A stretch of 64,000 nucleotides of DNA, taken from positions 62,001 through 126,000 of the forward strand of contig JANQPL010000003.1 of NCBI GenBank assembly GCA_028289425.1. The letters run 5' to 3'. This DNA is from Alphaproteobacteria bacterium. Lineage in GTDB: Bacteria; Pseudomonadota; Alphaproteobacteria; JANQMY01. Position 1 is the first letter of the stretch. Each line of letters starts with the position of its first letter. Positions 1 to 64,000 of this stretch are shown here, in pieces. Made by a program: the position numbers and the translations under genes. The notes under the pieces are model-generated. The model did no database searches. It was not told the DNA's origin and saw only the letters and a list, made by a program, of their open reading frames with translations.

Positions 1-412
1 CCAGTTTGCCGTCCATGAGGGCCTCGATTTCGAGCTCCACGGAATCGGAAAGCTTGTAGCCGTCCGGACCGAAAAGCTTGATGCCGTTGTCGTGAAACGC
101 ATTGTGGGAGGCAGAAATCATCACCCCCAAATCGGCGCGCAAGGAGCGCGTGAGCATGGCCACCGCCGGTGTCGGCAACGGTCCGAACAGGAACACGTCC
201 ATGCCGGCGGAGGTGAAACCGCCCGTCAGCGCATATTCGATCATGTAGCCGGACAGGCGCGTATCCTTGCCGATCACCACCCGGTGGCGGTGATCGCCGC
301 GCTTGAAATAGCGCCCGGCCGCATGGCCCACGCGCAGCGCCGTTTCCGCCGTCATGGGCGCTGCGTTGGCTTTTCCCCGAATACCGTCCGTGCCGAAATA
401 TTTGCGGCTCAT
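1..412 (-). CDS. glmM: Phosphoglucosamine mutase, N-terminal part (cut by window edge)
   Basis: Converts glucosamine-6-phosphate to glucosamine-1-phosphate on the way to UDP-GlcNAc for peptidoglycan and LPS. The protein starts [17 protein letters not shown], the classic GlmM opening, from an ATG ending at 412, and reads about 137 residues before the window ends. The phosphoserine loop is seen as [13 protein letters not shown]; many homologues have a proline where this has alanine after SASHN. It follows folP on the same strand, 26 bp downstream, in the widespread ftsH-folP-glmM order, so co-transcription is likely. The C-terminal domains are outside the window. Confidence 0.95.
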
Positions 413-438
413 ACCCTCTTCCCTCTTCCGTCCCGATC

Positions 439-1290
439 TTAACCGCTTGCCGGGTCGTGGATCGGCGGCAATTGCCCTAGAGCAGACCATATTTTCAACC
501 CGTCGCGCAACGCGGCCGGATCGTGTGTACGGATAAAATCGGCGCCCTGGGCGGTAACGAACAATTCCGTTGCTAGGCTGGCGGACGCCATCTCGCTTAA
601 CGGGCGGCCGGTGACCTTTCGCAGAAAAGACTTGCGGGAGACCGACACCAGAATGGGCAGATCGTATCGTTTCCGCAACCGGCCAAGGTTTCGCAACACC
701 TCGAAGGACACTTCCATATCCGTGCCTAAGAAGAACCCCATTCCTGGGTCCAAAATAAGGCGGTTTCGGTTAATGCGAGCTTGTTCGAGGGCCGCCAGCC
801 GGTCATCGAAAAACCGCTCAATCCGGCCCCAAATCTCTTGCGGAGAGGTGTCCACAAGGGCAGCCGGCCCACGCTGCTGCACCGCATGCATCACAACAAG
901 CTTTGCTGGCGCATCCGCCAGCTCCGGGTAGAAGCCGGGATCGGCAAATCCTTGAATGTCATTGAGATAGGCCACGCCCTGGCTCAAGGCGTAACGCTGG
1001 GTTTCCGTTTGAAATGTGTCGATGGACACCGGAATGCCCGCTGCCGCAAAGGCGCCAAGGACGGGTGTAATCCGCTCGATCTCTTCCTTGGCGCTCACCG
1101 GTTTGGAGTTGGGGTGGCTTGAGGCAGGCCCCACATCCAGCACGTCGGCGCCCGCTTCCATAAGGGCATGCCCATGGGCAACGGCTTTGTCGAAATCAAG
1201 ATACCGGCCGCCGTCGGAGAACGAATCTTCCGTAATATTCAGTATGCCGAATATATTCGGGTACGGCACATCGGATTTACGGATCGCCAC
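439..1290 (-). CDS. folP: Dihydropteroate synthase of the Sul-like type
   Basis: Condenses pABA with dihydropterin pyrophosphate in folate synthesis; this family is the sulfonamide target. The 283 residues show [17 protein letters not shown] (14-30), DPG at 181-183 and SVSRKS (216-221). The pABA loop, normally GGESTRPG, is [11 protein letters not shown] (54-64), and NDIQGF (110-115) and MHAVQ (134-138) replace the usual NDIRSL and MHMQG. These replacements are the ones I recall from Sul1 and Sul2, and the spacing from DPG to SRKS (41 residues, against 38 in E. coli FolP) also matches Sul2 from memory. It lies between ftsH and glmM, the normal chromosomal folP place, and no mobile-element sequence flanks it. 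I therefore read it as the native housekeeping gene with a Sul-type active site. Actual drug tolerance is untested inference. Confidence 0.93.
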
Positions 1291-1316
1291 TGCCCCGCAC
1301 CCCGGCCCGCGAACAG

Positions 1317-3245
1317 TTAGCTCGGCTGTGGTTCCGGATTGCCGCCAATGCCGCCCGTTTTGGGCTTACCCGCACTCGGCACAGCCGATGTAGGGGGTGG
1401 CGGTGTGGCTTCCGGTTCGTCGAAAACATCTCGATCCGGTTTTTCGCCGCGCAGCAGGCCCATGATTTCTTCGCCGGAAAGAGTTTCGTATTCGAGCAAC
1501 CCTTTGGCCAGCGCATGAAGATCGTCGATATGCTCGGTCAAGATCGTCCGTGCACTGTCATATCCGGCCTGCACGAGGCGTTTGATTTCCATATCGATCT
1601 TACGCGCCGTTTCTTCGGACATGTTCTGCTGCCGGGACACCGAATGGCCCAAGAAAACTTCTTCCTGATTGTCGCCATAGGCTAAGGGGCCAAGTTCTTC
1701 GCTCAAGCCCCATTGGGTGACCATGGCGCGCGCCAGGCCGGTGGCTTGCTTGATGTCGGACGATGCGCCGGACGTGACTTTGTCGTAGCCGAAGATCAAT
1801 TCTTCCGCGACGCGGCCGCCCATCATAATGGCCAATTCCGACGTCATCTGTTCCCGGGACTTGGACAGTTGATCCGCTTCGGGCAATTGCATGACCATAC
1901 CCAGTGCCCGGCCGCGCGGGATGATCGTTGCCTTGTGCACGGGGTGGGCCGCCGGCACGTTAAGCGCCACCAACGCATGCCCGCCTTCGTGATAAGCGGT
2001 GAGCTTTTTCTCGTCTTCCGACATGACCATGGAGCGCCGTTCGGAGCCCATCAGGACCTTATCCTTGGCCTCTTCGAATTCCGCCATGGTGACCAGGCGC
2101 TTATTGCGCCGCGCCGCCAGCAAGGCGGCTTCGTTCACCAGGTTCGCCAAGTCGGCGCCCGAGAATCCGGGGGTGCCGCGCGCAATCACGCGCACATCGA
2201 CACCTTGAGCGACGGAGATCTTTTTCACATGCACTTTGAGGATCTTTTCCCGGCCGATAATGTCCGGATTGGGCACCACTACCTGACGGTCGAAACGGCC
2301 CGGCCGCAGAAGCGCCGGGTCCAGCACGTCCGGGCGGTTGGTGGCCGCGATCAGGATCACGCCTTCATTAGCCTCGAAGCCATCCATCTCCACCAACAAC
2401 TGGTTGAGGGTCTGTTCCCGTTCGTCATTACCACCACCAAGGCCGGCCCCCCGGTGACGGCCCACCGCATCGATTTCGTCGATGAAGATGATGCAGGGCG
2501 CATTCTTCTTTGCTTGTTCGAACATGTCGCGCACCCGGCTGGCGCCGACACCGACGAACATCTCCACAAAGTCCGAGCCGGAAATCGTAAAGAACGGCAC
2601 ATTGGCTTCGCCGGCGATTGCGCGGGCAAGCAGAGTCTTACCGGTACCCGGAGGCCCCACCAGCAACGCCCCTTTCGGAATGCGGCCGCCCAAGCGCTGA
2701 AATTTTTGAGGATCGCGCAAGAATTCGACGATCTCTTGAAGCTCTTCTTTCGCTTCGTCGATGCCGGCCACGTCATCGAAGGTCACGCGGCCATGGCGCT
2801 CGGTGAGCAGTTTTGCTTTGGATTTGCCAAAGCCCATAGCTTTTCCACCGCCTGCCTGCATCTGGCGCATGAAGAAAATCCACACGGCGATCAGAAGAAG
2901 CATCGGGAACCATTGCAGCAAGACGCCCAGCAAGGACGGCACACGCTCGTCATCGGGCGCAGCGCTGATCTGCACGCCTTTTTCCGTCAGCCGCGTGACC
3001 AGCTGAGGATCATCAGGGGCGTAGGTTTGATACCGCGTATCATCGTCCCGCAATTTGTAAGCTAAGCTCTTGCCTTGAATATTGACGCTGTCGACCTTGC
3101 CGTCTTCCACATTTTCGAGAAATTCCGAATAGGCGATGGGCTGTTCGGCGATGGGACGGTTCTGCTCGCCCTGGAAGAGCTGGAACAGCGCCACCAACAG
3201 CAACGCAATGATGACCCAAAGTGCGAAATTGCGGAAATTGTTCAC
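1317..3245 (-). CDS. ftsH: ATP-dependent zinc metalloprotease FtsH
   Basis: Inner-membrane AAA+ protease that extracts and degrades membrane and regulatory proteins. In 642 residues one sees a membrane segment near 8-23, a periplasmic domain, a second membrane segment near 108-126, Walker A GPPGTGKT (197-204), Walker [10 protein letters not shown] (252-260), the second region of homology [18 protein letters not shown] (303-320) and the zinc site HEGGH (419-423; the commoner form is HEAGH, and the HExxH ligands are kept). The C-terminus ends in a Pro-rich tail. It is the 5' gene of ftsH-folP-glmM, with 26 bp to folP; tilS lies 108 bp upstream on the same strand. Confidence 0.97.
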
Positions 3246-3353
3246 GAAGGAAGCCTCTTAAGAGCAGGGGGCGGCGTTGCCGTTCAACTATTTAATAATT
3301 GTTCTAAACTTCTACCGCTTTAACATAGTAAGAGCATTTCAGTTTACCAGTGG

Positions 3354-4712
3354 TCAAATCCGTGGCTCAACCGGTTCAAAGCGCGATAAACCCTTAAAAA
3401 CTGCGGTAAATTCCGCCTGATGGCTGCCCTCCTCCGCCACAAAGCCAAGATGGGGCACCGAGACGACCGCTCCTTCCTGCCAAAGCGATGGTACGGTCAG
3501 GCAAACATCAAAAGGCAATGCTGTTTCTATCAGAGATTTGATCTGTTGCCATCCCTCTTCGCCCAAGGCCCGCACGGTGAAGTTGGCGCCGGTCGGGCCG
3601 CCGGTCACGCTTACGTTAAAGCGATGGTCGAATTCGGCGGTTTCTCCCGCCGCAAGCCCGACGGATTCCGGGGCCACCGCCGCCAGCTCCCGATAGATGA
3701 GAAGCGCGGGGCCGCCACCAATATCCGAAAGCACCGGCGGTGCCGGTACGAATCGGCATCCGCCAAGAGTGGCGCCATTGCCAAGGGAGTGGGAGGCGAT
3801 GGCGTCGTACACCCGCTGCAAGCGGTCGAATCGCGGACGGTACGCGGTGCCGCTAACCTCACACGTTAACGCCGCCAGCAGGCGCAAGCCGATTTCGCGG
3901 CGGGCTTCAACCAATTGGGCGACGTCGACCACAACGAAGCCGGCTTCATGAGGGCGAACAGCTTGTGCCCACAATTGCGCGGTCATGTGCTCAAGCGCAT
4001 CCCGCGCCGACCCCATACGGTCGGCGGTCGCGGCCAAGCGCTCTGCGGTGAGACCTTCTTCCGCCAGCAAGGGCATGATCTTCCGCATGCGGATGCGCGA
4101 AAACTTGTCGCTTTGATTGCTCGGATCCTCAATCCAGGGAATGCCCGCGGCGCGCAAGGTTGCCATCAGCCGCGCCTTTGGAACCCCAAGCAATGGACGC
4201 ACCAGACGTATTCCGTTGACGGAGGTCTCCGGGTCCATGGCGCTCAACCCGTCAACACCGCTGCCGCGCCCCAGGCGCAAGAGAAACGTCTCCGCCTGAT
4301 CGTCCAGCGTATGGGCAACCAACAACACACCGACCTTGTGGTGAGTGCACCAACCGGTCATCAGGCCATAGCGCGCTTCGCGCGCGGCCGCCTGCATGTC
4401 GCTGGTTGGTTTAGCACCTTCCCAGCGTAGTGTTTCATGGGCGAACCCGAAATGGTTTGCGAGATTTCGAACATCGAGCGCTTCGGAGGCCGCTTCCGGC
4501 CGAAGCCCATGATCGACAGTCAAGACGGTGACCAAACGCGGATCCACAGGAAGGGCGTGTAGCAAGTGCATAAGGCAGGTGCTGTCCGCGCCACCTGAGA
4601 CGCCGACGGCCATGGGCCGATCCAAAACATCGGTGCAATGCGCGCGTTCAAAAAAGTCCCGGAACGCGTTGGCCGAGACCGGTGCAGGGTCCTGCCCTGC
4701 GCCGCCGGTCAT
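3354..4712 (-). CDS. tilS: tRNA(Ile)-lysidine synthetase
   Basis: Modifies C34 of the AUA-reading tRNA-Ile to lysidine using ATP and lysine. The N-terminal PP-loop is SGGADS (39-44) within GVSGGADSTCLMHLL, followed by the VDHGLRPEA and HTLDDQAETFLLR segments typical of the family and a less conserved C-terminal half. At 452 residues it is of usual length. Its ATG overlaps the stop of the upstream cpoB gene as ATGA (4 bp), showing translational coupling. The cpoB-tilS-ftsH order behind tol-pal is common in alphaproteobacteria. Confidence 0.95.
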   Translation of the reverse strand: MTGGAGQDPAPVSANAFRDFFERAHCTDVLDRPMAVGVSGGADSTCLMHLLHALPVDPRLVTVLTVDHGLRPEAASEALDVRNLANHFGFAHETLRWEGAKPTSDMQAAAREARYGLMTGWCTHHKVGVLLVAHTLDDQAETFLLRLGRGSGVDGLSAMDPETSVNGIRLVRPLLGVPKARLMATLRAAGIPWIEDPSNQSDKFSRIRMRKIMPLLAEEGLTAERLAATADRMGSARDALEHMTAQLWAQAVRPHEAGFVVVDVAQLVEARREIGLRLLAALTCEVSGTAYRPRFDRLQRVYDAIASHSLGNGATLGGCRFVPAPPVLSDIGGGPALLIYRELAAVAPESVGLAAGETAEFDHRFNVSVTGGPTGANFTVRALGEEGWQQIKSLIETALPFDVCLTVPSLWQEGAVVSVPHLGFVAEEGSHQAEFTAVFKGLSRFEPVEPRI

Positions 4713-5695
4713 TTACAACCGGCTCTCTTACGCTCCCTTTTGGCTGTCTCCAGGACCGACTGCCGGACTTTTGGAAATTCGGACCGGATCGATTTGAGAG
4801 CGCTGCAGCCGTCCTCGATTTCGCCCAGATTAATCAGACTAAGCCCAAGCTTAAGCATGGCGTCCGGCGCTTTTTCACTTTTTTTGTGCTGTTGCACGCC
4901 GGTAAGAAAGGCCTGGGCGGCTTCCCGATACATGCGGCGCGCATAGTAGGATTCACCAAGCCAGTATTGCGCGTTGCCGGCAAGCGGACTGTCCGGATGG
5001 GCGCTAAGAAAACTCTTGAGCGCGATCTCACCGCCGGCGTAGTCGCCCCGGTACAATAGATCGTACGCTGATCGATACTGCTCTTCTTCGGACTGCGGCA
5101 AAGCAGAGGTGGACAAGGTGCCCAGCGTGCCCGGCGGTGTCGGCCCACCACGGGCGACATCCACGGGCTTCGGCGCCGGTGGCGTGGAAGCTGGCGGCGT
5201 GGACGAACGCGGTCGCGATTGCGCCACCGCAGCACCGCCGCCCCCGCCTTCGAGGGCCTGCAACCGATATTCCACATCGCCGGACAAGCGGTCCATGCGT
5301 TCGGTCGCTTGGCGAATGGAATGATTGATCTGCTCAAGTTGACCCGTCAATCGGCGCAAGCTTGCTTCAAACTCGTCCATGCGAATCGCCATGCGTCCGG
5401 CAACGGTATCGTTGACCGAGCCGTCGTCTTCGAACGGCTGACGGCCGCCGGTTTCGTAATACTCACGCTGAAAGGCCTGAAAGTCGCGTTCAAGCCGGTC
5501 GAGCTGCGCGCGAATAGAGGCTGGATCGCTAGATGTTGGCGCTTCGGAGGACGGCGGCGGAAAGGGACCGGAATAGCCTTGCGCGTTCGCCGGCTGCCAC
5601 GCGACCACACCGGCGATCAGCGCCAGTGAAACGACGGCCAAAAGCCGGCGACTCACCCTGAGATATCCGTTATGCGAGAACATTCTATCTGCCAC
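4709..5695 (-). CDS. cpoB: Tol-Pal system protein YbgF/CpoB
   Basis: Periplasmic protein that links the Tol-Pal machine to septal peptidoglycan synthesis. A signal peptide (about residues 13-39, ending PANAQ) is followed by a coiled-coil trimerisation region (about 56-150), a Pro/Ser-rich linker, and TPR repeats (about 205-325) with SAYDLLYRGDYAGGEIALKSF and NAQYWLGESYYARRMYREAA. The listed start is GTG; an ATG four codons inside (5683) has a better-placed AGGGTGG ribosome site and may be the true start. A strong minus-strand terminator lies between pal and this gene, so it is probably expressed at a lower level than the tol genes. Confidence 0.93.
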   Translation of the reverse strand: MADRMFSHNGYLRVSRRLLAVVSLALIAGVVAWQPANAQGYSGPFPPPSSEAPTSSDPASIRAQLDRLERDFQAFQREYYETGGRQPFEDDGSVNDTVAGRMAIRMDEFEASLRRLTGQLEQINHSIRQATERMDRLSGDVEYRLQALEGGGGGAAVAQSRPRSSTPPASTPPAPKPVDVARGGPTPPGTLGTLSTSALPQSEEEQYRSAYDLLYRGDYAGGEIALKSFLSAHPDSPLAGNAQYWLGESYYARRMYREAAQAFLTGVQQHKKSEKAPDAMLKLGLSLINLGEIEDGCSALKSIRSEFPKVRQSVLETAKRERKRAGCK

Positions 5696-5815
5696 CCTAT
5701 CTTCAATTCCAACGCACTCGGTACGCCAAAACTTGGCCGAAATTGAGGCATTTCAACTACGCCTTCGATCTGCCAAGCCTAAGGGCGCCGGGGCGCCGAC
5801 CATCCGTTCATACGC

Positions 5816-5841
5816 AAAAAGGGCGTCCGTTAGGGACGCCC
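5816..5841 (-). terminator. Intrinsic terminator between pal and cpoB
   Basis: An 8-bp GC-rich stem (GGGCGTCC with GGACGCCC, 5-base loop) is followed on the minus strand by five T. It lies about 60 bp after the pal stop codon and 120 bp before cpoB, so it should end or attenuate the tol-pal transcript. Confidence 0.75.
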
Positions 5842-5903
5842 CTTTAAACTCAGAAAAAACGATTAAGAATTGGCTAACCGTTTACAGACGGTTCACCAAG
5901 TCC

Positions 5904-6389
5904 TTAAGAGCCGACGCCGCCGCCGGTCAGAGCGGTGGTGCCGTTCCGGTTTTGCGCCCAGCAGCCTTCCGTGGACTCACCGCAGGTCGGTGCATCCTTG
6001 CCGAAGGAGATGGTTTCAACGCGCGACCCGTCGACACCCTGGCTGACCAGATAGTCGCGCACAGCGCTTGCGCGGCGGTCGCCCAGTGCGAGGTTGTATT
6101 CACGTGTGCCGCGTTCGTCGCAATTGCCTTCAATGCGAACCGTCGTTGACGGCCATTGCTGCATCCACTGCGCTTGCCGTTGCAGCTGCGCGCGCGCGGC
6201 TGAATCTAGGCTGTAGCTGTCCAGCGCGAAATAAACGCGGTTACCAATGTTTTGTTCCAGATCGGCGGCGGACCCAGGCACGATATCGCTGCCACCGGTA
6301 TTTGTAGCTTCACTAGACGCACAGGCTGCAACAAACATCAGTGCGAACAATACACCGATGTGCTTGACCCCTAAGAGTTTACGGCTCAT
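5904..6389 (-). CDS. pal: Peptidoglycan-associated lipoprotein Pal
   Basis: Outer-membrane lipoprotein that binds peptidoglycan and TolB during outer-membrane constriction. The start chosen is ATG at 6389, eight bases after a GGAGT ribosome site; a TTG two codons upstream is less likely. The lipobox is FVAAC with Ser after the Cys, followed by an unstructured linker and an OmpA domain (YFALDSYSLD, IEGNCDERGTREYNLALGDRRA, ISFGKDAPTC). The usual C-terminal NRR box is NRNGTTALTGGGVGS here, an unusual tail with no sign of a frameshift. It is downstream of tolB and 161 residues long. Confidence 0.95.
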   Translation of the reverse strand: MSRKLLGVKHIGVLFALMFVAACASSEATNTGGSDIVPGSAADLEQNIGNRVYFALDSYSLDSAARAQLQRQAQWMQQWPSTTVRIEGNCDERGTREYNLALGDRRASAVRDYLVSQGVDGSRVETISFGKDAPTCGESTEGCWAQNRNGTTALTGGGVGS

Positions 6390-6535
6390 TGACAATTACT
6401 CCATATCTGCACTTTGGTTGGAATTGGGCGACTTCGAAAACACCGTAATGTTGGCCACTTCGCCAGGAGATGCGCCCCCGAATTCTCAAGGCTTTCCCAG
6501 TCTGTGATATGATTCGCCATGTTAACCATTCGCAT

Positions 6536-7909
6536 TTAACGTATCAAGGGCGACCAGGCTGGATCAGACGCTTCTGTCGGCGTTGCAACTACTCTTTCGT
6601 TGTAACCCGTCAAATCGACTGACCATAGTTTAACGGACCCACCGGACCCATCGCGGCGCGTCGGCGTTTGTCTAAAAAACATCAGCACGCGACCGTTTGG
6701 TGACCAGGTTGGTCCTTCGTCCAAAAAACTTTCCGTTAACAAACGTTCGCCACTGCCGTCAGGACGCATGACGCCGATATAGAAGCGACCTCTATAAATT
6801 TTTGTAAACGCGATCAGATCGCCGCGCGGCGACCAAACCGGCGTGGCATATCGTCCGTCCCCGAAGCTTATGCGCTGGGCGTTGCTGCCATCCACATTCA
6901 TGACGTAAAGCTGCTGTCCGCCGCTGCGGTCGGAATTGAACGTGATGCGGCGGCCGTCGGGGGCATAAGACGGCGACGTATCGATTGCGGGATCGTAAGT
7001 CAGCCGGCGTTTGATGCGGCGGCGCAGATCCATGGAATAGATGTCGGTGTTACTGTTCTTCGCCAGGCTCATAATGATCGTTGAGCCATCCGGCGAAAAC
7101 CGCGGTGCGAACGTCATGCCTTCAAAATCGCCGACGATTTCCTGCTGACCGGTTTCGATGTTGAACAAATACACCCGTGGCAGATTGTTGAAGTAAGAAA
7201 GATAGGTGATCTCTTGAGACGAGGGGCTGAAGCGCGGCGTTAAAACCAAGTGCGAGCCATCCGTCAAATAAGATGCATTGGCCCCATCTTGATCCATGAT
7301 CGCCAAGCGCTTGACCCTATCGACCTTTGGGCCGGACTCCGCCACGAACACCACGCGCGTGTCGAAATATCCGGTTTCGCCCGTGAGGCGCTCGTAAATC
7401 GCATCCGAAATGAGATGCGCCACCCGGCGCCAATTGTCCGGCGTGGTGTAATATTGCAGGCCGGTCATTTGTTCTTCGGCGAACACATCCCATAGGCGGA
7501 ACTCGATCCGCAAACGGCCATCGTCCTGCAAGGTGGATTGGCCGGTCACCAGCGCTTGGGATTTGATGATCCGCCAGTCGCCGAAGCGCGGCCGCGAATT
7601 GATGTCGCGAATTTCTTCGATATAGGCTCCGGGATCGATCGCCCGGAACAGACCCGACCGCTCAAGATTATTGAGGATTACCTTCGACAAATCGCGGTTG
7701 ATGCCGTCTGCCGGGGAGCCTGCTTCGATGAACTCCGGAATGGCGATGGGCAACGGTTCCACGTTTGCGTTGGTAATGTCGATCTGCAGCACGGCTTTGG
7801 CCGGCGTCACCGATAGGGGCGTCAGCACCAACATCAGGGCGGCGCAGATCGCGCCCAGCTTGGCGAGACTTGATGCAAGGTTTCCATAAGACTTTCTGGT
7901 TTCAGCCAC
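6536..7909 (-). CDS. tolB: Tol-Pal translocation protein TolB
   Basis: Periplasmic beta-propeller that shuttles between Pal and the TolQRA motor. I choose a GTG start at 7909 because the GTGGCTGA overlaps the tolA stop and a GGGAG box lies 7 bases upstream; longer readings run through tolA. The 457-residue product has a signal peptide ending TPAKA, a TolB N-domain (IPIAIPEF-like, here [12 protein letters not shown]) and repeated PD40 blades ([48 protein letters not shown]). Translationally coupled to tolA. Confidence 0.96.
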
Positions 7910-8786
7910 CGAGGAGCTCCCTTGGGTCAAAACGTAATTCAATCTGCCGCCAGTTCGAGTATTTCTCGACCGGCAATCTATAAGGTTCGCAGCGACGCAC
8001 CGCGCGCACCGCGGCTTCCGCTGCCACACGGAAATACTGATCCGTGATTACCCGCGCCCGATCCCGTTCGGCCACGCGCGGGGCATCCGACAACGTGCCA
8101 TCAGGATTGAGCGAAATTTTGACGGTGACGACCAAATCTTCGGGATTTGCCGCCCCCGCCGGAAAATTCCAACAGCGCTCCACTTGCGCCCTGAGCGCAT
8201 CGATCTCGCTCAACGTCACCGATGTGCCAAGGCCCACCCTTTCGGTCGCCGGTCCGGCCGTTGACGCCGGTTCCGTGTCGGCCGCCGCTTCCTGCCGCTG
8301 CTTCGGTTCTTCGGGAAGCTTGTCCAACAATGCCGCTACCTTGTTCAAATCGAAGTCGGGCTTTTTCGGCGGCGGTTTTGGTTTCACGCGGGGCGAGGCC
8401 TTCGCCGTTACTTTGGGTTTTGGCTTTTCGGCCTCTTTCGGTTTTTCCTCTTCTTTCGGTTCTGGCTCCGGTTCTTCCTTCGGCACTGGGATTGGCTCGG
8501 GCTCTGGTTCCGGTTCAGGCGGCGGCGCCAGCTTCGGCGCTTCTGCTTTCTTCGGTTCCGGTTCCGGCTCAGGCTCGGGTTCCGGCTCCGGCTTTACTTC
8601 TTCCTTTGGCTCTTCTTTTTCCGGTTCCGGATTGGCCTTGATGTTGGTGACATCGCCAATCTCGAATTCGATGGGAATAGCCAAAGGCGGTCGATCCACT
8701 TCCGTCGACCAACGGGGCAGCACGACCATTGTCGCCAGCAGGACGCCGACGTGCAGAATCGCAGAAAGAACTACCCCAGAACGCAT
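7902..8786 (-). CDS. tolA: TolA/TonB-type energy-transducing protein of the Tol system
   Basis: Links TolQR in the inner membrane with TolB-Pal. Residues 1-23 form a single membrane anchor; about 50-170 is a long Pro-Glu-Lys region with several runs of the EP dipeptide, then a TolA C-terminal domain with [11 protein letters not shown] and [19 protein letters not shown]. Low-complexity codons give a striking GGTTCC-like periodicity in the DNA. 294 residues, between tolR (9 bp gap) and tolB (overlap). Confidence 0.93.
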
Positions 8787-8795
8787 GCCTTGGCC

Positions 8796-9242
8796 TTACT
8801 GACCGGGTGGCGTTTCACTGACCATGGCGATACGTCGAAACCCCGCCTGGTTCATGGTCGCCATCACTTTAACAACAGTTCCGTAATCCACGGCCGAATC
8901 GCCGCGCACATAAATGCGTTCATCAAAACCGCTTTCCGCAATCGCCATTAGGCGCGGGACCAATTTCTCGATTTCGACTTCCGTTTCTTGAAGATAGATT
9001 TGCCCGTCCTTATCGACGGTCACCGTTAAGGGTTCCTCGTCGCCGGTCAATGGCGGCGCCTTTGCTTGAGGCAGATCGACCGACACCCCAACCGTGAGCA
9101 GCGGCGCTGCGATCATGAAGATAATGAGCAGCACCAACATAACGTCCACAAAGGGCGTCACATTGATTTCACTCATGGGGCGCAGACCGGCACCATTGCG
9201 ACCGTTACGCTTACCGTTGCCGTTCCCGAGAGAGGCCCCCAT
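8796..9242 (-). CDS. tolR: Proton-channel subunit TolR (ExbD family)
   Basis: Inner-membrane stator subunit with one membrane helix (about 28-48) that contains the conserved Asp of the family in [18 protein letters not shown] periplasmic ExbD domain follows ([39 protein letters not shown]). 148 residues. Its ATG directly abuts the tolQ stop, which indicates coupled translation. Confidence 0.96.
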
Positions 9243-9971
9243 TTAACGGGACCTTTCGTCGAGCTGGCGCGACAGAATGGCGGAGAATTCGTCGGAGAAC
9301 CCTTCAAGCCGCGTGGTGTAGCGGTTGAGGTCGTTGCTGAACTTGTTGTAGGCGACCACGGCGGGGATCGCGGCCACAAGACCCAGGGCCGTGGCGAACA
9401 GAGCTTCGGCGATGCCCGGCGCCACCACGGCCAAATTGGTATCGTGGCTAAGCGCGATCGCGCGGAAAGAATTCATGATGCCCCAGACCGTGCCGAACAA
9501 GCCGACAAAGGGCGCTGTTGACCCCACAGTTGCCAAGAACCCCATCTGGCGCTCGAGACGACCCACTTCGCGGGCAACAGTCACCGACATCACCCGGTCG
9601 ATGCGTTCTTTGACGCTGGCGGCGAGTTGCCCGGAGACAGATCCGGATTCAAAAGACCGGCGCCATTCGCGCATGGCGGACACAAAGACCACGGCCATGG
9701 GATTGTCGGGCTTTTGACCGATATTCTTGTAGAGCTCATCAAGGGATTTGCCGGACCAGAACACTTGCTCGAAGCGGTCGGATTTCTTGCGGGCGCGGCC
9801 GAAACGGGCCGATTTGTCGAAAATGATCGCCCAGGACCAGAAGGATGCGAGGATTAGCCCCACCATCACGGCCTGAACGACAATGTCCGCTTGAAAAAAC
9901 AGTGCTAAAAGCGAAAAGTCTGCCGCCGTGTGCAGTGTTGCTTCCGCAGCAACATCAGTGCCTTTGTCCAT
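9243..9971 (-). CDS. tolQ: Proton-channel subunit TolQ (ExbB family)
   Basis: Inner-membrane stator with three helices (about 20-42, 132-155, 170-195) and the family signature [13 protein letters not shown] plus [26 protein letters not shown] choose the ATG at 9971, which gives 242 residues; the open frame runs 35 codons further upstream but with no membrane protein character. First gene of tolQRAB; ybgC lies 170 bp upstream on the same strand. Confidence 0.96.
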
Positions 9972-10140
9972 GCCCGCGCTTTCCCTTCTTAAGCGTGTTG
10001 CCGAATGACGTGGCGCAAAACAGAAATGGGCGCCGACAGACCGACAGCGCCTTTTGCCCCCATACTCCCGAGGCAAATACCCTGGGAATTGTGTCGAAAC
10101 TTGGGCGCCACTCAGTCAGAGTTAAGGATGATGAGACCCC

Positions 10141-10593
10141 TCAATGACCCTCCAGAAGATAGGGGGCAAGAGCCTCACGTATCGTTAACGGCAAGCGGCG
10201 TGGACGGCCTTCCCGATTGATGCAGACTGCATGGACCGAAGCGGTTACCAAATCCTTACCATCGCGGGAAATGGCTTGCCGGGCCCACAGGCTTGCCCCG
10301 CTAAGCTTCTGATATTGCGTGCGAACTTCCAGCACATCGTCGATTTCGGCGGGGCCCAGATAATCAAGCTGGATGGATCGGATCGTAAACGCCAGCGGTG
10401 GGTCCATTTCCCACAGGGCCTTATGGTGAATGCCGATGGTGCGCAGGAAGTCGGTCCGGCCCCGCTCAAAGAACTTCAGATAGTTGGCGTGATAGACAAT
10501 CCCCGTGAAATCGGTCTCTTCATAGTAGATGCGCACGGGCAGGATGTGGGTTTGTGCCTCCATGAAACCCGACTGGGGCGCCCGATCGCTCAT
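10141..10593 (-). CDS. ybgC: Tol-Pal associated acyl-CoA thioesterase
   Basis: Hot-dog fold 4-hydroxybenzoyl-CoA thioesterase family enzyme that travels with tol genes. The motif YYEETDFTGIVYHANYLKFFERGRTDFLR carries the catalytic Asp (quoted here only to locate it, residues 24-52). 150 residues; an internal ATG at 10563 is an alternative start closer to the usual length. It lies between ruvB and tolQ, the common order ruvCAB-ybgC-tolQ. Confidence 0.94.
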   Translation of the reverse strand: MSDRAPQSGFMEAQTHILPVRIYYEETDFTGIVYHANYLKFFERGRTDFLRTIGIHHKALWEMDPPLAFTIRSIQLDYLGPAEIDDVLEVRTQYQKLSGASLWARQAISRDGKDLVTASVHAVCINREGRPRRLPLTIREALAPYLLEGH

Positions 10594-10604
10594 CCCGCGT
10601 TCCG

Positions 10605-11663
10605 CTAATTGTTCGACGACTGGATCTTGTCGAGCAAATCCCCGACCGGGTGGGGTTTGGGCGGTGCATCAAATCCCATATGGCGATGGGCGAGCGCCGT
10701 GGTCATGCGTCCCCGCGGCGTGCGTTCGATGAAACCCTGCTGCATGAGGAAGGGCTCAATCACATCCTCGATGGCGTCGCGGGCTTCGCCCATGGCCGCG
10801 GCGATGGTTTCAATGCCCACCGGCCCCCCGGTGAACAACTCGCCCACCGTCTTGAGATAGCGGTGATCCATGGAATCGAGCCCGCGCGGGTCCACTTCCA
10901 AGCGCCGAAGGGCGTGATCCGCCACATCCGCATCGATCACCTTCTTTTTCTCCACCTCCGCAAAGTCGCGCACACGCCGAAGCAGCCGCCCCGCAACCCG
11001 TGGCGTGCCGCGGGAGCGCCGCGCCACTTCGGCAGCACCGTCCGCCGTCATCTCCGCGCTGAAAATGTCGGCCGCGCGGGTGACGATCTGCACCAGTTCT
11101 TGTTCGGTGTAGTAGTTCAAGTGGAACGGAATGCCGAACCGGTCGCGCAGGGGTGTTGCCAGCAATCCGGAGCGCGTGGTCGCCGCCACCAGGGTAAAGC
11201 GCGCAAGATCGATGCGCACGGACCGGGCGGCCGGCCCCTCGCCAATCAAAAGATCGAGCTGAAAATCCTCCATGGCGGGATAGAGCACTTCTTCGACCGC
11301 AGGCGACAGACGATGGATTTCATCGATGAACAACACATCCCGCGGTTCCAAATTGGTGAGGATCGCCGCAAGATCCCCCGCCTTGGTGAGGATGGGGCCC
11401 GAGGTTGCCCGGAAGTTGACGCCCAATTCACGGGCAACGATTTGCGCCAACGTGGTCTTGCCTAAGCCCGGCGGACCCGACAACAGCACATGATCGAGCG
11501 CCTCTTCCCGGGTGCGCGCGGCTTCCACAAAGACGCGCAGATTCGCCCGCACTTGTTCTTGGCCGATGAAGTCTTCCAGTGACAATGGCCTGAGGGCCGG
11601 ATCGAGGGATTGATCCGCCCCCTGAACACTTTGGCTGACAAGGCGGTCGCCGTCTTGGGTCAC
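10605..11663 (-). CDS. ruvB: Holliday junction branch-migration helicase RuvB
   Basis: AAA+ motor that drives branch migration with RuvA. Walker A is GPPGLGKTT, Walker B region [10 protein letters not shown], sensor [22 protein letters not shown] (conserved beta-hairpin region) and the C-terminal winged helix with [12 protein letters not shown]. 352 residues. The GTG start overlaps the ruvA stop as GTGA, so the two are coupled. Confidence 0.97.
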
Positions 11664-12286
11664 CGGGCAAGCTCCTTCAGACTTTCGCGGATGAGGGTTT
11701 CAAGGGGCGGCTGACTTTCATGGGCGGCCAGAATGCCGGAAATCGTTTGCGCCGCTTGGCTCTCATTGTACCCCAAATTGATCAAAGCCGAGAGCGCTTC
11801 GGCTGATGCATTGGGCGTGCCTTCCGCCGACGTGGCGGTTGGTTTTTTGAGGGCCGCCACGGGCGCCCGATCCGTTCCCAGCGATGGCAATGGCTTTTCT
11901 TTGAGCTCGGTCAAGATACGGGCGGCCAAACGGGGGCCCACGCCGGATGCGCGGCTGATGGCGGTTTTGTCCTGAAACTGGATCGTGTTCGCCAATTCCT
12001 CCGTAGACAGAATACCAAGCAGCGCCAGCGCCACCTTTGCACCCACACCTTGGACCGATTGCAGCAGGCGAAACCAGTCGCGTTCGACCGCCGTCTCAAA
12101 CCCGAACAGCTTGATGGCATCTTCGCGCACATGGGTTTCGATCGAGAGCGTGTAGACGTCGCCTTTTTCCGGCAATCTCGCCAGCGTGCGGGCACTGCAT
12201 TGAACGTGGTAGCCGACGCCTTGCACATCGAGGATCACCCAATCCTCGCCCACCTCGTCCAATAGACCTTTGAGCTTACCGATCAT
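11660..12286 (-). CDS. ruvA: Holliday junction DNA-binding protein RuvA
   Basis: Tetrameric junction binder. The ATG at 12286 gives [20 protein letters not shown], the normal RuvA beginning, and overlaps the ruvC stop as ATGA. The helix-hairpin-helix segments are [14 protein letters not shown] and [17 protein letters not shown]; domain III occupies the end ([16 protein letters not shown]). 208 residues. Confidence 0.97.
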
Positions 12287-12786
12287 GCCCGCACCATTGC
12301 ACTGCTTGATTGATGATGATGCGCATGACAAATGGCAATTGCCAATGCATCCGCTGCATCAAACCCGTTTACTTTGGCATTGGGCAACAAGACACCAATC
12401 ATTGTACTGACTTGTTCCTTTGTGGCGTGCCCGTTGCCGACGATCGATTTCTTCACCAGATTGGGCGCGTATTCCGCGACCGGCAAGCCGGCGCATGCGG
12501 GCACCAACAATGAAACGCCGCGCGCTTGGCCCAGCTTTAAGGCAGATGCCGGATCCTTGTTGACGAAGGTTTTCTCGACGGCGACCGCGTGCGGCGCCCA
12601 GTCGGCAATCACCTCGGCCAGCAAATCATGAAGCGTTGCCAGCCGGTCGGGATCCGATTGGGTCGACTTTGTTTGAATGGTGCCGTGAGCAATATGCCGG
12701 AGAGAGGACCCTTCGCATTCGATGACACCCCACCCGGTGCGCCTGAGGCCGGGATCCAATCCTAATATGCGTAACGGGAGACTCAT
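12283..12786 (-). CDS. ruvC: Crossover junction endodeoxyribonuclease RuvC
   Basis: Resolves Holliday junctions. RNase H-like fold with the acidic residues in [24 protein letters not shown] and [16 protein letters not shown]. 167 residues, first gene of ruvCAB, and coupled to ruvA by overlap. Confidence 0.97.
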
Positions 12787-12815
12787 AACGCAAACATCAG
12801 CGTTTCAAACTCCAC

Positions 12816-12918
12816 CGTCATCACGAGGAGCGAAGCGACGACGTGATCCAGGGACCGCCGGATTTGAGTTTGTTGCCCTGGATTGCCGCGCCGCCCTATC
12901 GGGCGGCTCGCAATGACG
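12816..12918. repeat. Palindromic intergenic element bounded by CGTCAT and ATGACG
   Basis: Lies between ruvC and yebC. It opens with CGTCATCACGAGGAGCGAAG, has inner partners TGATCCAGGG and CCCTGGATTG, a hairpin CGCCC-tatc-GGGCG, and closes with CTCGCAATGACG. The layout is like the GTCAT...ATGAC elements seen elsewhere in this window and in many proteobacteria. No coding potential is evident. Confidence 0.6.
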
Positions 12919-12954
12919 AATGGGGAGTGAACAATGGTCCCTGTGAAGGCCCCG

Positions 12955-13701
12955 CTAAGCGGTGAGCTTCTCCATAATGTCTTCGGAGACTTCGAAATTG
13001 GCGTAGACGTTCTGCACATCGTCATTGTCTTCAAGCGCATCCAACATTTTGAGCAGCGTTGAGGCGGCATCCTCGTCGACGGCTATTTGATTCTGCGGTT
13101 TCCAAACAAGCTTTGCACTGTTGGGTTCTCCCAACGATTTCTCAAGCGCCTCGCGCACTTCGTGCAGGCTGGTGGGCTCACAGATGAAATCATGCCCTGA
13201 TTCGCCAGATTCGCATTCATCGGCGCCAGCTTCAATGGCGGCTTCCAGCATGGTGTCCGCATCGCCGGCGTCCGCCGGGTAGTGGATCAGCCCCACATGG
13301 TCGAACATGAAAGAAACGCTGCCCGTTTCCCCCATATTTCCCCCATGCTTGGTAAAGGTGGAGCGCACCTCGCCCGCCGTGCGGTTTCGATTGTCCGTCA
13401 GCGCCTCGACGATCACGGCAATGCCGCCCACGCCAAAGCCCTCATAGCGGATCTCGTCATAGTTCTCCGCATCGCCGCCCTGACTCTTCTTAATCGCCCG
13501 GTCGATGTTGTCCTTGGGCATGTTTTCTTTGCGGGCGGCGAGGATGGCGGCCCGCAGCCGGGGGTTCTTTTCCGGGTCCGGCATGCCCATCTTGGCGGCC
13601 ACGGTGATTTCGCGCGCAAGCTTGGAGAAGATTTTCGAGCGCTTCGCATCCTGAGCGCCCTTGCGATACATGATATTCTTGAACTGTGAATGGCCTGCCA
13701 T
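12955..13701 (-). CDS. yebC: YebC/PmpR family protein
   Basis: Highly conserved family with roles in transcription control and, in recent work, relief of ribosome stalling. Begins [32 protein letters not shown] (residues 1-32) and has the usual three domains in 248 residues ([43 protein letters not shown]). It is next to ruvC, a common arrangement. Confidence 0.96.
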
Positions 13702-13725
13702 CGGCTTGTCCTGCTTTATGAACCG

Positions 13726-13808
13726 CTAAGCCATCCCGCTCCCCCGTCCCAACCACCCCAAGGGTACCCTGGTTCGGGCGGTTGGGACGGGGGAGCGGGA
13801 TGGCTTAG
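13726..13808. repeat. Long GC-rich palindrome, copy 1 of a dispersed family
   Basis: Two perfectly complementary 29-base arms flank a 25-base centre with AAGGGTACCCTGGTTCGGG. Arms begin CTAAGCCATCCCGCTCCCCC. The same inner sequence recurs at 34835 and, inverted, at 51042. It sits upstream of yebC and downstream of the TIGR00282 gene, both on the minus strand. No poly-T follows either arm, so a simple intrinsic terminator is unlikely. Confidence 0.9.
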
Positions 13809-13856
13809 TTTTACTTGAATACTCTCACTTTTATAGAGGCGCTGGGGGTGTTCTGG

Positions 13857-14681
13857 TCAAGTCCCGGCGTCCAAAGACGGAATGGTTTCCCTCAACCGTC
13901 CGCCGAGGCGAACCGGGTCCACCCGCGTGGCAAGACCCGATTTCGGATCGGTCACGACGAACACTCCGCACAAAGTGGCTTCCCCCATAGCCGGCGTGAA
14001 ACGACCGCTGGCCATTTTGCTGGTGAAGCGATTGAGGGGTTCGTCCTTTTCCATGCCGATCACGGAATCATAGTCGGCGCAAGCGCCCGCATCGGTTTGA
14101 AAAGCGGTTCCACCCGGCAGGATTTGCGTGTCTGCCGTGGGCACATGGCTGTGGGTGCCCACAACAAGGCTCGCCCGTCCATCGGCAAAGTGGCCCATGG
14201 CCATTTTCTCCGAGGTAGCCTCGCCGTGGAAGTCGATGACAACGGCGTCCGCATCCACCCCCAACCGGCATTGGTCGATTTCATCGCCCACAGCGGCAAA
14301 CGGATCGTCAAGTGGGTCCATGAAGACGCGGCCCATGGCGTTGACCACAAGCACGCGCCCCTTGTCGCCTTCAAAAAGCCAACTGCCGCGCCCAGGGGTT
14401 TGGGCGGGATAATTGATGGGCCGCAACAGGCGATGCTCACCATCGATGAAGGACATGGTCTCGCGCTGGTCCCACACATGATTGCCGGTGGTGATGGCAT
14501 TGACCCCCGCATCGAAGAACTCACCGCAAATCTTGGCGGTGATCCCGAAGCCGCCGGCAGCGTTTTCGCCATTGACGATCACGAAATCGAGCTGAAGCCT
14601 GGTCATGAGATCCGGCAGATGCTCCAGGACGGCATCGCGCCCGCGCCGCCCCACCACATCGCCGATGAAAAGAATGTTCAA
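13857..14681 (-). CDS. TIGR00282 family metallophosphoesterase (YmdB-like)
   Basis: Calcineurin-like phosphoesterase related to B. subtilis YmdB, a 2',3'-cyclic nucleotide phosphodiesterase. Metal-binding segments are GDVVGRRGRDAV (7-18), NGENAAGG (37-44), TGNHVWDQ (65-72), GTHSHVPTADTQIL and FQTDAGACADYDSVIG. 274 residues. It is 24 bp downstream of fthC on the same strand, a frequent pairing. Confidence 0.93.
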   Translation of the reverse strand: MNILFIGDVVGRRGRDAVLEHLPDLMTRLQLDFVIVNGENAAGGFGITAKICGEFFDAGVNAITTGNHVWDQRETMSFIDGEHRLLRPINYPAQTPGRGSWLFEGDKGRVLVVNAMGRVFMDPLDDPFAAVGDEIDQCRLGVDADAVVIDFHGEATSEKMAMGHFADGRASLVVGTHSHVPTADTQILPGGTAFQTDAGACADYDSVIGMEKDEPLNRFTSKMASGRFTPAMGEATLCGVFVVTDPKSGLATRVDPVRLGGRLRETIPSLDAGT

Positions 14682-14705
14682 AAAGAAATACCCCGTTTGC
14701 GGTCG

Positions 14706-15311
14706 TCAGCGCCCATTCCGGCACTCGATCGCTTCTTTTTCCGTGACCACCCAATCCAATCGCTGATCGTGGGGGTCCACGGGCAGCTTTGCCATTTCTT
14801 GAGAGGCATAGGCAAGCCCGATGGTGAGTAACGGGCCTGCATCGCGCAGTTCTCTAATGGTTTGGTCGAAATATCCGCCCCCATAACCGATCCGGTCCCC
14901 TGCCCGCGTGAAGGCCATGAGGGGCACGATCATCACCCGGGGCGTGACTTGCTCTGCTTCCAAAGTGGGTTGATAGATGTTGTACGGACCGGTTTCCAAG
15001 GTTTGCGACGGATCCCAGGTCCTGAAAATGAGTGGTTTGTATCTTCGCTCGACCACCGGCAGGCACAGTGGAATGCCGGCTTGATGTGCCCGCATCAGGA
15101 TGGGAACGCTGTCGAACTCGACGGCGACCGGCCAGAAGGCACTCAGCGGACCCTGCTTACATAGCTGCACCAGGTTGAAGGCCGAGAACAGGACGTCGGC
15201 GGCCGCTTCCGCGGCTGCACGGCGTGTTTCCGCGTCGATCGCGGCCCGTTCCTCCGCAGCCTTTAATCTGATCGCAGCCTTGTCGTCCGTGTGCGGTATG
15301 ACCGACCTCAT
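14706..15311 (-). CDS. fthC: 5-formyltetrahydrofolate cyclo-ligase
   Basis: ATP-dependent conversion of 5-formyl-THF to 5,10-methenyl-THF. Conserved pieces are the N-terminal ALRKE-like helix (here RLKAAEERAAIDAETRR), the PILMRAHQAGIPLCLPVV segment, and RIGYGGGYFDQTIRELR, the nucleotide-binding signature. 201 residues. It follows zapA and the 6S RNA, the conserved zapA-ssrS-fthC arrangement. Confidence 0.94.
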   Translation of the reverse strand: MRSVIPHTDDKAAIRLKAAEERAAIDAETRRAAAEAAADVLFSAFNLVQLCKQGPLSAFWPVAVEFDSVPILMRAHQAGIPLCLPVVERRYKPLIFRTWDPSQTLETGPYNIYQPTLEAEQVTPRVMIVPLMAFTRAGDRIGYGGGYFDQTIRELRDAGPLLTIGLAYASQEMAKLPVDPHDQRLDWVVTEKEAIECRNGR

Positions 15312-15318
15312 GAGGAAT

Positions 15319-15483
15319 GTGGCGGGACCGCACTAGACCGTGGGAGTAGTGAATCCTCAGGACCTGCCGAAACAGGTGGGCGCCGTGTGTCCGAGGCCAC
15401 GACCCCGGTCAGGGACAGCTCCCTTTGAGGATGTTAAGGCCCCGGGGAATCAGTCTCCTCACAAATCAGGCAGAACCCGCCAC
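15319..15483 (-). ncRNA. ssrS: 6S RNA
   Basis: Between zapA and fthC, the conserved 6S locus. An 8-bp closing stem (GTGGCGGG at 15319-15326 with CCCGCCAC at 15476-15483) encloses about 165 bases. Inside, on the minus strand, are GCGGGTTCTGCCTGATTTG, the large central bubble flanked by TCCTCAAAGGGAGCTGTCCC and CCTGAGGATTC, and a hairpin CACCTGTTTCGGCAGGTC. 6S RNA mimics an open promoter and binds the housekeeping RNA polymerase. Boundaries are by pairing only. Confidence 0.85.
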
Positions 15484-15543
15484 GTACCAATTTAGTGCGT
15501 TTCTCGTTAAATAAAAATGGCTGAACGCAAGGCCGGACGATAC

Positions 15544-15903
15544 CTAGGCCGGAGAAAGCTTTCCGGCGATATCTTTGATACGCGCGGCGGCTTTCTGCAG
15601 CGCGGCCGCGGCAGTTGCCTCTGTAGCGCCGGATGCGGTGATGGCCGAGCCCCGCCCGGCCCGCAAATTGTTGATCTCCGCCTCCAATTCGTCGACCCGC
15701 CCCAAAATATCTGACAGTTCGTCAGCAACAAGGAGGCCCGCCATGAGCAAAAGCCGGGCATCGCCCACCTGGCCCACACTGCCGGCCAGATCGTTCACAT
15801 GCTTGTTCACATAGGACGCAAGATCGCGGACGTGGTCCTCTTCACCCTCATCGCAGCCGACGGTGTAGTTCTTGCCATTTACGGAAACGGTTATGTGGGG
15901 CAT
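15544..15903 (-). CDS. zapA: Cell division protein ZapA
   Basis: Bundles FtsZ filaments at midcell. The N-terminal globular domain VSVNGKNYTVGCDEGEEDHV is followed by YVNKHVNDLAG and a helical LLLMAGLLVADELSDILGRVDELEAEI coiled coil (52-78). 119 residues. Upstream (minus strand) is the DUF4164-like coiled-coil gene, a pairing common in alphaproteobacteria. Confidence 0.93.
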   Translation of the reverse strand: MPHITVSVNGKNYTVGCDEGEEDHVRDLASYVNKHVNDLAGSVGQVGDARLLLMAGLLVADELSDILGRVDELEAEINNLRAGRGSAITASGATEATAAAALQKAAARIKDIAGKLSPA

Positions 15904-15927
15904 GGGTTCTCTATCCAGATGCTACGG

Positions 15928-16215
15928 TTAAGCCGCGTTTGAGCGGCCGGCCAAAACCGATTCGATATTGTTGATCGCGCCGTCGATCTTGCGCTCGATC
16001 AAATCCAATTGTCCTTGTTCCGGCGCTTGCGCTTTGGGCTTCGATTTGACGGCCTTGAGTTGCTCCGCAAGTTTGGCCCGTTCCGCGAGGACCGCCTCTA
16101 GCTCACGCTCGAGGGCCGCAATCCTCTTGTCGGCCTCAGCGCGCCGGACGGCCGCGGCTTCCAGGAGCTCCAGTGCTTGGTTCAATTGGGTGAGGGCTGC
16201 GTTCAGTGTCGCCAT
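15928..16215 (-). CDS. Small coiled-coil protein next to zapA (DUF4164-like)
   Basis: 95 residues from the ATG at 16215 (MATLNAALTQLNQAL); an alternative start at 16230 adds five residues. Nearly all of it is heptad-patterned helix (EADKRIAALERELEAVLAERAKL). Such proteins sit just upstream of zapA in many alphaproteobacteria and resemble a ZapB-like partner, which is inference from context. It is 24 bp from zapA. Confidence 0.75.
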   Translation of the reverse strand: MATLNAALTQLNQALELLEAAAVRRAEADKRIAALERELEAVLAERAKLAEQLKAVKSKPKAQAPEQGQLDLIERKIDGAINNIESVLAGRSNAA

Positions 16216-16237
16216 GAAAATCTCATTCAACGCTGCA

Positions 16238-16253
16238 GATTCGTGACAGAATC
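16238..16253. promoter_or_regulatory. Paired GANTC (CcrM-type) methylation sites upstream of the zapA operon
   Basis: GATTC and GAATC lie 11 bp apart as an inverted repeat with GTGACA between them, 23-38 bp in front of the coiled-coil/zapA genes. In alphaproteobacteria with CcrM, such sites can couple transcription of division genes to replication. The rest of the 16216-16463 gap, which must hold divergent promoters for this operon and tkt, shows nothing else clear. Confidence 0.4.
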
Positions 16254-16463
16254 ACCATACTCGTGTTCGCCAAAAAAATCATCTGAGCGGTGGCCTGCGG
16301 GCGCATGTCCGGACGACGCGTCGGAATGCCGCCACCCCCTTGACGCCAGCCACCCTCGAGGCCATGGTGCGCGCGCTTTCCATTAGAGCGGAACGTGCGC
16401 GCCGCTCGCCGACTGGCCGAGCGTTTTTTTCGAAGATCGAAGACGGAGCGAAGTGTGGGCAAA

Positions 16464-18452
16464 ATGGTTTTGTCCGACAGTCAGCATCAGGAAATGGCGA
16501 ACACCATTCGCTTCCTGGCGGCTGATGCGGTTCAAAAAGCAAAATCCGGCCATCCCGGCATGCCCATGGGCATGGCCGATGTGGCAACGGTGCTGTTCAC
16601 CCAGTTCCTGAAGTATGACCCGACACATCCAAACTGGCCGGACCGGGACCGCTTTGTGTTGTCCGCGGGACACGGGTCGATGCTGCTTTATGCCTTGCTG
16701 TACCTGACGGGTTTCAAGGACATAACGCTGGACGAGATCAAGAACTTCCGCCAGCTCAACAGTAAGACCGCCGGCCATCCCGAATTCGGTCACGCCGCCG
16801 GCATTGAAACGACCACGGGACCGTTGGGACAGGGCCTTGGCAATGGCGTGGGCATGGCCATCGCTGAATGCCATCTGGCTTCGCGCTTCGGCGACGATTT
16901 GGTCGATCACTTTACCTATGTGATCGCCGGCGACGGCTGCATGATGGAAGGCATCAGCCATGAAGCGATTTCGCTTGCGGGGCACCTGAAGCTCAGCAAG
17001 CTGATCGTCTTGTTTGATGATAATGGTATCTCCATTGACGGCCCGGTTTCGCTTTCGGATTCGACGGATGTGCTGGCGCGCTTCAAGGCAGCTCAGTGGG
17101 ATGTAAACGCCGTGGACGGACATGACCCCCAGGCGGTGTCAAAGGCAATCGTCGATGCGCAAAAGAGCGACAGGCCATCGCTGATTGCCTGCAAAACCAC
17201 CATCGGTTTCGGCTCGCCCGGCAAGGCGGGGTCTGAAAAGAGCCATGGCGCACCTCTGGGTGACGACGATATTGCCGGCATGCGCGCAGAGCTGAAATGG
17301 CAATACGGTCCCTTCGAGGTTCCTGAAACGTCGCTTGCTTTGTGGCGCCAGGCCGGCGAGAGCGGAGCCGCCGCCTTTGCCGCCTGGGAAAAGCGCAAGC
17401 AAAGCAAGAGCGCCGATGTTACTACCGCCTTCGACGCCGCCATGTCGGGTACTTTGCCGGAAGAATTGAGCAGCAAGATTTCCGGTCTTAAGAAGGGTTT
17501 CTCGTCGGACGCGCCCAGCATCGCCACCCGGCGCGTTTCTGAGCAGGTGCTCGACCTGGTCAATGAGATGGTGCCCGAAACCATGGGCGGCTCGGCCGAC
17601 CTTACCGGGTCGAACAACACGAAGGGCAAAGTGATCGCGCCGCTGACGGCCGAGAATTATGGCGGGCGTTATTTGCATTACGGCATTCGCGAGCACGGCA
17701 TGGCGGCGGCCATGAACGGGCTGGCGCTGCATGGCGGGATTATTCCGTATAGCGGCACATTCCTGGTGTTTTCGGATTACGCGCGGCCCTCCATGCGGCT
17801 TGCCGCTTTGATGAAGCAGCGGGTCATTCACGTGATGACACACGACTCCATCGGATTGGGCGAAGACGGCCCCACACATCAGCCGATCGAACATCTGCCG
17901 GCATTGCGGGTCATTCCCAATCTGAACATATTCCGCCCGGCCGATGGTGTGGAAACGGCCGAGTGCTGGGAGCTCGCTCTCAACGCACAGGACACGCCAA
18001 GCGTGATCGCCCTTTCGCGGCAGAACCTGCCGACGCTGAGGACAGATCATACAGACAGCAATTTGAGCGCCCACGGTGCCTACGAACTGGCATCGGCCTC
18101 GGGGGATGCGCAAGTATCGCTCTTCGCCACCGGCTCGGAAGTGCATCTGGCGACGGCCGCGAAGGAACAGCTCGATGGTAAAGGCGTGGCGACCCGCGTT
18201 GTTTCCATGCCGTGCTGGGAGTTGTTCGATGCTCAGGACGCGTCTTACAAAACGCAAGTTTTGGGAAAGGCGCCCGTTCGCATCGGCATCGAAGCGGCGG
18301 CGGCTCAAGGATGGGAAAAATATCTGGGTGCGGACGGTGCGTTTATCGGCATGAATGGGTTTGGCGCCAGCGCGCCTTACCAAGACTTGTATGCGCATTT
18401 CGGCATCACCGTAGACAACATCGTTGCCACGGCAACGGAACTTCTCAAGTAA
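16464..18452 (+). CDS. tkt: Transketolase
   Basis: Thiamine diphosphate enzyme of the pentose phosphate pathway. The ATG at 16464 gives 662 residues, the family length; the frame is open 23 codons upstream. Seen are [15 protein letters not shown], the TPP motif [27 protein letters not shown], the transketolase motif [21 protein letters not shown] and the C-terminal domain. First gene of a carbon-metabolism operon with gap and pgk (19 bp gap to gap). Confidence 0.97.
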
Positions 18453-18471
18453 AGGATTTCGGAGGCAGAGT

Positions 18472-19479
18472 ATGGCTGTTCGGGTAGCTATTAACGGGTT
18501 CGGCCGCATCGGCCGGTTGGTTTTGCGGGCCATTGTGGAAAGCGGCCGTAAGGATCTCCAAGTGGTCGCCATCAATGATTTAGGGCCGGTGGAAACCAAC
18601 GCCCATTTGTTCCGCTATGACAGCGTGCATGGGCCCTTCCCCGGCAAGGTCAAGACGACCAAGAGCTCTATGAATGTGGGCACCGGCACCATAAAGGTGT
18701 TTGCAGAGCGCGATCCTGCTCAACTGCCGTGGGATGCGTTGAATGTGGACATCGCCCTGGAGTGCACCGGCATCTTCACCAGCAAGGAAGCGGCCGGCAA
18801 GCATTTGGAAGCAGGTGCCAAACGGGTGATTGTTTCTGCGCCGGCGACCGGTGCCGACATCACCGTGGTCTACGGCGTCAATGACAAGAAGATGCGCAAG
18901 AGCCACAAGATCGTGTCTAACGCGTCGTGCACCACCAACTGTCTGGCGCCCGTCGCGTTCGTGCTCAATAAGTCGGTGGGGATTGCCAAAGGCTTTATGA
19001 CCACAATTCACGCCTATACGGGCGATCAGCCGGTGCTCGACACGCTGCACAAGGATTTGCGGCGGGCACGGGGTGCTGCTTTGTCCATGATCCCCACTTC
19101 CACCGGCGCTGCCCGCGCGGTGGGATTGGTGCTGCCGGAATTGGCAGGCAAGCTTGACGGCACCGCCGTGCGCGTGCCGACGCCCAACGTCTCCATGGTT
19201 GATCTGGTCTTTACGGCCAAGAAGAAAACCACGGTTGAGGATGTGAACAACGCCATCAAGAAAGCGTCATCCGGGCCGCTTAAAGGTATCTTGGAGACGG
19301 TCGATGGGCCCATGGTGTCCACCGACTTCAATCATAATCCGGCCTCGTCCACGTTCGATTTGACGCAGACGCAGGTGGTCGACGGCAATTTGGTCCGTGT
19401 GCTGAGCTGGTATGACAATGAATGGGGCTTTGCCAACCGCATGGCCGACACGGCGGTGGCGCTTGGTAAGCTGATATAG
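18472..19479 (+). CDS. gap: Glyceraldehyde-3-phosphate dehydrogenase
   Basis: Begins [16 protein letters not shown] after a GGAGG box; 335 residues. NAD-binding GFGRIGR, active-site [12 protein letters not shown] with catalytic Cys, the His in TIHAYTGDQ and SWYDNEWGF are all present. Sits between tkt and pgk, so glycolytic/Calvin-type flux is co-regulated. Confidence 0.97.
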
Positions 19480-19484
19480 GCGCG

Positions 19485-20681
19485 ATGGCTGCTTTCAAAA
19501 CGCTTGACGATATTGATATTGCCAACAAACGGGTGCTGGTGCGCCTTGACCTGAACGTGCCCGTGCAAGACGGCGCCGTCACCGACGCGACCCGCATCGA
19601 ACGTTCGGTCAAAACGCTTGAAGATCTGTCGGAGAAAGGCGCCCGGGTCATTCTGCTCTCTCACTTTGGGCGGCCGAAGGGGGAGCGCAAGCCGGACTTG
19701 TCGCTGCGCGTTGTGCTGCCGGCCCTCAATGAGGCGCTGGGCGCAACGGTCGGCTTTGCGGATGACTGCATCGGCGATCAGGCGCGGCAAGCCGTCGATG
19801 CGCTCGCGCCAAGTGGTTTTCTGCTTTTGGAAAACACGCGCTTCCACACGGGCGAAGAAAAAAACGATCCGGCTTTCGTGAAAGCACTCGCCGAATTGGG
19901 CGATGTGTATGTGAACGACGCCTTCTCTGCCGCGCACCGGGCGCACGCGTCCTCCGAAGGCCTTGCCCATGTGTTGCCGGCTGCCGCGGGCCGTGCCATG
20001 GAAAAAGAATTGAAAGCGCTGGCCCAGGCGCTCGAAGATCCGGAACGGCCCGTTGTGGCGATCGTGGGGGGTGCCAAAGTGTCCACCAAGCTCGACCTGC
20101 TGGGCAATTTGCTGGAGAAGGTGGACTACATCGTCATCGGCGGCGGCATGGCGAATACTTTCCTGGCGGCAAAAGGCGTTAATGTGGGCGCCTCTCTGTG
20201 CGAGCACGATCTAGCAGACAAAGCCCGCGAAATCATGGCCGCGGCGGACGCCAAGAATGTGGGCATCATTCTGCCGAACGACGCGGTGGTCGCCCGGGAA
20301 TTCAAGGCCATGACCGACAGCGAGACCGTTGACGTCAACAATGTAGGCGCGGACCAAATGATCCTGGATGTGGGCCCCAGCACGCTGGTCACCATCAGTG
20401 GGCGGATTGAATCGGCCAATACGGTGGTGTGGAACGGACCGTTGGGCGCCTTTGAAATTCCCCCCTTCGACACCGGCACCAACACAGCGGCCCTGCAAGT
20501 GGCCATGCTCACCAAAATCGGCGAGCTTGTGTCCGTTGCCGGCGGCGGCGATACGGTGGCGGCGCTCAACAATGCCGGCGCCACAAAAGATTTCAGCTAT
20601 GTGTCCACCGCCGGCGGCGCCTTCCTCGAATGGTTGGAAGGCAAGGAACTGCCCGGCGTCAAGGCGCTGAGCGCCGATTAG
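19485..20681 (+). CDS. pgk: Phosphoglycerate kinase
   Basis: 398 residues starting [27 protein letters not shown] (residues 1-27). Substrate-binding [22 protein letters not shown], the hinge and nucleotide site [12 protein letters not shown] and [13 protein letters not shown] are visible. Five bases after gap, clearly one operon. Confidence 0.97.
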
Positions 20682-20703
20682 ACGGCGTCGTTAGTATCTC
20701 ATC

Positions 20704-21330
20704 ATGGCGGATTGCCGACTTTGTCTGATTACACCTCCCCGCATCAATGACGTTGCCGCCTTTGCCGATACGCTTGAGCAAGCCTTGTCGGCGGGCGACG
20801 TGGCGTGCCTGCAGATCCGACTAAAAGACGTAGACGATGCCGCAATTATCTCGGTGTCGAAACCGCTCATCGAAATTGGACAGGCCCATGAGGCCGCGGT
20901 GCTCATCAATGACCGGCCCGACCTTGCCGACCGATTGGGGGCGGACGGTGTGCATATCGGACAAGAAGACACGCCTTATGCCGAGGCGCGCCAAATCCTC
21001 GGAGACGACCGTATTGTCGGCGTTACGGCACACGACTCGCGGCACTTGGCCATGGTGGCCGGCGAAGCAGGCGCGGACTATGTGGCGTTTGGTGCCTTCT
21101 ACCCCACCACGACAAAGGACCCCAAAGCCCAGGCCAATCCCGAAATTCTGACCTGGTGGTCGTCTTTGTTCGAAGTGCCTTGCGTTGCCATTGGCGGCAT
21201 TACGCCGGACAACGCGGCGCCTTTGGTCGAGGCGGGCGCCGACTTTCTGGCCATATCCTCAGGGGTTTGGCAGCACACGGACGGCCCCGCCGCTGCCGTT
21301 CGGAAGTTCAACGAGATTTTCGCAAAGTAG
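20704..21330 (+). CDS. thiE: Thiamine-phosphate synthase
   Basis: Joins HMP-PP and thiazole phosphate. TIM-barrel signatures: [39 protein letters not shown] (usually SxH), [26 protein letters not shown] and FLAISSGVW. 208 residues. 22 bp after pgk and followed by a strong terminator, so it is probably the last gene of tkt-gap-pgk-thiE. Confidence 0.92.
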
Positions 21331-21332
21331 TA

Positions 21333-21362
21333 GCGCATTAGCGCAGCGTAATGCGCCTTTTT
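21333..21362 (+). terminator. Intrinsic terminator after thiE
   Basis: Stem GCGCATTA/TAATGCGC (8 bp, 8-base loop) followed by C and five T, two bases after the thiE stop. Confidence 0.8.
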
Positions 21363-21372
21363 CAGCCGCAGC

Positions 21373-21400
21373 GGCGTATTACGGCTTCGCCTAATACGCC
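21373..21400. repeat. Second inverted repeat between thiE and the DoxX gene
   Basis: Perfect 9-bp arms GGCGTATTA and TAATACGCC with a CGGCTTCGCC-like 10-base loop. It has no T-tract on either strand; its arms resemble those of the terminator just before it, as if one were a diverged copy. It lies between convergent genes. Confidence 0.6.
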
Positions 21401-21426
21401 CTACATCGACACGCCCGTTTGCACTT

Positions 21427-21921
21427 CTAGCCTTTGTACATCCGCCCCAGAATGTGATCGAGAGACAGTCGGCCGGGACCCATAACGATGATCGTCAGCA
21501 AAATGCCCGACCACATCAGGTGGAGCGTCCAACCGGTGGGCACCGAATACTGAATAACGGCCGTCATGATCAGCATGCCCGTGGCTCCAAAACGGGTAAA
21601 GATGCCCAGGATAAGCAGAATGGGCAGAATATGTTCGCCGAGCGACGCGAATGTGGCCATCAGTTCCGGAAACGGCAACCCAAACCGCTCACCAAACAGA
21701 TAGGCTTGGCTGTCGTTAATGTTCAGCGGATTCCAGCTACCCTTTTCAACTTTAGTGCGGCCCGAATTCCAAAAGACCAGCGCGATCGGCACGCGCAACA
21801 AAAGCAACCCCAGATCGCGGGTAACTTCATTCGAAACAGCGCCAAAAAAACTTGTATAGAAATTGCGCAGCGATCCGATGAGACCGCCCGATTGCGTCGA
21901 TGCGTGTGTTGCATTCGCCAT
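21427..21921 (-). CDS. DoxX-family membrane protein of the bufferin operon
   Basis: 164 residues with four predicted membrane helices (LGLLLLRVPIALVFWNSGRTK, LASLGEHILPILLILGIF-like, GMLIMTAVIQYSV, LMWSGILLTIIVMGPG). DoxX proteins commonly close DUF2282-DUF692-DUF2063 operons, where they are named BufD; the role, perhaps quinone-linked redox or electron supply, is not settled. 37 bp after bufC on the same strand. Confidence 0.88.
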   Translation of the reverse strand: MANATHASTQSGGLIGSLRNFYTSFFGAVSNEVTRDLGLLLLRVPIALVFWNSGRTKVEKGSWNPLNINDSQAYLFGERFGLPFPELMATFASLGEHILPILLILGIFTRFGATGMLIMTAVIQYSVPTGWTLHLMWSGILLTIIVMGPGRLSLDHILGRMYKG

Positions 21922-21958
21922 AAAAAAACTCCCTTGTCTTCAAACGCGCCCGAGCGCT

Positions 21959-22714
21959 TTAAATCTCAACGCTCGAAAACGCGCCTGCCGCCAAAAATTT
22001 GCGGAAGGCTTCCGTAATATCGAAGGCGTCATCGCAAGCGGCTTGGTCAACGGCTTCAGATACCGGTGCCCCGTCGAACAAATTACGTCCAAAGATTGCT
22101 TCCGGTACGGACAATGGACAGACCTGAACGGACTGTCGTGGCCGGGTCACAAGCGCCCCTTGCGCGCCCGTCCCAACATTTTGGGAGGTGGGAGGAATTG
22201 TTCCAGACCGCCTCACGCGCCAGTGATCAACCACGGAAATTTGTGAAGTGAGAAGCCGCGCGGCAGGATGCGGACCGAACCGTGCCTCCGCGAGCCGGTC
22301 ACCCAATGTGGTGAGGCTTTCCGGATTAAGCGGCCTTGCATCGGCTGCATGCAGGGCTTCAAGCCAGGCGCGTTCCAGACGCGCCATGTCACTGAGGAGC
22401 GGATCGTCTTTGGTCAGAGAAATGGACGCCAGATAGGCGGGGAAAGCGTCCCCGAACAAAGCAAGCGACCGGGTGGTCGGCGGGTGATGAACCAGATAGC
22501 CCCGCGCCACCACCGCAAAGCCCTCATCGCCCAGAATTTGATGGACGACCGGATAGGCCTCCTTGAGCTGCGCGATTAGGCCATGGAAGAAATTGTTGCG
22601 GTAGACGCCGAACCGCCACCCCTGATCCCCATCGATCAGGTCCGGCCGCGCGTTGGGATCGTCGGCGCGGACCGCCTTCGCAAAATCGGACTGAAATGAC
22701 TGAAGGTCCATCAT
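21959..22714 (-). CDS. bufC: DUF2063 protein, RiPP recruitment partner of the MNIO enzyme
   Basis: BufC-like protein that delivers the precursor to the DUF692 oxidase. From the ATG at 22714 (overlapping the bufB stop as ATGA) it is 251 residues, MMDLQSFQSDFAKAVRADD, with the typical N-terminal helical DUF2063 region (RFGVYRNNFFHGLIAQLKEAYPVVHQILGDEGF spans about 43-75) and a less conserved C-terminal domain. The longer upstream reading lies inside bufB and is rejected. Confidence 0.88.
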   Translation of the reverse strand: MMDLQSFQSDFAKAVRADDPNARPDLIDGDQGWRFGVYRNNFFHGLIAQLKEAYPVVHQILGDEGFAVVARGYLVHHPPTTRSLALFGDAFPAYLASISLTKDDPLLSDMARLERAWLEALHAADARPLNPESLTTLGDRLAEARFGPHPAARLLTSQISVVDHWRVRRSGTIPPTSQNVGTGAQGALVTRPRQSVQVCPLSVPEAIFGRNLFDGAPVSEAVDQAACDDAFDITEAFRKFLAAGAFSSVEI

Positions 22715-23622
22715 GCGTCCGCCAACGCTGCGTGCGGCGTAGGGATGCCAAGTATCCGGTCCGCTTTGCACGCTTCGCCATAAAGCGTTGGCCAATCGGG
22801 AATGTTGGTATCCCATTCGACCAGTGTGGGCTTGGGGCCCACCCTCCCGATCAGACGTTCATATAGGTTCCACACCGGATCGCACACGACCGCCCCGTGA
22901 TCGTCGATCAGCAGCGTTTCCCGCCCCTGGCGATCGACCGCATGTCCCGCCAAATGTATTTCGCCGATCAGATCAGCGCCCACGCTATCCACATAGGCTT
23001 CTGCGTCATATCCAACATTCCGTGAACTGACATAAACATTATTCACATCGAACAGCAGCCGGCACCCTGTGCGTTTAGCCACTTCCTGAAGAAACTCCGG
23101 TTCCGGAATGTCCGAGCCTTCAAGCATCAAATAGTTGGACGGATTCTCGATCAGAATTTGCCGCCCCAAAACCTCTTGGGTTTGGTCCACATTCCGGCAA
23201 ACGTGATCCAATGCCTCTTGCGACAGAGGAACCGGCAAAAGGTCGGCGAAGTAATGACGGCCATGGGCCGACCAGGCCAAGTGTTCGGACACAAGCCCCG
23301 GTTCGTAGCGGTCAATCAGCGTGCGGAGCGCCCGCAGATGGTCCCCATCAAGGGGCTCTGCCCCCGCGAGCGACAAAGCAACGCCATGCAACGAAAGCGG
23401 ATAGCGTTCGCGGATAGCGCTCAGCATGGCGTGGCGTGGACCGCCCGCTACCATATAGTTTTCCGGATGAACCTCGAACCAACCCACCTCCGGATTGGTG
23501 TCAAGGATCTCTTCCCTATGATCGGCTTTGAAGGAAACGCCGGCCCGGTCGGGAATGTGCGGCCCGCCGGGGACGGATTTCTGGGTCGGCTGTTTTTGCT
23601 GTTGCTGGGTGTGCATCGCCAT
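22711..23622 (-). CDS. bufB: DUF692 multinuclear non-haem iron oxidative enzyme (MNIO)
   Basis: Family that installs thiooxazole or related heterocycles on cysteines of RiPP precursors. Start chosen at 23622 because a GGGAG box precedes that ATG and the terminator at 23647-23680 would otherwise lie in the coding region. About 303 residues of TIM-barrel type with metal ligands in WFEVHPENYM, LSLHGVALSLAG, LVSEHLAW, LIENPSNYL, LLFDVNNVYV, EIHLAGH and VEWDTNIPDW. Its precursor bufA is just upstream. Confidence 0.92.
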   Translation of the reverse strand: MAMHTQQQQKQPTQKSVPGGPHIPDRAGVSFKADHREEILDTNPEVGWFEVHPENYMVAGGPRHAMLSAIRERYPLSLHGVALSLAGAEPLDGDHLRALRTLIDRYEPGLVSEHLAWSAHGRHYFADLLPVPLSQEALDHVCRNVDQTQEVLGRQILIENPSNYLMLEGSDIPEPEFLQEVAKRTGCRLLFDVNNVYVSSRNVGYDAEAYVDSVGADLIGEIHLAGHAVDRQGRETLLIDDHGAVVCDPVWNLYERLIGRVGPKPTLVEWDTNIPDWPTLYGEACKADRILGIPTPHAALADA

Positions 23623-23646
23623 ACCGCTCTCCCGCGCGGCGCGGAC

Positions 23647-23680
23647 AAAAAAGGCCGCATCGGACATCCGAAGCGGCCTT
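23647..23680 (-). terminator. Intrinsic terminator or attenuator between bufA and bufB
   Basis: On the minus strand the stem AAGGCCGC/GCGGCCTT (8 bp, 14-base loop) runs into six T. It starts 14 bp after the bufA stop and ends 25 bp before the bufB start. It should make bufA mRNA far more abundant than the downstream enzyme genes, a usual design for RiPP precursors. Confidence 0.8.
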
Positions 23681-23693
23681 CATTCCCTGCCGA

Positions 23694-23993
23694 TTAGCTG
23701 TTCGGCAGGTCGCGATCAAGTGGCGTCAAGCTGCCTTTAATTTCGCGACCATCCGCTGTGGTGATGCTGATGGATTCGCAGGTGCCCTTGTCCACCAAGG
23801 TCCAGGCATTGCCCTGATAGTCGACCGTGGATGTACCGGCGCAAGAGGTTCCGGGGCCGGCAGCGCAGTCATTTTCGCCCGCCTTGGAAACGCCGTAGCA
23901 TTCTTCTTTGCTTTGGGCGACGGCAATGTCGGCTGTGGCCAGCGCGCCGGCGGCCAACAGAGCCGACGCCAGGATCTTGGAACTCTTCTTCAT
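23694..23993 (-). CDS. bufA: DUF2282 bufferin precursor peptide
   Basis: 99 residues: a cleavable signal peptide (about 1-27, [11 protein letters not shown]) and a mature part with four Cys (32, 43, 51, 72) in [24 protein letters not shown] and KGTCESI. This Cys pattern is that of DUF2282 bufferins, periplasmic copper-binding RiPPs modified by BufB/BufC. Having a signal peptide on a RiPP precursor is characteristic of the family. Start ATG follows GGAGAAGCG. Metal specificity here is inference. Confidence 0.9.
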
Positions 23994-24049
23994 AATCGCT
24001 TCTCCATTTAATGACTTACAGGGACGTGGCGCTCCATAGCCGGTGCAGA

Positions 24050-24565
24050 CTATATCGCACCTCGGGTAATTCCTTCAGCCGATTTCGGCAGGCTGTCGGC
24101 GGACAAAGAGCGGATGATCGGCCAGTTGTGGTCGGCGCCCCGGATATAACCAGCTTCCTGTTTCAACCAACGCTTGTGAACGCCTTGGCTGTTGTTCAAG
24201 TATAGCTTGCCGTCGACGATCTTGAAGGCCAGCGGATCGACATCGAACTTCCGGCCCTGTGCGGTCGCGAAAGCGCACCAGCCGCCATATTGAGGCGCAT
24301 AGGCTTCCGGGTTGGCATTGAATTTTTCCAGGTTTTCCGCGCTTGAGAAGCGGTATTGGCCGCCATTGTACTCGGCCTGAAATTCATCCTTGCCGTCGGT
24401 GGGCGTGCCGGAGAAGTAAGCGACCACGTCATAGCCGGCCGCAATGAAGCCGTTTTGGTGGTTGTTCTCATCAGCAGCCAGGGCGCTGCCACTGGCGGCG
24501 AAAACGGTTCCCATGCCGATGACGGCGGCCATGGCCAGGTCTCTAAATCTTTTCAAAAATGACAT
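24050..24565 (-). CDS. Secreted YHS-domain protein upstream of bufA
   Basis: 171 residues with a signal peptide (about 1-31, ending GSALAADE) and a YHS domain ([51 protein letters not shown]). YHS domains are often linked to metal handling, though most of the metal-ligand cysteines are absent here. It is 56 bp upstream of bufA on the same strand, so it may share a promoter with the bufferin operon. Precise function unknown. Confidence 0.85.
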
Positions 24566-24781
24566 CTGTATGTTCTCCTTGGCGATCGAATTCTTTGGAT
24601 CTGAATGTCTCTAGGAGGGGTGACACCGATATGCGGACCTGCCCGGTTGGGCTTCCGCGGCCGACGCATCCCTCCCTCTACGCCAACGATCTGGGGTCAC
24701 CATGGCACAGACGGAATGCACAAGTGATTCACGAACGTGTGACGGGTGATTTGAAGGCAAAAATCTGCGAAATTGGCGCAA

Positions 24782-24810
24782 TTGAAAGGCGGGAGACAAC
24801 TTGCTAGGTT
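24782..24810 (+). promoter_or_regulatory. Candidate sigma-70 promoter of efp
   Basis: TTGAAA and TAGGTT are 17 bp apart, 54 bp before the efp ATG. The -35 box matches 5 of 6 bases; the -10 is weak. The rest of the 298-bp gap from the YHS gene shows no ORF or repeat. Confidence 0.4.
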
Positions 24811-24863
24811 CCGCCCGCTCCTGCGGCCGAACGGCCGCTAACTTATTGCAATGTAAGGCGGTC

Positions 24864-25427
24864 ATGAAGATTAACGGTAATGAGATCCGTCCCGGAAATG
24901 TCATCCAGCACAACAACTCTTTATGGGTGGCCGTAAAGACGAATGCGGTGAAACCCGGGAAGGGCGGCGCTTTCAATCAAGTCGAGCTCAAGAATTTGTT
25001 AGACGGCAGCAAGCTGAATGAACGGTTTCGGGCTTCGGAAACCGTCGAGCGGGTGCGCCTTGAACAAAAGGACTACCAGTACCTTTATGAAAACGGCGAC
25101 ATGCTGACCTTCATGGATTTGGAGACGTATGACCAAATCGAACTACCGTCGGAGTTTGTCGGCGAACGATCCGCCTTCCTGCAGGATGGTATGCAAGTGA
25201 CCGTGGAATCCCATGAGGGCAAACCCATCGGCATTACCTTGCCCGAACACGTCACGCTTGAGGTCACGGAAACCGAGCCCACCGTGAAAGGGCAAACGGC
25301 CGCCTCATCCTACAAACCCGCCACCATGGAGAACGGATTGCGGGTCATGGTGCCGCCCTTTGTTGATGTGGGGCAGAAGATCGTCGTGTCGACCGCAGAG
25401 GTTGAATACGTAAAGCGCGCCGACTAG
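24864..25427 (+). CDS. efp: Translation elongation factor P
   Basis: Relieves ribosome stalling at polyproline. ATG at 24864 gives [16 protein letters not shown] and 187 residues; the upstream frame extension is not EF-P like. The loop that carries the modified lysine is KPGKGGAF with Lys33 at the tip. OB domains II and III end in [17 protein letters not shown]. Note the polyproline-rich TolA encoded in the same window as a likely client. Confidence 0.96.
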
Positions 25428-25448
25428 CGCAGCACATCGGAAAAGATA

Positions 25449-26243
25449 GTGACCCTTCGAACGCCCGTTATGAACGTGATGGTGGCCGCGGCGCGCAAAG
25501 CGGCGCGCCATCTCGCGCGCGACTTCGGTGAAGTCGAACAGCTACAAGTGTCCAAAAAAGGGCCCGCGGATTTCGTCACCGAAGCCGACCACAAGGCGGA
25601 AAAGATACTATTCGAAGAACTCTCCAAAGCGCGGCCGGGCTATGGCTTCGTGATGGAAGAGCGCGGGGTTTTGGAAGGCCCCGACAAAAGCCATCGCTGG
25701 ATTGTCGATCCGCTGGACGGCACCACAAACTTTCTGCACGGGCTGCCGCAGTTCGCCATTTCCATCGCCCTTGAGCGGGACGGTCAGCTTGTGGCCGGCT
25801 TGATCTTCGATCCGGTGAAAAACGAATTGTTCATGGCCGAAAGAGGCCAAGGCGCCTGGCTTGACGACCGCCGATTGCGGGTGTCGGGGCGCCGCGAGCT
25901 GTCGAACGCGCTCATTTCGACCGGCATTCCCTTCTCCGGGCGGCCGGGGCACGACCAATTCCTTAAGGAATTGGCGGCCATCACACCGCACATTGCAGGA
26001 ATCAGGCGGTTCGGCGCCGCGGCGCTCGATTTGGCCTATCTGGCGGCGGGCCGGTTTGACGGCTTTTGGGAGCGCAACCTCAACTCTTGGGATATTGCCG
26101 CCGGGATCGTACTGATCCGTGAAGCCGGTGGCTTGGTAGCGGAGCTTGATGGCGGGCCGGATATGCTCGAAAGCGGAAATATCCTGGCGGCAAACCAAGA
26201 TCTTATGCCCCAATTAACCAAAATTTTTGCTAATTGCGCTTGA
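25449..26243 (+). CDS. suhB: Inositol monophosphatase family protein
   Basis: 264 residues from a GTG; an ATG at 25470 is the alternative start. Metal and substrate motifs: VTEADHKAEKILFEEL, WIVDPLDGTTNFLHGLP, and SWDIAAGIVLIREAGG. SuhB dephosphorylates inositol-1-phosphate and in enterobacteria also assists rRNA antitermination. Located 21 bp after efp; its TGA directly abuts the next gene. Confidence 0.93.
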   Translation: MTLRTPVMNVMVAAARKAARHLARDFGEVEQLQVSKKGPADFVTEADHKAEKILFEELSKARPGYGFVMEERGVLEGPDKSHRWIVDPLDGTTNFLHGLPQFAISIALERDGQLVAGLIFDPVKNELFMAERGQGAWLDDRRLRVSGRRELSNALISTGIPFSGRPGHDQFLKELAAITPHIAGIRRFGAAALDLAYLAAGRFDGFWERNLNSWDIAAGIVLIREAGGLVAELDGGPDMLESGNILAANQDLMPQLTKIFANCA

Positions 26244-26735
26244 GTGGACCACACTGATCCGTGGAAAGACTCATGCGAGTCGCAAGAGATCAGGTCGATT
26301 CGGTTTGCGTTCCAAAGTGGTGCCCCTTTGATCTCCGCATGGACCAAATATCCCGCTGCACTTGCGGCCCAATTCCTATTGGTCGCGGTGATGGTGTGCG
26401 CAACGCCGGTGCGTGCCCAAACGGCGCCGGTGTTTACGGCGGTTATCGCGTTTGATGTGGCCGATCACCAAATCAAGTCCAACGCGCGGGTGACCCTTGA
26501 CGGTGTGGCGTCTCGATTGCTCGGCAACAATCATGGTGTGCGCATTACGGGGTATGCGGATGGTCTCCTGCGAACGGCGGCCGAAGACCGCCGTCTGTCC
26601 CTGCGCCGAGCGGTTGCCGTGCGCGACTATCTCATGGAGAAGGGCGTCAGCGCCGAACGCATCAATGCCTATGCCCGCGGTGAAGCGGCCAACAACAATA
26701 TCGGCGCCCGCATCAGCGTTTTTGCGGCGCCCTAG
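26244..26735 (+). CDS. Small secreted OmpA-fold protein
   Basis: 163 residues from a GTG that abuts the suhB stop; a TTG at 26328 could be the real start because it would place the signal peptide (AALAAQFLLVAVMVCATPVRAQ) at the N-terminus. The mature part looks like a short OmpA domain: VIAFDVADHQIKSNARVTLD, ITGYADGLLRTAAEDRRLSL, RRAVAVRDYLMEKGVSAERI. It lacks a lipobox. Followed 17 bp later by the channel pair, to which it may contribute a peptidoglycan-binding accessory part (inference). Confidence 0.75.
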   Translation: MDHTDPWKDSCESQEIRSIRFAFQSGAPLISAWTKYPAALAAQFLLVAVMVCATPVRAQTAPVFTAVIAFDVADHQIKSNARVTLDGVASRLLGNNHGVRITGYADGLLRTAAEDRRLSLRRAVAVRDYLMEKGVSAERINAYARGEAANNNIGARISVFAAP

Positions 26736-26752
26736 AACGGCAAGATCTTGAG

Positions 26753-27940
26753 ATGAGCAAAGACTATTCAAACGCCATGGAAATCGATCAGCCGAACCGG
26801 TTCTTAAGCCGGATGCTGCTGTTCTTGCTGGCCGTGGGCGCCATCTGTTTTCTATTGGCCGCCCCGCTAGAGCGCGCCTTCAATGCCAATCTGGCGTTCA
26901 ACAGCCTGATTGCCGCCGTGCTTTTCATTGGGATCATCCATTCCTTCCGCGAAATCATTCTGCTGCGGCCGGAGATCAAATGGGTCAACAGTTTCCGCAA
27001 GACCGATCCGGGCCTGGTGCTGCCCAGCACGCCGGTCCTGCTCGCGCCCATGGCGACCATGTTGGGGGAACGGTCGGGCCCGGTAACACTCAATGCGTTG
27101 ACCATGCGCTCGATCCTGGATTCCATTTCCACGCGCCTGGACGAAAACCGAGACCTTTCCCGCTATATGATCGGTCTGCTGATTTTTTTGGGTCTGCTGG
27201 GCACGTTTTGGGGATTGCTCGGCACGGTGTCATCCGTGGGAGATACAATTGGTTCCTTGTCGGCCCCGGAGGATGGCGAAGACGGCGCCGCCGTCTTCGC
27301 AGCACTCCAAGAAGGTCTTACCCGGCCACTCGCCGGAATGGGCACGGCCTTTTCATCATCCCTGTTCGGACTGGGCGGATCGCTCATTCTTGGCTTCCTC
27401 GATCTGCAAGCGGGCCAAGCGCAAAACCGGTTCTACAACGATCTGGAAGAGTGGCTTTCCACGGTCACCCGGATCACCGGCACCACAGGCGTTGCCGAGG
27501 GCGACCAAGCAGCGCCCGGCTATATCTCGGCGTTGCTGGAACAGACCGCCGACAACATTTCCGCGCTTCAGATGGCCGTGGAAAAAACCGTCGAAGACCG
27601 GACCAGTGCCAATTCCCATCTCATGGAGCTGACGGAAAAGCTCGCCACCCTCACCGACATGATGCGCACGGAACAACAATTGCTCATGAAAGTGGCGGAA
27701 GGCCAAATCGAGCTCAAACCCGTGCTCGAGCGCCTGGGGCACCAAAAAGTCAATGGCGGATTTGACGACGTGACAAGCGGCCATATCCGCAATATCGACG
27801 TTTCTTTGAAGCATATGTTGGAAGAAGTGGCCGACGGGCGCGAACAGGTCTTGCGCGACCTTAAAAACGAGATCAAAGTTTTGACAAAAACCGTGGCCAA
27901 TCTGGAAGGAAGGCAGGGAACCGGGGGCACAGGGGGTTAG
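26753..27940 (+). CDS. MotA/TolQ/ExbB-type proton channel subunit with cytoplasmic coiled-coil tail
   Basis: 395 residues with membrane helices near 22-40, 50-66, 138-160 and 190-215. The channel signature is GLLGTFWGLLGTVSSVG plus GMGTAFSSSLFGLGGSLILGF. The C-terminal 150 residues are largely helical coiled coil (LTEKLATLTDMMRTEQQLLMKVAEG). Paired with the MotB-like gene that begins at the next base. Such efp/suhB-linked pairs are common in alphaproteobacteria and distinct from tolQR and flagellar motAB; role unknown. Confidence 0.85.
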   Translation: MSKDYSNAMEIDQPNRFLSRMLLFLLAVGAICFLLAAPLERAFNANLAFNSLIAAVLFIGIIHSFREIILLRPEIKWVNSFRKTDPGLVLPSTPVLLAPMATMLGERSGPVTLNALTMRSILDSISTRLDENRDLSRYMIGLLIFLGLLGTFWGLLGTVSSVGDTIGSLSAPEDGEDGAAVFAALQEGLTRPLAGMGTAFSSSLFGLGGSLILGFLDLQAGQAQNRFYNDLEEWLSTVTRITGTTGVAEGDQAAPGYISALLEQTADNISALQMAVEKTVEDRTSANSHLMELTEKLATLTDMMRTEQQLLMKVAEGQIELKPVLERLGHQKVNGGFDDVTSGHIRNIDVSLKHMLEEVADGREQVLRDLKNEIKVLTKTVANLEGRQGTGGTGG

Positions 27941-28924
27941 ATGCCGCGCAGCACGCGATCGCGCCAGAGGACGGCGGATTATTGGCCGGGCTTTGTGGAT
28001 GCCCTGGCCACGCTGTTGCTCGTGATCATTTTCCTGCTCGCGATCTTCATGCTCTCCCAGTTCTTCTTAAGCCAAGCGCTATCCGGACGCGACGAAGCGC
28101 TCAGCCGCCTCAACGCGCGGCTTGCGGCGCTGGCCGAAGAGCTTGATCTGGCCAAGGGTGCCAATGAGGATTTGCAGACGCAACTTGCCCGGCTGAGCGC
28201 AACCCTGGAATCGGAGACGGAACGGGCCGATACGGCCGAAGGCGAAGCAGGACGCTTGGCAGGACTGTTGAGCGATGCAGAAGATCAGAATACGGAAAAT
28301 ATCGATCAGATCGCCCTACTCAATCAGCAATTGGCCGCGTTGCGGGAGCAATTAGCGGCCCTTCAAGCGTCGCTTGAGGAATCTGAAAAGCGCGACGAGG
28401 AACAAAAGGCCGTCATCGCCGATTTGGGCAAACGGCTGAACGCGGCGCTGGCGCAAAAAGTTCAGGAACTGAACCGCGCGCGGTCCGAATTCTTCGGCAA
28501 ACTGCGTGAAGTGTTGGGCGACCGGTCCGACATTGAAATTGTCGGCGACCGTTTCGTTTTCCAGTCGGAAGTGTTGTTCGCCAGCGGCTCGGCGGAAATC
28601 AACGAAGCAGGCAAGGAAAGCCTTAAGAAGGTCGCGCAAGCCCTGAAGGAAATCGCAGCCTCCATCCCGGGCGATGTGAATTGGGTGCTGCGGGTGGACG
28701 GCCATTCGGACCGGCAGCCCATCAACACAGCGCAATTCAAGTCTAATTGGGAATTGTCCAGCGCGCGGGCAATCGCCGTGGTCCGCTTCTTTATTGCGGA
28801 AGGCGTGCCGGCCCGACGCCTGGTGGCTGCCGGATTCGGAGAGTTCCAGCCCCTTGACAACACCAACACCACCGAAGCCTTCCGCCGCAACCGCCGCATC
28901 GAGCTGAAGCTCACGCAGCGGTGA
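27941..28924 (+). CDS. MotB-like OmpA-family stator partner
   Basis: 327 residues: short cytoplasmic N-terminus, one membrane helix (about 17-40) with an Asp at its start (PGFVDALATLLLVIIFLLAI), a coiled coil (45-165) and a C-terminal OmpA peptidoglycan-binding domain (VLFASGSAEINEAGKESLKK, VDGHSDRQPI, ARAIAVVRFFIAEGVPARRL, RNRRIEL). The ATG abuts the stop of the channel gene. The layout predicts an ion-driven machine anchored in the cell wall. Confidence 0.87.
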   Translation: MPRSTRSRQRTADYWPGFVDALATLLLVIIFLLAIFMLSQFFLSQALSGRDEALSRLNARLAALAEELDLAKGANEDLQTQLARLSATLESETERADTAEGEAGRLAGLLSDAEDQNTENIDQIALLNQQLAALREQLAALQASLEESEKRDEEQKAVIADLGKRLNAALAQKVQELNRARSEFFGKLREVLGDRSDIEIVGDRFVFQSEVLFASGSAEINEAGKESLKKVAQALKEIAASIPGDVNWVLRVDGHSDRQPINTAQFKSNWELSSARAIAVVRFFIAEGVPARRLVAAGFGEFQPLDNTNTTEAFRRNRRIELKLTQR

Positions 28925-28953
28925 GGCGCTAACTCATCCAATTTCGTTCAGCT

Positions 28954-29114
28954 GTCATAGCCGCCGATAGGCGGGTATCCAACGGCTTCACGCTGTCGAA
29001 CAACTCCACAATTGTCGTCCCAGAAAGCGCGAAAGCGCTTATCTGGGACCCATACCCACCGTGCTAACAATTTAGCCTCAGTGGTTATGGGCCCCAGCTT
29101 TCGCTGGGGTGACA
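28954..29114. repeat. GTCAT...TGACA palindromic intergenic element
   Basis: Begins GTCATAGCCGCCGATAGGCG and continues GGTATCC, has a hairpin CCCAGA-AAGCGC-gaaa-GCGCTT-TCTGGG (29020-29047, small bulge) and a hairpin CCCCAGC-tttc-GCTGGGG before closing with GTGACA. The opening half is nearly the same as that of the element at 39807. It fills most of the gap between the MotB-like and GMC genes. Confidence 0.6.
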
Positions 29115-29136
29115 ATTTGGAAGTGCGGCAACAACT

Positions 29137-30735
29137 TCAAGCCGCCAAAATCATATCCGCGGCCTTCTCCGCAATCATGATCGTGGGGGCGTTGGTGTTG
29201 CCCGACACCACTTCCGGCATGATGGAGGCATCGACCACGTGAAGGTTATCAAGCCCCCGCACTTTGAGGGTGGGGTCCACCACCGCCGCGTCATCCGTGC
29301 CCATCTTGCATGTGCCTACCGGGTGATAAACCGTGTCGGTGCGGTTACGGATTTCCTGTTCGATTTGCTCATCGGTCTGGATATGATCCGTATACAGCGC
29401 CTCCCCCCGTACCGGATCAAAGGCAGGGGATTCCATAATCTGGCGGGTCAGCTTGAAGCCGCGCATCATGGTGTCCATGTCTTCCTGCTCGCCCAGGAAA
29501 TTGGGATCGATCAGGGGCGCCGCCATGGGGTCGACGGTGGAAAGCGTGACCCGTCCCCGGCTTTTCGGCCGCAATACACAGACATGACAGCTAATGCCGT
29601 GGCTCACATGAAGCTTGCGGCCATGATCGTCCACCAAGGCGGGCACGAAGTGAAGCTGCACGTCGGGCCGGGCTTCGGAAGGCTGGGACTTTAGGAATCC
29701 GCCCGCTTCCGCCATATTGCTGGTGAGCAAGCCGTCCTTTTTTCGCATATACGTCGCCAAGCCTTTTACCATCGACCACAGGCCCTGCGGCGTGAAGCCG
29801 ATCGTATCCTTGGACGATGTTTTGTAGGACAGAATGTAGTCCGGATGATCGTGCAGGTTTTCGCCCACGCCTTTGAGGTCGTGCACGATGGAAATACCGC
29901 TATCGCGCAAACGATCGGCCGGACCCACGCCCGACAACATGAGTATCTGCGGCGATTGAAAGGCACCGGCGCTCAAAATGACGCCACGATTGGCGCGCAA
30001 GAATTTTTCTTCCTTGCCCTGACGGACGATCAGACCGGTCGCCTTCTTGCCGTCGAACACGACGCGGCACACCCGTGCCTTTGTTTTAACGTCCAGATTG
30101 GCACGGCTTTCCACAGGGCGCAGATAGGCGGCTGCGGTGCTGTGCCGCTTGCCGTTTTTCTGCGTCACATGATACTGCCCGCAGCCTTCCTGGCTTTCGC
30201 CGTTAAAGTCTTCATTGATGGGAAGCTGCAATTCGCGGGCCGCTTGGAGAAAGTTCCGAACGGTCGGATTGGGCGCCCGCAGGGATGCCACGTTCAACGG
30301 GCCGGCGGTTCCGTGATAATCCGACGCGCCTGCCTCGAAGTTTTCGGCCTTCTTGAAATAGGGCAGCACATCTTCATAGGCCCAGCCCGTATTTCCCAAT
30401 TCCGCCCAGCGGTCATAGTCTTCCTTCTGCCCCCGGATATAGACCATGGCGTTGATGGAACTGGACCCGCCCAGCGTCTTGCCCCGCGGCTGATAACCCA
30501 CACGGCCGTGCAGGCCCGGCTGGGGTGTGGTTTCAAACCCCCAATTGTGGCCCCGGGTCAACAGGCTGACGAGAAAGCCCGACGGCATATGAATGAGCGG
30601 GTTCGAATCGCGGGGCCCTGCCTCCAACAAGCAGACTTTTGTCCCACCGTCGGCGCTCAGGCGGTTCGCCAAAACACAGCCCGCGGATCCCGCGCCGGCG
30701 ATGATGAAATCGAACTGTTCAGACTCCTGTGCCAT
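29137..30735 (-). CDS. GMC-family FAD alcohol/choline dehydrogenase
   Basis: 532 residues. FAD-binding GAGSAGCVLANRLS (13-26), LLEAGP, the GMC signature GKTLGGSSSINAMVYIRG (about 84-101) and the C-terminal catalytic region YHPVGTCKMGT and VSGNTNAPTIMIAEKAAD. It resembles BetA and AlkJ; the family oxidises primary alcohols of many kinds. Position near the P450/epoxide-hydrolase genes suggests oxidation of an alcohol made by those enzymes (inference). Confidence 0.93.
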   Translation of the reverse strand: MAQESEQFDFIIAGAGSAGCVLANRLSADGGTKVCLLEAGPRDSNPLIHMPSGFLVSLLTRGHNWGFETTPQPGLHGRVGYQPRGKTLGGSSSINAMVYIRGQKEDYDRWAELGNTGWAYEDVLPYFKKAENFEAGASDYHGTAGPLNVASLRAPNPTVRNFLQAARELQLPINEDFNGESQEGCGQYHVTQKNGKRHSTAAAYLRPVESRANLDVKTKARVCRVVFDGKKATGLIVRQGKEEKFLRANRGVILSAGAFQSPQILMLSGVGPADRLRDSGISIVHDLKGVGENLHDHPDYILSYKTSSKDTIGFTPQGLWSMVKGLATYMRKKDGLLTSNMAEAGGFLKSQPSEARPDVQLHFVPALVDDHGRKLHVSHGISCHVCVLRPKSRGRVTLSTVDPMAAPLIDPNFLGEQEDMDTMMRGFKLTRQIMESPAFDPVRGEALYTDHIQTDEQIEQEIRNRTDTVYHPVGTCKMGTDDAAVVDPTLKVRGLDNLHVVDASIMPEVVSGNTNAPTIMIAEKAADMILAA

Positions 30736-30791
30736 GTGCCTGCGTCCTTTCTCTTCTTATCAGCTCTTCCCGTGCACGCTCGCTGCGCCTA

Positions 30792-30846
30792 TGTCAGGCG
30801 AATATCCATCGGTGGTTATGGGCACCTGTTTTCACAGGGGCGACAA
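30792..30846. repeat. Degenerate copy of the GTCAT-type element
   Basis: GTCAGGCGAATATCCATCGG and the hairpin CACCTGT-ttt-CACAGGGG followed by CGACA echo the elements at 28954 and 39807. It lies between the GMC and paraoxonase-like genes. Confidence 0.35.
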
Positions 30847-30889
30847 CATGGGCATGTGTTGGGAAGTCTACGACCCTATGGTCCCGGCG

Positions 30890-31960
30890 TCACCGTTCCA
30901 AGTCGCACACAAGGACTTTTTCTTCGAACACGGAACCGATGATCAGCTTGTCTTGCCACCGCGCGCCCACGCTGGACCCGGAAATCTGTGTCCCAAGGTC
31001 GAGGTAGATTTCCGTGGCTTCGCCGCCACGTTCGCCCTTTGGCACAAGCTTGATCACTTGAGACGGTGAGATTTCGTCGGGATCGTTTGCGTAGGCCTGG
31101 AAGTCCAGCAGCTTCGGGTGTGCACCGATCCACAGACTGCCGTCGGGATGCACGTCGATATTGTCGAGGCCCGAGGTGATGGGCACTTGCTGGTCCAAGG
31201 TCAGCGCGCCGGTTGCCGGATCGCGATCATAGAACCGTACCATCATGTCGGTAGTTTCCGTCACATAGATCTGCGAGCCATCCGGGCTGCCGTTGATACC
31301 ATTGGCGAAGGTGAGACCTTCCGCCACCAAACGCGACCTGGTGCCGTCGAAATACACCACACTGGATTTGTCCTGACGGAAATAGTCTTCCATGCGACGC
31401 GCCCAGCCGCTTTCGTTGGCGTGATCGTTGGTTGCGTAAAACTGCCGTGGCCCCACCGCATGCACATCATTGGGCGTGATGATGAACTCACCAGTCACGC
31501 TTTCCGTGTGGATCAGATCCCCATTGGCGGCCACATCGAATATTTCGATTATATGGCCACCCGCATTGGGGTGGTTGATGACGAAAAGGCGCTTCGTGCC
31601 GTCATCCCCTTTGTAGAGGCTGATGCCATGGGGCTTAAAGTCCTCGGGCGTGGTGGGAACCACGTCGACCGCCGGTTTGGACAAATCATTGAGATCGAAG
31701 CGCTGCACGGCGCCGCGCACAGGCGTTCCCGCCCGGAACGTCCGCCGGTCATAGGCGGAGGTGAAGACAAAGCCGGTTTCGTGGTCGATTGCGAGGTCTT
31801 CCGGTCCAACGGATGTGGCCACATCCACACAGGCGCCCACCGGATTGGGCCACAGGGTGGTGAACTGATTGAAGTCCATGTAAATGCGAAACACGAAAAT
31901 GCCGACGATCAGGACGAGGACACCCAGCACCGCGCCCGCTCCGATATAGATGTTCCGCAT
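30890..31960 (-). CDS. Paraoxonase/arylesterase-family lactonase with N-terminal membrane anchor
   Basis: 356 residues: a membrane helix (7-27) then a six-bladed propeller. The residues of animal PON1 are found in the same order: Ca ligands E54-D55 (GPEDLAID), N164 (TPNDVHAVG), N220 (TFANGINGSPDG) and D266-N267; the His dyad H111 (PHGISLY) and H130 (VINHPNAG), 19 residues apart as in PON1; and cysteines 44 and 352 at the places of the PON1 disulfide. PON enzymes are calcium-dependent lactonases. The anchor should put the domain in the periplasm. Same strand as, and about 150 bp downstream of nothing but the ABC gene (26 bp), so it probably follows that gene in an operon. Confidence 0.9.
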   Translation of the reverse strand: MRNIYIGAGAVLGVLVLIVGIFVFRIYMDFNQFTTLWPNPVGACVDVATSVGPEDLAIDHETGFVFTSAYDRRTFRAGTPVRGAVQRFDLNDLSKPAVDVVPTTPEDFKPHGISLYKGDDGTKRLFVINHPNAGGHIIEIFDVAANGDLIHTESVTGEFIITPNDVHAVGPRQFYATNDHANESGWARRMEDYFRQDKSSVVYFDGTRSRLVAEGLTFANGINGSPDGSQIYVTETTDMMVRFYDRDPATGALTLDQQVPITSGLDNIDVHPDGSLWIGAHPKLLDFQAYANDPDEISPSQVIKLVPKGERGGEATEIYLDLGTQISGSSVGARWQDKLIIGSVFEEKVLVCDLER

Positions 31961-31986
31961 ACTTCCCCCTCGGACGGTTTCTTATC

Positions 31987-33846
31987 TTACGACGCCGCCA
32001 CCACATCGAGCGATGCGGGCCGATCTTCTTCCGATGCGCCAAACTGCAGGCGGGCAAGCCGCGCATAGAGCCCGCCGGCGCGCACCAGCTCGTCATGGGT
32101 GCCTTCCGCTTCGATCCGACCATTGTTCATGACAATGATACGGTCGGCCTTGAGCACCGTGGCCAGACGGTGGGCAATCACAATCGTCGTGCGGCCTTCC
32201 ATGAGATTGTCGAGGGCGTTTTGAACCAGCCGTTCGCTTTCCGCATCGAGCGCGCTGGTCGCTTCATCCAGCAGCAAGATAGGCGCGTCGCGCAAGATCG
32301 CACGGGCGACCGCAATGCGCTGGCGCTGTCCGCCGGATATGGTGACGCCGCGCTCGCCCATTTGGGTGTCGTATTTTTCAGGCAAGCGTTCGATGAACTC
32401 GTCCGCCTGGGCAGCGCGCGCCGCTGCCTTGATTTCGTCATCGGTTGCGTCCGGCCGACCATAGCGAATGTTCTCGAGTGCCGACATGCCGAAGACCACC
32501 GTATCTTGAGGCACCAGGCTCATCCGCTCGCGAACGTCACGCGGGTCCGCCTCGCGGATGTCTACGCCGTCCACCAGGACGCGGCCGGATTCAGGATCGT
32601 AGAACCGGAGCAGCGCCTGAATGACCGTACTTTTGCCCGCACCGGACGGCCCCACCAATGCCACCGTTTCGCCCGGCGCAATGGAGAGCGAAAAGTCATG
32701 GAGCGCTGCGTGTTCGGGCCGGGCCGGATAGCGCAAGGTCACCTTGTCGAATGCCACCTCGCCTCGCTTCTGTTGCGGCATGGGCGTGGGATTGGCCGGC
32801 GGGCGGATCACCGGCACCACGGCGAGCAACTCCATCAGCCTCTCCGTGGCCCCTGCGGCGCGTTGGATTTCGCCCCAGGTTTCAGAAAGGCCGCCGGCAC
32901 TTGCCGCCAAGATCACGGCGAAAAAGATGAACTGTGCAAGATCACCGCCGGACATGGCGCCCGATTGCACGTCGCTGGCGCCCACCCAAAGCACACCGGC
33001 AATGCCGCCGAACACAATGGTGATGATGAGCGCCGTCAACACGGACCGCGCCGCGACGCGTAGTTTTGCCACGTCGAATGCGCTTTCCACCGCCGCGCCG
33101 AAATGCTGCCGGTCCAGATCTTCATGGGTGAAGGCCTGCACCACGCGGATCGCATTCAGGCTTTCGCCTGCTTGGGCGCTAGTGTCCGCCACACGGTCCT
33201 GACTGCGCCGAGACAGGTTGCGGACCACCCGGCCGAACAAGATCAGCGGCAGCAACACGACCGGCACGCCGATCAGCACCAGCAAGGTAAGCTTGGGGCT
33301 TGTGATCGCCAACATCACCATGGCGCCCACCAACATCAAACTGTTGCGCAAGGCAAAGGAGATGCTTGATCCGATGACGGATTGAATGAGCGTTGTGTCC
33401 GTGGTGAGCCGCGACAGCACTTCGCCCGTACGCGTCACTTCGAAGAATTCCGGGCTGAGGCTGGTGATGTGATTGTAAATGGCCTTACGCAAATCGGCGA
33501 CGATGCGCTCGCCCAAGGTGGTGACAAAGTAGAAGCGGATGCCCGTGGCAACCCCTAAAAGCGCCGCCACGATGAGCAGGAAGCCGAAATACTGGCCGAT
33601 GGCCTCGCTTTGATTGGCGCCGAAGCCATTGTCCACCATGTCGCCGACGGCCACGGGCATGACCAGCGTGAACAGGGTGGAGGCAAGAAGCGCGACGCCG
33701 GCCGCCGTCAGCATGGCCGGATATTGCTTGAGGAACGGCCACATCTTCATGAGCGGCCCCACGCTTTTCGCGGCGGGCCGCCGCTGGGCTTCCTGCTCGA
33801 TGGCTTTGGCGTATTCTTCGCCGGAATGGATGTCCGTTTGGCTCAA
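31987..33846 (-). CDS. MsbA-like ABC exporter (fused membrane and ATPase domains)
   Basis: Six membrane helices (about 40-310) and an ATPase with Walker [10 protein letters not shown], signature [16 protein letters not shown] and Walker [13 protein letters not shown]. The start is most likely TTG at 33846, 8 bases after GGAGA, giving 619 residues ([16 protein letters not shown]); the frame is open for 40 more codons upstream but those are Arg-rich and unlike the family. Homodimeric exporter of lipid or hydrophobic compounds is expected. Next to a TetR gene, an arrangement usual for efflux of a pathway substrate (inference). Confidence 0.9.
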
Positions 33847-33947
33847 TCGACTGCGTCTCCTCGAGCGTTTCCAAGTGATGCGGGTGAGGCGCCAAAGGCG
33901 CCGAACGTTCACCTCACCGTCTGGAAACGCGCAAATCAAAGTATCTG

Positions 33948-33983
33948 GAGCCGTTTTGCGATTCATTAGAATGAAAACGGCTC
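33948..33983. repeat. Inverted repeat upstream of the ABC exporter gene
   Basis: Perfect 10-bp arms GAGCCGTTTT and AAAACGGCTC with a 16-base spacer, about 100 bp before the TTG start and 50 bp after the tetR stop. It could be a tetR terminator without a T-tract or a binding site for a regulator. Confidence 0.5.
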
Positions 33984-34032
33984 AAGATCTGAGCTTGATA
34001 TATAGGAGCCGCCGCGCCCGCGCAAAGCAACG

Positions 34033-34734
34033 CTACTGCGACACCTCGCCAATCTCCGCGGTGAGTTGCTGCAGCCGCTTCTTAATCGCGGTTTCATATT
34101 TGCCGGTCACAACGCCGGCAAGGAGGGTCAGCCGAAGGAGTTTTTGCCGGGCCAGCAGCGCTTCGTCGCTGATTTCACCCGCCGCCCAGCGGGTGATGAT
34201 GGCGTAAATCGCCACAGCGGCGTCGCTCGCCAGCAGGTCGATGTTGACCCAGGGGAGCAGCGCCCCTTCCCGCTTTAGCTCCTTCAAGTAGCGGAGGTTT
34301 CCGGCCGCCGCCTGTCCGTGCAGCGTGTCGCGGATCCGGCTGTTAGTATCTTTGCTGAAATAGATGGTGAGCATCTTTTTGGCGTACGCCGGAACCCGCA
34401 GGATCTCTGCGTTGGACAGCTCCTGGGCCCGTTCAATCCGGGCGAGAACCGACCCCTCATCTTTCGGCACCAGCTTTTCGATTCGCTCGACAAACACCGC
34501 CACCACGGCCTGGGCGACCAGCTCATCTTGGCTTTCGAATATGTTGTAGAGGGTCGCCAGGGCCACGCCGCTGCGCTTGGCCAGGTCGCGCATGGTGAAC
34601 TTGCTGTCTTCTTCCACCAGCATCTGCCGTGCGGTCTCCAATATGCGCGCCCGGCGTTCGGCCATGGCATCGCTGGCGTAGCCGGCGCTTCGCCCTGCCT
34701 GTTCTGGTCTGATGGTGGTGCCCGTATCGGCCAT
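34033..34734 (-). CDS. TetR-family transcriptional regulator
   Basis: 233 residues. The N-terminal HTH is RARILETARQML...FTMRDLAKRSGVALATLYNIFESQDELV (28-73); the helical ligand domain follows. Divergent from the epoxide hydrolase gene with a palindrome ATTGGAAC-AC-GTTCCAAT between them, a layout typical for self- and neighbour regulation. The same palindrome core is found twice before the P450 gene. Confidence 0.93.
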   Translation of the reverse strand: MADTGTTIRPEQAGRSAGYASDAMAERRARILETARQMLVEEDSKFTMRDLAKRSGVALATLYNIFESQDELVAQAVVAVFVERIEKLVPKDEGSVLARIERAQELSNAEILRVPAYAKKMLTIYFSKDTNSRIRDTLHGQAAAGNLRYLKELKREGALLPWVNIDLLASDAAVAIYAIITRWAAGEISDEALLARQKLLRLTLLAGVVTGKYETAIKKRLQQLTAEIGEVSQ

Positions 34735-34787
34735 ATTGCCTTTATCGCTCCTTGCCCTTGAGTTTCACCATAACAGATTCTATAAAG

Positions 34788-34805
34788 ATTGGAACACGTT
34801 CCAAT
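34788..34805. promoter_or_regulatory. Putative TetR operator at the tetR/epoxide hydrolase junction
   Basis: 18-bp palindrome ATTGGAACACGTTCCAAT, perfect apart from its central AC. It is 54 bp from the tetR start. The core GAAC-N2-GTTC is shared with the sites at 35858 and 35877. Confidence 0.75.
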
Positions 34806-34834
34806 ATTAAATGATGTCAGTATGAGTTCCCTCA

Positions 34835-34907
34835 CCTCCCCGCTCCCCCGTCCCAACCACCCCAAGGGTACCCTGTTTCGGGTGGTTGGGACGGGGGAGC
34901 GGGGAGG
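34835..34907. repeat. Long GC-rich palindrome, copy 2 of the dispersed family
   Basis: Arms of 28 bases match perfectly (left begins CCTCCCCGCTCCCCCGTCCC) round AAGGGTACCCTGTTTCG. Compared with copy 1 the outer arm differs (CCTCCCC against CCATCCC) but the partner arm has changed to match. It lies in the divergent gap between tetR and the epoxide hydrolase gene, 34 bp before the latter, and would fold in its 5' leader. Confidence 0.9.
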
Positions 34908-34940
34908 CCGGGGTGACAGGAAATTTGACGGGAGGCACAC

Positions 34941-35369
34941 ATGTCCATCGAAGACCAAAGCATCCAAACCGTGCTCGATTTTTTGAAGGCGCTGGAAGGC
35001 GGCACGAAGCAACATGTGCGCGATGCCTACGACAATTATTTCGCGGACAACTGCATCTATCAGAATTCCGGTCTGCCGGACATGGATAAGCCCGCCACCA
35101 TGGAATTCTTCTTCAGCGACATGGAGGGCGAACAGGGCATTGTCAAACTGGTCGCCGACATTACGCACATCGCCGCCAAGGGGAATGTGGTGTTCACGGA
35201 ACGTGTGGATCATCACTTCGACAAGGACGGCAACGATATTCTCACACCGTCGATTTGCGGCATCTTCGAAGTAGAGAACGGCAAATTTAAGCGGTGGGCG
35301 GACTATTTCGACCCTAATCCCATGCTGCATCTGTTCGGTATGGACGAAAGCCAGCAAGCCGCGGAATAG
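34941..35369 (+). CDS. Limonene-1,2-epoxide hydrolase-type enzyme
   Basis: 142 residues of SnoaL/NTF2-like fold. The catalytic set of limonene epoxide hydrolase is present: Y40 and N42 (IYQNSG), R88 and D90 (FTERVDHHF), and D121 (FKRWADYFD); the R-x-D spacing and 31-residue gap from the first to the second Asp equal those of LEH (Arg99, Asp101, Asp132). It hydrates epoxides to trans-diols by a one-step mechanism. GGGAGG precedes the ATG. First gene of a plus-strand operon with a PaaI thioesterase; both lie behind the TetR operator. Confidence 0.88.
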   Translation: MSIEDQSIQTVLDFLKALEGGTKQHVRDAYDNYFADNCIYQNSGLPDMDKPATMEFFFSDMEGEQGIVKLVADITHIAAKGNVVFTERVDHHFDKDGNDILTPSICGIFEVENGKFKRWADYFDPNPMLHLFGMDESQQAAE

Positions 35370-35388
35370 GTCGTAGATTGAAAGCATC

Positions 35389-35805
35389 ATGACCGACATT
35401 CCAGAGGGCTTTAAGCCCGCCCGCTTCGACGGCCAATATCTCCACCATGTGGGCCCCTATTACACCAAGAAAACCGACGACACGGTGTTGGTGGGCCTGC
35501 CGGTGAGCGACCACCACATCAATTATGTGGACATCGCCCATGGTGGCATTCTGACCACGCTCGCGGATGTAGCTTTGAGCTTTCAGGTCTTCTTGATCGA
35601 ACGGCCTGCGCCGATGGTCACCACCGTCAGTCTGACCACGAATTTTTTGGGCGCGGTCAAGCTGGGCGATTTTTTGATTGCCGATGGGTACATCGACCGT
35701 TTGGGAAAACGCCTGGCCTACACCCATGGCACCATTCGGCGCGGCGACGATCTGGTGATGACCATGAACGGTGTTTTCAACGTACAGCGTCGATCCAAAA
35801 CATAA
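35389..35805 (+). CDS. PaaI-type hot-dog thioesterase
   Basis: 138 residues. The acyl-CoA thioesterase fold is indicated by NYVDIAHGGILTTLADVALSF with the catalytic Asp region, and VTTVSLTTNFLGAVKLGDFLIADG. Hydrolyses acyl-CoA thioesters; substrate unknown. 19 bp after the epoxide hydrolase gene, so co-transcribed. Confidence 0.88.
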   Translation: MTDIPEGFKPARFDGQYLHHVGPYYTKKTDDTVLVGLPVSDHHINYVDIAHGGILTTLADVALSFQVFLIERPAPMVTTVSLTTNFLGAVKLGDFLIADGYIDRLGKRLAYTHGTIRRGDDLVMTMNGVFNVQRRSKT

Positions 35806-35857
35806 CCTCCTTACCAGAAGCGCAGGATTCGGCGGGAAATTCCATCTTGCCAAAAAT

Positions 35858-35871
35858 TAGAACGTGTTCTA
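35858..35871. promoter_or_regulatory. Putative TetR operator 1 before the P450 gene
   Basis: TAGAACGTGTTCTA: perfect palindrome arms around GT, matching the GAAC-N2-GTTC core at the tetR junction. Centre 19 bp from the next site. Confidence 0.7.
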
Positions 35872-35876
35872 GAATA

Positions 35877-35890
35877 TAGAACATGTTCTA
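35877..35890. promoter_or_regulatory. Putative TetR operator 2 before the P450 gene
   Basis: TAGAACATGTTCTA, a perfect 14-bp palindrome 55 bp before the P450 start codon. Two tandem sites suggest cooperative control by two dimers. Confidence 0.7.
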
Positions 35891-35944
35891 ATTTTGAACC
35901 CAAAAGGCCGCAGCACAAGACGGCCATGAGACGGGAGAGAAAAC

Positions 35945-37192
35945 ATGGCGCAAGCGCTCGCCGAACAAAGTCTGCTGAACCCGCAGACTCAGCAGTGCCC
36001 CTTCAGCTTTTACAAACAAGTGCGCGAAGAAGCGCCCGTGTACTACATGCCCGACATGGGGATGTATCTGATCACCTCCTACGATCTGATGCGCGACGTG
36101 CTGAAGGACTCGGAGACCTTTTCCAACCGGATTCCGGAATTGGGCGCCAACTCAATGTCCCACTTCGAAAAGGCGGAGAAAATCATCAAAGAAAAAGGCT
36201 TTGGACGGTTTATGCCGACCATCGTCAATAACGACCCGCCCGGCCACGGCGTTTACCGCGGTCTGGTGGACCAAGCGTTTCGCGCCGGCCGCATCCGTCA
36301 GATGGAATCCTATGTGGAACAAATCGTCGGTGAGCTGATCGATTCGTTCGAGAACGATGGAGCCTGCGAAGCCATTTCTCAATTCGCCGTGCCCGTGCCC
36401 ATGTATGTGATCGCCGACCAACTGGGCGTGCCGCGGGAAAATTTCCAGCGTTTCAAAGAATGGTCCGATGCCTGGGTCGCAGGGCTTGGTTTGCCGAAGC
36501 CGGAAGCAGAGATGGTGGAAGCGGCCGAGCTGATCGTGGAAATGCAGCATTACATGATCGAGCGCATTCATGAGCGCCGCAAAGACCCCCAGAACGACAT
36601 GCTGTCGGACTTGGCTCAAGCCACTTACAATGGCGAGCGGCCCTTGGAAGACCGGGAAGTGTTGTCAATCGTCGAGCAGATCCTGGTGGCCGGGAACGAA
36701 ACGACAACCAATGGCATCGGCAATGGCTTACTGACGCTTGCGAAAAACCGCCACGTGCAAGACCGGATTCGGACAGCCCCGGACCTCATCACCAAATTCA
36801 CCGAGGAAGTGTTGCGCTGGGAATCGCCGGTTCAAGGGCTATTCCGGTATGCCAAAAAGAATACGACCCTAGCGGGCGTTGAGATTCCGAAAGGATCGCG
36901 CCTGATGGTCCGCTATGCCGCCGCCAACCGGGACCCTTCCAAATTCGAATGCCCCGAAGATTTGAATATCGACCGCAAGAATAACGGGGCGCATCTGGCC
37001 TTCGGCTCCGGCATTCATCACTGCGTGGGATCTCAGCTTGCGCGGGTGGAGATGCAAGCAAGCTTCAAAGCGTGGCTCGCCCGCTTTTCGTCATTTGAAC
37101 TGGACCAGCCCGAAGACACCATTCAATATCATTTGAGCTTTGCGTTGCGGGGGCCCCAATCTCTCAAACTAAAATTTGCCGCTGCGAACTAA
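35945..37192 (+). CDS. Bacterial cytochrome P450
   Basis: 415 residues, class I soluble type. I-helix AGNETTT, K-helix EEVLRWES, and haem loop FGSGIHHCVGSQLAR with Cys360. An N-terminal substrate-recognition stretch ends in NNDPPGHGVYRGLVDQAFR, as in CYP families that act on terpenes, sterols or fatty acids. Ferredoxin and reductase partners are not in the window. Start follows GGAGAGAAAAC. Controlled by two GAAC-N2-GTTC sites just upstream; 16 bp before the Rieske oxygenase. Confidence 0.94.
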   Translation: MAQALAEQSLLNPQTQQCPFSFYKQVREEAPVYYMPDMGMYLITSYDLMRDVLKDSETFSNRIPELGANSMSHFEKAEKIIKEKGFGRFMPTIVNNDPPGHGVYRGLVDQAFRAGRIRQMESYVEQIVGELIDSFENDGACEAISQFAVPVPMYVIADQLGVPRENFQRFKEWSDAWVAGLGLPKPEAEMVEAAELIVEMQHYMIERIHERRKDPQNDMLSDLAQATYNGERPLEDREVLSIVEQILVAGNETTTNGIGNGLLTLAKNRHVQDRIRTAPDLITKFTEEVLRWESPVQGLFRYAKKNTTLAGVEIPKGSRLMVRYAAANRDPSKFECPEDLNIDRKNNGAHLAFGSGIHHCVGSQLARVEMQASFKAWLARFSSFELDQPEDTIQYHLSFALRGPQSLKLKFAAAN

Positions 37193-37208
37193 GTAAGCGA
37201 GGAACGCC

Positions 37209-38486
37209 ATGGGACAACTTAACGTCAAACAAATCCGTGATCTGATGGAATACGAAGCCAGCCGGACGGCGCCGCCGGAAGGTTTCCCCAACCTGCCGGA
37301 TCTGCCGGGCGGGCGGTATACGGATCAACGGTTTTATGATCTGGAGAAGGAGCACATTTGGCGTAAGTCATGGCTCTTTGCCGGACACATTGACGAGATC
37401 CCCGAACCGGGCTGCTTTATGTTGTGGGAAAACGCCGGCCAGCCCGTGGTGATCGTTCACGCAGAAAGCGGCGACGTAAACGCCTTCTACAACACCTGCA
37501 GTCATCGCGGCGCGCCGGTCGTCACCGACCAAAAAGGCAAACGCAAATTGTTGGTCTGCCGCTACCATGGTTGGAGTTATACCCATGACGGCGATCTTGT
37601 GGCCATTCGCGATCCGGAGGATTTCGGCAAGGATTTTGATTTCAAATGCCGCGGCTTGACCAAAGTGCGCTGCGAGCGGTTCGGCAACTTAATCTGGGTG
37701 AATTTCGACCCCGACGCCATGTCCCTGCTCGACTGGTTGGGACCCATCGCCGATGAGTGGAAGGAATTTCAGTTCGAAAATTGCCGCCTGGCCCAGCGCC
37801 ATACCTGGGACCTCAATTGCAATTGGAAGATTGCCATGGAGGCGAACACTGAGGTCTATCACGTCAAAAGCATTCACCCGAATACGGTCTCGCCCATCTT
37901 GGACGACCGGCGGAATGTGAACACGTTCTACCCGAACGGACATGGGCGCATGATTGCGCCGGCACCAGGCGGTGAGAAACTACCAGGCGGTATGCGGCCC
38001 GCCCCCCATGTGGGCGAAATCGAAACGGTCGGCGAGATTGGCCGCACCTGCACCCAGTCCTACGGCATTTTCCCCAATTGGGTGTCGCCGTTGAGTAACT
38101 TCTACATCCCGCCGCTTCTGTTCTGGCCGCTTGCCATCAACAAAACCCGGTTCGAGACCTTTACCTTCGCGCCCCAATGGGGCGACGGCCCCGCCCCCGA
38201 TTTGTGGACGCAAGAGGGCAAGGAACTCAGCCAGGTGTTGCAGGAAGATACGGAGTTTGGCCTGTGGATTCAGAAGTCAGTCGAATCCTATGGCTTCAAG
38301 GGCGTACCGCTCAGCTATCAAGAAGCGCGCATCTACCACTGGAACCAAGCCGCCGACAAAATGATCGGTATCGAGAACATTCCGCCCGAGCTGCGGGTGC
38401 AACAGGTGATCGGCGATGAATGGATCTATCCCAACGATCCACGGGTCGCGTTGATGGAGAAATCAAATGCCGTCGGTGTCGATTGA
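37209..38486 (+). CDS. Rieske non-haem iron oxygenase, alpha subunit
   Basis: 425 residues. Rieske [2Fe-2S] ligands C97-H99 (NTCSHRGA) and C117-H120 (CRYHGWSY); mononuclear iron His218 and His223 in EANTEVYHVKSIHPNT. Belongs with aromatic ring-hydroxylating and related monooxygenase alpha subunits. There is no beta subunit gene next to it; the following SRPBCC gene overlaps by 20 bp. Substrate unknown. Confidence 0.93.
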   Translation: MGQLNVKQIRDLMEYEASRTAPPEGFPNLPDLPGGRYTDQRFYDLEKEHIWRKSWLFAGHIDEIPEPGCFMLWENAGQPVVIVHAESGDVNAFYNTCSHRGAPVVTDQKGKRKLLVCRYHGWSYTHDGDLVAIRDPEDFGKDFDFKCRGLTKVRCERFGNLIWVNFDPDAMSLLDWLGPIADEWKEFQFENCRLAQRHTWDLNCNWKIAMEANTEVYHVKSIHPNTVSPILDDRRNVNTFYPNGHGRMIAPAPGGEKLPGGMRPAPHVGEIETVGEIGRTCTQSYGIFPNWVSPLSNFYIPPLLFWPLAINKTRFETFTFAPQWGDGPAPDLWTQEGKELSQVLQEDTEFGLWIQKSVESYGFKGVPLSYQEARIYHWNQAADKMIGIENIPPELRVQQVIGDEWIYPNDPRVALMEKSNAVGVD

Positions 38487-38898
38487 CCGCATTATAGACT
38501 TCGCCCCGGACACAGTTTGGGCCGTGCTGGCAGACTTCGGCGCCTTTCGCGAGTGGGCCATGGGCGGTGAAGGCTCCATTAAAGTGGAAGGCGACGGCCC
38601 CGGCATGGTGCGACTGTTGGACGTGCCTGGTATGGGCGAAATAGCGGAACGGCTGGACAAGGCGGATGGGGATAATCACCATCTGGTTTACTCCCTGTTC
38701 CACGGCAATCCGCTGGGCATGGCGCGCTACACAGCCAATGTGCATCTTTCACCCGAAGCCGGGGGCAAGTGCAAAGTTTCCTGGCACGGAGAATTCGACG
38801 CCATGCCGGACGCCGACCCGGCAACGGTGGGTGAGAACTTGCGCGGCTCCTATAACGGCATGACCGATGCGCTTGCGGCTTATCTGGCCGCCAAATAG
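38467..38898 (+). CDS. SRPBCC (START-like) small protein
   Basis: 143 residues with a helix-grip fold: IDRIIDFAPDTVWAVLADFGAFREW, GMVRLLDVPGMGEIAERLD, CKVSWHGEFDAMPD. Polyketide cyclase/dehydrase-like lipid-binding family. It overlaps the Rieske gene, so the two are translationally coupled; it might shuttle or fold a hydrophobic substrate (inference). Confidence 0.82.
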   Translation: MPSVSIDRIIDFAPDTVWAVLADFGAFREWAMGGEGSIKVEGDGPGMVRLLDVPGMGEIAERLDKADGDNHHLVYSLFHGNPLGMARYTANVHLSPEAGGKCKVSWHGEFDAMPDADPATVGENLRGSYNGMTDALAAYLAAK

Positions 38899-38955
38899 TC
38901 CTTGATCGCACGCACCGAATGACGTGACATAGCCGCCAAAGAGCGGAGGTGTCAC

Positions 38956-39774
38956 ATGTCACAAACGGACCAACAAACCATCTTCATCACCGGCGGTGCC
39001 AGCGGCATGGGCCGCGCCACGGCGGAATTGTTCGCAGGCAAAGGATGGTTCGTGGGCATCTTCGATGTGGACGAACAGGGCCTGAAAGAAACCGCCGCCA
39101 GGATCGGGGAAGACAATTGTCTTGCGCGCCGATTGGATGTGACCGACACGCAAGATTTCATGGCCGCCATGTCGTCCTTCAACGAACGGACGAAGGGCCG
39201 CATGGACATCATGTTCAATAATGCGGGGATCGCCCCCAGCGCCTGGTTCGACGAAATGCCGCTGGAACAGATGCGCCGGATCATCGATATCAATGTGATG
39301 GGCGTGATTATCGGAGCGAAACTGGCCCTGCCTTTATTGCGCGACACCCCCAATTCGATCTGCATCAGCACGTCGTCTTCCGCTGCCACTTACGGCCATG
39401 CGCTGCTGGCCGTTTACAGCGCGTCCAAATTCGCCGTGAAAGGTCTGACCGAAGCGCTGAGCCTAGAGTTTGGGCGCTTTGGCGTACGCACGGCGGATAT
39501 CCTGCCCGGCTGCATCGACACCCCCATGCTGCGCAATGCACTGGCCGCGCCAACCGGGCAACCGTTTACCGAGGAATTGTTCGCCAACCTGCCGCAAGAC
39601 GGTGCCTACCGTTTGGTGCCCGTTTCCGCCATTACCGATGCGGTTTGGGGCGCGTACAATTCCGACCAAATCCATTGGTATGTGCCGGAAGAGGTGGGCG
39701 ATATCGACCGCCTCAAAGGCACCGACTTCAACGCGGCGCGGGATGAAACGAAGGCGTTTTCGTTTCGGGAGTAG
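38956..39774 (+). CDS. Short-chain dehydrogenase/reductase
   Basis: 272 residues. Nucleotide site TGGASGMGRATAELF, NNAG at NNAGIAPSAW, the Ser of SSSAATYG and active-site Y-x-x-x-K in YSASKFAVKG. Fifth gene of the P450 operon (57 bp after the SRPBCC gene), probably oxidising an alcohol produced by the oxygenases. Confidence 0.93.
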   Translation: MSQTDQQTIFITGGASGMGRATAELFAGKGWFVGIFDVDEQGLKETAARIGEDNCLARRLDVTDTQDFMAAMSSFNERTKGRMDIMFNNAGIAPSAWFDEMPLEQMRRIIDINVMGVIIGAKLALPLLRDTPNSICISTSSSAATYGHALLAVYSASKFAVKGLTEALSLEFGRFGVRTADILPGCIDTPMLRNALAAPTGQPFTEELFANLPQDGAYRLVPVSAITDAVWGAYNSDQIHWYVPEEVGDIDRLKGTDFNAARDETKAFSFRE

Positions 39775-39806
39775 TGTTGATCGCCTGACGTTTCACCCAA
39801 CTCTAA

Positions 39807-39934
39807 CGTCATACCCGCCGACAGGCGGGTATCCGATGGCGCTGCCATCCCGCACCGATCACATTGATTCACTAAGGCCTTGCCGCAAATGAAAACCATT
39901 AGATTCCCGACCGGCTGCGCCGGCGGGGATGACA
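39807..39934. repeat. GTCAT...ATGACA palindromic intergenic element
   Basis: Starts CGTCATACCCGCCGACAGGC, whose ATACCCGCC-gaca-GGCGGGTAT hairpin is a perfect 9-bp stem, and ends with a CCGGC/GCCGG hairpin and GGGGATGACA. The opening shares the CGCCGAYAGGCGGGTATCC core with the element at 28954. It lies between convergent genes and reads as a mobile or REP-like repeat without coding. Confidence 0.7.
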
Positions 39935-39949
39935 ATGTGGAGCAAAAGG

Positions 39950-40474
39950 CTACGCCAAAAACTTGTAAAGCGCATCATCCTCGAACTTGCGGCCACCTTT
40001 GGTGAGGCTTTCGAAAAGCGGGCCCGACCAGATGGCCGTCGCATCCAGATTTTGGTTCCAGTCATGCACCACGCGCCGGTGCGCGATCTTCCACACATCG
40101 CCCCGCTTCTCCATGCGGTCCAAATAGCGGCCGAAGAAAATCATCTCCGTGTCCGTGTCCCCCTTGGTGTAATGGCAAGCAAGAACATAGCTTTCGATGC
40201 GCGCGTCTTGCCCACGAATATCAAAAGCGGTGTTGGTCACCATGTGGGCGGTCCGGTCGAAGGCTTTCAGCCCTTCCATCACGCCTTCCGCGAATTCATG
40301 AGCGGCGCCGTTGAACGTGCCATAGGCCACTTCCGCATCGGGCCAATAAGCTGACTTCAAACATTCCAAATCCAGCCGGTCGATGCCCCGGCTGTGCTTG
40401 GCCAGCACATCCTGAATGGCCAAACGGTTTTGCAGTTCTTCAAGAGAAGGAACTTGTCCTGTTTCATGCCCCAT
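39950..40474 (-). CDS. SnoaL-fold nuclear transport factor 2-like protein
   Basis: 174 residues of NTF2-like fold (LQNRLAIQDVLAKHSRGIDRLD, YWPDAEVAYGTFNGAAHEFAE, FGRYLDRMEKRGDVWKIAHRRVVHDW). Such proteins act as beta subunit-like scaffolds or as lyases in polyketide and bile-acid/steroid degradation. No catalytic assignment is possible. Faces the SDR gene across a repeat. Confidence 0.8.
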   Translation of the reverse strand: MGHETGQVPSLEELQNRLAIQDVLAKHSRGIDRLDLECLKSAYWPDAEVAYGTFNGAAHEFAEGVMEGLKAFDRTAHMVTNTAFDIRGQDARIESYVLACHYTKGDTDTEMIFFGRYLDRMEKRGDVWKIAHRRVVHDWNQNLDATAIWSGPLFESLTKGGRKFEDDALYKFLA

Positions 40475-40526
40475 GCGCGCGCATCTCCCATGGTTCTTGA
40501 GTCGTTGAGCTTAGGGTGCAACGGAT

Positions 40527-41435
40527 CTAGTCGCGCGAACAGTCTTTTTTGCGGGCAAGCTGGATGTCGAAACGTCCCGCCACTTGTTTGTGGAAGTAGA
40601 TGGCGCAATCGTCCGGCGAAACGGTCGCCGCTTCCACATAGCCCCGAATGGCCTCTATGCGCTCCGGTGGGCCAAAAGGTGCGTTCTTTTCGGAGCGGGT
40701 TGCCACGTAAAGGCCGAACCCGTCGGCCGCACCGCGCGCCAGGGCCGACCGGTCGACCCGGGTGAAATAGAGGGTCAACTCGTCGCTTGAAACAGCGGCG
40801 GCAAATTCCAGAAGATCGGTGTTGATGTTGGCGAAGATTTCATCCGCGTTTTCCAGACGACGAAATGACCCGTCCGGCTGTCGGCGGGCCGCCAAAAAGT
40901 TCGATGATTGCGGGCCCCCACCAAAGAGCCGCCACAAATTGTCCGTCACGTAGAGCGTTTCGCCGTCCGCGCTGATTTCAACATCCATGTTAAACCAGCG
41001 GGGAATGCGCCGCTGAGTATTGCCGCGCACAGCGCGCACATCCGTCACCGCGCCGTCGGCGAAGGTGCCTTGCCACAGCGTGTTGACCGTCGTGTCATAA
41101 GCACGCGTGGACACGAAATAGAAAGACCCGTCCTGCGACAGGGTGGGCACGCCATCGAGCTTTTCAGAGTTCGCTGTTGTCAGCGGCCCGAGATATTTAA
41201 ACTGCAGATCATCAATGCGTTTTGAGACATGAAGGTCTGTTTGATCGGATGGCCGGTTTCGGTTGTTGAAAAACAGCCATTGCCCGTCACGCGACAGAAA
41301 CGGCTCCATCGCATGATCTGTATACCCCCTGATTGTCACAGGCTGGGGCGCCAAGAAATCCGAGGGGCCGGCATGCGCGCTCATTGTCACCACAATGCCG
41401 AGCCACAAGATTCCGACCGGAATTAGTCGACGCAT
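40527..41435 (-). CDS. Secreted PD40/TolB-like beta-propeller protein
   Basis: 302 residues with a signal peptide (about 1-22, ending SAHAG). PD40-like blades: AMEPFLSRDGQWLFFNNR, GVPTLSQDGSFYFVSTR, VEISADGETLYVTDNL, AAVSSDELTLYFTRVD. A conserved final Cys-rich end (DDCAIYFHKQ, KKDCSRD). Function unknown; possibly part of the catabolic or iron region. Its start is 14 bp behind the stop of the PKHD gene on the same strand. Confidence 0.75.
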   Translation of the reverse strand: MRRLIPVGILWLGIVVTMSAHAGPSDFLAPQPVTIRGYTDHAMEPFLSRDGQWLFFNNRNRPSDQTDLHVSKRIDDLQFKYLGPLTTANSEKLDGVPTLSQDGSFYFVSTRAYDTTVNTLWQGTFADGAVTDVRAVRGNTQRRIPRWFNMDVEISADGETLYVTDNLWRLFGGGPQSSNFLAARRQPDGSFRRLENADEIFANINTDLLEFAAAVSSDELTLYFTRVDRSALARGAADGFGLYVATRSEKNAPFGPPERIEAIRGYVEAATVSPDDCAIYFHKQVAGRFDIQLARKKDCSRD

Positions 41436-41448
41436 TCGTCTTCCGCGA

Positions 41449-42126
41449 TTAGGTGCTTGCCCACATGCGCAGTAGATTAGCGATGGATTTGTCCAAAGTC
41501 AGCAGCTCGGCCGATTGCGCCGGTAGTTTCGGGTCCAGCTCTTCACGCAGATTTTGCAGATCGAAGAGCACCTCACGTTGCTGGAGCTCGCGTATCCGGC
41601 TTTGTATCCACCCAATACAAACCAATCGCTCGCCGCTCAACACATCAGCCACTTGGTGCAAGGTGGTGGACGGATATAGCAACAAGTCACCCGCCTTGAG
41701 CTTGAAAGATTGCGTGGAACCGGCTTGGTCCACGACCAGCTCGCCGCCCTCATATGATTCCGGGTCGGACAGAAACAGCGTAAAGGACATATCGGTTCGC
41801 ATCCAATTTTGTCCGCCACCGACGATGGCATTGTCTATGTGCATGCCATACCCACCGGATTCCTTTGTGCTGCTCACCACGACACGCGACCATTTGTGAG
41901 GCCGGGCCGCGGACTGCATGACCTCGTTCGTCTTGATGGCATCGAAGAGGAAGTCGTGCAGTTTGGCGCCCGGATCCCCGGTAAGGTCGGCTTGCTTGTT
42001 ACGCTTGACCCGCGAAGCAACAAGGCCGGCCGTCTGCGCACCATCCCTCCAGCCAACCTGGGCGATCATCTGGTGGGCTTGCTCTAGACCGGCCTGATCC
42101 AGAACGTCTCCGATTGTTAAAATCAC
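41449..42126 (-). CDS. PKHD-type hydroxylase (PiuC/YbiX family)
   Basis: 225 residues. Fe(II)/2-oxoglutarate enzyme: GMHIDNAIVGG gives the HxD pair, STTLHQV the distal His and GERLVCIGW the Arg. Homologues PiuC accompany siderophore receptors and are Fur-regulated. A TAAGAATGACTTGCA site lies 30-44 bp before its ATG. Expected to act in iron-limited physiology; natural substrate unknown. Confidence 0.9.
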   Translation of the reverse strand: MILTIGDVLDQAGLEQAHQMIAQVGWRDGAQTAGLVASRVKRNKQADLTGDPGAKLHDFLFDAIKTNEVMQSAARPHKWSRVVVSSTKESGGYGMHIDNAIVGGGQNWMRTDMSFTLFLSDPESYEGGELVVDQAGSTQSFKLKAGDLLLYPSTTLHQVADVLSGERLVCIGWIQSRIRELQQREVLFDLQNLREELDPKLPAQSAELLTLDKSIANLLRMWAST

Positions 42127-42155
42127 TGGGCAGTCTCCCGCTAATGACCGTCATT

Positions 42156-42170
42156 TAAGAATGACTTGCA
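42156..42170. promoter_or_regulatory. Fur-type operator A
   Basis: TAAGAATGACTTGCA, 14 of 15 identical to site B and 12 of 15 to site C. It also overlaps the palindrome GTCATT-taag-AATGAC at 42150-42165. It lies between the divergent PKHD and lipoprotein genes. Confidence 0.65.
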
Positions 42171-42327
42171 ATCGCATCGTCGTCACGATAGGCAGTCTCT
42201 CAAATCAGTGAGAGCAGTACCATCGAATTGAAACACAAAACTGCTTTACGAGTTGTTTGCCTCGTTCTCGGGAACAGAGCATGCCACCCGAATAACCGCC
42301 GTCCCAATCTGCCGAGGGAGCATTGCC

Positions 42328-43236
42328 ATGACCATCACCTATAAGCGCTGGACCGGCTTGGGCCTGACAGCAGCCCTTATCGCGGGCTGCGGCGATCCAG
42401 AGCCCACCGCTGCCGAAAAGACGGTCGACGAACAGCCGACAGCCATCGAAGGGGAAGCTGGAGAGGCGGCGGAAGCAGGCGAGGCCGCCGTGCCCGCCAT
42501 CACCGAAAACGGCCAGGCCGGTGAAGCTGGTGAAGGCGAAGGGGGTGAAGGTGGCGAAGGCACAGGTGGTGAAGGCGGCGAAGGCGGCATTGTTGTCGAC
42601 CTGGCCGCCACGGATCCGGTGGTCTTCAAATCGGGCCTTGCCATTGTGGAAGCCCATGTGATCGCCGCGCGCGATGCCTTTGCCATTGGCCGCACCGAGG
42701 CTGCGGGGGAAATGTTCGCCCATCCCGTCGCAGAAGTGCTGGTGGATATGGAAGAAGTGCTAACGGCCCAGGGCGTTGAGCCCTTCGAAGACTTGCTGGT
42801 CCAAGCGTCGGAGGCCGCCTATGCGGATGGCACGACAGCCGAAACCATCAACCAAATGTCCGATGCCATCATCGCCGCGCTTAATGCCGCCGCAGAAAAA
42901 GCACCGGCCAGCGTTCTGCCTTTGGGCGCCGTGCAGGCCGGTGTTGTTGCCGACCAGGTGGAACGGGCTGTGGATCAATACAGATACGCCATCGAGAATG
43001 AGGAATACGGCCCCTATCTTGACGGTTATGGCTATTACAAGACGGCTGCTGCCGTGAATGAACGGTCCAGTGCCGACATCCTGGCCGCTAATGACCGCGC
43101 TGCCGCGGCTATTTCCGATGCACTGGAAGTGCTGGCAGCAGCCTATCCCAGCGCCGAGCGGCCCGAGACCCTTGATGCTGACCAAGGTGCCCTGTTGGCG
43201 GCCAGTTCCCGGGTGAAACTGGCGCTCGACAACTGA
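42328..43236 (+). CDS. Unknown lipoprotein with Gly-Glu linker, iron region
   Basis: 302 residues from the ATG at 42328, preceded by GAGGGAG. Signal peptide with lipobox LIAGC (Cys22 region), then a highly acidic linker of Gly-Glu-Ala repeats (about 35-85), then an all-helical domain with conserved-looking VDLAATDPVVFKSGLAIVE, FAHPVAEVLVDMEEVL, and YAIENEEYGPYLDGYGYYKTAAAV. The helical part is reminiscent of imelysin/EfeO-type iron proteins but the motif is not clear enough to assign. Sits behind a Fur-type site. Long linker and lipid anchor predict an outer- or inner-membrane-tethered periplasmic binder (inference). Confidence 0.75.
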   Translation: MTITYKRWTGLGLTAALIAGCGDPEPTAAEKTVDEQPTAIEGEAGEAAEAGEAAVPAITENGQAGEAGEGEGGEGGEGTGGEGGEGGIVVDLAATDPVVFKSGLAIVEAHVIAARDAFAIGRTEAAGEMFAHPVAEVLVDMEEVLTAQGVEPFEDLLVQASEAAYADGTTAETINQMSDAIIAALNAAAEKAPASVLPLGAVQAGVVADQVERAVDQYRYAIENEEYGPYLDGYGYYKTAAAVNERSSADILAANDRAAAAISDALEVLAAAYPSAERPETLDADQGALLAASSRVKLALDN

Positions 43237-43280
43237 TCCTCAACCCTCACGGCACGCATCCCAACCGCAGATTTCTTTTT

Positions 43281-43295
43281 TGCAAGTAATTCTTA
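43281..43295. promoter_or_regulatory. Fur-type operator B
   Basis: On the minus strand TAAGAATTACTTGCA, within a near-palindrome GCAAGTAA-ttc-TTATTTGC. It is 71-85 bp before the ATG of the 172-residue protein. A second inverted repeat, ACTATTT/AAATAGT, follows at 43320-43339. Confidence 0.65.
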
Positions 43296-43366
43296 TTTGC
43301 GAAATTGTGTGCAAGTGCTACTATTTCCCAATAAATAGTGAGAAGCATTTGCAAGAAGGGAAGTTT

Positions 43367-43885
43367 ATGGCCTGCGATGAACATGACCACCCGGAAGATG
43401 GGCTGACGATTGATCGGCTGGCGGCCCCCGAGCTGTTCTGTCTCACCTGTCTGAGGCTGTGGGTAGAGGAATGCTTGGAGAGACAAAGACCGGGCACGGA
43501 CTGGCGCGACGGCTTTGCACAAGCGGGTATCCCCTCTTCGTCCGTGCACGCATTCGAGATGTTCATGACCATCGTTTCAAAGACGGCGCTCAGGCCGATC
43601 GATGTGCGTCAGTCCGCCTGCCAGTGCATGAGCCAGGATGAGGCGCGCTTTCTGGGCATGATCGCTGCGGTGCAAGCCGGATGCTTCCCCATGTTTCAAA
43701 ACTTGCTGGGTGAATGGGTGCCGGTGACCGCTATTCGTGCTGCGACCATGCCCATATCGATGCTGGCGGGTGCCCTTGACGCCTGTTCGCTGCGGCTGCC
43801 GCCAATGGCAAAATCTGTTAAAGCGGAAACATTTCAAACGAACATGCTGGCGCGCATGGACCGGGGATCGCAGCAAATCCACTGA
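43367..43885 (+). CDS. Conserved-looking protein of unknown function in the iron region
   Basis: 172 residues from the ATG at 43367 (preceded by AAGGGAAG); a longer reading begins inside the operator and is rejected. Cys3, Cys25, Cys28 and a CQC pair near residue 84 stand out, with CLTCLRLWVEECLERQ as a helix and no signal peptide. I recognise no domain. Fur-type site upstream and 20 bp to the MFS gene suggest an iron role. Confidence 0.7.
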   Translation: MACDEHDHPEDGLTIDRLAAPELFCLTCLRLWVEECLERQRPGTDWRDGFAQAGIPSSSVHAFEMFMTIVSKTALRPIDVRQSACQCMSQDEARFLGMIAAVQAGCFPMFQNLLGEWVPVTAIRAATMPISMLAGALDACSLRLPPMAKSVKAETFQTNMLARMDRGSQQIH

Positions 43886-43905
43886 CGCGGGCAACTGAGG
43901 GGACC

Positions 43906-45111
43906 ATGGAACCAGCTCAACGAAAATCGCTTGCCGTGCTGATGCCGGCGCTCATTGCGTTCTCAATGGGTCAAACGGTTCTGTTCGCACTGGCGGGCCC
44001 TGTGGCCCGTGACATCGGCCTCACCGAATTTCAAGTGGGTATGATCATCGCCTCTGCCGCTCTTGTGTTCGTGATTGCCTCGCCGATTTGGGGACGTATT
44101 TCGGATCGCTGGGGCCGCAAGCGCGTAATCGTCTTTGGACTGACGTCTTACGGCGTCGTCAGCATTCTTTTTGCCTTAACATTGCGGTCGGGCCTTGAGG
44201 GCATGTTTGCCGCCGCCACCACCTTCTTCTTGTTGTTGTTTCTGCGCATAACCTATGCGGCATTGGGCGCCGGTATACAGCCGGCCTCCACCGGCTTCAT
44301 GGCCGACGTGTCCAGCGCCGAGAAACGGTCGGCGGCCGTTGCCCTCATCGGGGCATCCTTCGGTTTGGGCACCATACTGGGCCCGGCGGCCGCGGCAGCC
44401 CTTGTAGGCTTCGGCATTCTAGCGCCCCTTTATGCGATTGCTGTGTATGGCCTGGTCATGGCGGGTTTGTGTTTTCTCCTGTTGGACGAACCTGCCCGCA
44501 TCACAACCGCTGAAGAAAAAGCAGAAGACTTTTCCATTCAGACAATCCTTCCGCTGCTGATGATCGCGTTCTGCGTGTTCACCGTGTTCGCCATCATTCA
44601 ACAGACCACGGCCTTTTACGTACAGGATTTCCTGGGGGCCGATTCGATGACGGCGGCCCGCATGACGGGCTATTGTTTCATGTCCCTTGCGGTGGCGGCG
44701 CTGGTGATGCAGGGCGGCGTGATCCAAGCGCTGAAACCGCGCCCCGAAATTCTGCTGTTGACGGGGCTACCGATTTTCTTGTTTGGCCTTTGGATTTACG
44801 CCATCGCCGGCGCGTTTTGGCAGATTCTTTTTGCGATGGGACTGATGGGGACAGGCTTCGGCCTGGTCAATCCGGGCATTACGGCCGGCGTGTCACTCCG
44901 TACCGGGGAAAACACCCAAGGCCGTGCTGCGGGCTTCATTCAATCGGCAGCGTCCGCTGGCTTTATTGTCGGGCCACTGCTCGGCACGGGGCTATATCAG
45001 ATTTCGCCCACCTACGCGATCCTGTTAGCCGCCGTGATGCTGGCCCTGGGCCTCGGTGTGAGTATTTTTGTCAGTACAAATACAAACACCGCGGAACAGT
45101 CAGTCAGCTAA
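43906..45111 (+). CDS. MFS transporter, candidate siderophore transport partner
   Basis: 401 residues with 12 predicted helices. Motif A is GRISDRWGRKRVI, typical of drug/proton antiporters and of YbtX-type carriers in siderophore loci. In the same unit as the 172-residue gene and convergent with the ABC pair (tails overlap by 12 bp). I infer a role in metallophore movement; direction not decidable. Confidence 0.83.
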   Translation: MEPAQRKSLAVLMPALIAFSMGQTVLFALAGPVARDIGLTEFQVGMIIASAALVFVIASPIWGRISDRWGRKRVIVFGLTSYGVVSILFALTLRSGLEGMFAAATTFFLLLFLRITYAALGAGIQPASTGFMADVSSAEKRSAAVALIGASFGLGTILGPAAAAALVGFGILAPLYAIAVYGLVMAGLCFLLLDEPARITTAEEKAEDFSIQTILPLLMIAFCVFTVFAIIQQTTAFYVQDFLGADSMTAARMTGYCFMSLAVAALVMQGGVIQALKPRPEILLLTGLPIFLFGLWIYAIAGAFWQILFAMGLMGTGFGLVNPGITAGVSLRTGENTQGRAAGFIQSAASAGFIVGPLLGTGLYQISPTYAILLAAVMLALGLGVSIFVSTNTNTAEQSVS

Positions 45112-46824
45112 GCGCCATCCTTTCGCCCGGCTGCGCTCTGTCCAGAAATCGGTGTAGCGGCCGTTGAGATTGAGCAACTCGTGATGCGTTCCCCGCTCGA
45201 CAATGCGCCCTTCCTCCAAAACAAGGATCTGATCGGCGGCCTGCACAGTCCTCAAGCGATGGGCAATCACCAAAAGCGTTCGGTCTTTGGTGAGCGCCTT
45301 GAGGGCCTGTTGGACGGCCGCCTCGCTTTCGGGATCAAGCGCCGCCGTGGCCTCGTCAAGCAGGACGATGGGGGCATCTTTTAGGATCGCACGGGCAATC
45401 GACACGCGCTGGCGCTCACCGCCGGAAAGCGACGTGCCGCCTTCGCCGACGCGGGTTGCATAGCCATCCGGCAGACGCTCGACGATTTCATCGACGCGGG
45501 CGAGACGGCCTGCCTCCCGCACTTCTTCGTCGGTTGCCTCGGGGCGGCCCATGCGGATGTTTTCTTCGATCGTGCCGTCGAACAGATACACGTCTTGGAA
45601 CACCAGCGAGAGCTGGGCCATGAGATCTTCCGTGGCATAGTCACGCACATCCTCGCCGCCCACACGCACAATGCCGCTGTTCACATCCCAAAAGCGCGCG
45701 AACAGTCGTGTGATCGTGGTTTTGCCGGACCCGGACGGCCCCACAAGCGCGGTCATCGTATTTGCGGGGACCGAAAAGGTGACATCCGACAAAATCGCCC
45801 GGTCGTCATACGCAAATGTCACATTCTGGAACCCAAGCGTTGCATCTTTTGCGGTAGCGCTTTGCCTTGGTTCCGCAAGCGGCCGAGTTGATAAGAGAGT
45901 GTCCATGCGTGCAAGACTGTTGCGGCTGATCCTCAGTGCACCACCCAAATCCGCGGCCACGACCAACGGCTCCACATAGCGGACTGTAAGGACCAGTAGG
46001 GCAATGAGTTCGGGGACACCGATGGTCCCGCCAAGGGCCATATTGGTTCCGAACAAAAGAACAATTGTGAAGGCAAACTGGACCACCAACACGAAGGTTG
46101 AAAAGCCCGGCAAAGCCGCTGCCAATTGGGCACGGCCCGCATCGCGCTGCTCCTGCAGGGCCCGGTCAAGAAGTTGATGCCCTTCAACGGCGCGGCCAAA
46201 GGCCCGCAGAACCGCTTGCGATTGGGCAAATTCCACAATGCGGCCCGCGGCATCGGCACCGGCCGAGTGGGTGCGATGTTCCGTCCGCTGCACCACATTG
46301 CCCGTCCAACGGTAAGTCAGCGCGGCCACGGGCGCCGTGATGAGGGCGGCCAGCGCCAACCGCCAATCGAACAGAAACATGATCGCTATAAGCGTCGCCG
46401 GCGTGACGAATGCCGTGACCACCGGGCGCAACAAGTGCGCCGGTACACCGATCACGTCGATGACACCTTTGCTGGTCAGGCGGCCCACATCCCCCACCCG
46501 GTCGGCGGTGAACCAGCCCAGCGGCAATTGCGCGATCTGATCCCCAAGCCGCGCAAACAGGCCACGGCCCAGGCCGATGGCCGCACGGTATCCGGCCATT
46601 TGGGTGCGATAGCGAACCACCGCATAAATGGCCAACACGACCGTCATGGCGCCAAGCCATGTCCATGCACCGTCCGTATCGCCCGACAGCAGGGCGCCCA
46701 GCAGCGGCACCAGGAAGGCAAAGCCGATCGCCATGAGTACCGATTCCACGACCAGTCCGGCCACGTTCCAGCGCAAAAGCGTGCCGGCTTCGCCGCCGGC
46801 GATGGAAAGGAGAGATCTGATCAT
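45100..46824 (-). CDS. ABC half-transporter (second gene of YbtPQ/IrtAB-like pair)
   Basis: 574 residues: six membrane helices and an ATPase with Walker A GPSGSGKTT, signature LSGGERQRVSIARAIL and Walker B IVLLDEATAALDPESE. Its ATG overlaps the stop of the preceding ABC gene (ATGA), so the two form a heterodimer. Exporter-fold ABC importers of this kind (YbtPQ, IrtAB) take up Fe-siderophores. The iron assignment rests on neighbours and the Fur-type site. Confidence 0.87.
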   Translation of the reverse strand: MIRSLLSIAGGEAGTLLRWNVAGLVVESVLMAIGFAFLVPLLGALLSGDTDGAWTWLGAMTVVLAIYAVVRYRTQMAGYRAAIGLGRGLFARLGDQIAQLPLGWFTADRVGDVGRLTSKGVIDVIGVPAHLLRPVVTAFVTPATLIAIMFLFDWRLALAALITAPVAALTYRWTGNVVQRTEHRTHSAGADAAGRIVEFAQSQAVLRAFGRAVEGHQLLDRALQEQRDAGRAQLAAALPGFSTFVLVVQFAFTIVLLFGTNMALGGTIGVPELIALLVLTVRYVEPLVVAADLGGALRISRNSLARMDTLLSTRPLAEPRQSATAKDATLGFQNVTFAYDDRAILSDVTFSVPANTMTALVGPSGSGKTTITRLFARFWDVNSGIVRVGGEDVRDYATEDLMAQLSLVFQDVYLFDGTIEENIRMGRPEATDEEVREAGRLARVDEIVERLPDGYATRVGEGGTSLSGGERQRVSIARAILKDAPIVLLDEATAALDPESEAAVQQALKALTKDRTLLVIAHRLRTVQAADQILVLEEGRIVERGTHHELLNLNGRYTDFWTERSRAKGWRLAD

Positions 46825-48638
46825 GGTTCCGCTCCTTCCAGGCGCGCACCTTCATTGGCCGCCCAAAGGCGCGCGTAGATGCCGTCTTGCTCCAGCAGTT
46901 CTGCATGTCTGCCGCGCTCTGCGATTTCGCCGTCCTTCAGTACACAGATTTGATCGGCGCCCGCGATGGTGTGCAAACGGTGCGCGATCACCAATAGGGT
47001 GCGCCCGGCGACGAGTTTCGCCAATGCGTCCTGAATGGCGGCTTCCGATTCCGGATCGGCAAAGGCGGTCGCTTCGTCCAGCACCAGGATCGGGGCATCC
47101 GCCAACAAGGCACGGGAAATGGAAACCCGCTGGGCTTCGCCACCCGATAGGCGCGCCGCCTCGCCCACGATAGCGTCATACCCGTTGGGGAGTTCCAAAA
47201 TGCGGTCGTGAATCTGAGCGGCTTTGGCAGCCGCCTCGATATCGCTTTGAGCCGCATCGGGGCGGCCGAGCGCGATATTGTCCCGGACCGAGGCCCTTAA
47301 CAATTGCACGTCCTGGAACACGAACCCCACATGTTTGTATAGTTCCGTGGATGGCAATTCGTGAATGGGCACACCGCCTATGATGATCTGGCCTCGTTTA
47401 GGGTCCCAAAAGCGGGGCAACAGTTTTGCAAGGGTGCTCTTGCCGGACCCCGAAGGACCTACCAGCGCGGTGACCGTTCCGGGCTCAAGGCTCAGATCGA
47501 TGTTTTTGAGCACATCGGTACGGTCGTCATAGGCGAAAGTCACGTTTTCGAAATCGACCCGGGAATCGCTTGGAACGCGTTGGCTCGTGCCTTGGGGCAA
47601 TGTGGGGGCGTCAAGCAGCGCGACGATGCGCTCGGCGGCTTCCTTCGCCAGCATCGTGTCGTTCTGGGCGTAGCTCATGGTGAGGAACGGCGCGGTGAAG
47701 CTTAACCCCAGCACCGCAAACGGGATTACATCCGCGGGCGTCATCCAGCCATTGGCGACAAACCATGTGCCGCCGGCCAAAATGACCACCAAAGAAAATA
47801 CCGGCGACATGACAATTTCCGACGCCGACGAGATTTTAATCAGCCCACGGACCCAGTTCCAAAAATACTCCATGAACTGATGGGTTTCCTCCAGAAACCG
47901 GCCATAGGATTTGCGCGCCTGGCCGAAGGTTTTGACCACGGCAATGCCTTGCACGAATTCCACCGACGCTGCGTTCACGCGGCCCAGCGCTGCATTGTAG
48001 GCCGTCATCTTCTCGCCATAGCCCCGCATTTGATACGCATAGAAACCAATGCCGGCGATGAGCGGCACGATGGAAATCAGCGTCAGGCGCCAATCGACCC
48101 ATAAGAGATAGGCAAGCGCCACAAGAGGCGTCACGAAGGCGGCGGTTAGGTTGAGGTAAGCGTGCCCCACCAAGTGGTGCAGATCGCCCACATCATCCTG
48201 CAGCGCCTTCTTCACTTGGCCCGCATTGCGTTCCGTAAACCAGCCAAGCGGGACGCGGCCGATGCGATCCACCATCTTCCGCCGCAGGTCCAATTGAAAA
48301 TCCGCATCGGCGAAATGGGTGACGGCGCCGGCCCACATTTGGAAGAAAAGGCGCACCACAAGCGCGGCTACCCCGATCCAGGCAATGAGCCAGGCGCGGT
48401 CGGCATCGATTTGCCCTTCCGCCAACAAAACGCGGCCAACCTCTCCAACCGCGATAAAGGGGATCACGCCCGCCGCGGCGCTGATGCCCTGGAGAACGCT
48501 CGCGAAGATCAGCGTGCCCCGGATTGGCGCAAGCAGTCGACTGACCGCGGATTTCGACTTAACAGTCTTGCGAACCTCTTCCGGATCGGTCGCGGAAGGC
48601 TTCAGACTGTCCGGCAATGTGTCAGTGGTGTTGGTCAT
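46821..48638 (-). CDS. ABC half-transporter (first gene of YbtPQ/IrtAB-like pair)
   Basis: 605 residues from the ATG at 48638 (MTNTTDTLPDSLKPS); 13 extra codons upstream are less likely. Membrane domain about 25-330; Walker A GPSGSGKST, signature LSGGEAQRVSISRALL, Walker B LVLDEATAFADPESE. The AFADPE D-loop is typical of the YbtPQ/IrtAB branch and differs from ALDPE in the partner. A Fur-type site lies 43-57 bp upstream. No IrtA-like siderophore-interaction domain is fused. Confidence 0.87.
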   Translation of the reverse strand: MTNTTDTLPDSLKPSATDPEEVRKTVKSKSAVSRLLAPIRGTLIFASVLQGISAAAGVIPFIAVGEVGRVLLAEGQIDADRAWLIAWIGVAALVVRLFFQMWAGAVTHFADADFQLDLRRKMVDRIGRVPLGWFTERNAGQVKKALQDDVGDLHHLVGHAYLNLTAAFVTPLVALAYLLWVDWRLTLISIVPLIAGIGFYAYQMRGYGEKMTAYNAALGRVNAASVEFVQGIAVVKTFGQARKSYGRFLEETHQFMEYFWNWVRGLIKISSASEIVMSPVFSLVVILAGGTWFVANGWMTPADVIPFAVLGLSFTAPFLTMSYAQNDTMLAKEAAERIVALLDAPTLPQGTSQRVPSDSRVDFENVTFAYDDRTDVLKNIDLSLEPGTVTALVGPSGSGKSTLAKLLPRFWDPKRGQIIIGGVPIHELPSTELYKHVGFVFQDVQLLRASVRDNIALGRPDAAQSDIEAAAKAAQIHDRILELPNGYDAIVGEAARLSGGEAQRVSISRALLADAPILVLDEATAFADPESEAAIQDALAKLVAGRTLLVIAHRLHTIAGADQICVLKDGEIAERGRHAELLEQDGIYARLWAANEGARLEGAEP

Positions 48639-48680
48639 ACGCGATCCTCGCACCTCATTAGATCTAACGGATAACATATT

Positions 48681-48695
48681 TGATAATGATTTGCA
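48681..48695. promoter_or_regulatory. Fur-type operator C
   Basis: TGATAATGATTTGCA, the nearest of the three to the E. coli 7-1-7 Fur box; followed by the palindrome GCAATTGC. It lies in the divergent gap between the ABC pair and the haem monooxygenase gene. Confidence 0.7.
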
Positions 48696-48850
48696 ATTGC
48701 ATCGTAGTGTCTCTTGAATCTGCTCTCAGATGCACTCGACAGATCTTTTTCGGTAAAAGAAAACCGACTACAAAATGCAAGAACCCGACAGGAAATTGGC
48801 GTTTTGGATGGTCCTGTGACCAACCCGAGCGACGGAAAGGCTGACCAAAC

Positions 48851-49168
48851 ATGTACATTGCCATGAACCGCTTCAAAATCATGCCCGGCAGCGAAGAAGC
48901 GTTTGAGAAGGTCTGGGCCGACCGGGATACCCATCTTGATCAGGTGCCAGGGTTCAAGGAGTTTCAGCTTGTGCGCGGCCCAAGCCATGACGACTACACG
49001 CTCTATGCGTCGCATACGGTGTGGGCGTCGGAAGACGCCTTTGTCGCGTGGACGAAGTCTGAAGCGTTTCGGGCAGCCCACCGCAATGCGGGGGATAACA
49101 AAGTGCTTTATCTTGGCCACCCGGAATTCGAAGGGTTCACCGTCGTTCTTGGGTCAACCGGCGGCTAG
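48851..49168 (+). CDS. Antibiotic biosynthesis monooxygenase-fold protein, haem-degrading type
   Basis: 105 residues. Starts MYIAMNRFKIMPGSEEAFE and has VPGFKEFQLVRGP, TLYASHTVWASEDAFVAW and SEAFRAAHRNAG, the pattern of HmuQ/HmuD haem oxygenases of rhizobia (IsdG-like dimers). It releases iron from haem. Divergent from the iron ABC genes behind the same Fur-type site, which supports the assignment. Active-site residues are not proven from sequence alone. Confidence 0.85.
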   Translation: MYIAMNRFKIMPGSEEAFEKVWADRDTHLDQVPGFKEFQLVRGPSHDDYTLYASHTVWASEDAFVAWTKSEAFRAAHRNAGDNKVLYLGHPEFEGFTVVLGSTGG

Positions 49169-49279
49169 AGCGGCGTACGGTGCAAATCTCTCGGTATTGC
49201 CCCGGGGCTTGCCTTTTTTAAGGAGTTTGGGCTATACACCGCGCTTGCTTGAACCCCGGAAATGAGCGCGGCGGAACCC

Positions 49280-49504
49280 ATGAAAAAAGAAGGCCATCCC
49301 GATTATCACGTGATCACGGTTGCCATGACCGATGGCACCACGTTTCAGACGCGCTCGACCTATGGCAAGGAAGGCGACACGCTGACCTTGGAGATCGACC
49401 CCACCACCCATCCTGCGTGGACAGGCGGCGGACAACACCTCATGGACCGTGGCGGACGGGTCAGCCGGTTCCAAGAGAAGTTCAAAGGCTTTGTGGGCAG
49501 CTAA
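49280..49504 (+). CDS. rpmE: 50S ribosomal protein L31
   Basis: 74 residues, [19 protein letters not shown] then [20 protein letters not shown] and HPAWTGGGQ; lacks the CxxC zinc cysteines, like other alphaproteobacterial L31. An ATG at 49262 would add six residues. Convergent with rcdA, which ends 11 bp after. Confidence 0.93.
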
Positions 49505-49515
49505 AGGACGCGCCG

Positions 49516-50031
49516 TCAGGTTAGTTCGCTGAACGCTGCGGCCAACTGGTCGCGCTGATCCAACAAAACGTTTCCAGCGGGTTCATCACGATAAAGCTGA
49601 CGGTCCAGCCGCTCTACACGGTCGTAAAGCTTCTCGCTGCGTGTCAGCAATTCCAGCAACCGATCCGGCAGCATGTCGTGGCCTTCCAGCTTGCGCCCGC
49701 GGCAGATTTCCTTCGCCCCCAGACGATATTTTTCCTGCGCTGCTTCCGTTTCCGACATTTCGCCTTCATCGACCGCACGCTGAACAAGTAACCACGAGGC
49801 CACCTGCATCAGCCGCGTCGTGAGCCGCATGCTTTCGCCCGCATAAGCCAGGGCCGCAACGCGCGGCAAATCTTTGGACTCGCGCCGGCCGTCGCCGTCC
49901 AAATAGGCCGCCGCCTCTTCAACAAGGGACATGCCATCGGCAAATGTGCGCGCAAACAGCTGCGACGCCATGAATTCCTTGGCGGAAAGCCCCGGCGTAT
50001 CGTTATTGTGATCGAGATTATCTGTGGTCAT
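49516..50031 (-). CDS. rcdA: RcdA-type protein (DUF1465)
   Basis: In Caulobacter RcdA helps ClpXP adaptor complexes deliver CtrA for degradation. 171 residues, three-helix bundle (FARTFADGMSLVEEAAAYLD, LAYAGESMRLTTRLMQVASWLLVQRAV, LTRSEKLYDRVERLDRQLYR). Disordered C-terminus. Alphaproteobacteria-specific, useful for placing the organism. Possibly read from a promoter beyond the candidate sRNA. Confidence 0.88.
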   Translation of the reverse strand: MTTDNLDHNNDTPGLSAKEFMASQLFARTFADGMSLVEEAAAYLDGDGRRESKDLPRVAALAYAGESMRLTTRLMQVASWLLVQRAVDEGEMSETEAAQEKYRLGAKEICRGRKLEGHDMLPDRLLELLTRSEKLYDRVERLDRQLYRDEPAGNVLLDQRDQLAAAFSELT

Positions 50032-50155
50032 TAATCGGGTACTCTTTTGGCATCTTCATCGCGCCCCGAATCACCAACCTCCCCATTATCATTTCCGCGT
50101 TTGGCGGATTTGACAATATCGGTGTCCGGAACCGGGACATGCCAGGTACCCATGC

Positions 50156-50249
50156 AAAAAAGGAGCCGCGGGGGGCGCGGCTCCAAGTTTCACAGTGAGG
50201 CGTCAAACTGGAGTGGACAGGAACCACTCCGGACCCGAATACAACGGAT
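50156..50249 (-). ncRNA. Candidate small RNA upstream of rcdA
   Basis: On the minus strand: promoter-like TTGTTA (50278-50283) and TATGTT (50256-50261) 16 bp apart, a stem GGAGTGG-ttcctgt-CCACTCC (50210-50230), a single-stranded spacer, then a 9-bp stem GGAGCCGCG/CGCGGCTCC (5-base loop) and six T. Total about 94 bases. Nothing coding is seen on this strand apart from a poor 80-codon frame. It may instead be an rcdA leader. Confidence 0.55.
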
Positions 50250-50261
50250 CGTGGAAACATA

Positions 50262-51020
50262 ATGGGACGAAATTGGTTAACAAAAACTTACCGTTCCGAC
50301 GATTTGTTAAACATAAAAGGCATAGATGGCTGCAAAGGGGGCTGGCTGGTGGCGCAAACGCGCTTCTCGCCCGCGTCTGCTCAGCACGCGGAGCACCGGC
50401 TGTATGTGGCAGAAAACTGGGAAAAAGCGGTCGAAAAAGCGAACCTGGTTGCGGTCGATATGCCCATCGGATTGGCCGATTTTGGTAAACGCCAATGCGA
50501 CGTGCTGGCTCGAAAAAAATTGGGAAAAAAGAGATCGTCGAGTGTTTTTTCGCCCCCAAGACGGGGCATGCTTCGATTTGAGACGTATGCGGACGCAAAT
50601 CGTTTTGGAAAGGAACAGGGTCCCAAAGCGACACACGGCGGCGGATTATCCAAGCAGGCCTGGAACATTACGCCCAAAATCAAAGAAATCGACGATTGGA
50701 TCACACAGCGCCGCCAGTCCCGCGTGTTTGAGGCGCATCCGGAATTGGCCTTTGCCGCGCTGAATGGCGGCATCCCCCTGCCCCCGAAGAAAAGCAGCGA
50801 GGGTGTGCAAGCGCGGCGGCGATTGCTCGCCAAACATGGTTTCGAAAAACTTACACAGCAAGCGGACGAAATTCCAAAACGCTTGGCCGCGCCGGACGAT
50901 GTGCTCGATGCCGCCGCACTCGTTCTGGTCTGTCAGCGTATCTTGCTTGGCCACGCAACTTGTTTGAGTGATCCCAGCCAAAGCGACGCCAAGAACCTGG
51001 CCATGGAAATTTGGTATTGA
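50262..51020 (+). CDS. DUF429 family protein (RNase H-like predicted nuclease)
   Basis: Residues GIDGCKGGW near 20-28, LVAVDMPIGLADFGKRQCD, SSSVFSPPRRGML, GLSKQAWNITPKIKEID, VFEAHPELAFAALNG and PDDVLDAAALVLVCQRI match DUF429, whose molecular role is unknown. The family normally starts a few residues before GIDGC, so the TTG at 50304 may be the real start; the ATG would overlap the promoter of the candidate sRNA. Confidence 0.82.
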   Translation: MGRNWLTKTYRSDDLLNIKGIDGCKGGWLVAQTRFSPASAQHAEHRLYVAENWEKAVEKANLVAVDMPIGLADFGKRQCDVLARKKLGKKRSSSVFSPPRRGMLRFETYADANRFGKEQGPKATHGGGLSKQAWNITPKIKEIDDWITQRRQSRVFEAHPELAFAALNGGIPLPPKKSSEGVQARRRLLAKHGFEKLTQQADEIPKRLAAPDDVLDAAALVLVCQRILLGHATCLSDPSQSDAKNLAMEIWY

Positions 51021-51041
51021 GTCTTTGTTTCAGACTACCAG

Positions 51042-51115
51042 GCCAGCCCGCTCCCCCTTCCCAACCACCCGAACCAGGGTACCCTTGGGTGGCTGGGAAG
51101 GGGGAGCGGGCCGGC
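51042..51115. repeat. Long GC-rich palindrome, copy 3 (inverted) of the dispersed family
   Basis: The centre reads GAACCAGGGTACCCTTGGG, the reverse complement of copies 1 and 2. The G-C pair in CCCCCGTCCC/GGGACGGGGG of the others is replaced by T-A (CCCCCTTCCC/GGGAAGGGGG), a compensated change. Two mismatches remain in the arms. Sits between convergent genes. Confidence 0.85.
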
Positions 51116-51131
51116 TAGGTGTTCAACAAAG

Positions 51132-51320
51132 CTACTTCTTAAACACCGCGTCGGCCGCGGACATGGAAGACTCCTTCGATCTCATCAGCGCCTCACAGCG
51201 CGCAATTTCCTCCTTGAGGGCCACGATGCGTTCTTCCAACTCCGAAATCGAAAAGGTGGACAGATCTTCCTGGGCCCAGCTCACCGACTTCTTTTTTTCT
51301 TCCAGGTCGTCCGTATCCAT
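51132..51320 (-). CDS. DUF1192 small protein
   Basis: 62 residues, MDTDDLEEKKKSVSWAQEDL then FSISELEERIVALKEEIARCEALM, an N-terminal acidic part and a coiled coil. Alphaproteobacterial family of unknown role, usually next to the quinone oxidoreductase found here. Start at 51320 chosen over an upstream reading. Confidence 0.8.
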   Translation of the reverse strand: MDTDDLEEKKKSVSWAQEDLSTFSISELEERIVALKEEIARCEALMRSKESSMSAADAVFKK

Positions 51321-51437
51321 AGGGCTTCTCCCGTTGCCATTTGTGTTAGTTTGAGCCGCGAGGCCCCTTGGACGCAAGAGCCAAGATCGCAAAACGAGCG
51401 CTCACTAAAAGCGCCGACGACACCTACAGGAGTTCCC

Positions 51438-52442
51438 ATGTCCGCAAACCTGCCATCTGAAATGACCGCCATTGCCATCACCGAACCAGGAGGGCCGGAG
51501 GTGCTGAAGCCGACCAGATTGCCCATGCCCACACCCGGCGAAGGTGAAGCGCTCATTCGTGTGGAAGCGGCAGGGGTCAACCGTCCGGACGTGTTTCAAC
51601 GGATGGGGTTTTATCCGCCACCCCCCGGCGCGCCGGACACACCGGGTCTGGAGGTGGCAGGCGAAGTTGTCGCTGTCGGCTCAAACGTCAACAACTTTTC
51701 GATTGGCGACCGCCTGTGCGCGCTGGTGGCAGGCGGCGGTTACGCAGAATATTGCGTTGTACAAACAGCCGCGGCCCTGCCCGTGCCCGCACCCATCAGC
51801 GCCGTCGAAGCAGCCGCCATTCCCGAAACCTTTTTCACGGTGTGGACCAACGTGTTCGATCTGGGCGGCTTGAAAGCGGGCGAACATTTTCTGGTTCACG
51901 GGGGCACCAGCGGTATCGGCACCACCGCTATCATGCTGGCCAAAGAGTTTGGCGCGAAAGTTTACGCGACCGCCGGGTCGGCGGAAAAGTGTCAGGCGAT
52001 GACCGATCTCGGGGTGGACCGGGCGATCAATTATAAAGAAGAGGATTTTGTCGCCGCTCTCCAAGATGAAACCGGCGGCAAGGGCGTCGATGTGATCTTG
52101 GACATGGTGGGCGGCGATTACATTCCCAGGAACCTAAAGCTGCTCGGCTTTAAAGGGCGCTTGGTGTTCATCGCCTTCTTGGGCGGTTCTCGCGCCGAAG
52201 CGGACTTTATGCAGATCATGCTGAAGCGGCTCACTGTCACCGGGTCCACCTTGCGCGCCCGCGCCGTGGAAGAAAAAGCGCAAATCGCCAACAGTCTGGT
52301 GAAAAATGTCTGGCCGCTTTTCGATCAGGGGAAGATCAAGCCGGTGATCTACAAGACCTTCCCTCTGGCCCAGGCGGCGGAGGCCCATGCGCTGATGGAA
52401 TCCAGCACCCATATCGGGAAGATCGTGCTGGCGACTGAATAA
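51438..52442 (+). CDS. NADPH:quinone oxidoreductase, zinc-free MDR family (PIG3-like)
   Basis: 334 residues from ATG at 51438 preceded by AGGAG. Medium-chain reductase fold: AAGVNRPDVFQRMGFYPPPPG, GLEVAGEVVAVG, GYAEYCVVQ and the NADPH loop HGGTSGIGTTAIMLAK. No catalytic zinc ligands. Divergent from DUF1192 with 117 bp between. Confidence 0.92.
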   Translation: MSANLPSEMTAIAITEPGGPEVLKPTRLPMPTPGEGEALIRVEAAGVNRPDVFQRMGFYPPPPGAPDTPGLEVAGEVVAVGSNVNNFSIGDRLCALVAGGGYAEYCVVQTAAALPVPAPISAVEAAAIPETFFTVWTNVFDLGGLKAGEHFLVHGGTSGIGTTAIMLAKEFGAKVYATAGSAEKCQAMTDLGVDRAINYKEEDFVAALQDETGGKGVDVILDMVGGDYIPRNLKLLGFKGRLVFIAFLGGSRAEADFMQIMLKRLTVTGSTLRARAVEEKAQIANSLVKNVWPLFDQGKIKPVIYKTFPLAQAAEAHALMESSTHIGKIVLATE

Positions 52443-52457
52443 GCAACCCTTCTTAGG

Positions 52458-52616
52458 CGTCATGCCAGGGCTTGTCCCTGCCTGCCTTCGCCGAAGCGAA
52501 GCTTCTGCTTCGCGCAGGCAGGGCATCCGGAGCCACAAGCCGCCGAAGAAAAGCGCGACCCCCTACCGTTTCGCCCTGGATCCCAAGGACGCGCTAACGC
52601 TTGCCTTGGGATGACG
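52458..52616. repeat. CGTCAT...ATGACG palindromic intergenic element
   Basis: Starts CGTCATGCCAGGGC and ends CCTTGGGATGACG. Inner hairpins: CCTGCCTG with CAGGCAGG across a GCGAAGC/GCTTCTGCTTCGC segment, and TCCCAAGG with CCTTGGGA. Accounts for the first half of the 340-bp gap before trcR. Confidence 0.6.
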
Positions 52617-52697
52617 GATTCACCTGTGGGTGGCCACGCCTCAATAATTATTCCCTTTCGGCCAAAAGAGGCCTATATACCGGTGCAACGTACCAAG

Positions 52698-52728
52698 ACG
52701 GCCCCTCAGTGAGGGGCCGTAAGTTTTT
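52698..52728 (+). terminator. Intrinsic terminator or attenuator before trcR
   Basis: Perfect 10-bp stem ACGGCCCCTC/GAGGGGCCGT with a 3-base loop, then AAG and five T. It is 55 bp before the trcR ATG, so it could stop readthrough from the quinone oxidoreductase gene or regulate trcR from its leader. Confidence 0.7.
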
Positions 52729-52782
52729 GAACAATCGAATTTGCCTATGCGGGCCCGCGTCAGGAGGCCCCAAGGAGGAAGT

Positions 52783-53649
52783 ATGGCTCAGCCCCTTATG
52801 CCGAAAGCGACCGCCGTTTGGCTGGTCGACAACACATCCCTAACCTTCGATCAAATCGCAGAATTCTGCGGCCTGCATCCGCTTGAGGTAAAGGGCATCG
52901 CCGATGGGGACGTGGCCCTGGGCATTAAGGGCTTGGACCCGGTGGCCGGCGGCCAATTGAGCCGCGAGGAAATCGAAAAAGCTCAGGAAGACCCGAAAGC
53001 ACGGCTCAAAATGCTGAAAAGCAAGCATGTGATCCCGCCGGCACCGCCCCGCAAGGGCCCCAAATACACACCGCTTTCCCGGCGCCAGGACCGGCCCGAT
53101 GCCATCGCCTGGCTGGTGCGCAATCACCCGGAACTCTCAGACACCCAGATCTCGAAGCTGGTGGGCACCACCAAGCCGACCATCGAATCCGTCCGTAATC
53201 GGACCCATTGGAATTCGGCCAACATCAAACCAGTGGATCCGGTTACCCTGGGCCTGTGCACCCAAATGGAATTGGACGGCGCCGTTCAGAAGGGGGCGGC
53301 ACGGCGCGAGCGGGAAGCGAAGAAACGGGCCGCCGCGGAGAAGGCCGGCACCCTCAAGCCGGCAGCGGAAACGGTTGGCACGGCAGCGGCGGTCGAGGTG
53401 CCGATCGCTGCAGCGCCGGAGCCGGCGGCCGACCCCACGGCACCGGCCTCGGACGAACCGCAAATGCCCGCCGGCTGGGAAACCCCATCGGCACCGAAAG
53501 AAGAAGAGCCTGTGCTCAGCGCAGAAGATGTGTTCGGCAAAACGCCGGAACCGGATGAGCCGAAAGACGACAAGCCCGCCGAAGAGGATGTCGAGGAGAA
53601 AGTCGACGACGACAATCCGTTTGCCCAACTTAAGAAGCTGCAGGAATAG
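52783..53649 (+). CDS. trcR: Cell-cycle transcriptional regulator TrcR (DUF1013)
   Basis: 288 residues after AAGGAGG. Two conserved HTH-like segments: KATAVWLVDNTSLTFDQIAEF and DAIAWLVRNHPELSDTQISKL with TKPTIESVRNRTHWN. The C-terminal 90 residues are a low-complexity Ala/Glu/Pro tail. In Caulobacter this family associates with RNA polymerase and cell-cycle promoters. Alphaproteobacteria-specific. Confidence 0.87.
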   Translation: MAQPLMPKATAVWLVDNTSLTFDQIAEFCGLHPLEVKGIADGDVALGIKGLDPVAGGQLSREEIEKAQEDPKARLKMLKSKHVIPPAPPRKGPKYTPLSRRQDRPDAIAWLVRNHPELSDTQISKLVGTTKPTIESVRNRTHWNSANIKPVDPVTLGLCTQMELDGAVQKGAARREREAKKRAAAEKAGTLKPAAETVGTAAAVEVPIAAAPEPAADPTAPASDEPQMPAGWETPSAPKEEEPVLSAEDVFGKTPEPDEPKDDKPAEEDVEEKVDDDNPFAQLKKLQE

Positions 53650-53664
53650 GACGGCAGCGTTCTT

Positions 53665-54471
53665 TTATTTCTGAGCCGCGAGGTTGTCGTTCAGCACCAA
53701 GCGCCCGCCGTCGGCGTAAAGCGTCTGGCCGGTCATGTAGCTTGAATCTTCCGAGATCAAGAATTGCGCGATCGACGCGATTTCGTCCGGGTCGCCGATG
53801 CGCCCCAGCGGCGTGCGCGACAGCACCCGGTTCCGCGCCTCGCTGCTGGACAGTTCCGTTTTCATGTATTCGGTCATGACGCTGCCGGGGCCGACCGCAT
53901 TCACGCGAATGCCGCTGGGCGCAAGCGATAGGGCCATGACCTTCGTGAGCTGATTGACGCCCCCTTGGCTCACGGAGAACGAGGCTTCTTCCGGGGCGGC
54001 GACCACCGCGTTGATCGACGAAATGTTGACGATGCTGTAAGGGGTGGCACCGCCGGACAGGCCGTCGCTTTTTTCGATCTGCTCGATCATTTGCTTGGCG
54101 ATCGCCTGGGCGGTGAGAAAAGCGCCTTTCAGATTGATGCGGATGACTTCATCGAAGTCTTCTTCCTTCAATGACAGAAAGTCACTCCGTACACGAATGG
54201 AGGCATTGTTGACCAGCGCATCGATCCGCTGATAGTTGTCGAGAGCTGCGGCGATAAGATTGTGCACGTCGAGCCGTTCGCCTACATCGCAATTGACGAA
54301 AATTACATCGCCGCCGTTTTCGCGAATGGTGTCCGATGCCGATTTGGCCGCAGCCTCATCCGTGTCCGCAATGACCACCTTCGCGCCGTTTTTGGCGAAA
54401 CGGCGGGCGCACGCCAACCCGATGCCCGTGGCACCGCCTGTTACGACCACAACCATTCCAGCAATCGACAT
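53665..54471 (-). CDS. Short-chain dehydrogenase/reductase
   Basis: 268 residues from ATG 54471. TGGATGIGLACARRF, NNASIRVRSDF, SINAVVAAPEEASFSVSQGGVNQL; note that the usual Y-x-x-x-K motif reads FSVSQ here, so the catalytic Tyr and Lys are replaced by Phe and Gln. That suggests either a non-catalytic or a differently working SDR. The C-terminal DPDEIASIAQFLISEDSSYMTGQ looks like a classical SDR. Substrate unknown. Confidence 0.85.
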   Translation of the reverse strand: MSIAGMVVVVTGGATGIGLACARRFAKNGAKVVIADTDEAAAKSASDTIRENGGDVIFVNCDVGERLDVHNLIAAALDNYQRIDALVNNASIRVRSDFLSLKEEDFDEVIRINLKGAFLTAQAIAKQMIEQIEKSDGLSGGATPYSIVNISSINAVVAAPEEASFSVSQGGVNQLTKVMALSLAPSGIRVNAVGPGSVMTEYMKTELSSSEARNRVLSRTPLGRIGDPDEIASIAQFLISEDSSYMTGQTLYADGGRLVLNDNLAAQK

Positions 54472-54650
54472 GGCCACACCCTGTAGTTTGATGGGAACAG
54501 ATGCCCTCACACGCCGTCACGCGCGGGGCACGAAAACAATATGACGTCGAGCGAAAATGTTCCAGATTGCAAGTCTGCCCCAAAGGGAATAGGCTCGCCG
54601 CCTTTCGTCCGCGCGCCGGCGCCGCCGGCCGTCAATCGTCCTTATACTTC

Positions 54651-55409
54651 ATGATCACCGATCCCTGGTTTTATGCCGTCGCTGTCCCTGCCATTCTGTT
54701 AACCGGCATTTCCAAAGGGGGATTTGCGGGCGGCATCGGCATCATTGCCGTCCCCATGCTGGCGTTGGTCATTCCGCCCGTGCAGGCGGCAGGCATCATG
54801 CTGCCCCTTCTGATTGTCATGGACGCCATCGCTACCTGGTCTTACCGCAACACATGGGACCGAACCAACTTCGCGATGTTGCTCCCGGGCGCGCTTGCCG
54901 GCATTGCTCTTGGCACATTGATGGCAAGCACCGTTTCCGATTCAGCGGTGCGCCTGATCATTGGCGGGGTCGCCATCGCCTTCGTTCTTAATCACTGGCG
55001 CAAACGCCATGAAGACCGTCCGCCGACAGAGCCGAACCTGGCCGCCGGAAGCGTGTGGGGCGGCGTGGCGGGCTTTACCAGCTTTGTCGCCCATGCGGGC
55101 TCCCCGCCCTTCCAGATCTATATGCTGCCGCAAAAGCCCGACAAGACCTTGTATGTGGGCACCAGCGTCATGTTCTTTACGACGCTTAATGTGGTGAAGC
55201 TTTTTCCTTACGCCTGGCTTGGACAATTGGCGCCGGGCAATCTGTGGACCTCGGCCGTTCTGCTGCCGCTTGCCCCTATTGGACTGCTGACGGGCATTTG
55301 GCTTCACAACATTATTGACGAAAAGCCATTTTTTCGATTGATCTACATTCTGGTCTTTGTGGTGGGACTCAAAATCACATATGACGGATTGACCGGCTTG
55401 CTAGGCTGA
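54651..55409 (+). CDS. TauE/SafE (TSUP) family permease
   Basis: 252 residues from ATG 54651, about eight membrane helices. The duplicated TSUP signature is KGGFAGGIGIIAVPMLALV and, in the second half, AGFTSFVAHAGSPPFQIYML. Family exports sulfite, sulfoacetate or takes up organic anions. The upstream longer reading overlaps the divergent SDR and is rejected. Confidence 0.88.
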   Translation: MITDPWFYAVAVPAILLTGISKGGFAGGIGIIAVPMLALVIPPVQAAGIMLPLLIVMDAIATWSYRNTWDRTNFAMLLPGALAGIALGTLMASTVSDSAVRLIIGGVAIAFVLNHWRKRHEDRPPTEPNLAAGSVWGGVAGFTSFVAHAGSPPFQIYMLPQKPDKTLYVGTSVMFFTTLNVVKLFPYAWLGQLAPGNLWTSAVLLPLAPIGLLTGIWLHNIIDEKPFFRLIYILVFVVGLKITYDGLTGLLG

Positions 55410-55551
55410 TCCATTTGTCTACTGAATAATAGAGAAATATCGCGAACGCCCGCCTAAAGAAATGCAGGGCGCGACCAACAAAGAACATGAGGCATGATCA
55501 TGTTGCCATGAAGTTTCATCATGCCCTAGGTAGAACAAAGGAAATTGAACG

Positions 55552-57180
55552 ATGGCGCACAACCCCTATGAAATGGATCTCGACAAGAACGACGCCAATC
55601 ACCAGGCCTTATCGCCCTTGTCGTTTCTGCGCCGCACCGCCACCGTCTTTCCCGACCACACCGCCGTCATTCACGGTCAGCAGCGGTACACTTATCGTGA
55701 ATTCTACGAGCGCGCCTGCCGGCTGGGCTCGGCCCTAAAGGCCCGCGGCATCGGCTTGGGCCATACGGTCGCGATGATCTGCCCGAACATTCCGCCCATG
55801 CTGGAAGCCCATTACGGCGTGCCCATGATCGGCGCCGTGATCAACACGATCAATTACCGGCTTGACGCGGCAGCGATCGCCTTCATCCTCGATCACGGGG
55901 AAGCCAAAGTGGTGATCGTCGATAAAGAGTTTTCCGCACTGGCTAAAGAGGCCCTGTCCTTGTGCGAAACCAAACCCTTGGTCATCGGTGTGGATGACCC
56001 AGAATATCCGGGCGGCGAACTGATCGGCGAGATGGACTACGAAGCGTTTATCGCCGACGGGGACCCGGACCTGGACTGGTCGCTGCCGGTGGACGAATGG
56101 CAGGCCATCGCTCTTAACTACACATCGGGAACCACCGGCAACCCGAAAGGCGTGGTGTACCACCATCGGGGGGCTTATCTGCTGGCCATGGGCAATGTGG
56201 TGACGGCCTCGATGCAGCAACATCCGACTTATTTGTGGACGCTGCCCATGTTCCACTGCAATGGTTGGTGTTTCACCTGGTCGCTCAGCGTGCTTGCGGG
56301 CACCCATGTGTGTTTGCGGCGGGTCGAGCCGGGGCCCATTTTCGACGCGCTGGCCGAGCACAAAGTGACCCATCTGTGCGGCGCCCCCATCGTCATGGGC
56401 ATGCTCGTCAATGCCACCGACGAAGAAAGAAAACCCCTGCCCCACACGGTCAATTTTTTCACCGCCGCGGCTCCGCCGCCTGCCGCGGTCATCGCCAAAA
56501 TCGAGGCACAGGGATTCTTTATTACCCATCTTTATGGCCTGACCGAAACCTATGGCCCTGCCGTGGTCAATGCCTGGCACCGGGAATGGGATTCGCTGCC
56601 CGATGACGAACGGGCGCGCGTAAAGGCGCGCCAGGGGGTTCCCTATGAAGTGCTGGAAAATCTATCCGTGCGGGACCCGGAAACCATGCAGCCCGTGCCC
56701 AAAGATGGCGAGACCATGGGCGAAGTGATGTTCCGCGGCAATGTGGTCATGAAAGGGTATTTGAAAAACCCGAAAGCAACCAAAGAAGCATTCGGCTATG
56801 GCTGGTTTCATTCGGGCGACTTGGGCGTGTGGCACCCGGACGGCTACATCCAGCTCAAAGACCGCTCGAAAGACATCATCATTTCCGGCGGCGAGAACAT
56901 TTCGTCCATCGAAGTGGAAGATACGCTGTACAAACACCCCTCGATCCAGGCGGCCGCCGTCGTGGCGCGGCCGGATGAAAAATGGGGCGAAACACCCGTT
57001 GCCTTTATCGAGACGAAGCCCGGCATAGAGGATTTGTCGGAGGAGGCGGTCATCGCGTTTTGCCGCGACAATCTTGCGCACTATAAATGTCCGCGCACTG
57101 TCGTGTTCGCGGAACTTCCCAAGACGTCAACGGGTAAGATCCAAAAATTTAAACTGCGGGACAAGGCGCGCGCTATGTAA
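55552..57180 (+). CDS. AMP-forming acyl-CoA synthetase
   Basis: 542 residues. AMP-binding motif YTSGTTGNPKGVVYHHRG, LYGLTETYGPAV, GYMKNPKATKEAF-like (here GYLKNPKATKEAF), YIQLKDRSKDIIISGGENIS and the C-terminal Lys in KTSTGKIQKF. Best fits medium-chain or aryl acyl-CoA ligases. Followed by a 73-bp gap to the DUF465 gene. Confidence 0.93.
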   Translation: MAHNPYEMDLDKNDANHQALSPLSFLRRTATVFPDHTAVIHGQQRYTYREFYERACRLGSALKARGIGLGHTVAMICPNIPPMLEAHYGVPMIGAVINTINYRLDAAAIAFILDHGEAKVVIVDKEFSALAKEALSLCETKPLVIGVDDPEYPGGELIGEMDYEAFIADGDPDLDWSLPVDEWQAIALNYTSGTTGNPKGVVYHHRGAYLLAMGNVVTASMQQHPTYLWTLPMFHCNGWCFTWSLSVLAGTHVCLRRVEPGPIFDALAEHKVTHLCGAPIVMGMLVNATDEERKPLPHTVNFFTAAAPPPAAVIAKIEAQGFFITHLYGLTETYGPAVVNAWHREWDSLPDDERARVKARQGVPYEVLENLSVRDPETMQPVPKDGETMGEVMFRGNVVMKGYLKNPKATKEAFGYGWFHSGDLGVWHPDGYIQLKDRSKDIIISGGENISSIEVEDTLYKHPSIQAAAVVARPDEKWGETPVAFIETKPGIEDLSEEAVIAFCRDNLAHYKCPRTVVFAELPKTSTGKIQKFKLRDKARAM

Positions 57181-57253
57181 ACGCACGGCCTTCCGTGCAC
57201 GGATTACCCGATCAGTACTGACTGTGAGTCTGGTTTAGAGGACCGACTTTAAG

Positions 57254-57430
57254 CTAATGGCGCGTTTCGTTTCGCAATCGTTCGAGTTCTTCTTTGAGGC
57301 GCAGTTTTTCCCGTTTCAGGGCGGATATCTGGAGATCATCTGAGCCGGGATTTTGCAGCTCGTTCTCGATCTGGATATCCAATTGTCTATGCTTTTCTTG
57401 AATTTCGGCAATATGCGCCTCTACGGCCAT
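57254..57430 (-). CDS. DUF465 (YdcH-like) small coiled-coil protein
   Basis: 58 residues, shorter than most ORF cutoffs: MAVEAHIAEIQEKHRQLDIQ then DDLQISALKREKLRLKEELE. DUF465 pattern with the K-x-x-x-L-x-L-K core. Divergent from a second DUF465 gene at 57863, a pairing common in alphaproteobacteria. Function unknown. Confidence 0.83.
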   Translation of the reverse strand: MAVEAHIAEIQEKHRQLDIQIENELQNPGSDDLQISALKREKLRLKEELERLRNETRH

Positions 57431-57862
57431 GCTTATCCTCCATTCTGATGAGCCATTATTAGAGCACCCTGACCGCTCCGTGTCATCCCCCCAAAACGCG
57501 GTTGAAAGAAAATTTTACAATGGTTGCCAGAAACAGAACGGCGCATTCCGTTCGCCAAAAATCGGCCGGTTTCAGCCATTTTTCGGAACAGCCGGGCCGA
57601 GAAACCTAGGGTTTTTGCGGTCCAATTAGATCCCTTACGGACAAAATTTGTGGCGTGCATTCCACCGGTCGATTTTGCCGAAAAGTTGAGCGATTAAGGT
57701 CACGCCGCGTTAAGCGTAGCGGTGCGCCCTGGAACGCGGCAGCCGGCAATTCGACCAGGTATTTCACCCTGAAATATGATATACTTTGCCAATTATCTCG
57801 CTGGCCCCTATTGACCAGACATTTGCGTTTGCGTGCTGATTCAAAAACCAACACATCATTCA
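57431..57862. other. 432-bp divergent intergenic region between the two DUF465 genes
   Basis: Must hold both DUF465 promoters. I see no coding region, repeat copy or clear hairpin. AT-rich stretches are AATATGATATACTTTGCC (57772-57789) and AGAAAATTTTACAATGG. Confidence 0.5.
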
Positions 57863-58069
57863 ATGATCGACGAGCGCGAAAAGGCCAAACAGGAACAGTT
57901 GACGCGATTGCGGCAGGAGCATCGGGATCTTGATGATGCCATCTCCGCCTTGGTTCAGTCCGGCAGTACGGACATGCTCCAAATACAGCGGCTCAAGAAA
58001 AAGAAGCTGATGTTGCGCGACGAAATCCAGCGCATTGAAGACGACATCGTTCCGGACATCATCGCCTAG
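57863..58069 (+). CDS. DUF465 (YdcH-like) small coiled-coil protein
   Basis: 68 residues, MIDEREKAKQEQLTRLRQEH then DAISALVQSGSTDMLQIQRL and KKKKLMLRDEIQRIEDDIVP. The start at ATG 57863 is preferred to the frame upstream. Convergent with the GGDEF gene. Confidence 0.85.
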   Translation: MIDEREKAKQEQLTRLRQEHRDLDDAISALVQSGSTDMLQIQRLKKKKLMLRDEIQRIEDDIVPDIIA

Positions 58070-58081
58070 AGCAAACCGGCT

Positions 58082-58804
58082 CTATTGGCTCTCTTTCATC
58101 GACTTTTTGTGCTGGTACATGTTCCGGTCGGCCTTGGCCATCGCCTCGGACGCGTCCTCGCCCGGCGTGAAAGCATAAAGCCCATAGGCGACCGAAAGCT
58201 GGAGCTTCTTACCTTCCCAGATCAACGGGTTGTTCTGAATGACCTGGGCCAGTGCTTCGGCTTTGCGCCGGGCCGCTTCTTCATTGGCGTTGGGCAGAAT
58301 AACCCCGAACTCATCGCCACCCAGCCGGCCCACCACGTCCGATTCGCGAACGTTGCGGATCAGCAAATCGCCCACATGCATGAGCACCGCATCGCCGGCC
58401 GCATGACCCAGTGAGTCGTTAATGGTCTTCAAATCGTTCAGATCCAAATACACGATGCTGGCCGGCATGCCATAGCGATCGGCAAACGAAATCAACCGTG
58501 TCAGCTCGCGCACAAAGGCGCGGCGATTGCGGACTGGCACGAGAGGGTCGTGGTCCGCATAGTGCTCCAGTTCTTCGATGCGCTGCTGAGCCAATTGGAT
58601 GTCCCGGCGCAGTGATTCCACCTCTGACATCAGTGTCATAATTGCATCGCGCACTTTGGGCGTCAGCTCGGCTTCCGGGATGCCCATGACGGAAGCGCTG
58701 TCCGGTATGGCTTGTGGCGCCGACATGCGCTGATAAGCACCGTTTTTTTGGGTGGGACGCACTGGGCGCACCGCGCCGACGGGCTTCGAATCGCCAACTT
58801 TCAT
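58082..58804 (-). CDS. Diguanylate cyclase (GGDEF domain)
   Basis: 240 residues from ATG 58804. N-terminal 70 residues unassigned with a short coiled coil (LMSEVESLRRDIQLAQQRIEELEHYADHD spans about 73-101), then a GGDEF domain: DPLVPVRNRRAFVREL, VYLDLNDLKTINDSLGH, I-site RESD followed five residues later by GGDEFG. Catalytic and inhibitory sites intact, so active c-di-GMP synthesis is expected. No sensor domain. Confidence 0.92.
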   Translation of the reverse strand: MKVGDSKPVGAVRPVRPTQKNGAYQRMSAPQAIPDSASVMGIPEAELTPKVRDAIMTLMSEVESLRRDIQLAQQRIEELEHYADHDPLVPVRNRRAFVRELTRLISFADRYGMPASIVYLDLNDLKTINDSLGHAAGDAVLMHVGDLLIRNVRESDVVGRLGGDEFGVILPNANEEAARRKAEALAQVIQNNPLIWEGKKLQLSVAYGLYAFTPGEDASEAMAKADRNMYQHKKSMKESQ

Positions 58805-58971
58805 GAGACCGATGACCTTCCCCCTTACTCGGGACCGACTATGGTCTGAAAAGGTAAACAAACATAAACCATATCGCCGGACGTCTGCGAATCGTTCACA
58901 CCGCAGTCTGTCTTGCTATATAGTGCGCGCTTTCCTTTTGGCTCTCAATGGGGCCCATTCCGGCATCTGAC

Positions 58972-59481
58972 ATGAACACAGCAAACGCTCTTGTCGCCAT
59001 TGCTATGGGTAGCCAGTCCGACTGGCCCACGCTTCACCATGCGGCAGCAATTCTTAACGAACTTCAAATTAGTTATGACAGCCGGATCGTTTCCGCCCAC
59101 CGGACCCCGGAGCGCCTGTTTGAATTCGCAAAAACGGCCAAAGACAAAGGGTTTCGGGTCATCATCGCCGGGGCCGGCGGTGCGGCCCATTTACCGGGCA
59201 TGATCGCGTCCCTCACACCGTTGCCGGTTTTGGGCGTGCCCATTCAGAGTAAGGCGCTGAGCGGTCTCGACAGCCTGTTGTCCATCGTGCAAATGCCCGG
59301 CGGCGTGCCCGTGGGGACGCTTGCCATCGGCGAAGCCGGGGCCAAAAACGCCGCCATTCTGGCGGCCTCCATTCTGGCGCTGGATGACGAAGCGCTGGCA
59401 GCGCGGCTGGACGCTTATCGGGCGGCCCAAACCGATGGGGTCGCCCAACATCCAGCCGGCATTCCGGACGAGAAGGCGTGA
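58972..59481 (+). CDS. purE: N5-carboxyaminoimidazole ribonucleotide mutase
   Basis: Moves the carboxyl group in purine synthesis. 169 residues from ATG 58972; an ATG at 58948 would add eight residues and both have weak ribosome sites. [45 protein letters not shown] and [13 protein letters not shown] match PurE class I. Its stop overlaps purK. Confidence 0.95.
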
Positions 59482-60602
59482 GCATGGTCCAGCGGGATTC
59501 GATCGCCCCAGGCGGCATTGTCGGCATTCTTGGTGGGGGGCAGCTTGGCCGGATGATCGCCATGGCGGCCGCCCGGCTGGGGTTCAAAACCCACATCTAT
59601 TGTCCGGAAGAAGATGCACCCGCCCGCCAGGTGGCCTATCAATGGACGGTGGGGGCTTATGAAGACATTCCCCGTCTAGAGGCCTTCGCGGCGTCCACCG
59701 ATGTTGTCACCTATGAATTCGAGAACATCCCCGCCGAAACGGCGAAGCTGCTGGCCAATAGAACGCTGGTGCGGCCGCACCCGGCCGCTCTCGAAATCGC
59801 GCAAGACCGGGAGCTGGAACGGAAATTCCTTACACGGATTGGTGTTCCGGTCAGCCCTTTCCATATTGTCAGTACACGGCAAGAACTTGACCGCGCGGTC
59901 GATGCGATCACTCTGCCGGCGGTGCTCAAGACCCGGCGGGGCGGTTATGACGGCAAAGGCCAGGCCGTACTGCGCAAGGCCGCGGATGCCGACAGCGCCT
60001 GGGAGGCCGTTGCCGGGGCGCCCTCTATTCTCGAAAAATTCGTACCGTTCAAAAAGGAAATCTCGGTCATCATCGGCCGTGGGCAAGATGGCCAATACGC
60101 GGCCTTCGATCCATCGGAAAACCGCCATCGGGATCATATCCTACATCAATCATTGGTGCCCTGCGACGAGCCGGAACCCACCATGGTCGCCGCCCATCAG
60201 CACGCGATTCGCATCGCCGAGGCGCTGGACTATGTGGGCATCATGGCCATCGAAATGTTTGTCCTGGAGGACGGCGCGCTTGATCCGCTGATGATCAATG
60301 AGATAGCGCCCCGTGTGCACAATTCCGGCCACTGGACGATCGATGCCTGCCATGTGAGCCAGTTCGAGCAGCACATCCGGGCGATCTGCGGCTGGCCGCT
60401 GGGGACCAGTGCGCGGCATTCGGATGCGCTGATGCAGAATCTGATTGGGGACGAAGTGCTCGAATGGCGCACCTTCATGACAAATCCCCAACTCTGTCTG
60501 CATCTCTACGGCAAAAACCCACCGCGTCCGGGTCGCAAGATGGGGCACTTCACCCGGCTCTTACCGCTGGGAACCAGTCGTTCGCAAATAAACTCGGGCT
60601 AG
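59478..60602 (+). CDS. purK: N5-carboxyaminoimidazole ribonucleotide synthase
   Basis: ATP-grasp enzyme, 374 residues. [69 protein letters not shown]. The GTG start overlaps the purE stop by 4 bp; an ATG two codons inside is the alternative. Ends [11 protein letters not shown]. Confidence 0.95.
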
Positions 60603-60821
60603 CCAAAAAATATTTGCAAAGTTGTAGAATAATTACTTGAAAAAAACTCTGCGGCAGTGCAACATTTTTAGGTATTTCTCTACCGAAATACTTGCTTCTA
60701 CTTAACTTGAAACATGACTGGGGCCGCCCTTCTCGCTGGGACTGGGGCGCTATTGCCAAAAGATAGGGGATGTTGGCTGGGGCTGGGCGGAAACGCCTCG
60801 CGATCAAGTCGCGATACAATA
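60603..60821. other. AT-rich gap between purK and the HTH gene
   Basis: The first 115 bases are much more AT-rich than the neighbours and contain the inverted repeat GTATTTC-tctac-CGAAATAC (60674-60692). The remainder is GC-rich and noncoding. Likely a regulatory region for the HTH gene, perhaps acquired. Confidence 0.4.
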
Positions 60822-60827
60822 ATGGGT

Positions 60828-61004
60828 ATGCTCGAACAACCACTTATGACGGTTCACGAAACGGCCGAGAAATTAAGGGTAAAAGAAAGCACTGTGCGGT
60901 CGTGGATCCGCGAAAAGAAATTACGCGCCATCAAATTCGGGCGCGAATGGCGAATCACAGTGGTGGATCTGGAAAAGTTCCTGAACGAAAACGCTAACAA
61001 ATAG
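60828..61004 (+). CDS. Excisionase-family (MerR-like) HTH protein
   Basis: 58 residues: MLEQPLMTVHETAEKLRVKE then TVRSWIREKKLRAIKFGREW and RITVVDLEKFLNENANK. HTH_17/excisionase (AlpA/Xis-like) winged helix, one domain. An ATG at 60822 adds two residues. No integrase or prophage genes lie near, so it is probably a chromosomal regulator of unknown target. Confidence 0.87.
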   Translation: MLEQPLMTVHETAEKLRVKESTVRSWIREKKLRAIKFGREWRITVVDLEKFLNENANK

Positions 61005-61010
61005 ACCGTT

Positions 61011-61667
61011 CTAGAACCGGCGGGCGGGATACCGCAGTGCTCCCAACAGCGATGCCGGGGATGGCAGACGGTCCGTGACACCGCGCACGCCGGCTTTGAT
61101 CTTCTCGATCTGCATCACATCAGCGATGCGCCGATCTAGGAACGACCAGGTTTTTTCGAACCCCTCACTTCGATCATCGAACCAAATCAACAGCACTGAG
61201 GCGTAGACGCCCGCCAAGATGGCGCGCTTTGTGTAGAAGTTGAAATCCGTCGAGGTATCGCCGATCCCGTTCCAAATCGCGTCGACCGTGCGGTAGAGCG
61301 CCTGTGTGCCAAGGGGCGCGTAAAACGGCAGCGAAAACAAGGCGGCGGCGCGGCGGCCTGCTTCGCGATATTCTGCCATCAACTCGATCCGTGTACGTAC
61401 TGCATAGGTGACACGCTCGCGCACCCGCATGCTGGCTAAATCCACAGCCTCTATTTTCTTGAGGAAGGCCTGATCGAGCTGTTTCGAATAGTGCATGACC
61501 GCATCGACTTCACCGCCGGGAAAGATGACCCGCAACAACGATGCATCGATATCGGCTTCTTTTGCCGCCTCTTTCATGGTGCGGCTGCTCCAGCCGTCGA
61601 AGGGCACGTTGGGCAACATTTTTTCGACGATGGTGTCCCGTAGTTTTTCTGCTTTTTTCGCGTCCAT
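61011..61667 (-). CDS. COQ9 family protein
   Basis: 218 residues. COQ9 binds isoprenoid lipids and supports ubiquinone synthesis. Seen: TMKEAAKEADIDASLLRVIFPGG and SMRVRERVTYAVRTRIEL, and YRTVDAIWNGIGDTSTDFNFYTKRAILAGVYASVLLIWFDDRSEG across 125-170 (helical bundle with the membrane-inserting region). 12 bp downstream of def on the same strand. Confidence 0.92.
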   Translation of the reverse strand: MDAKKAEKLRDTIVEKMLPNVPFDGWSSRTMKEAAKEADIDASLLRVIFPGGEVDAVMHYSKQLDQAFLKKIEAVDLASMRVRERVTYAVRTRIELMAEYREAGRRAAALFSLPFYAPLGTQALYRTVDAIWNGIGDTSTDFNFYTKRAILAGVYASVLLIWFDDRSEGFEKTWSFLDRRIADVMQIEKIKAGVRGVTDRLPSPASLLGALRYPARRF

Positions 61668-61679
61668 GTCGCGCTCCTA

Positions 61680-62252
61680 TTATTGGGCTGAGCCGTCGGC
61701 TGCCTGCTGTTGCGCCTCTACCAAGTGTTTGAACTCGGAATCAAAAACCAGTTTTGAAAGGTCGTCCATCCGCTGTGGATACAATATGCCATCCAAATGA
61801 TCGCATTCGTGTAACACAACGCGAGCATGAAAGCCCCGCGCCTGCCGCGCAATACGCTGGCCGCTAAGATCGTATCCGCTATAGGAGAGTTTGAGCGGAC
61901 GGGGCACGAGCCCACGAAGGCCCGGCACGGACAGGCATCCCTCCCAACCATTCTCGTGGTCTTGGGTTTCGATCGAGATTTCGGGGTTAATCAACACGGT
62001 CAACGGAGCGGTTTCGTCATAGCCTTCTTCGCCGTCCGGATTAAGCGCTGCTTCGGGCGGCGCCTGAAAGATCACGATGCGCTTCGACTCGTAGACCTGC
62101 GGGGCCGCAAGCCCTGCCCCGTCCGCATCGATCATGGTTTCGATCATATCTTCCACCAGCAAGCGCACGTCCGGCGCCGTGGGATCGGCGACGGGGTCCG
62201 CAACTTTTCGCAGGATGGGATGCCCCATGCGGGCAATTTTTCTAATGGCCAT
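61680..62252 (-). CDS. def: Peptide deformylase
   Basis: Removes the N-formyl group from new proteins. ATG at 62252 gives MAIRKIARMGHPILRKVADP and 190 residues. Motif 1 GAGLAAPQV, motif 2 EGCLSVPG with the metal Cys, motif 3 HECDHLDG. The upstream 41-codon extension is not family-like. Confidence 0.95.
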   Translation of the reverse strand: MAIRKIARMGHPILRKVADPVADPTAPDVRLLVEDMIETMIDADGAGLAAPQVYESKRIVIFQAPPEAALNPDGEEGYDETAPLTVLINPEISIETQDHENGWEGCLSVPGLRGLVPRPLKLSYSGYDLSGQRIARQARGFHARVVLHECDHLDGILYPQRMDDLSKLVFDSEFKHLVEAQQQAADGSAQ

Positions 62253-62416
62253 GACAGCAATATGGAAAGCACATGGCAGCCTGTAAAGTCGCTCAAGACA
62301 CCAATTCTTAAGGATATCCGCGGCCATATCTGCGTCGTATTGCCCCAAAAAGCGCGATAATCGGTACCCCAGCATCTGGACACGGAGCCCACGCTCTGTT
62401 ACACACTCGCGCTCCG

Positions 62417-62448
62417 GCCGGACTCGTTCCGGCTTTATTTTGTTGTTT
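62417..62448 (+). terminator. Possible attenuator hairpin before rpsU
   Basis: GCCGGA-ctcgt-TCCGGC then TTTATTTTGTTGTTT, 18 bp before the rpsU start. A 6-bp stem with a T-rich tail in the leader of a ribosomal protein gene could be a regulatory structure or the end of an upstream transcript. Confidence 0.4.
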
Positions 62449-62465
62449 GGCTAAAGAGGTGCCTC

Positions 62466-62684
62466 TTGCAGATTGTCGTTCGAGATAACAACGTGGACCA
62501 AGCGCTCAAGGCGTTGAAGAAGAAGATGCAGCGCGAAGGGATTTTCCGCGAGATGAAACTCCGCAATCACTACGAGAAGCCTTCTGAAAAGCGCGCCCGC
62601 GAAAAGGCCGAAGCCATTCGCCGGTCACGCAAATTGGCCCGCAAACGGGCGCAGCGCGAAGGCATGCTGCCGGGCCGTAAATAG
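62466..62684 (+). CDS. rpsU: 30S ribosomal protein S21
   Basis: 72 residues: [20 protein letters not shown] then [20 protein letters not shown] and a basic C-terminus. The start is TTG, unusual for a highly expressed ribosomal gene, with AGAGGTG before it; no in-frame ATG lies nearby. Confidence 0.95.
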
Positions 62685-62705
62685 GCCAAACCACAATCAA
62701 GAAAC

Positions 62706-62731
62706 AGGCGGGATTTTCTCCCGCCTTTTTT
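62706..62731 (+). terminator. Intrinsic terminator of rpsU
   Basis: Stem AGGCGGGA with TCCCGCCT (5-base TTTTC loop) and six T, 22 bp after the stop. Confidence 0.85.
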
Positions 62732-62776
62732 GTGCCGCGCGCAGGGCGGCGCCTGGAGCAAGTCTGACCTAGAGCG

Positions 62777-64000
62777 TCAGAACGACTTTACGATTTCCTC
62801 GACCATCTTCTTGGCGTCCGAGAACAACATCATGGTGTTGTCGCGGAAGAAAAGTTCATTTTCCACGCCCGCATAACCGGAGCCCATGCCGCGCTTGACG
62901 AACAACACGGTCTGCGCGCGCTCCACATCCAAGATCGGCATACCGAAGATCGGACTTTGGGGATCGGTTTTGGCGGACGGGTTTGTCACGTCGTTCGCAC
63001 CGATCACAAATGCCACGTCGGCTTGAGAAAATTCGCTGTTGATGTCTTCCAGCTCGAAGACTTCGTCATACGGCACGTTGGCTTCGGCCAGCAGCACGTT
63101 CATGTGGCCGGGCATGCGGCCCGCCACCGGGTGAATGGCATAGGACACCTTCACGCCTTCGGCTTTCAGACTGTCGGCCATTTCCCGCAAGGCATGTTGG
63201 GCTTGCGCCACGGCCATGCCGTAACCGGGCACGATGATGACGGAGCTTGCGTTCTTCATGATGAAGGCCGCATCGTCCGCACTGCCCTGCTTGATGGGCC
63301 GCGATTCCACCACGCCGCCCTCGGGCCCCGCCGTTTCGCCGCCGAAGCCGCCCAGGATCACGTTAAAGAAGGAGCGGTTCATCCCCTTACACATGATGTA
63401 GGACAGGATGGCGCCGGAGGATCCCACCAGGGCGCCGGTAATGATCAGCGCGATGTTTTCCAAGGTGAAGCCAATGCCTGCTGCCGCCCAACCGGAATAA
63501 GAGTTGAGCATCGAGACGACGACCGGCATGTCCGCGCCACCGATCGGAATAATAATCAGTACGCCAATCAGAAATGCCAGCAAGGTCAACGCCCAAAACG
63601 CCGAATGGCTTTCCGTCATGCAGAAGTAAGTGATCAGCCCCAACATCACCAAGCCGATCAGAGCGTTCAGGGGATGCTGAAAGGGGAAAACCGTCGGCGC
63701 GCCGGAAACCAGGCCCTGAAGCTTGGTGAAGGCCACAATGGACCCGGTGAAAGTAATCGCGCCGATGGCAACGCCCAGCGCCATTTCAATCTTACTGGCA
63801 AGTTTCAGAGCGCCCACACTGCCGATACCATACGCCTCCGGCGCATAGAGGGCTGCCGCCGCCACCAATACCGCCGCCAAGCCCACCAGGCTGTGGAAGG
63901 CGGCTACCAATTGGGGCATGGCCGTCATGGCGATGCGCTGGGCGATGACCGCCCCGATGCTGCCGCCAATCAAACCGCCGCCGATAATCATGCCCCAGGT
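62777..64000 (-). CDS. pntB: NAD(P) transhydrogenase subunit beta, C-terminal part (cut by window edge)
   Basis: Inner-membrane proton-translocating transhydrogenase subunit. The first Met seen (63991) is internal; the frame is open to the window end. Several membrane helices ([39 protein letters not shown]) and the NADP domain: [37 protein letters not shown] and [20 protein letters not shown]. Ends in MVEEIVKSF. About 408 residues are visible. Confidence 0.95.

Follow-up and report, generated by a model that had tools for sequence, protein, structure and literature searches.

Do the palindromes beside a tetR gene and in front of a neighbouring cytochrome P450 operon mark one regulon, and does the TetR protein encoded there govern it? 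The locus lies in a 64,000-nucleotide stretch of DNA (the window) that forms part of contig C14 of the 5.42-Mb alphaproteobacterial genome G000. On the minus strand, an ORF at 34033–34734 encodes the presumed repressor TetR (233 aa), whose residues 31–75 are covered by Pfam TetR_N (PF00440) with 30.8 bits against a cut-off of 24, placing it in the TetR family. The plus strand carries the genes of a limonene-1,2-epoxide hydrolase (LEH)-type protein of 142 aa (34941–35369; PF07858, 63.9 bits, cut-off 24), a hotdog (4HBT) thioesterase of 138 aa (35389–35805; PF03061, 51.3 bits), a cytochrome P450 of 415 aa (35945–37192; PF00067, 124.2 bits) with an 89% orthologue in genome G001, a Rieske non-haem iron oxygenase of the α-subunit type of 425 aa (37209–38486; PF00355 and PF00848), a START-like (Polyketide_cyc2) protein (38467–38898; PF10604, 76.2 bits) and a short-chain dehydrogenase (SDR) of 272 aa (38956–39774; PF00106, 152.7 bits). 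These domain matches agree with the gene labels of the original prediction. The solved LEH 9gol matches the 34941–35369 product with an E value of 3.3e-18, and alignment with solved LEHs shows that the TER-D and W-DYFD stretches, which presumably hold the catalytic residues, are kept.

A check of the window sequence revealed all three predicted palindromes exactly in place. Putative operator 1, ATTGGAACACGTTCCAAT (34788–34805), is common to the tetR and LEH promoters; putative operator 2, TAGAACGTGTTCTA (35858–35871), lies in the spacer of the P450 promoter and on its −10 hexamer; and putative operator 3, TAGAACATGTTCTA (35877–35890), is situated directly 3′ of this −10. Operators 2 and 3 form a tandem pair with the anticipated centre-to-centre distance of 19 bp. 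The three sites had been described as alike in core and size; the core is indeed shared, but the arms differ, being TTGG at the tetR site and TAG at the P450 pair. The core, GAACNNGTTC, occurs five times in the window, compared with a mean of 1.1 in shuffled sequences, none of 100 of which reaches five. The remaining two matches, at 26794 and 37919, are inside ORFs (26753–27940 and the Rieske gene, respectively) and are without flanking arms, so that no site precedes the GMC or ABC genes, as had been claimed. The form TNGAACNNGTTCNA is found three times, against a mean of 0.05 and a maximum of 1 in 300 shuffles, and when the two intergenic gaps alone were shuffled, at least two matches arose in 0 of 20000 trials. 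A window scan for TNNAACNNGTTNNA with a single mismatch gave 16 matches where 14.1 are expected; this is chance level, and sites with one mismatch, such as that of genome G092 below, consequently rest on their context.

The palindromes are closely associated with promoter-like hexamers. The tetR promoter, TTGGAA-N16-TAGAAT (34777–34804, minus strand), has its −35 covered by operator 1, so that tetR has a palindrome at its own promoter, as is characteristic of the TetR family, to which its product would putatively bind. The promoter of the P450 operon, TTGCCA-N17-TAGAAT (35847–35875, plus strand), agrees with the consensus at 10 of 12 positions. Six promoters from five genomes, the window included, share one layout: a −35 of the TTG type (TTGNNN) and a −10-like hexamer are separated by a spacer of 17 bp, and the operator occupies this spacer and touches the −10-like hexamer. 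Where two sites stand in tandem (four promoters), the second one is directly 3′ of the −10. The operator's position in the spacer indicates that a bound protein would repress by blocking RNA polymerase. In the window and in G001, the LEH promoter has the same register, with a weak −35 (TCTATA in the window). A hairpin repeat at 34835–34907, with 31-nt arms that are 97% complementary, lengthens the LEH leader, and the gap from operator to LEH is 135 bp in the window versus 24 bp in G001. The repeat is not part of the regulon. Because of the poor −35 and the repeat lying between operator and gene, control of LEH is the weakest link in assigning all the units to a single regulator.

The original prediction proposed a genome-wide motif scan as a check, and the outcome depends on the form of the motif. 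The bare 10-bp core is not enriched in G000, with 136 sites versus 192 for a reversed-pattern control; it is uninformative and was rejected for scanning. The extended operator, by comparison, is concentrated at this locus. G000 contains seven TNGAACNNGTTCNA sites (control 16), of which three are found here and the other four all fall within open frames of at least 251 codons. For the 18-mer ATTRGAACNNGTTCYAAT with up to two mismatches, three of the four G000 sites are at this locus and the fourth (two mismatches; C9:12346) is inside an open frame of 499 codons, while all three G001 sites are at the orthologous promoters. At three mismatches, the counts of 27 (G000) and 34 (G001) are at the level of the controls (42 and 31), which suggests that the regulon is probably small and local. 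The motif is present at none of the 18 paralogous P450 loci examined (L035–L052; five further paralogues, without a locus, were left out), and the idea that it is a general feature of P450 promoters was rejected on these grounds.

Comparison with relatives provides a form of footprinting. In G001, the single genome of the same genus that was compared, a near-operator, ATTGGAACGCGTTATAAT, lies between tetR and LEH on contig C542, and a tandem pair with the 19-bp spacing of the window is found upstream of the P450 gene on contig C56, so that linkage of the two sites in G001 is presumptive. The helix-turn-helix residues 45–66 of TetR are identical in the two genomes. Relatives of TetR were present in 7 of the 385 genomes searched across the class (E ≤ 1e-22) and, within the family to which G340 belongs, in 8 of 10 (E ≤ 1e-25). 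In G340, which like G390 is of another family and where TetR is 42% identical, tetR and the P450 gene diverge around a tandem pair spaced by 20 bp. The P450 gene of G390 has a tandem pair (20 bp) upstream of it and tetR overlapping its end; two further operators in this genome are single, one situated 83 bp upstream of a Rieske gene (39%) and one before the gene of an SDR that shares 43% identity with the SDR encoded within the LEH unit of G001. G092, of a third family (TetR 49%), carries TATAACGTATTCTA, a one-mismatch site located by eye, with tetR on one side and, on the other, a Rieske gene that shares 86% identity with that of the window. The recurrence of the same operator at these rearranged loci suggests that membership of the regulon has been kept while gene order has changed.

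Tandem operators precede four of the seven P450 orthologues of at least 60% identity (those of G000, G001, G340 and G390) and are missing at the other three (G040, G167 and G263), in whose genomes the P450 gene and the nearest TetR relative are far apart or on other contigs. The TetR relatives of the G040 group are 37–41% identical, and in the six surroundings read, no TNNAACNNGTTNNA was found near tetR: L093 has one far from the gene, and L095, L096, L097, L099 and L100 have none. The recognition helix reads VASATLY in these TetRs and VALATLY, VATGTLY or VATATIY in the operator-bearing ones.

The G001 footprinting, in which the best sites are three out of three, together with the rearranged loci, the fixed position in the spacer and the absence of the motif from all 18 paralogous loci, fits one TetR regulating itself and both the LEH–thioesterase and the P450–Rieske–START–SDR units. 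The one-regulator reading of the original prediction is thereby well supported, with binding as a prediction, and we consider it very probable that TetR is a self-regulating repressor with a small dedicated regulon. It is appropriate to weigh this against other explanations. That the palindromes arose by chance has a negligible probability: the bare core is common, as its genome-wide counts show, but the intergenic shuffles did not yield even two sites of the extended motif, and conservation of positions and spacing in G001 refutes the idea.

It is improbable, though less remotely so, that these are real operators of another regulator, a second TetR or one of IclR type, for which the adjacent tetR is merely one target. 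TetR proteins are numerous in the genome, a search at E ≤ 0.001 giving 12 matches, and sites of IclR-family group 2, given as TGRAACA-N1-2-TGTTYCA (PMC13273656), can look alike. Against this, the operator lies beside or drives a TetR gene of the same group in G340, G390, G092, G001 and the window; the closest paralogue (33% identical, contig C4) has a different palindrome of its own, ATTGTATCATGGTACAAT, in G000 and G001 alike; and the centre between AAC and GTT in that IclR consensus is wider than N2. Whether TetR might instead be an activator, or a dual regulator, at some sites also deserves consideration. Some TetR-family proteins activate; FasR, an activator by its NCBIfam description, scores 19.8 bits with the window TetR, and the −35 of the LEH promoter is weak. 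We regard this as very improbable, since every operator overlaps either a promoter hexamer or the spacer, which is the position of a repressor.

For TetR as a repressor, the arrangement suggests the following mechanism. One TetR dimer would bind each palindrome (T-N2-AAC-N2-GTT-N2-A). A dimer at operator 1 would cover the tetR −35 and, in the divergently oriented LEH–thioesterase promoter, the −10 side. Before the P450 operon, two tandem dimers would be accommodated, one filling the 17-bp spacer and touching the −10 and the other directly following, and we propose that RNA polymerase would then be excluded. Release of the repressor, which would switch on the two units together with tetR itself, would be brought about by a small molecule, probably either an acyl-CoA intermediate or a hydrophobic substrate of the P450–Rieske pathway.

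What appears to be new here is the identity of the operator with the one used by KstR of mycobacteria, which is also one of the protein's closest relatives of solved structure. KstR (Rv3574) is a mycobacterial TetR protein that represses cholesterol catabolism; its operator, TAGAAC(N2)GTTCTA or, more loosely, TnnAACnnGTTnnA, overlaps the −10, the protein is autoregulated and two operator copies occur in one intergenic region (PMC1995591). Its inducer is given as 3-oxocholest-4-en-26-oyl-CoA (PMC8700777). The arms of the P450 pair match the KstR operator letter for letter, as TAGAAC-N2-GTTCTA, and the site at tetR agrees with the looser form (PMC1995591); all three sites match TnnAACnnGTTnnA, and they are its only exact matches in the window.

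The protein comparisons are less simple. When a profile of nine related TetRs was run against the PDB, KstR chains ranked first (1.2e-12). With a profile of the four operator-bearing TetRs (A3), KstR is second (8.8e-07), behind 3bjb. The profile of five same-group TetRs without operator (A4) matches KstR better than A3 does, at 49.8 bits. Resemblance to KstR is therefore insufficient by itself to account for the shared operator, and its value as proof of the operator is weakened. Profiles A1 and A3 do not include the G390 TetR, because of a stop near the start of its matched stretch, and profiles A1 and A4 omit the TetRs of G263 and G387, whose helix regions are near copies of the G167 one. 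The KstR match of the window TetR covers mainly its N-terminal half, and with the NCBIfam KstR model (NF033703), it scores 26 bits over residues 21–130, where the cut-off is 280. Assignment as KstR was rejected because of this score and the closer match of the operator-less TetRs. The regulons appear to differ too: there are three operators here versus 16 or 31 further KstR motif instances in two mycobacteria, and the KstD-, KshA- and HsaA-like genes of G000 do not appear to be among the targets of the present TetR. The protein appears to be KstR-like at the DNA and a member of another TetR branch. We offer as a conjecture, on balance doubtful, that an alphaproteobacterial KstR-like branch retained or converged on the KstR operator and controls a small mobile regulon (P450, Rieske, SDR and epoxide hydrolase), sensing a sterol- or terpenoid-like substrate as its CoA thioester, as KstR does, with genes reshuffled between bacterial families and membership constant.

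A structure model of TetR, built from two sequences, is nearly all-helical, with a mean pLDDT of 73, and is of low confidence. Its Foldseek matches in the PDB are TetR proteins, with query TM-scores of 0.33–0.55 among the 50 matches listed; given the low confidence, model and matches were of no use as a clue to the ligand. TetR had no match in the plasmid records searched.

A steroid or terpenoid substrate for the P450 operon is a guess, since the scans gave no such operator upstream of a row of genes resembling steroid-catabolism genes elsewhere in G000. This row, on contig C12 (~50400–53900; L107), consists of neighbouring KstD-, KshA- and HsaA-like genes whose products are below the NCBIfam cut-offs, the HsaA-like protein scoring 306 bits against 450; three KshA_C proteins of G000 are over their cut-off. 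The 38 kb holding these genes contain one TNNAACNNGTTNNA match (L112:9726) and no 18-mer site with up to three mismatches among the matches listed. As an observation in its own right, the row points to possible steroid ring degradation in this alphaproteobacterium.

The locus is an ordinary kind of local TetR regulon with an unexpectedly familiar operator. For an uncharacterised set of oxidative genes, it supplies what a search for the substrate by inducer screening requires: a regulator, an operator open to testing and a boundary. Identity with the KstR box is a warning, in that scans for KstR-regulon motifs outside Actinobacteria would pick up this regulator, and also an opportunity, in that the group offers a way to study the divergence of operators and recognition helices among TetR proteins. 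Searches of the literature on the motif, KstR and this gene set listed no description of the present regulon. A parallel is offered by EdcR, the TetR repressor of oestradiol genes in Caenibius tardaugens, also of the Alphaproteobacteria, which acts on two operons, and probably on its own gene, by way of palindromes that overlap the −10 (PMC8700777). A search of the window for the EdcR palindrome, TnnCnnTACnAnTnGTAnnGnnA, with up to two mismatches allowed gave no match.

Several further features of these genomes were observed. The paralogue on C4 belongs to a second TetR–P450 module with its own operator (G000:C4:238296-240277; L017 and L052), in which tetR likewise faces the P450 gene across an 18-bp palindrome; its TetR is 33% identical to the present one, and the palindrome, conserved in G000 and G001, has the core GTAT/GTAC, not GAAC/GTTC. 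The SDR gene inside the G001 LEH unit (L032:365-1222), whose G390 relative carries an operator of its own, is an extra gene between LEH and the thioesterase, missing from the window (35369–35389). An additional G001 gene between tetR and the ABC transporter (L032:2511-3803), which we take from its sequence to be patatin-like, is likewise missing from the window. Finally, the hairpin before LEH is one of three window copies (34835–34907, ~13739–13795 and ~51051–51106) of an interspersed GC-rich repeat (CTCCCCCGTCCCAACCACCC ... GGGTGGTTGGGACGGGGGAG); G001 is without a copy at the place orthologous to the pre-LEH one, and the repeat has eight exact copies in G000 and nine in G001.

Follow-up and report, generated by a model that had tools for sequence, protein, structure and literature searches.

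A cytochrome P450 and Rieske oxygenase locus with a predicted common TetR operator in an alphaproteobacterium

Limonene degradation in Rhodococcus involves limonene monooxygenase, limonene epoxide hydrolase (LEH), a diol dehydrogenase and a Baeyer-Villiger monooxygenase. The catalytic roles of the LEH residues Tyr53-Asn55-Arg99-Asp101-Asp132 have been described (PMC3734700). The dit clusters of Pseudomonas abietaniphila and Paraburkholderia combine a P450 (ditQ) with a Rieske dioxygenase (ditA) in the catabolism of abietane diterpenoids, which are alicyclic isoprenoids (PMC10710418). Group V Rieske enzymes possess a bridging glutamate in place of aspartate (PMC7948474), and some of them contain a Cys-X-X-Cys pair by the mononuclear iron (PMC10952381). 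The consensus operator of KstR, the TetR-type regulator of cholesterol catabolism in mycobacteria, is TnnAACnnGTTnnA (PMC1995591). The locus described here, located in a 64,000-nucleotide stretch of a contig from a marine-type alphaproteobacterium (the window), is composed of known enzyme types in an undescribed combination.

Gene content of the locus

Positions 34941-39774 carry the genes of an LEH-family protein, a hotdog thioesterase, a P450, an alpha-only Rieske oxygenase, an SRPBCC protein and a short-chain dehydrogenase (SDR), each being an intact reading frame with a family match above the Pfam cut-off. Divergent from the LEH side are the genes of a TetR regulator, an ABC exporter, a paraoxonase-like lactonase and a GMC oxidoreductase. 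The gene order, enzyme families, catalytic residues and operator sites, together with their conservation, are read directly from the DNA:

29137..30735, minus strand: GMC-family FAD oxidoreductase (choline-dehydrogenase/alcohol-oxidase like); Pfam GMC_oxred_N 188.9, C 145.7 bits
30890..31960, minus strand: paraoxonase/arylesterase-type lactonase; Pfam Arylesterase 72.2 bits (cut-off 21.3)
31987..33966, minus strand: MsbA-related half-size ABC exporter; TIGR02204 883 bits (cut-off 780)
34033..34734, minus strand: TetR-family regulator; TetR_N 30.8 bits
34789..34804, no strand: predicted operator 1, TTGGAACACGTTCCAA, between TetR and LEH
34941..35369, plus strand: LEH-family protein with complete catalytic pentad; Pfam LEH 63.9 bits (cut-off 24)
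35389..35805, plus strand: hotdog-fold (4HBT) thioesterase; Pfam 4HBT 51.3 bits
35857..35872, no strand: predicted operator 2a, TTAGAACGTGTTCTAG, in the spacer/-10 of the P450 promoter
35876..35891, no strand: predicted operator 2b, ATAGAACATGTTCTAA, 19 bp downstream of 2a
35945..37192, plus strand: cytochrome P450; Pfam p450 124.2 bits
37209..38486, plus strand: alpha-only Rieske non-heme iron oxygenase; Pfam Rieske 58.2, Ring_hydroxyl_A 76.0 bits
38467..38898, plus strand: SRPBCC protein (polyketide cyclase/dehydrase-like, START-type), overlapping the end of the Rieske gene; Pfam Polyketide_cyc2 76.2 bits
38956..39774, plus strand: short-chain dehydrogenase; Pfam adh_short 152.7 bits, NF006123/PRK08267 302 bits (cut-off 261)

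The first-pass annotation had ascribed to this LEH-family protein the full catalytic set with matching spacing, and the alignment bears this out: Y40, N42, R88, D90 and D121 align with Y53, N55, R99, D101 and D132 in the known structure of limonene epoxide hydrolase, with no gaps inside the motifs; the relation to that enzyme (1NWW) is distant (E 4e-8). The same annotation had placed a GMC dehydrogenase, a lactonase and an acyl-CoA ligase in the set. The first two are real, but lie outside 34941-39774, on the other strand behind the TetR and ABC exporter genes. The ligase was dropped: it is found at 55552-57180, 16 kb off amid unrelated genes, with an ABC pair and DUF429, zinc alcohol dehydrogenase, TrcR and TauE genes intervening. 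The GMC gene is the last of the leftward unit, and the closest solved chains of its product are GMC alcohol/choline oxidoreductases. The lactonase has a single N-terminal hydrophobic stretch and aligns over 300 residues with PON1, including both histidines of the lactonase dyad and the calcium-ligand motifs (aligned motifs: FKPHGIS, INHP, PEDL, PNDV, ANGIN and LDNI).

No ferredoxin or reductase gene is present in the block, and a domain scan of it revealed no ring-cleavage or beta-oxidation genes. A 28-bp perfect stem before the LEH gene, considered as a special regulatory hairpin, proved to be one copy of a dispersed repeat.

Since P450, SDR and Rieske genes are abundant in this genome (38, more than 100 and at least 18 places, respectively), their co-occurrence alone is weak evidence for a functional set; it is the common operator and the conservation in relatives that raise the set above chance.

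The predicted operator and its conservation

The operator predicted for the locus, TTRGAACRYGTTCYAA, occurs with at most one mismatch at three sites in the 5.4-Mb genome, all within a 1.1-kb stretch at the locus, a count that is partly circular because the pattern was derived from these very sites; 0.02 sites would be expected by chance in the window. One site is located between the TetR and LEH genes, where it overlaps the -35 box of TetR on the minus strand and follows the -10 box of LEH (34781-34786). The other two stand in tandem on the P450 promoter, whose promoter-like boxes lie at 35847 (-35) and 35870 (-10). The genome of a sister species, a close relative with 96% identity in the Rieske protein, contains exactly three such sites at the same promoters and none elsewhere, and the 19-bp tandem is repeated there (C56:1674/1693). 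Because the sister species has the same three operators and no others, the block is probably a single TetR regulon. The common predicted operator lends support to the earlier proposal of a single functional gene set.

The TetR protein encoded at 34033..34734 is the presumed repressor of the whole locus. Its best homologues, from G092 (48%) and G340 (42%), both adjoin Rieske or P450 genes and have similar palindromes beside them; at G340, a 20-bp operator-like tandem is situated between the TetR and P450 genes. The next TetR paralogue in the window's own genome reaches only 33%.

All three operators (TGGAACACGTTCCA, TAGAACGTGTTCTA and TAGAACATGTTCTA) fit the KstR consensus. Orthology of the regulator with KstR was rejected (26 bits with the KstR model NF033703 against a cut-off of 280), and its match to the KstR chain in the PDB is confined to the HTH at 19 bits. 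As the resemblance is limited to the DNA-binding domain, the operator match may mirror a common TetR motif.

The P450 and Rieske pair and its relatives

The core of the locus is the P450 and the Rieske oxygenase, a pair kept in five other alphaproteobacterial loci (f40 genomes); in the tree, the P450 is the sister group of the Rieske-paired P450s from these five loci (support 100/100). A P450 gene lies within 2.5 kb of the Rieske gene at 18 of 61 close Rieske loci against 0 of 24 distant ones (Fisher p 0.002, on loci that are not phylogenetically independent). The Rieske-adjacent P450s stem from at least two separate lineages, the state of P450 adjacency changes at least six times on the Rieske tree, and such adjacency also recurs in Gammaproteobacteria. 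In the relatives, the pairs stand with CoA-transferase, EthD, MFS and acyl-CoA dehydrogenase genes, i.e., in a catabolic setting; at G340, a 43% homologue of the SRPBCC protein is encoded between the P450 and Rieske genes, and a 62% thioesterase homologue is found near a Rieske-P450 locus of Litorirhabdus. In Sphingomonadaceae, FAD dehydrogenases closest to 4-oxocyclohexanecarboxylate/ketosteroid dehydrogenases are located about 1 kb from close Rieske homologues, a hint at an alicyclic substrate.

The Rieske gene has the P450 and SRPBCC genes as neighbours, and the domain scan gave no beta-subunit or ferredoxin family match adjacent to it, so an alpha-beta arene ring-hydroxylating dioxygenase was not adopted. 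The protein resembles the Group V monooxygenases GbcA and CntA in being alpha-only, in its N-terminal half and in the bridging glutamate, E215 aligning with Glu205 of CntA. The GbcA model yields 153 bits against a cut-off of 670 and leaves the C-terminal half unmatched, and the Cys-X-X-Cys pair is absent (E-V-Y-H versus E-C-Y-H in CntA), for which reason assignment to the quaternary-amine oxygenases was dropped.

Scattering of the genes in relatives had been named in advance as counter-evidence, and the outcome was mixed. The pair is kept, and the sister species retains the order GMC-PON-ABC-TetR|LEH-thioesterase with orthologues of these genes and of the SRPBCC gene. The LEH gene, on the other hand, is missing from all P450-Rieske loci examined outside the genus; it has been added locally, being observed in this genus alone, and was rejected as a core gene. 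At a locus of UBA2965 (L066), the second gene upstream from the Rieske gene encodes a remote LEH-family member with Trp replacing Tyr53.

It is possible, and proposed here only tentatively, that this Rieske lineage, found in sphingomonads and in marine Alpha- and Gammaproteobacteria, is a regular P450 partner, being itself kept while P450s are swapped from one lineage to another, in many cases with control by a TetR that has an AACnnGTT-type operator. The two oxygenases would then form a modular route, so far undescribed, for attacking steroid- or terpenoid-like rings, extended here by an epoxide hydrolase. The literature searched contained no description of a P450 paired with an alpha-only Rieske oxygenase in uncultured marine bacteria, nothing pertinent on a degradation cluster of LEH, Rieske and P450 genes, and nothing on Rieske, P450 and TetR in Halieaceae.

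Proposed function, alternatives and comparison with known systems

With moderate confidence, we regard the locus as a single TetR regulon that its substrate switches on and whose enzymes oxidise a lipophilic alicyclic compound, a steroid or terpenoid being most likely. As long as no inducer is present, TetR bound at operator 1 would silence its own gene and the LEH-thioesterase unit, and at the 2a/2b tandem the P450-Rieske-SRPBCC-SDR unit. Upon induction, the P450 and the Rieske oxygenase would each add a separate oxygen function, the SDR and GMC enzymes would oxidise alcohols, LEH would hydrate an epoxide arising en route, the lactonase and thioesterase would open lactones and release acyl-CoA, and the ABC protein could export substrate or intermediates. 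The products might enter the separate steroid-ring pathway of the same genome, where KstD, KshA_C Rieske, HsaA-, HsaC- and HsaD-like genes are clustered. Repression by this TetR, the reaction order, the substrate class and this last entry are what we infer. The steroid- or terpenoid-like substrate is favoured, though unproven, because of this cluster and the operator match to the KstR motif; the predicted operator is absent from the examined region of the cluster. The evidence is circumstantial and makes steroids at least as likely as terpenes.

The terpene-specific part of the earlier reading was not borne out. A Rhodococcus-like monoterpene route (epoxidation, hydration by LEH, diol dehydrogenation, lactone formation and opening) would be served by the complete LEH residues, the SDR and the lactonase, and yet appears quite improbable and in its strict form was rejected: neither Baeyer-Villiger (as already noted at first reading) nor flavin-type limonene monooxygenase domains turned up in the scan of the genes between 26753 and 48677, the CoA ligase is unlinked, and the LEH is remote in sequence and missing from the P450-Rieske loci examined outside the genus. 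Detoxification and efflux, in which TetR senses a toxic lipophile that the P450, Rieske enzyme, epoxide hydrolase and lactonase modify and the ABC protein exports with no carbon gain, is unlikely; a TetR beside an exporter, epoxide hydrolase and lactonase suits xenobiotic defence, as does a block without ring-cleavage or beta-oxidation genes, but two oxygenases with an SDR, SRPBCC protein and thioesterase exceed usual simple detoxification, and the relatives' pair stands in a catabolic setting.

Synthesis rather than degradation, with the P450, Rieske enzyme, SRPBCC protein (polyketide-cyclase family) and ABC exporter serving to tailor an isoprenoid or polyketide lipid by oxidation and then to export it, seems highly improbable, given that no terpene cyclase, PKS or other scaffold-forming enzyme was found among the surrounding genes scanned, that the lactonase, epoxide hydrolase and thioesterase indicate breakdown, and that related loci hold catabolic genes. 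It is also rather improbable that two or three unrelated units (TetR-ABC-PON-GMC, LEH-thioesterase and P450-Rieske-SRPBCC-SDR) have position alone in common. The sister species carries the LEH and P450 units on different contigs, with extra genes in each (an SDR after LEH, which the thioesterase orthologue adjoins as well; a second TetR and an SDR before P450); these two SDRs are missing here, and SDR and P450 genes are plentiful in the window's genome. Against this, the operator is common to both units in both species, with none elsewhere at that stringency. Should the regulon prove real, the tightness of its operator set makes the substrate question directly testable, and it would explain the recurrent P450 and alpha-only Rieske pairing in uncultured marine bacteria.

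Compared with the described systems, the substrate-induced regulon proposed here shares an LEH-family enzyme with the same catalytic residues with the Rhodococcus limonene pathway, and differs in having P450 and Rieske enzymes where that pathway has flavin and Baeyer-Villiger monooxygenases. As in the KstR regulon, the regulator is TetR-type; here it would repress itself and the oxygenase genes from three operators at one locus, unlike the genome-wide regulon of KstR. Relative to ditA1A2A3 and ditQ, compared by description, a P450 and a Rieske alpha subunit are present without adjacent ditA2/A3-like genes. The dit enzyme is a dioxygenase of the alpha-beta type served by a dedicated ferredoxin, whereas the present oxygenase is alpha-only, and the locus in the window also has an LEH, a lactonase and a thioesterase.

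Gene layout and a shared predicted operator

The genes that the first-pass annotation had assembled into a terpene-like degradation set are indeed present, within two runs of genes:

From 34941, rightward: LEH-family (limonene-1,2-epoxide hydrolase) epoxide hydrolase, 4HBT thioesterase, P450, Rieske oxygenase, SRPBCC protein, SDR
From 34734, leftward: TetR, MsbA-related ABC exporter, paraoxonase-like lactonase, GMC oxidoreductase

Intergenic spacing along the rightward run is, in order, about 20, 140, 17, -19 and 58 bp. One gene counted as a member, the acyl-CoA ligase at 55552-57180, falls outside the set, with unrelated genes in between. A reading frame at 42253-43236 begins like a lipoprotein, contains a long repeat region rich in Gly and Glu (GEAGEGEGGEG...) and belongs to no Pfam family.

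The oxidative repertoire of this 5.4-Mb genome (G000), which its TrcR gene assigns to the Alphaproteobacteria, is rich, comprising 38 P450 and over 100 SDR places, together with at least 18 Rieske places and four LEH-like places, only two of which keep the catalytic set. SDR-P450 proximity is thus expected now and then, so the pathway drawn earlier, taken alone, proves little.

The idea of a single set is supported instead by a predicted operator common to the units. Comparison of intergenic regions revealed the palindrome ATTGGAACACGTTCCAAT between TetR and LEH (operator 1) and two tandem palindromes of this type, 19 bp apart, before P450. The pattern TTRGAACRYGTTCYAA at ≤1 mismatch occurred three times in the window against 0.02 expected and nowhere else in G000, a count that is partly circular because the pattern was derived from these same sites. 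At two mismatches, counts in G000 did not exceed those of the reversed-pattern control, and the remaining sites were therefore treated as noise. Independent support is provided by the sister genome, a close relative with three sites at the same promoters and no further ones, the LEH and P450 units there being on separate contigs, and by the relative G340, where similar palindromes stand in tandem at a 20-bp distance in the gap separating P450 from the TetR homologue. Weaker palindromes of similar type occur in the relative G092, as well as at some TetR|P450 loci of gammaproteobacteria. The predicted P450 operators overlap a promoter-like TTGCCA-17-TAGAAT, and operator 1 both overlaps the opposite-strand TetR -35 box and comes immediately after the TATAAA box of LEH.

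The stretch from operator 1 to the LEH start contains a 73-bp element (34835-34907) with a perfect 28-bp inverted repeat. Close copies are scattered over the genome at about 40 places; at this position the sister species has none. The element could hinder LEH expression in G000.

Conservation and proposed partner exchange

The sister species carries GMC-PON-ABC-patatin-TetR|LEH-SDR-thioesterase on one contig and TetR2|SDR-P450-Rieske-SRPBCC-SDR on another; its two additional SDRs were not found in G000. The gene order in G340 is TetR|P450-SRPBCC-Rieske. The f40 family (four genomes and one MAG contig) has the P450-Rieske pair (63–65% and 51–59% identical), followed by VOC, CaiB-type CoA-transferase, EthD and MFS genes. 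Across 385 class members, the nearest LEH relative from outside the genus shows 57% identity, and its genome holds the LEH gene and the P450-Rieske locus on different contigs. LEH has been added to a broader P450-Rieske module at the level of the genus.

A 76% identical Rieske oxygenase in the gammaproteobacterium UBA2965 has, two genes upstream, an LEH-family gene (L066:8274-8723) with Trp replacing the catalytic Tyr. In G092 the Rieske gene, with 87% identity (L049:16306-18909), has no adjoining P450; genes of alpha/beta hydrolase, luciferase-like monooxygenase and DSBA type follow it as an alternative partner set.

A P450 within 2.5 kb accompanied 18 of 61 Rieske loci at ≥50% identity against 0 of 24 below 50% (Fisher p 0.002), and a TetR homologue 11/61 against 0/24 (p 0.03), in tests that ignore shared descent. 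The P450 tree joins the window and f40 enzymes (100/100), gammaproteobacterial partner P450s forming another clade. In the Rieske tree, by contrast, the window and G092 fall together within a group also containing gammaproteobacterial enzymes. On this tree P450 adjacency must change seven times, six of these changes being forced by supported branches. Exchange of P450 partners is the simplest reading.

The Rieske/P450 loci on contigs L112, L114, L075 and L105, which bear the titles Candidatus Kuenenia, Rhizobium sp. Q54 and Klebsiella pneumoniae, group with alpha- or gammaproteobacterial relatives, and the contigs look mislabelled; L112 matches contig G263:C14 in length and genes.

Enzyme type and substrate

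As noted earlier, the predicted LEH matches the solved enzyme at all five catalytic residues (Tyr, Asn, Arg, Asp and Asp; roles in PMC3734700). The lactonase aligns with PON1 over 300 residues, a span that takes in the motifs for His and for the calcium ligands. In the Rieske protein both motifs for iron binding are present, as is a glutamate at the position of the bridging glutamate of the monooxygenase CntA, but the CntA cysteine pair is missing (PMC7948474, PMC10952381). Since none of its neighbours encodes a beta subunit, ferredoxin or reductase, we infer an alpha-only enzyme supplied by shared redox partners.

Terpene specificity was not supported. Our preferred guess is a steroid- or terpenoid-like substrate; limonene itself is unlikely. 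Against an alicyclic isoprenoid count the exclusion of TetR as an orthologue of KstR, the mycobacterial TetR-type steroid regulator, and the absence of the predicted operator from the steroid-cluster stretch of G000. That compact cluster (G000:C12:43812-57441; L198:1813-15442), KstD-KshA-HsaA-HsaD-HsaC-KstD with a TonB receptor and an FAD dehydrogenase, has a KshA-type Rieske protein as its KshA; NCBIfam steroid-enzyme models score below equivalog cut-offs and Pfam KshA_C above its own. It predicts that the lineage degrades steroids and, lying in the same genome, points to an alicyclic isoprenoid. So do the Sphingomonadaceae Rieske homologues, which at a distance of about 1 kb have FAD dehydrogenases most similar to 4-oxocyclohexanecarboxylate/ketosteroid dehydrogenases, and the resemblance of the predicted operator to the KstR operator motif (PMC1995591).
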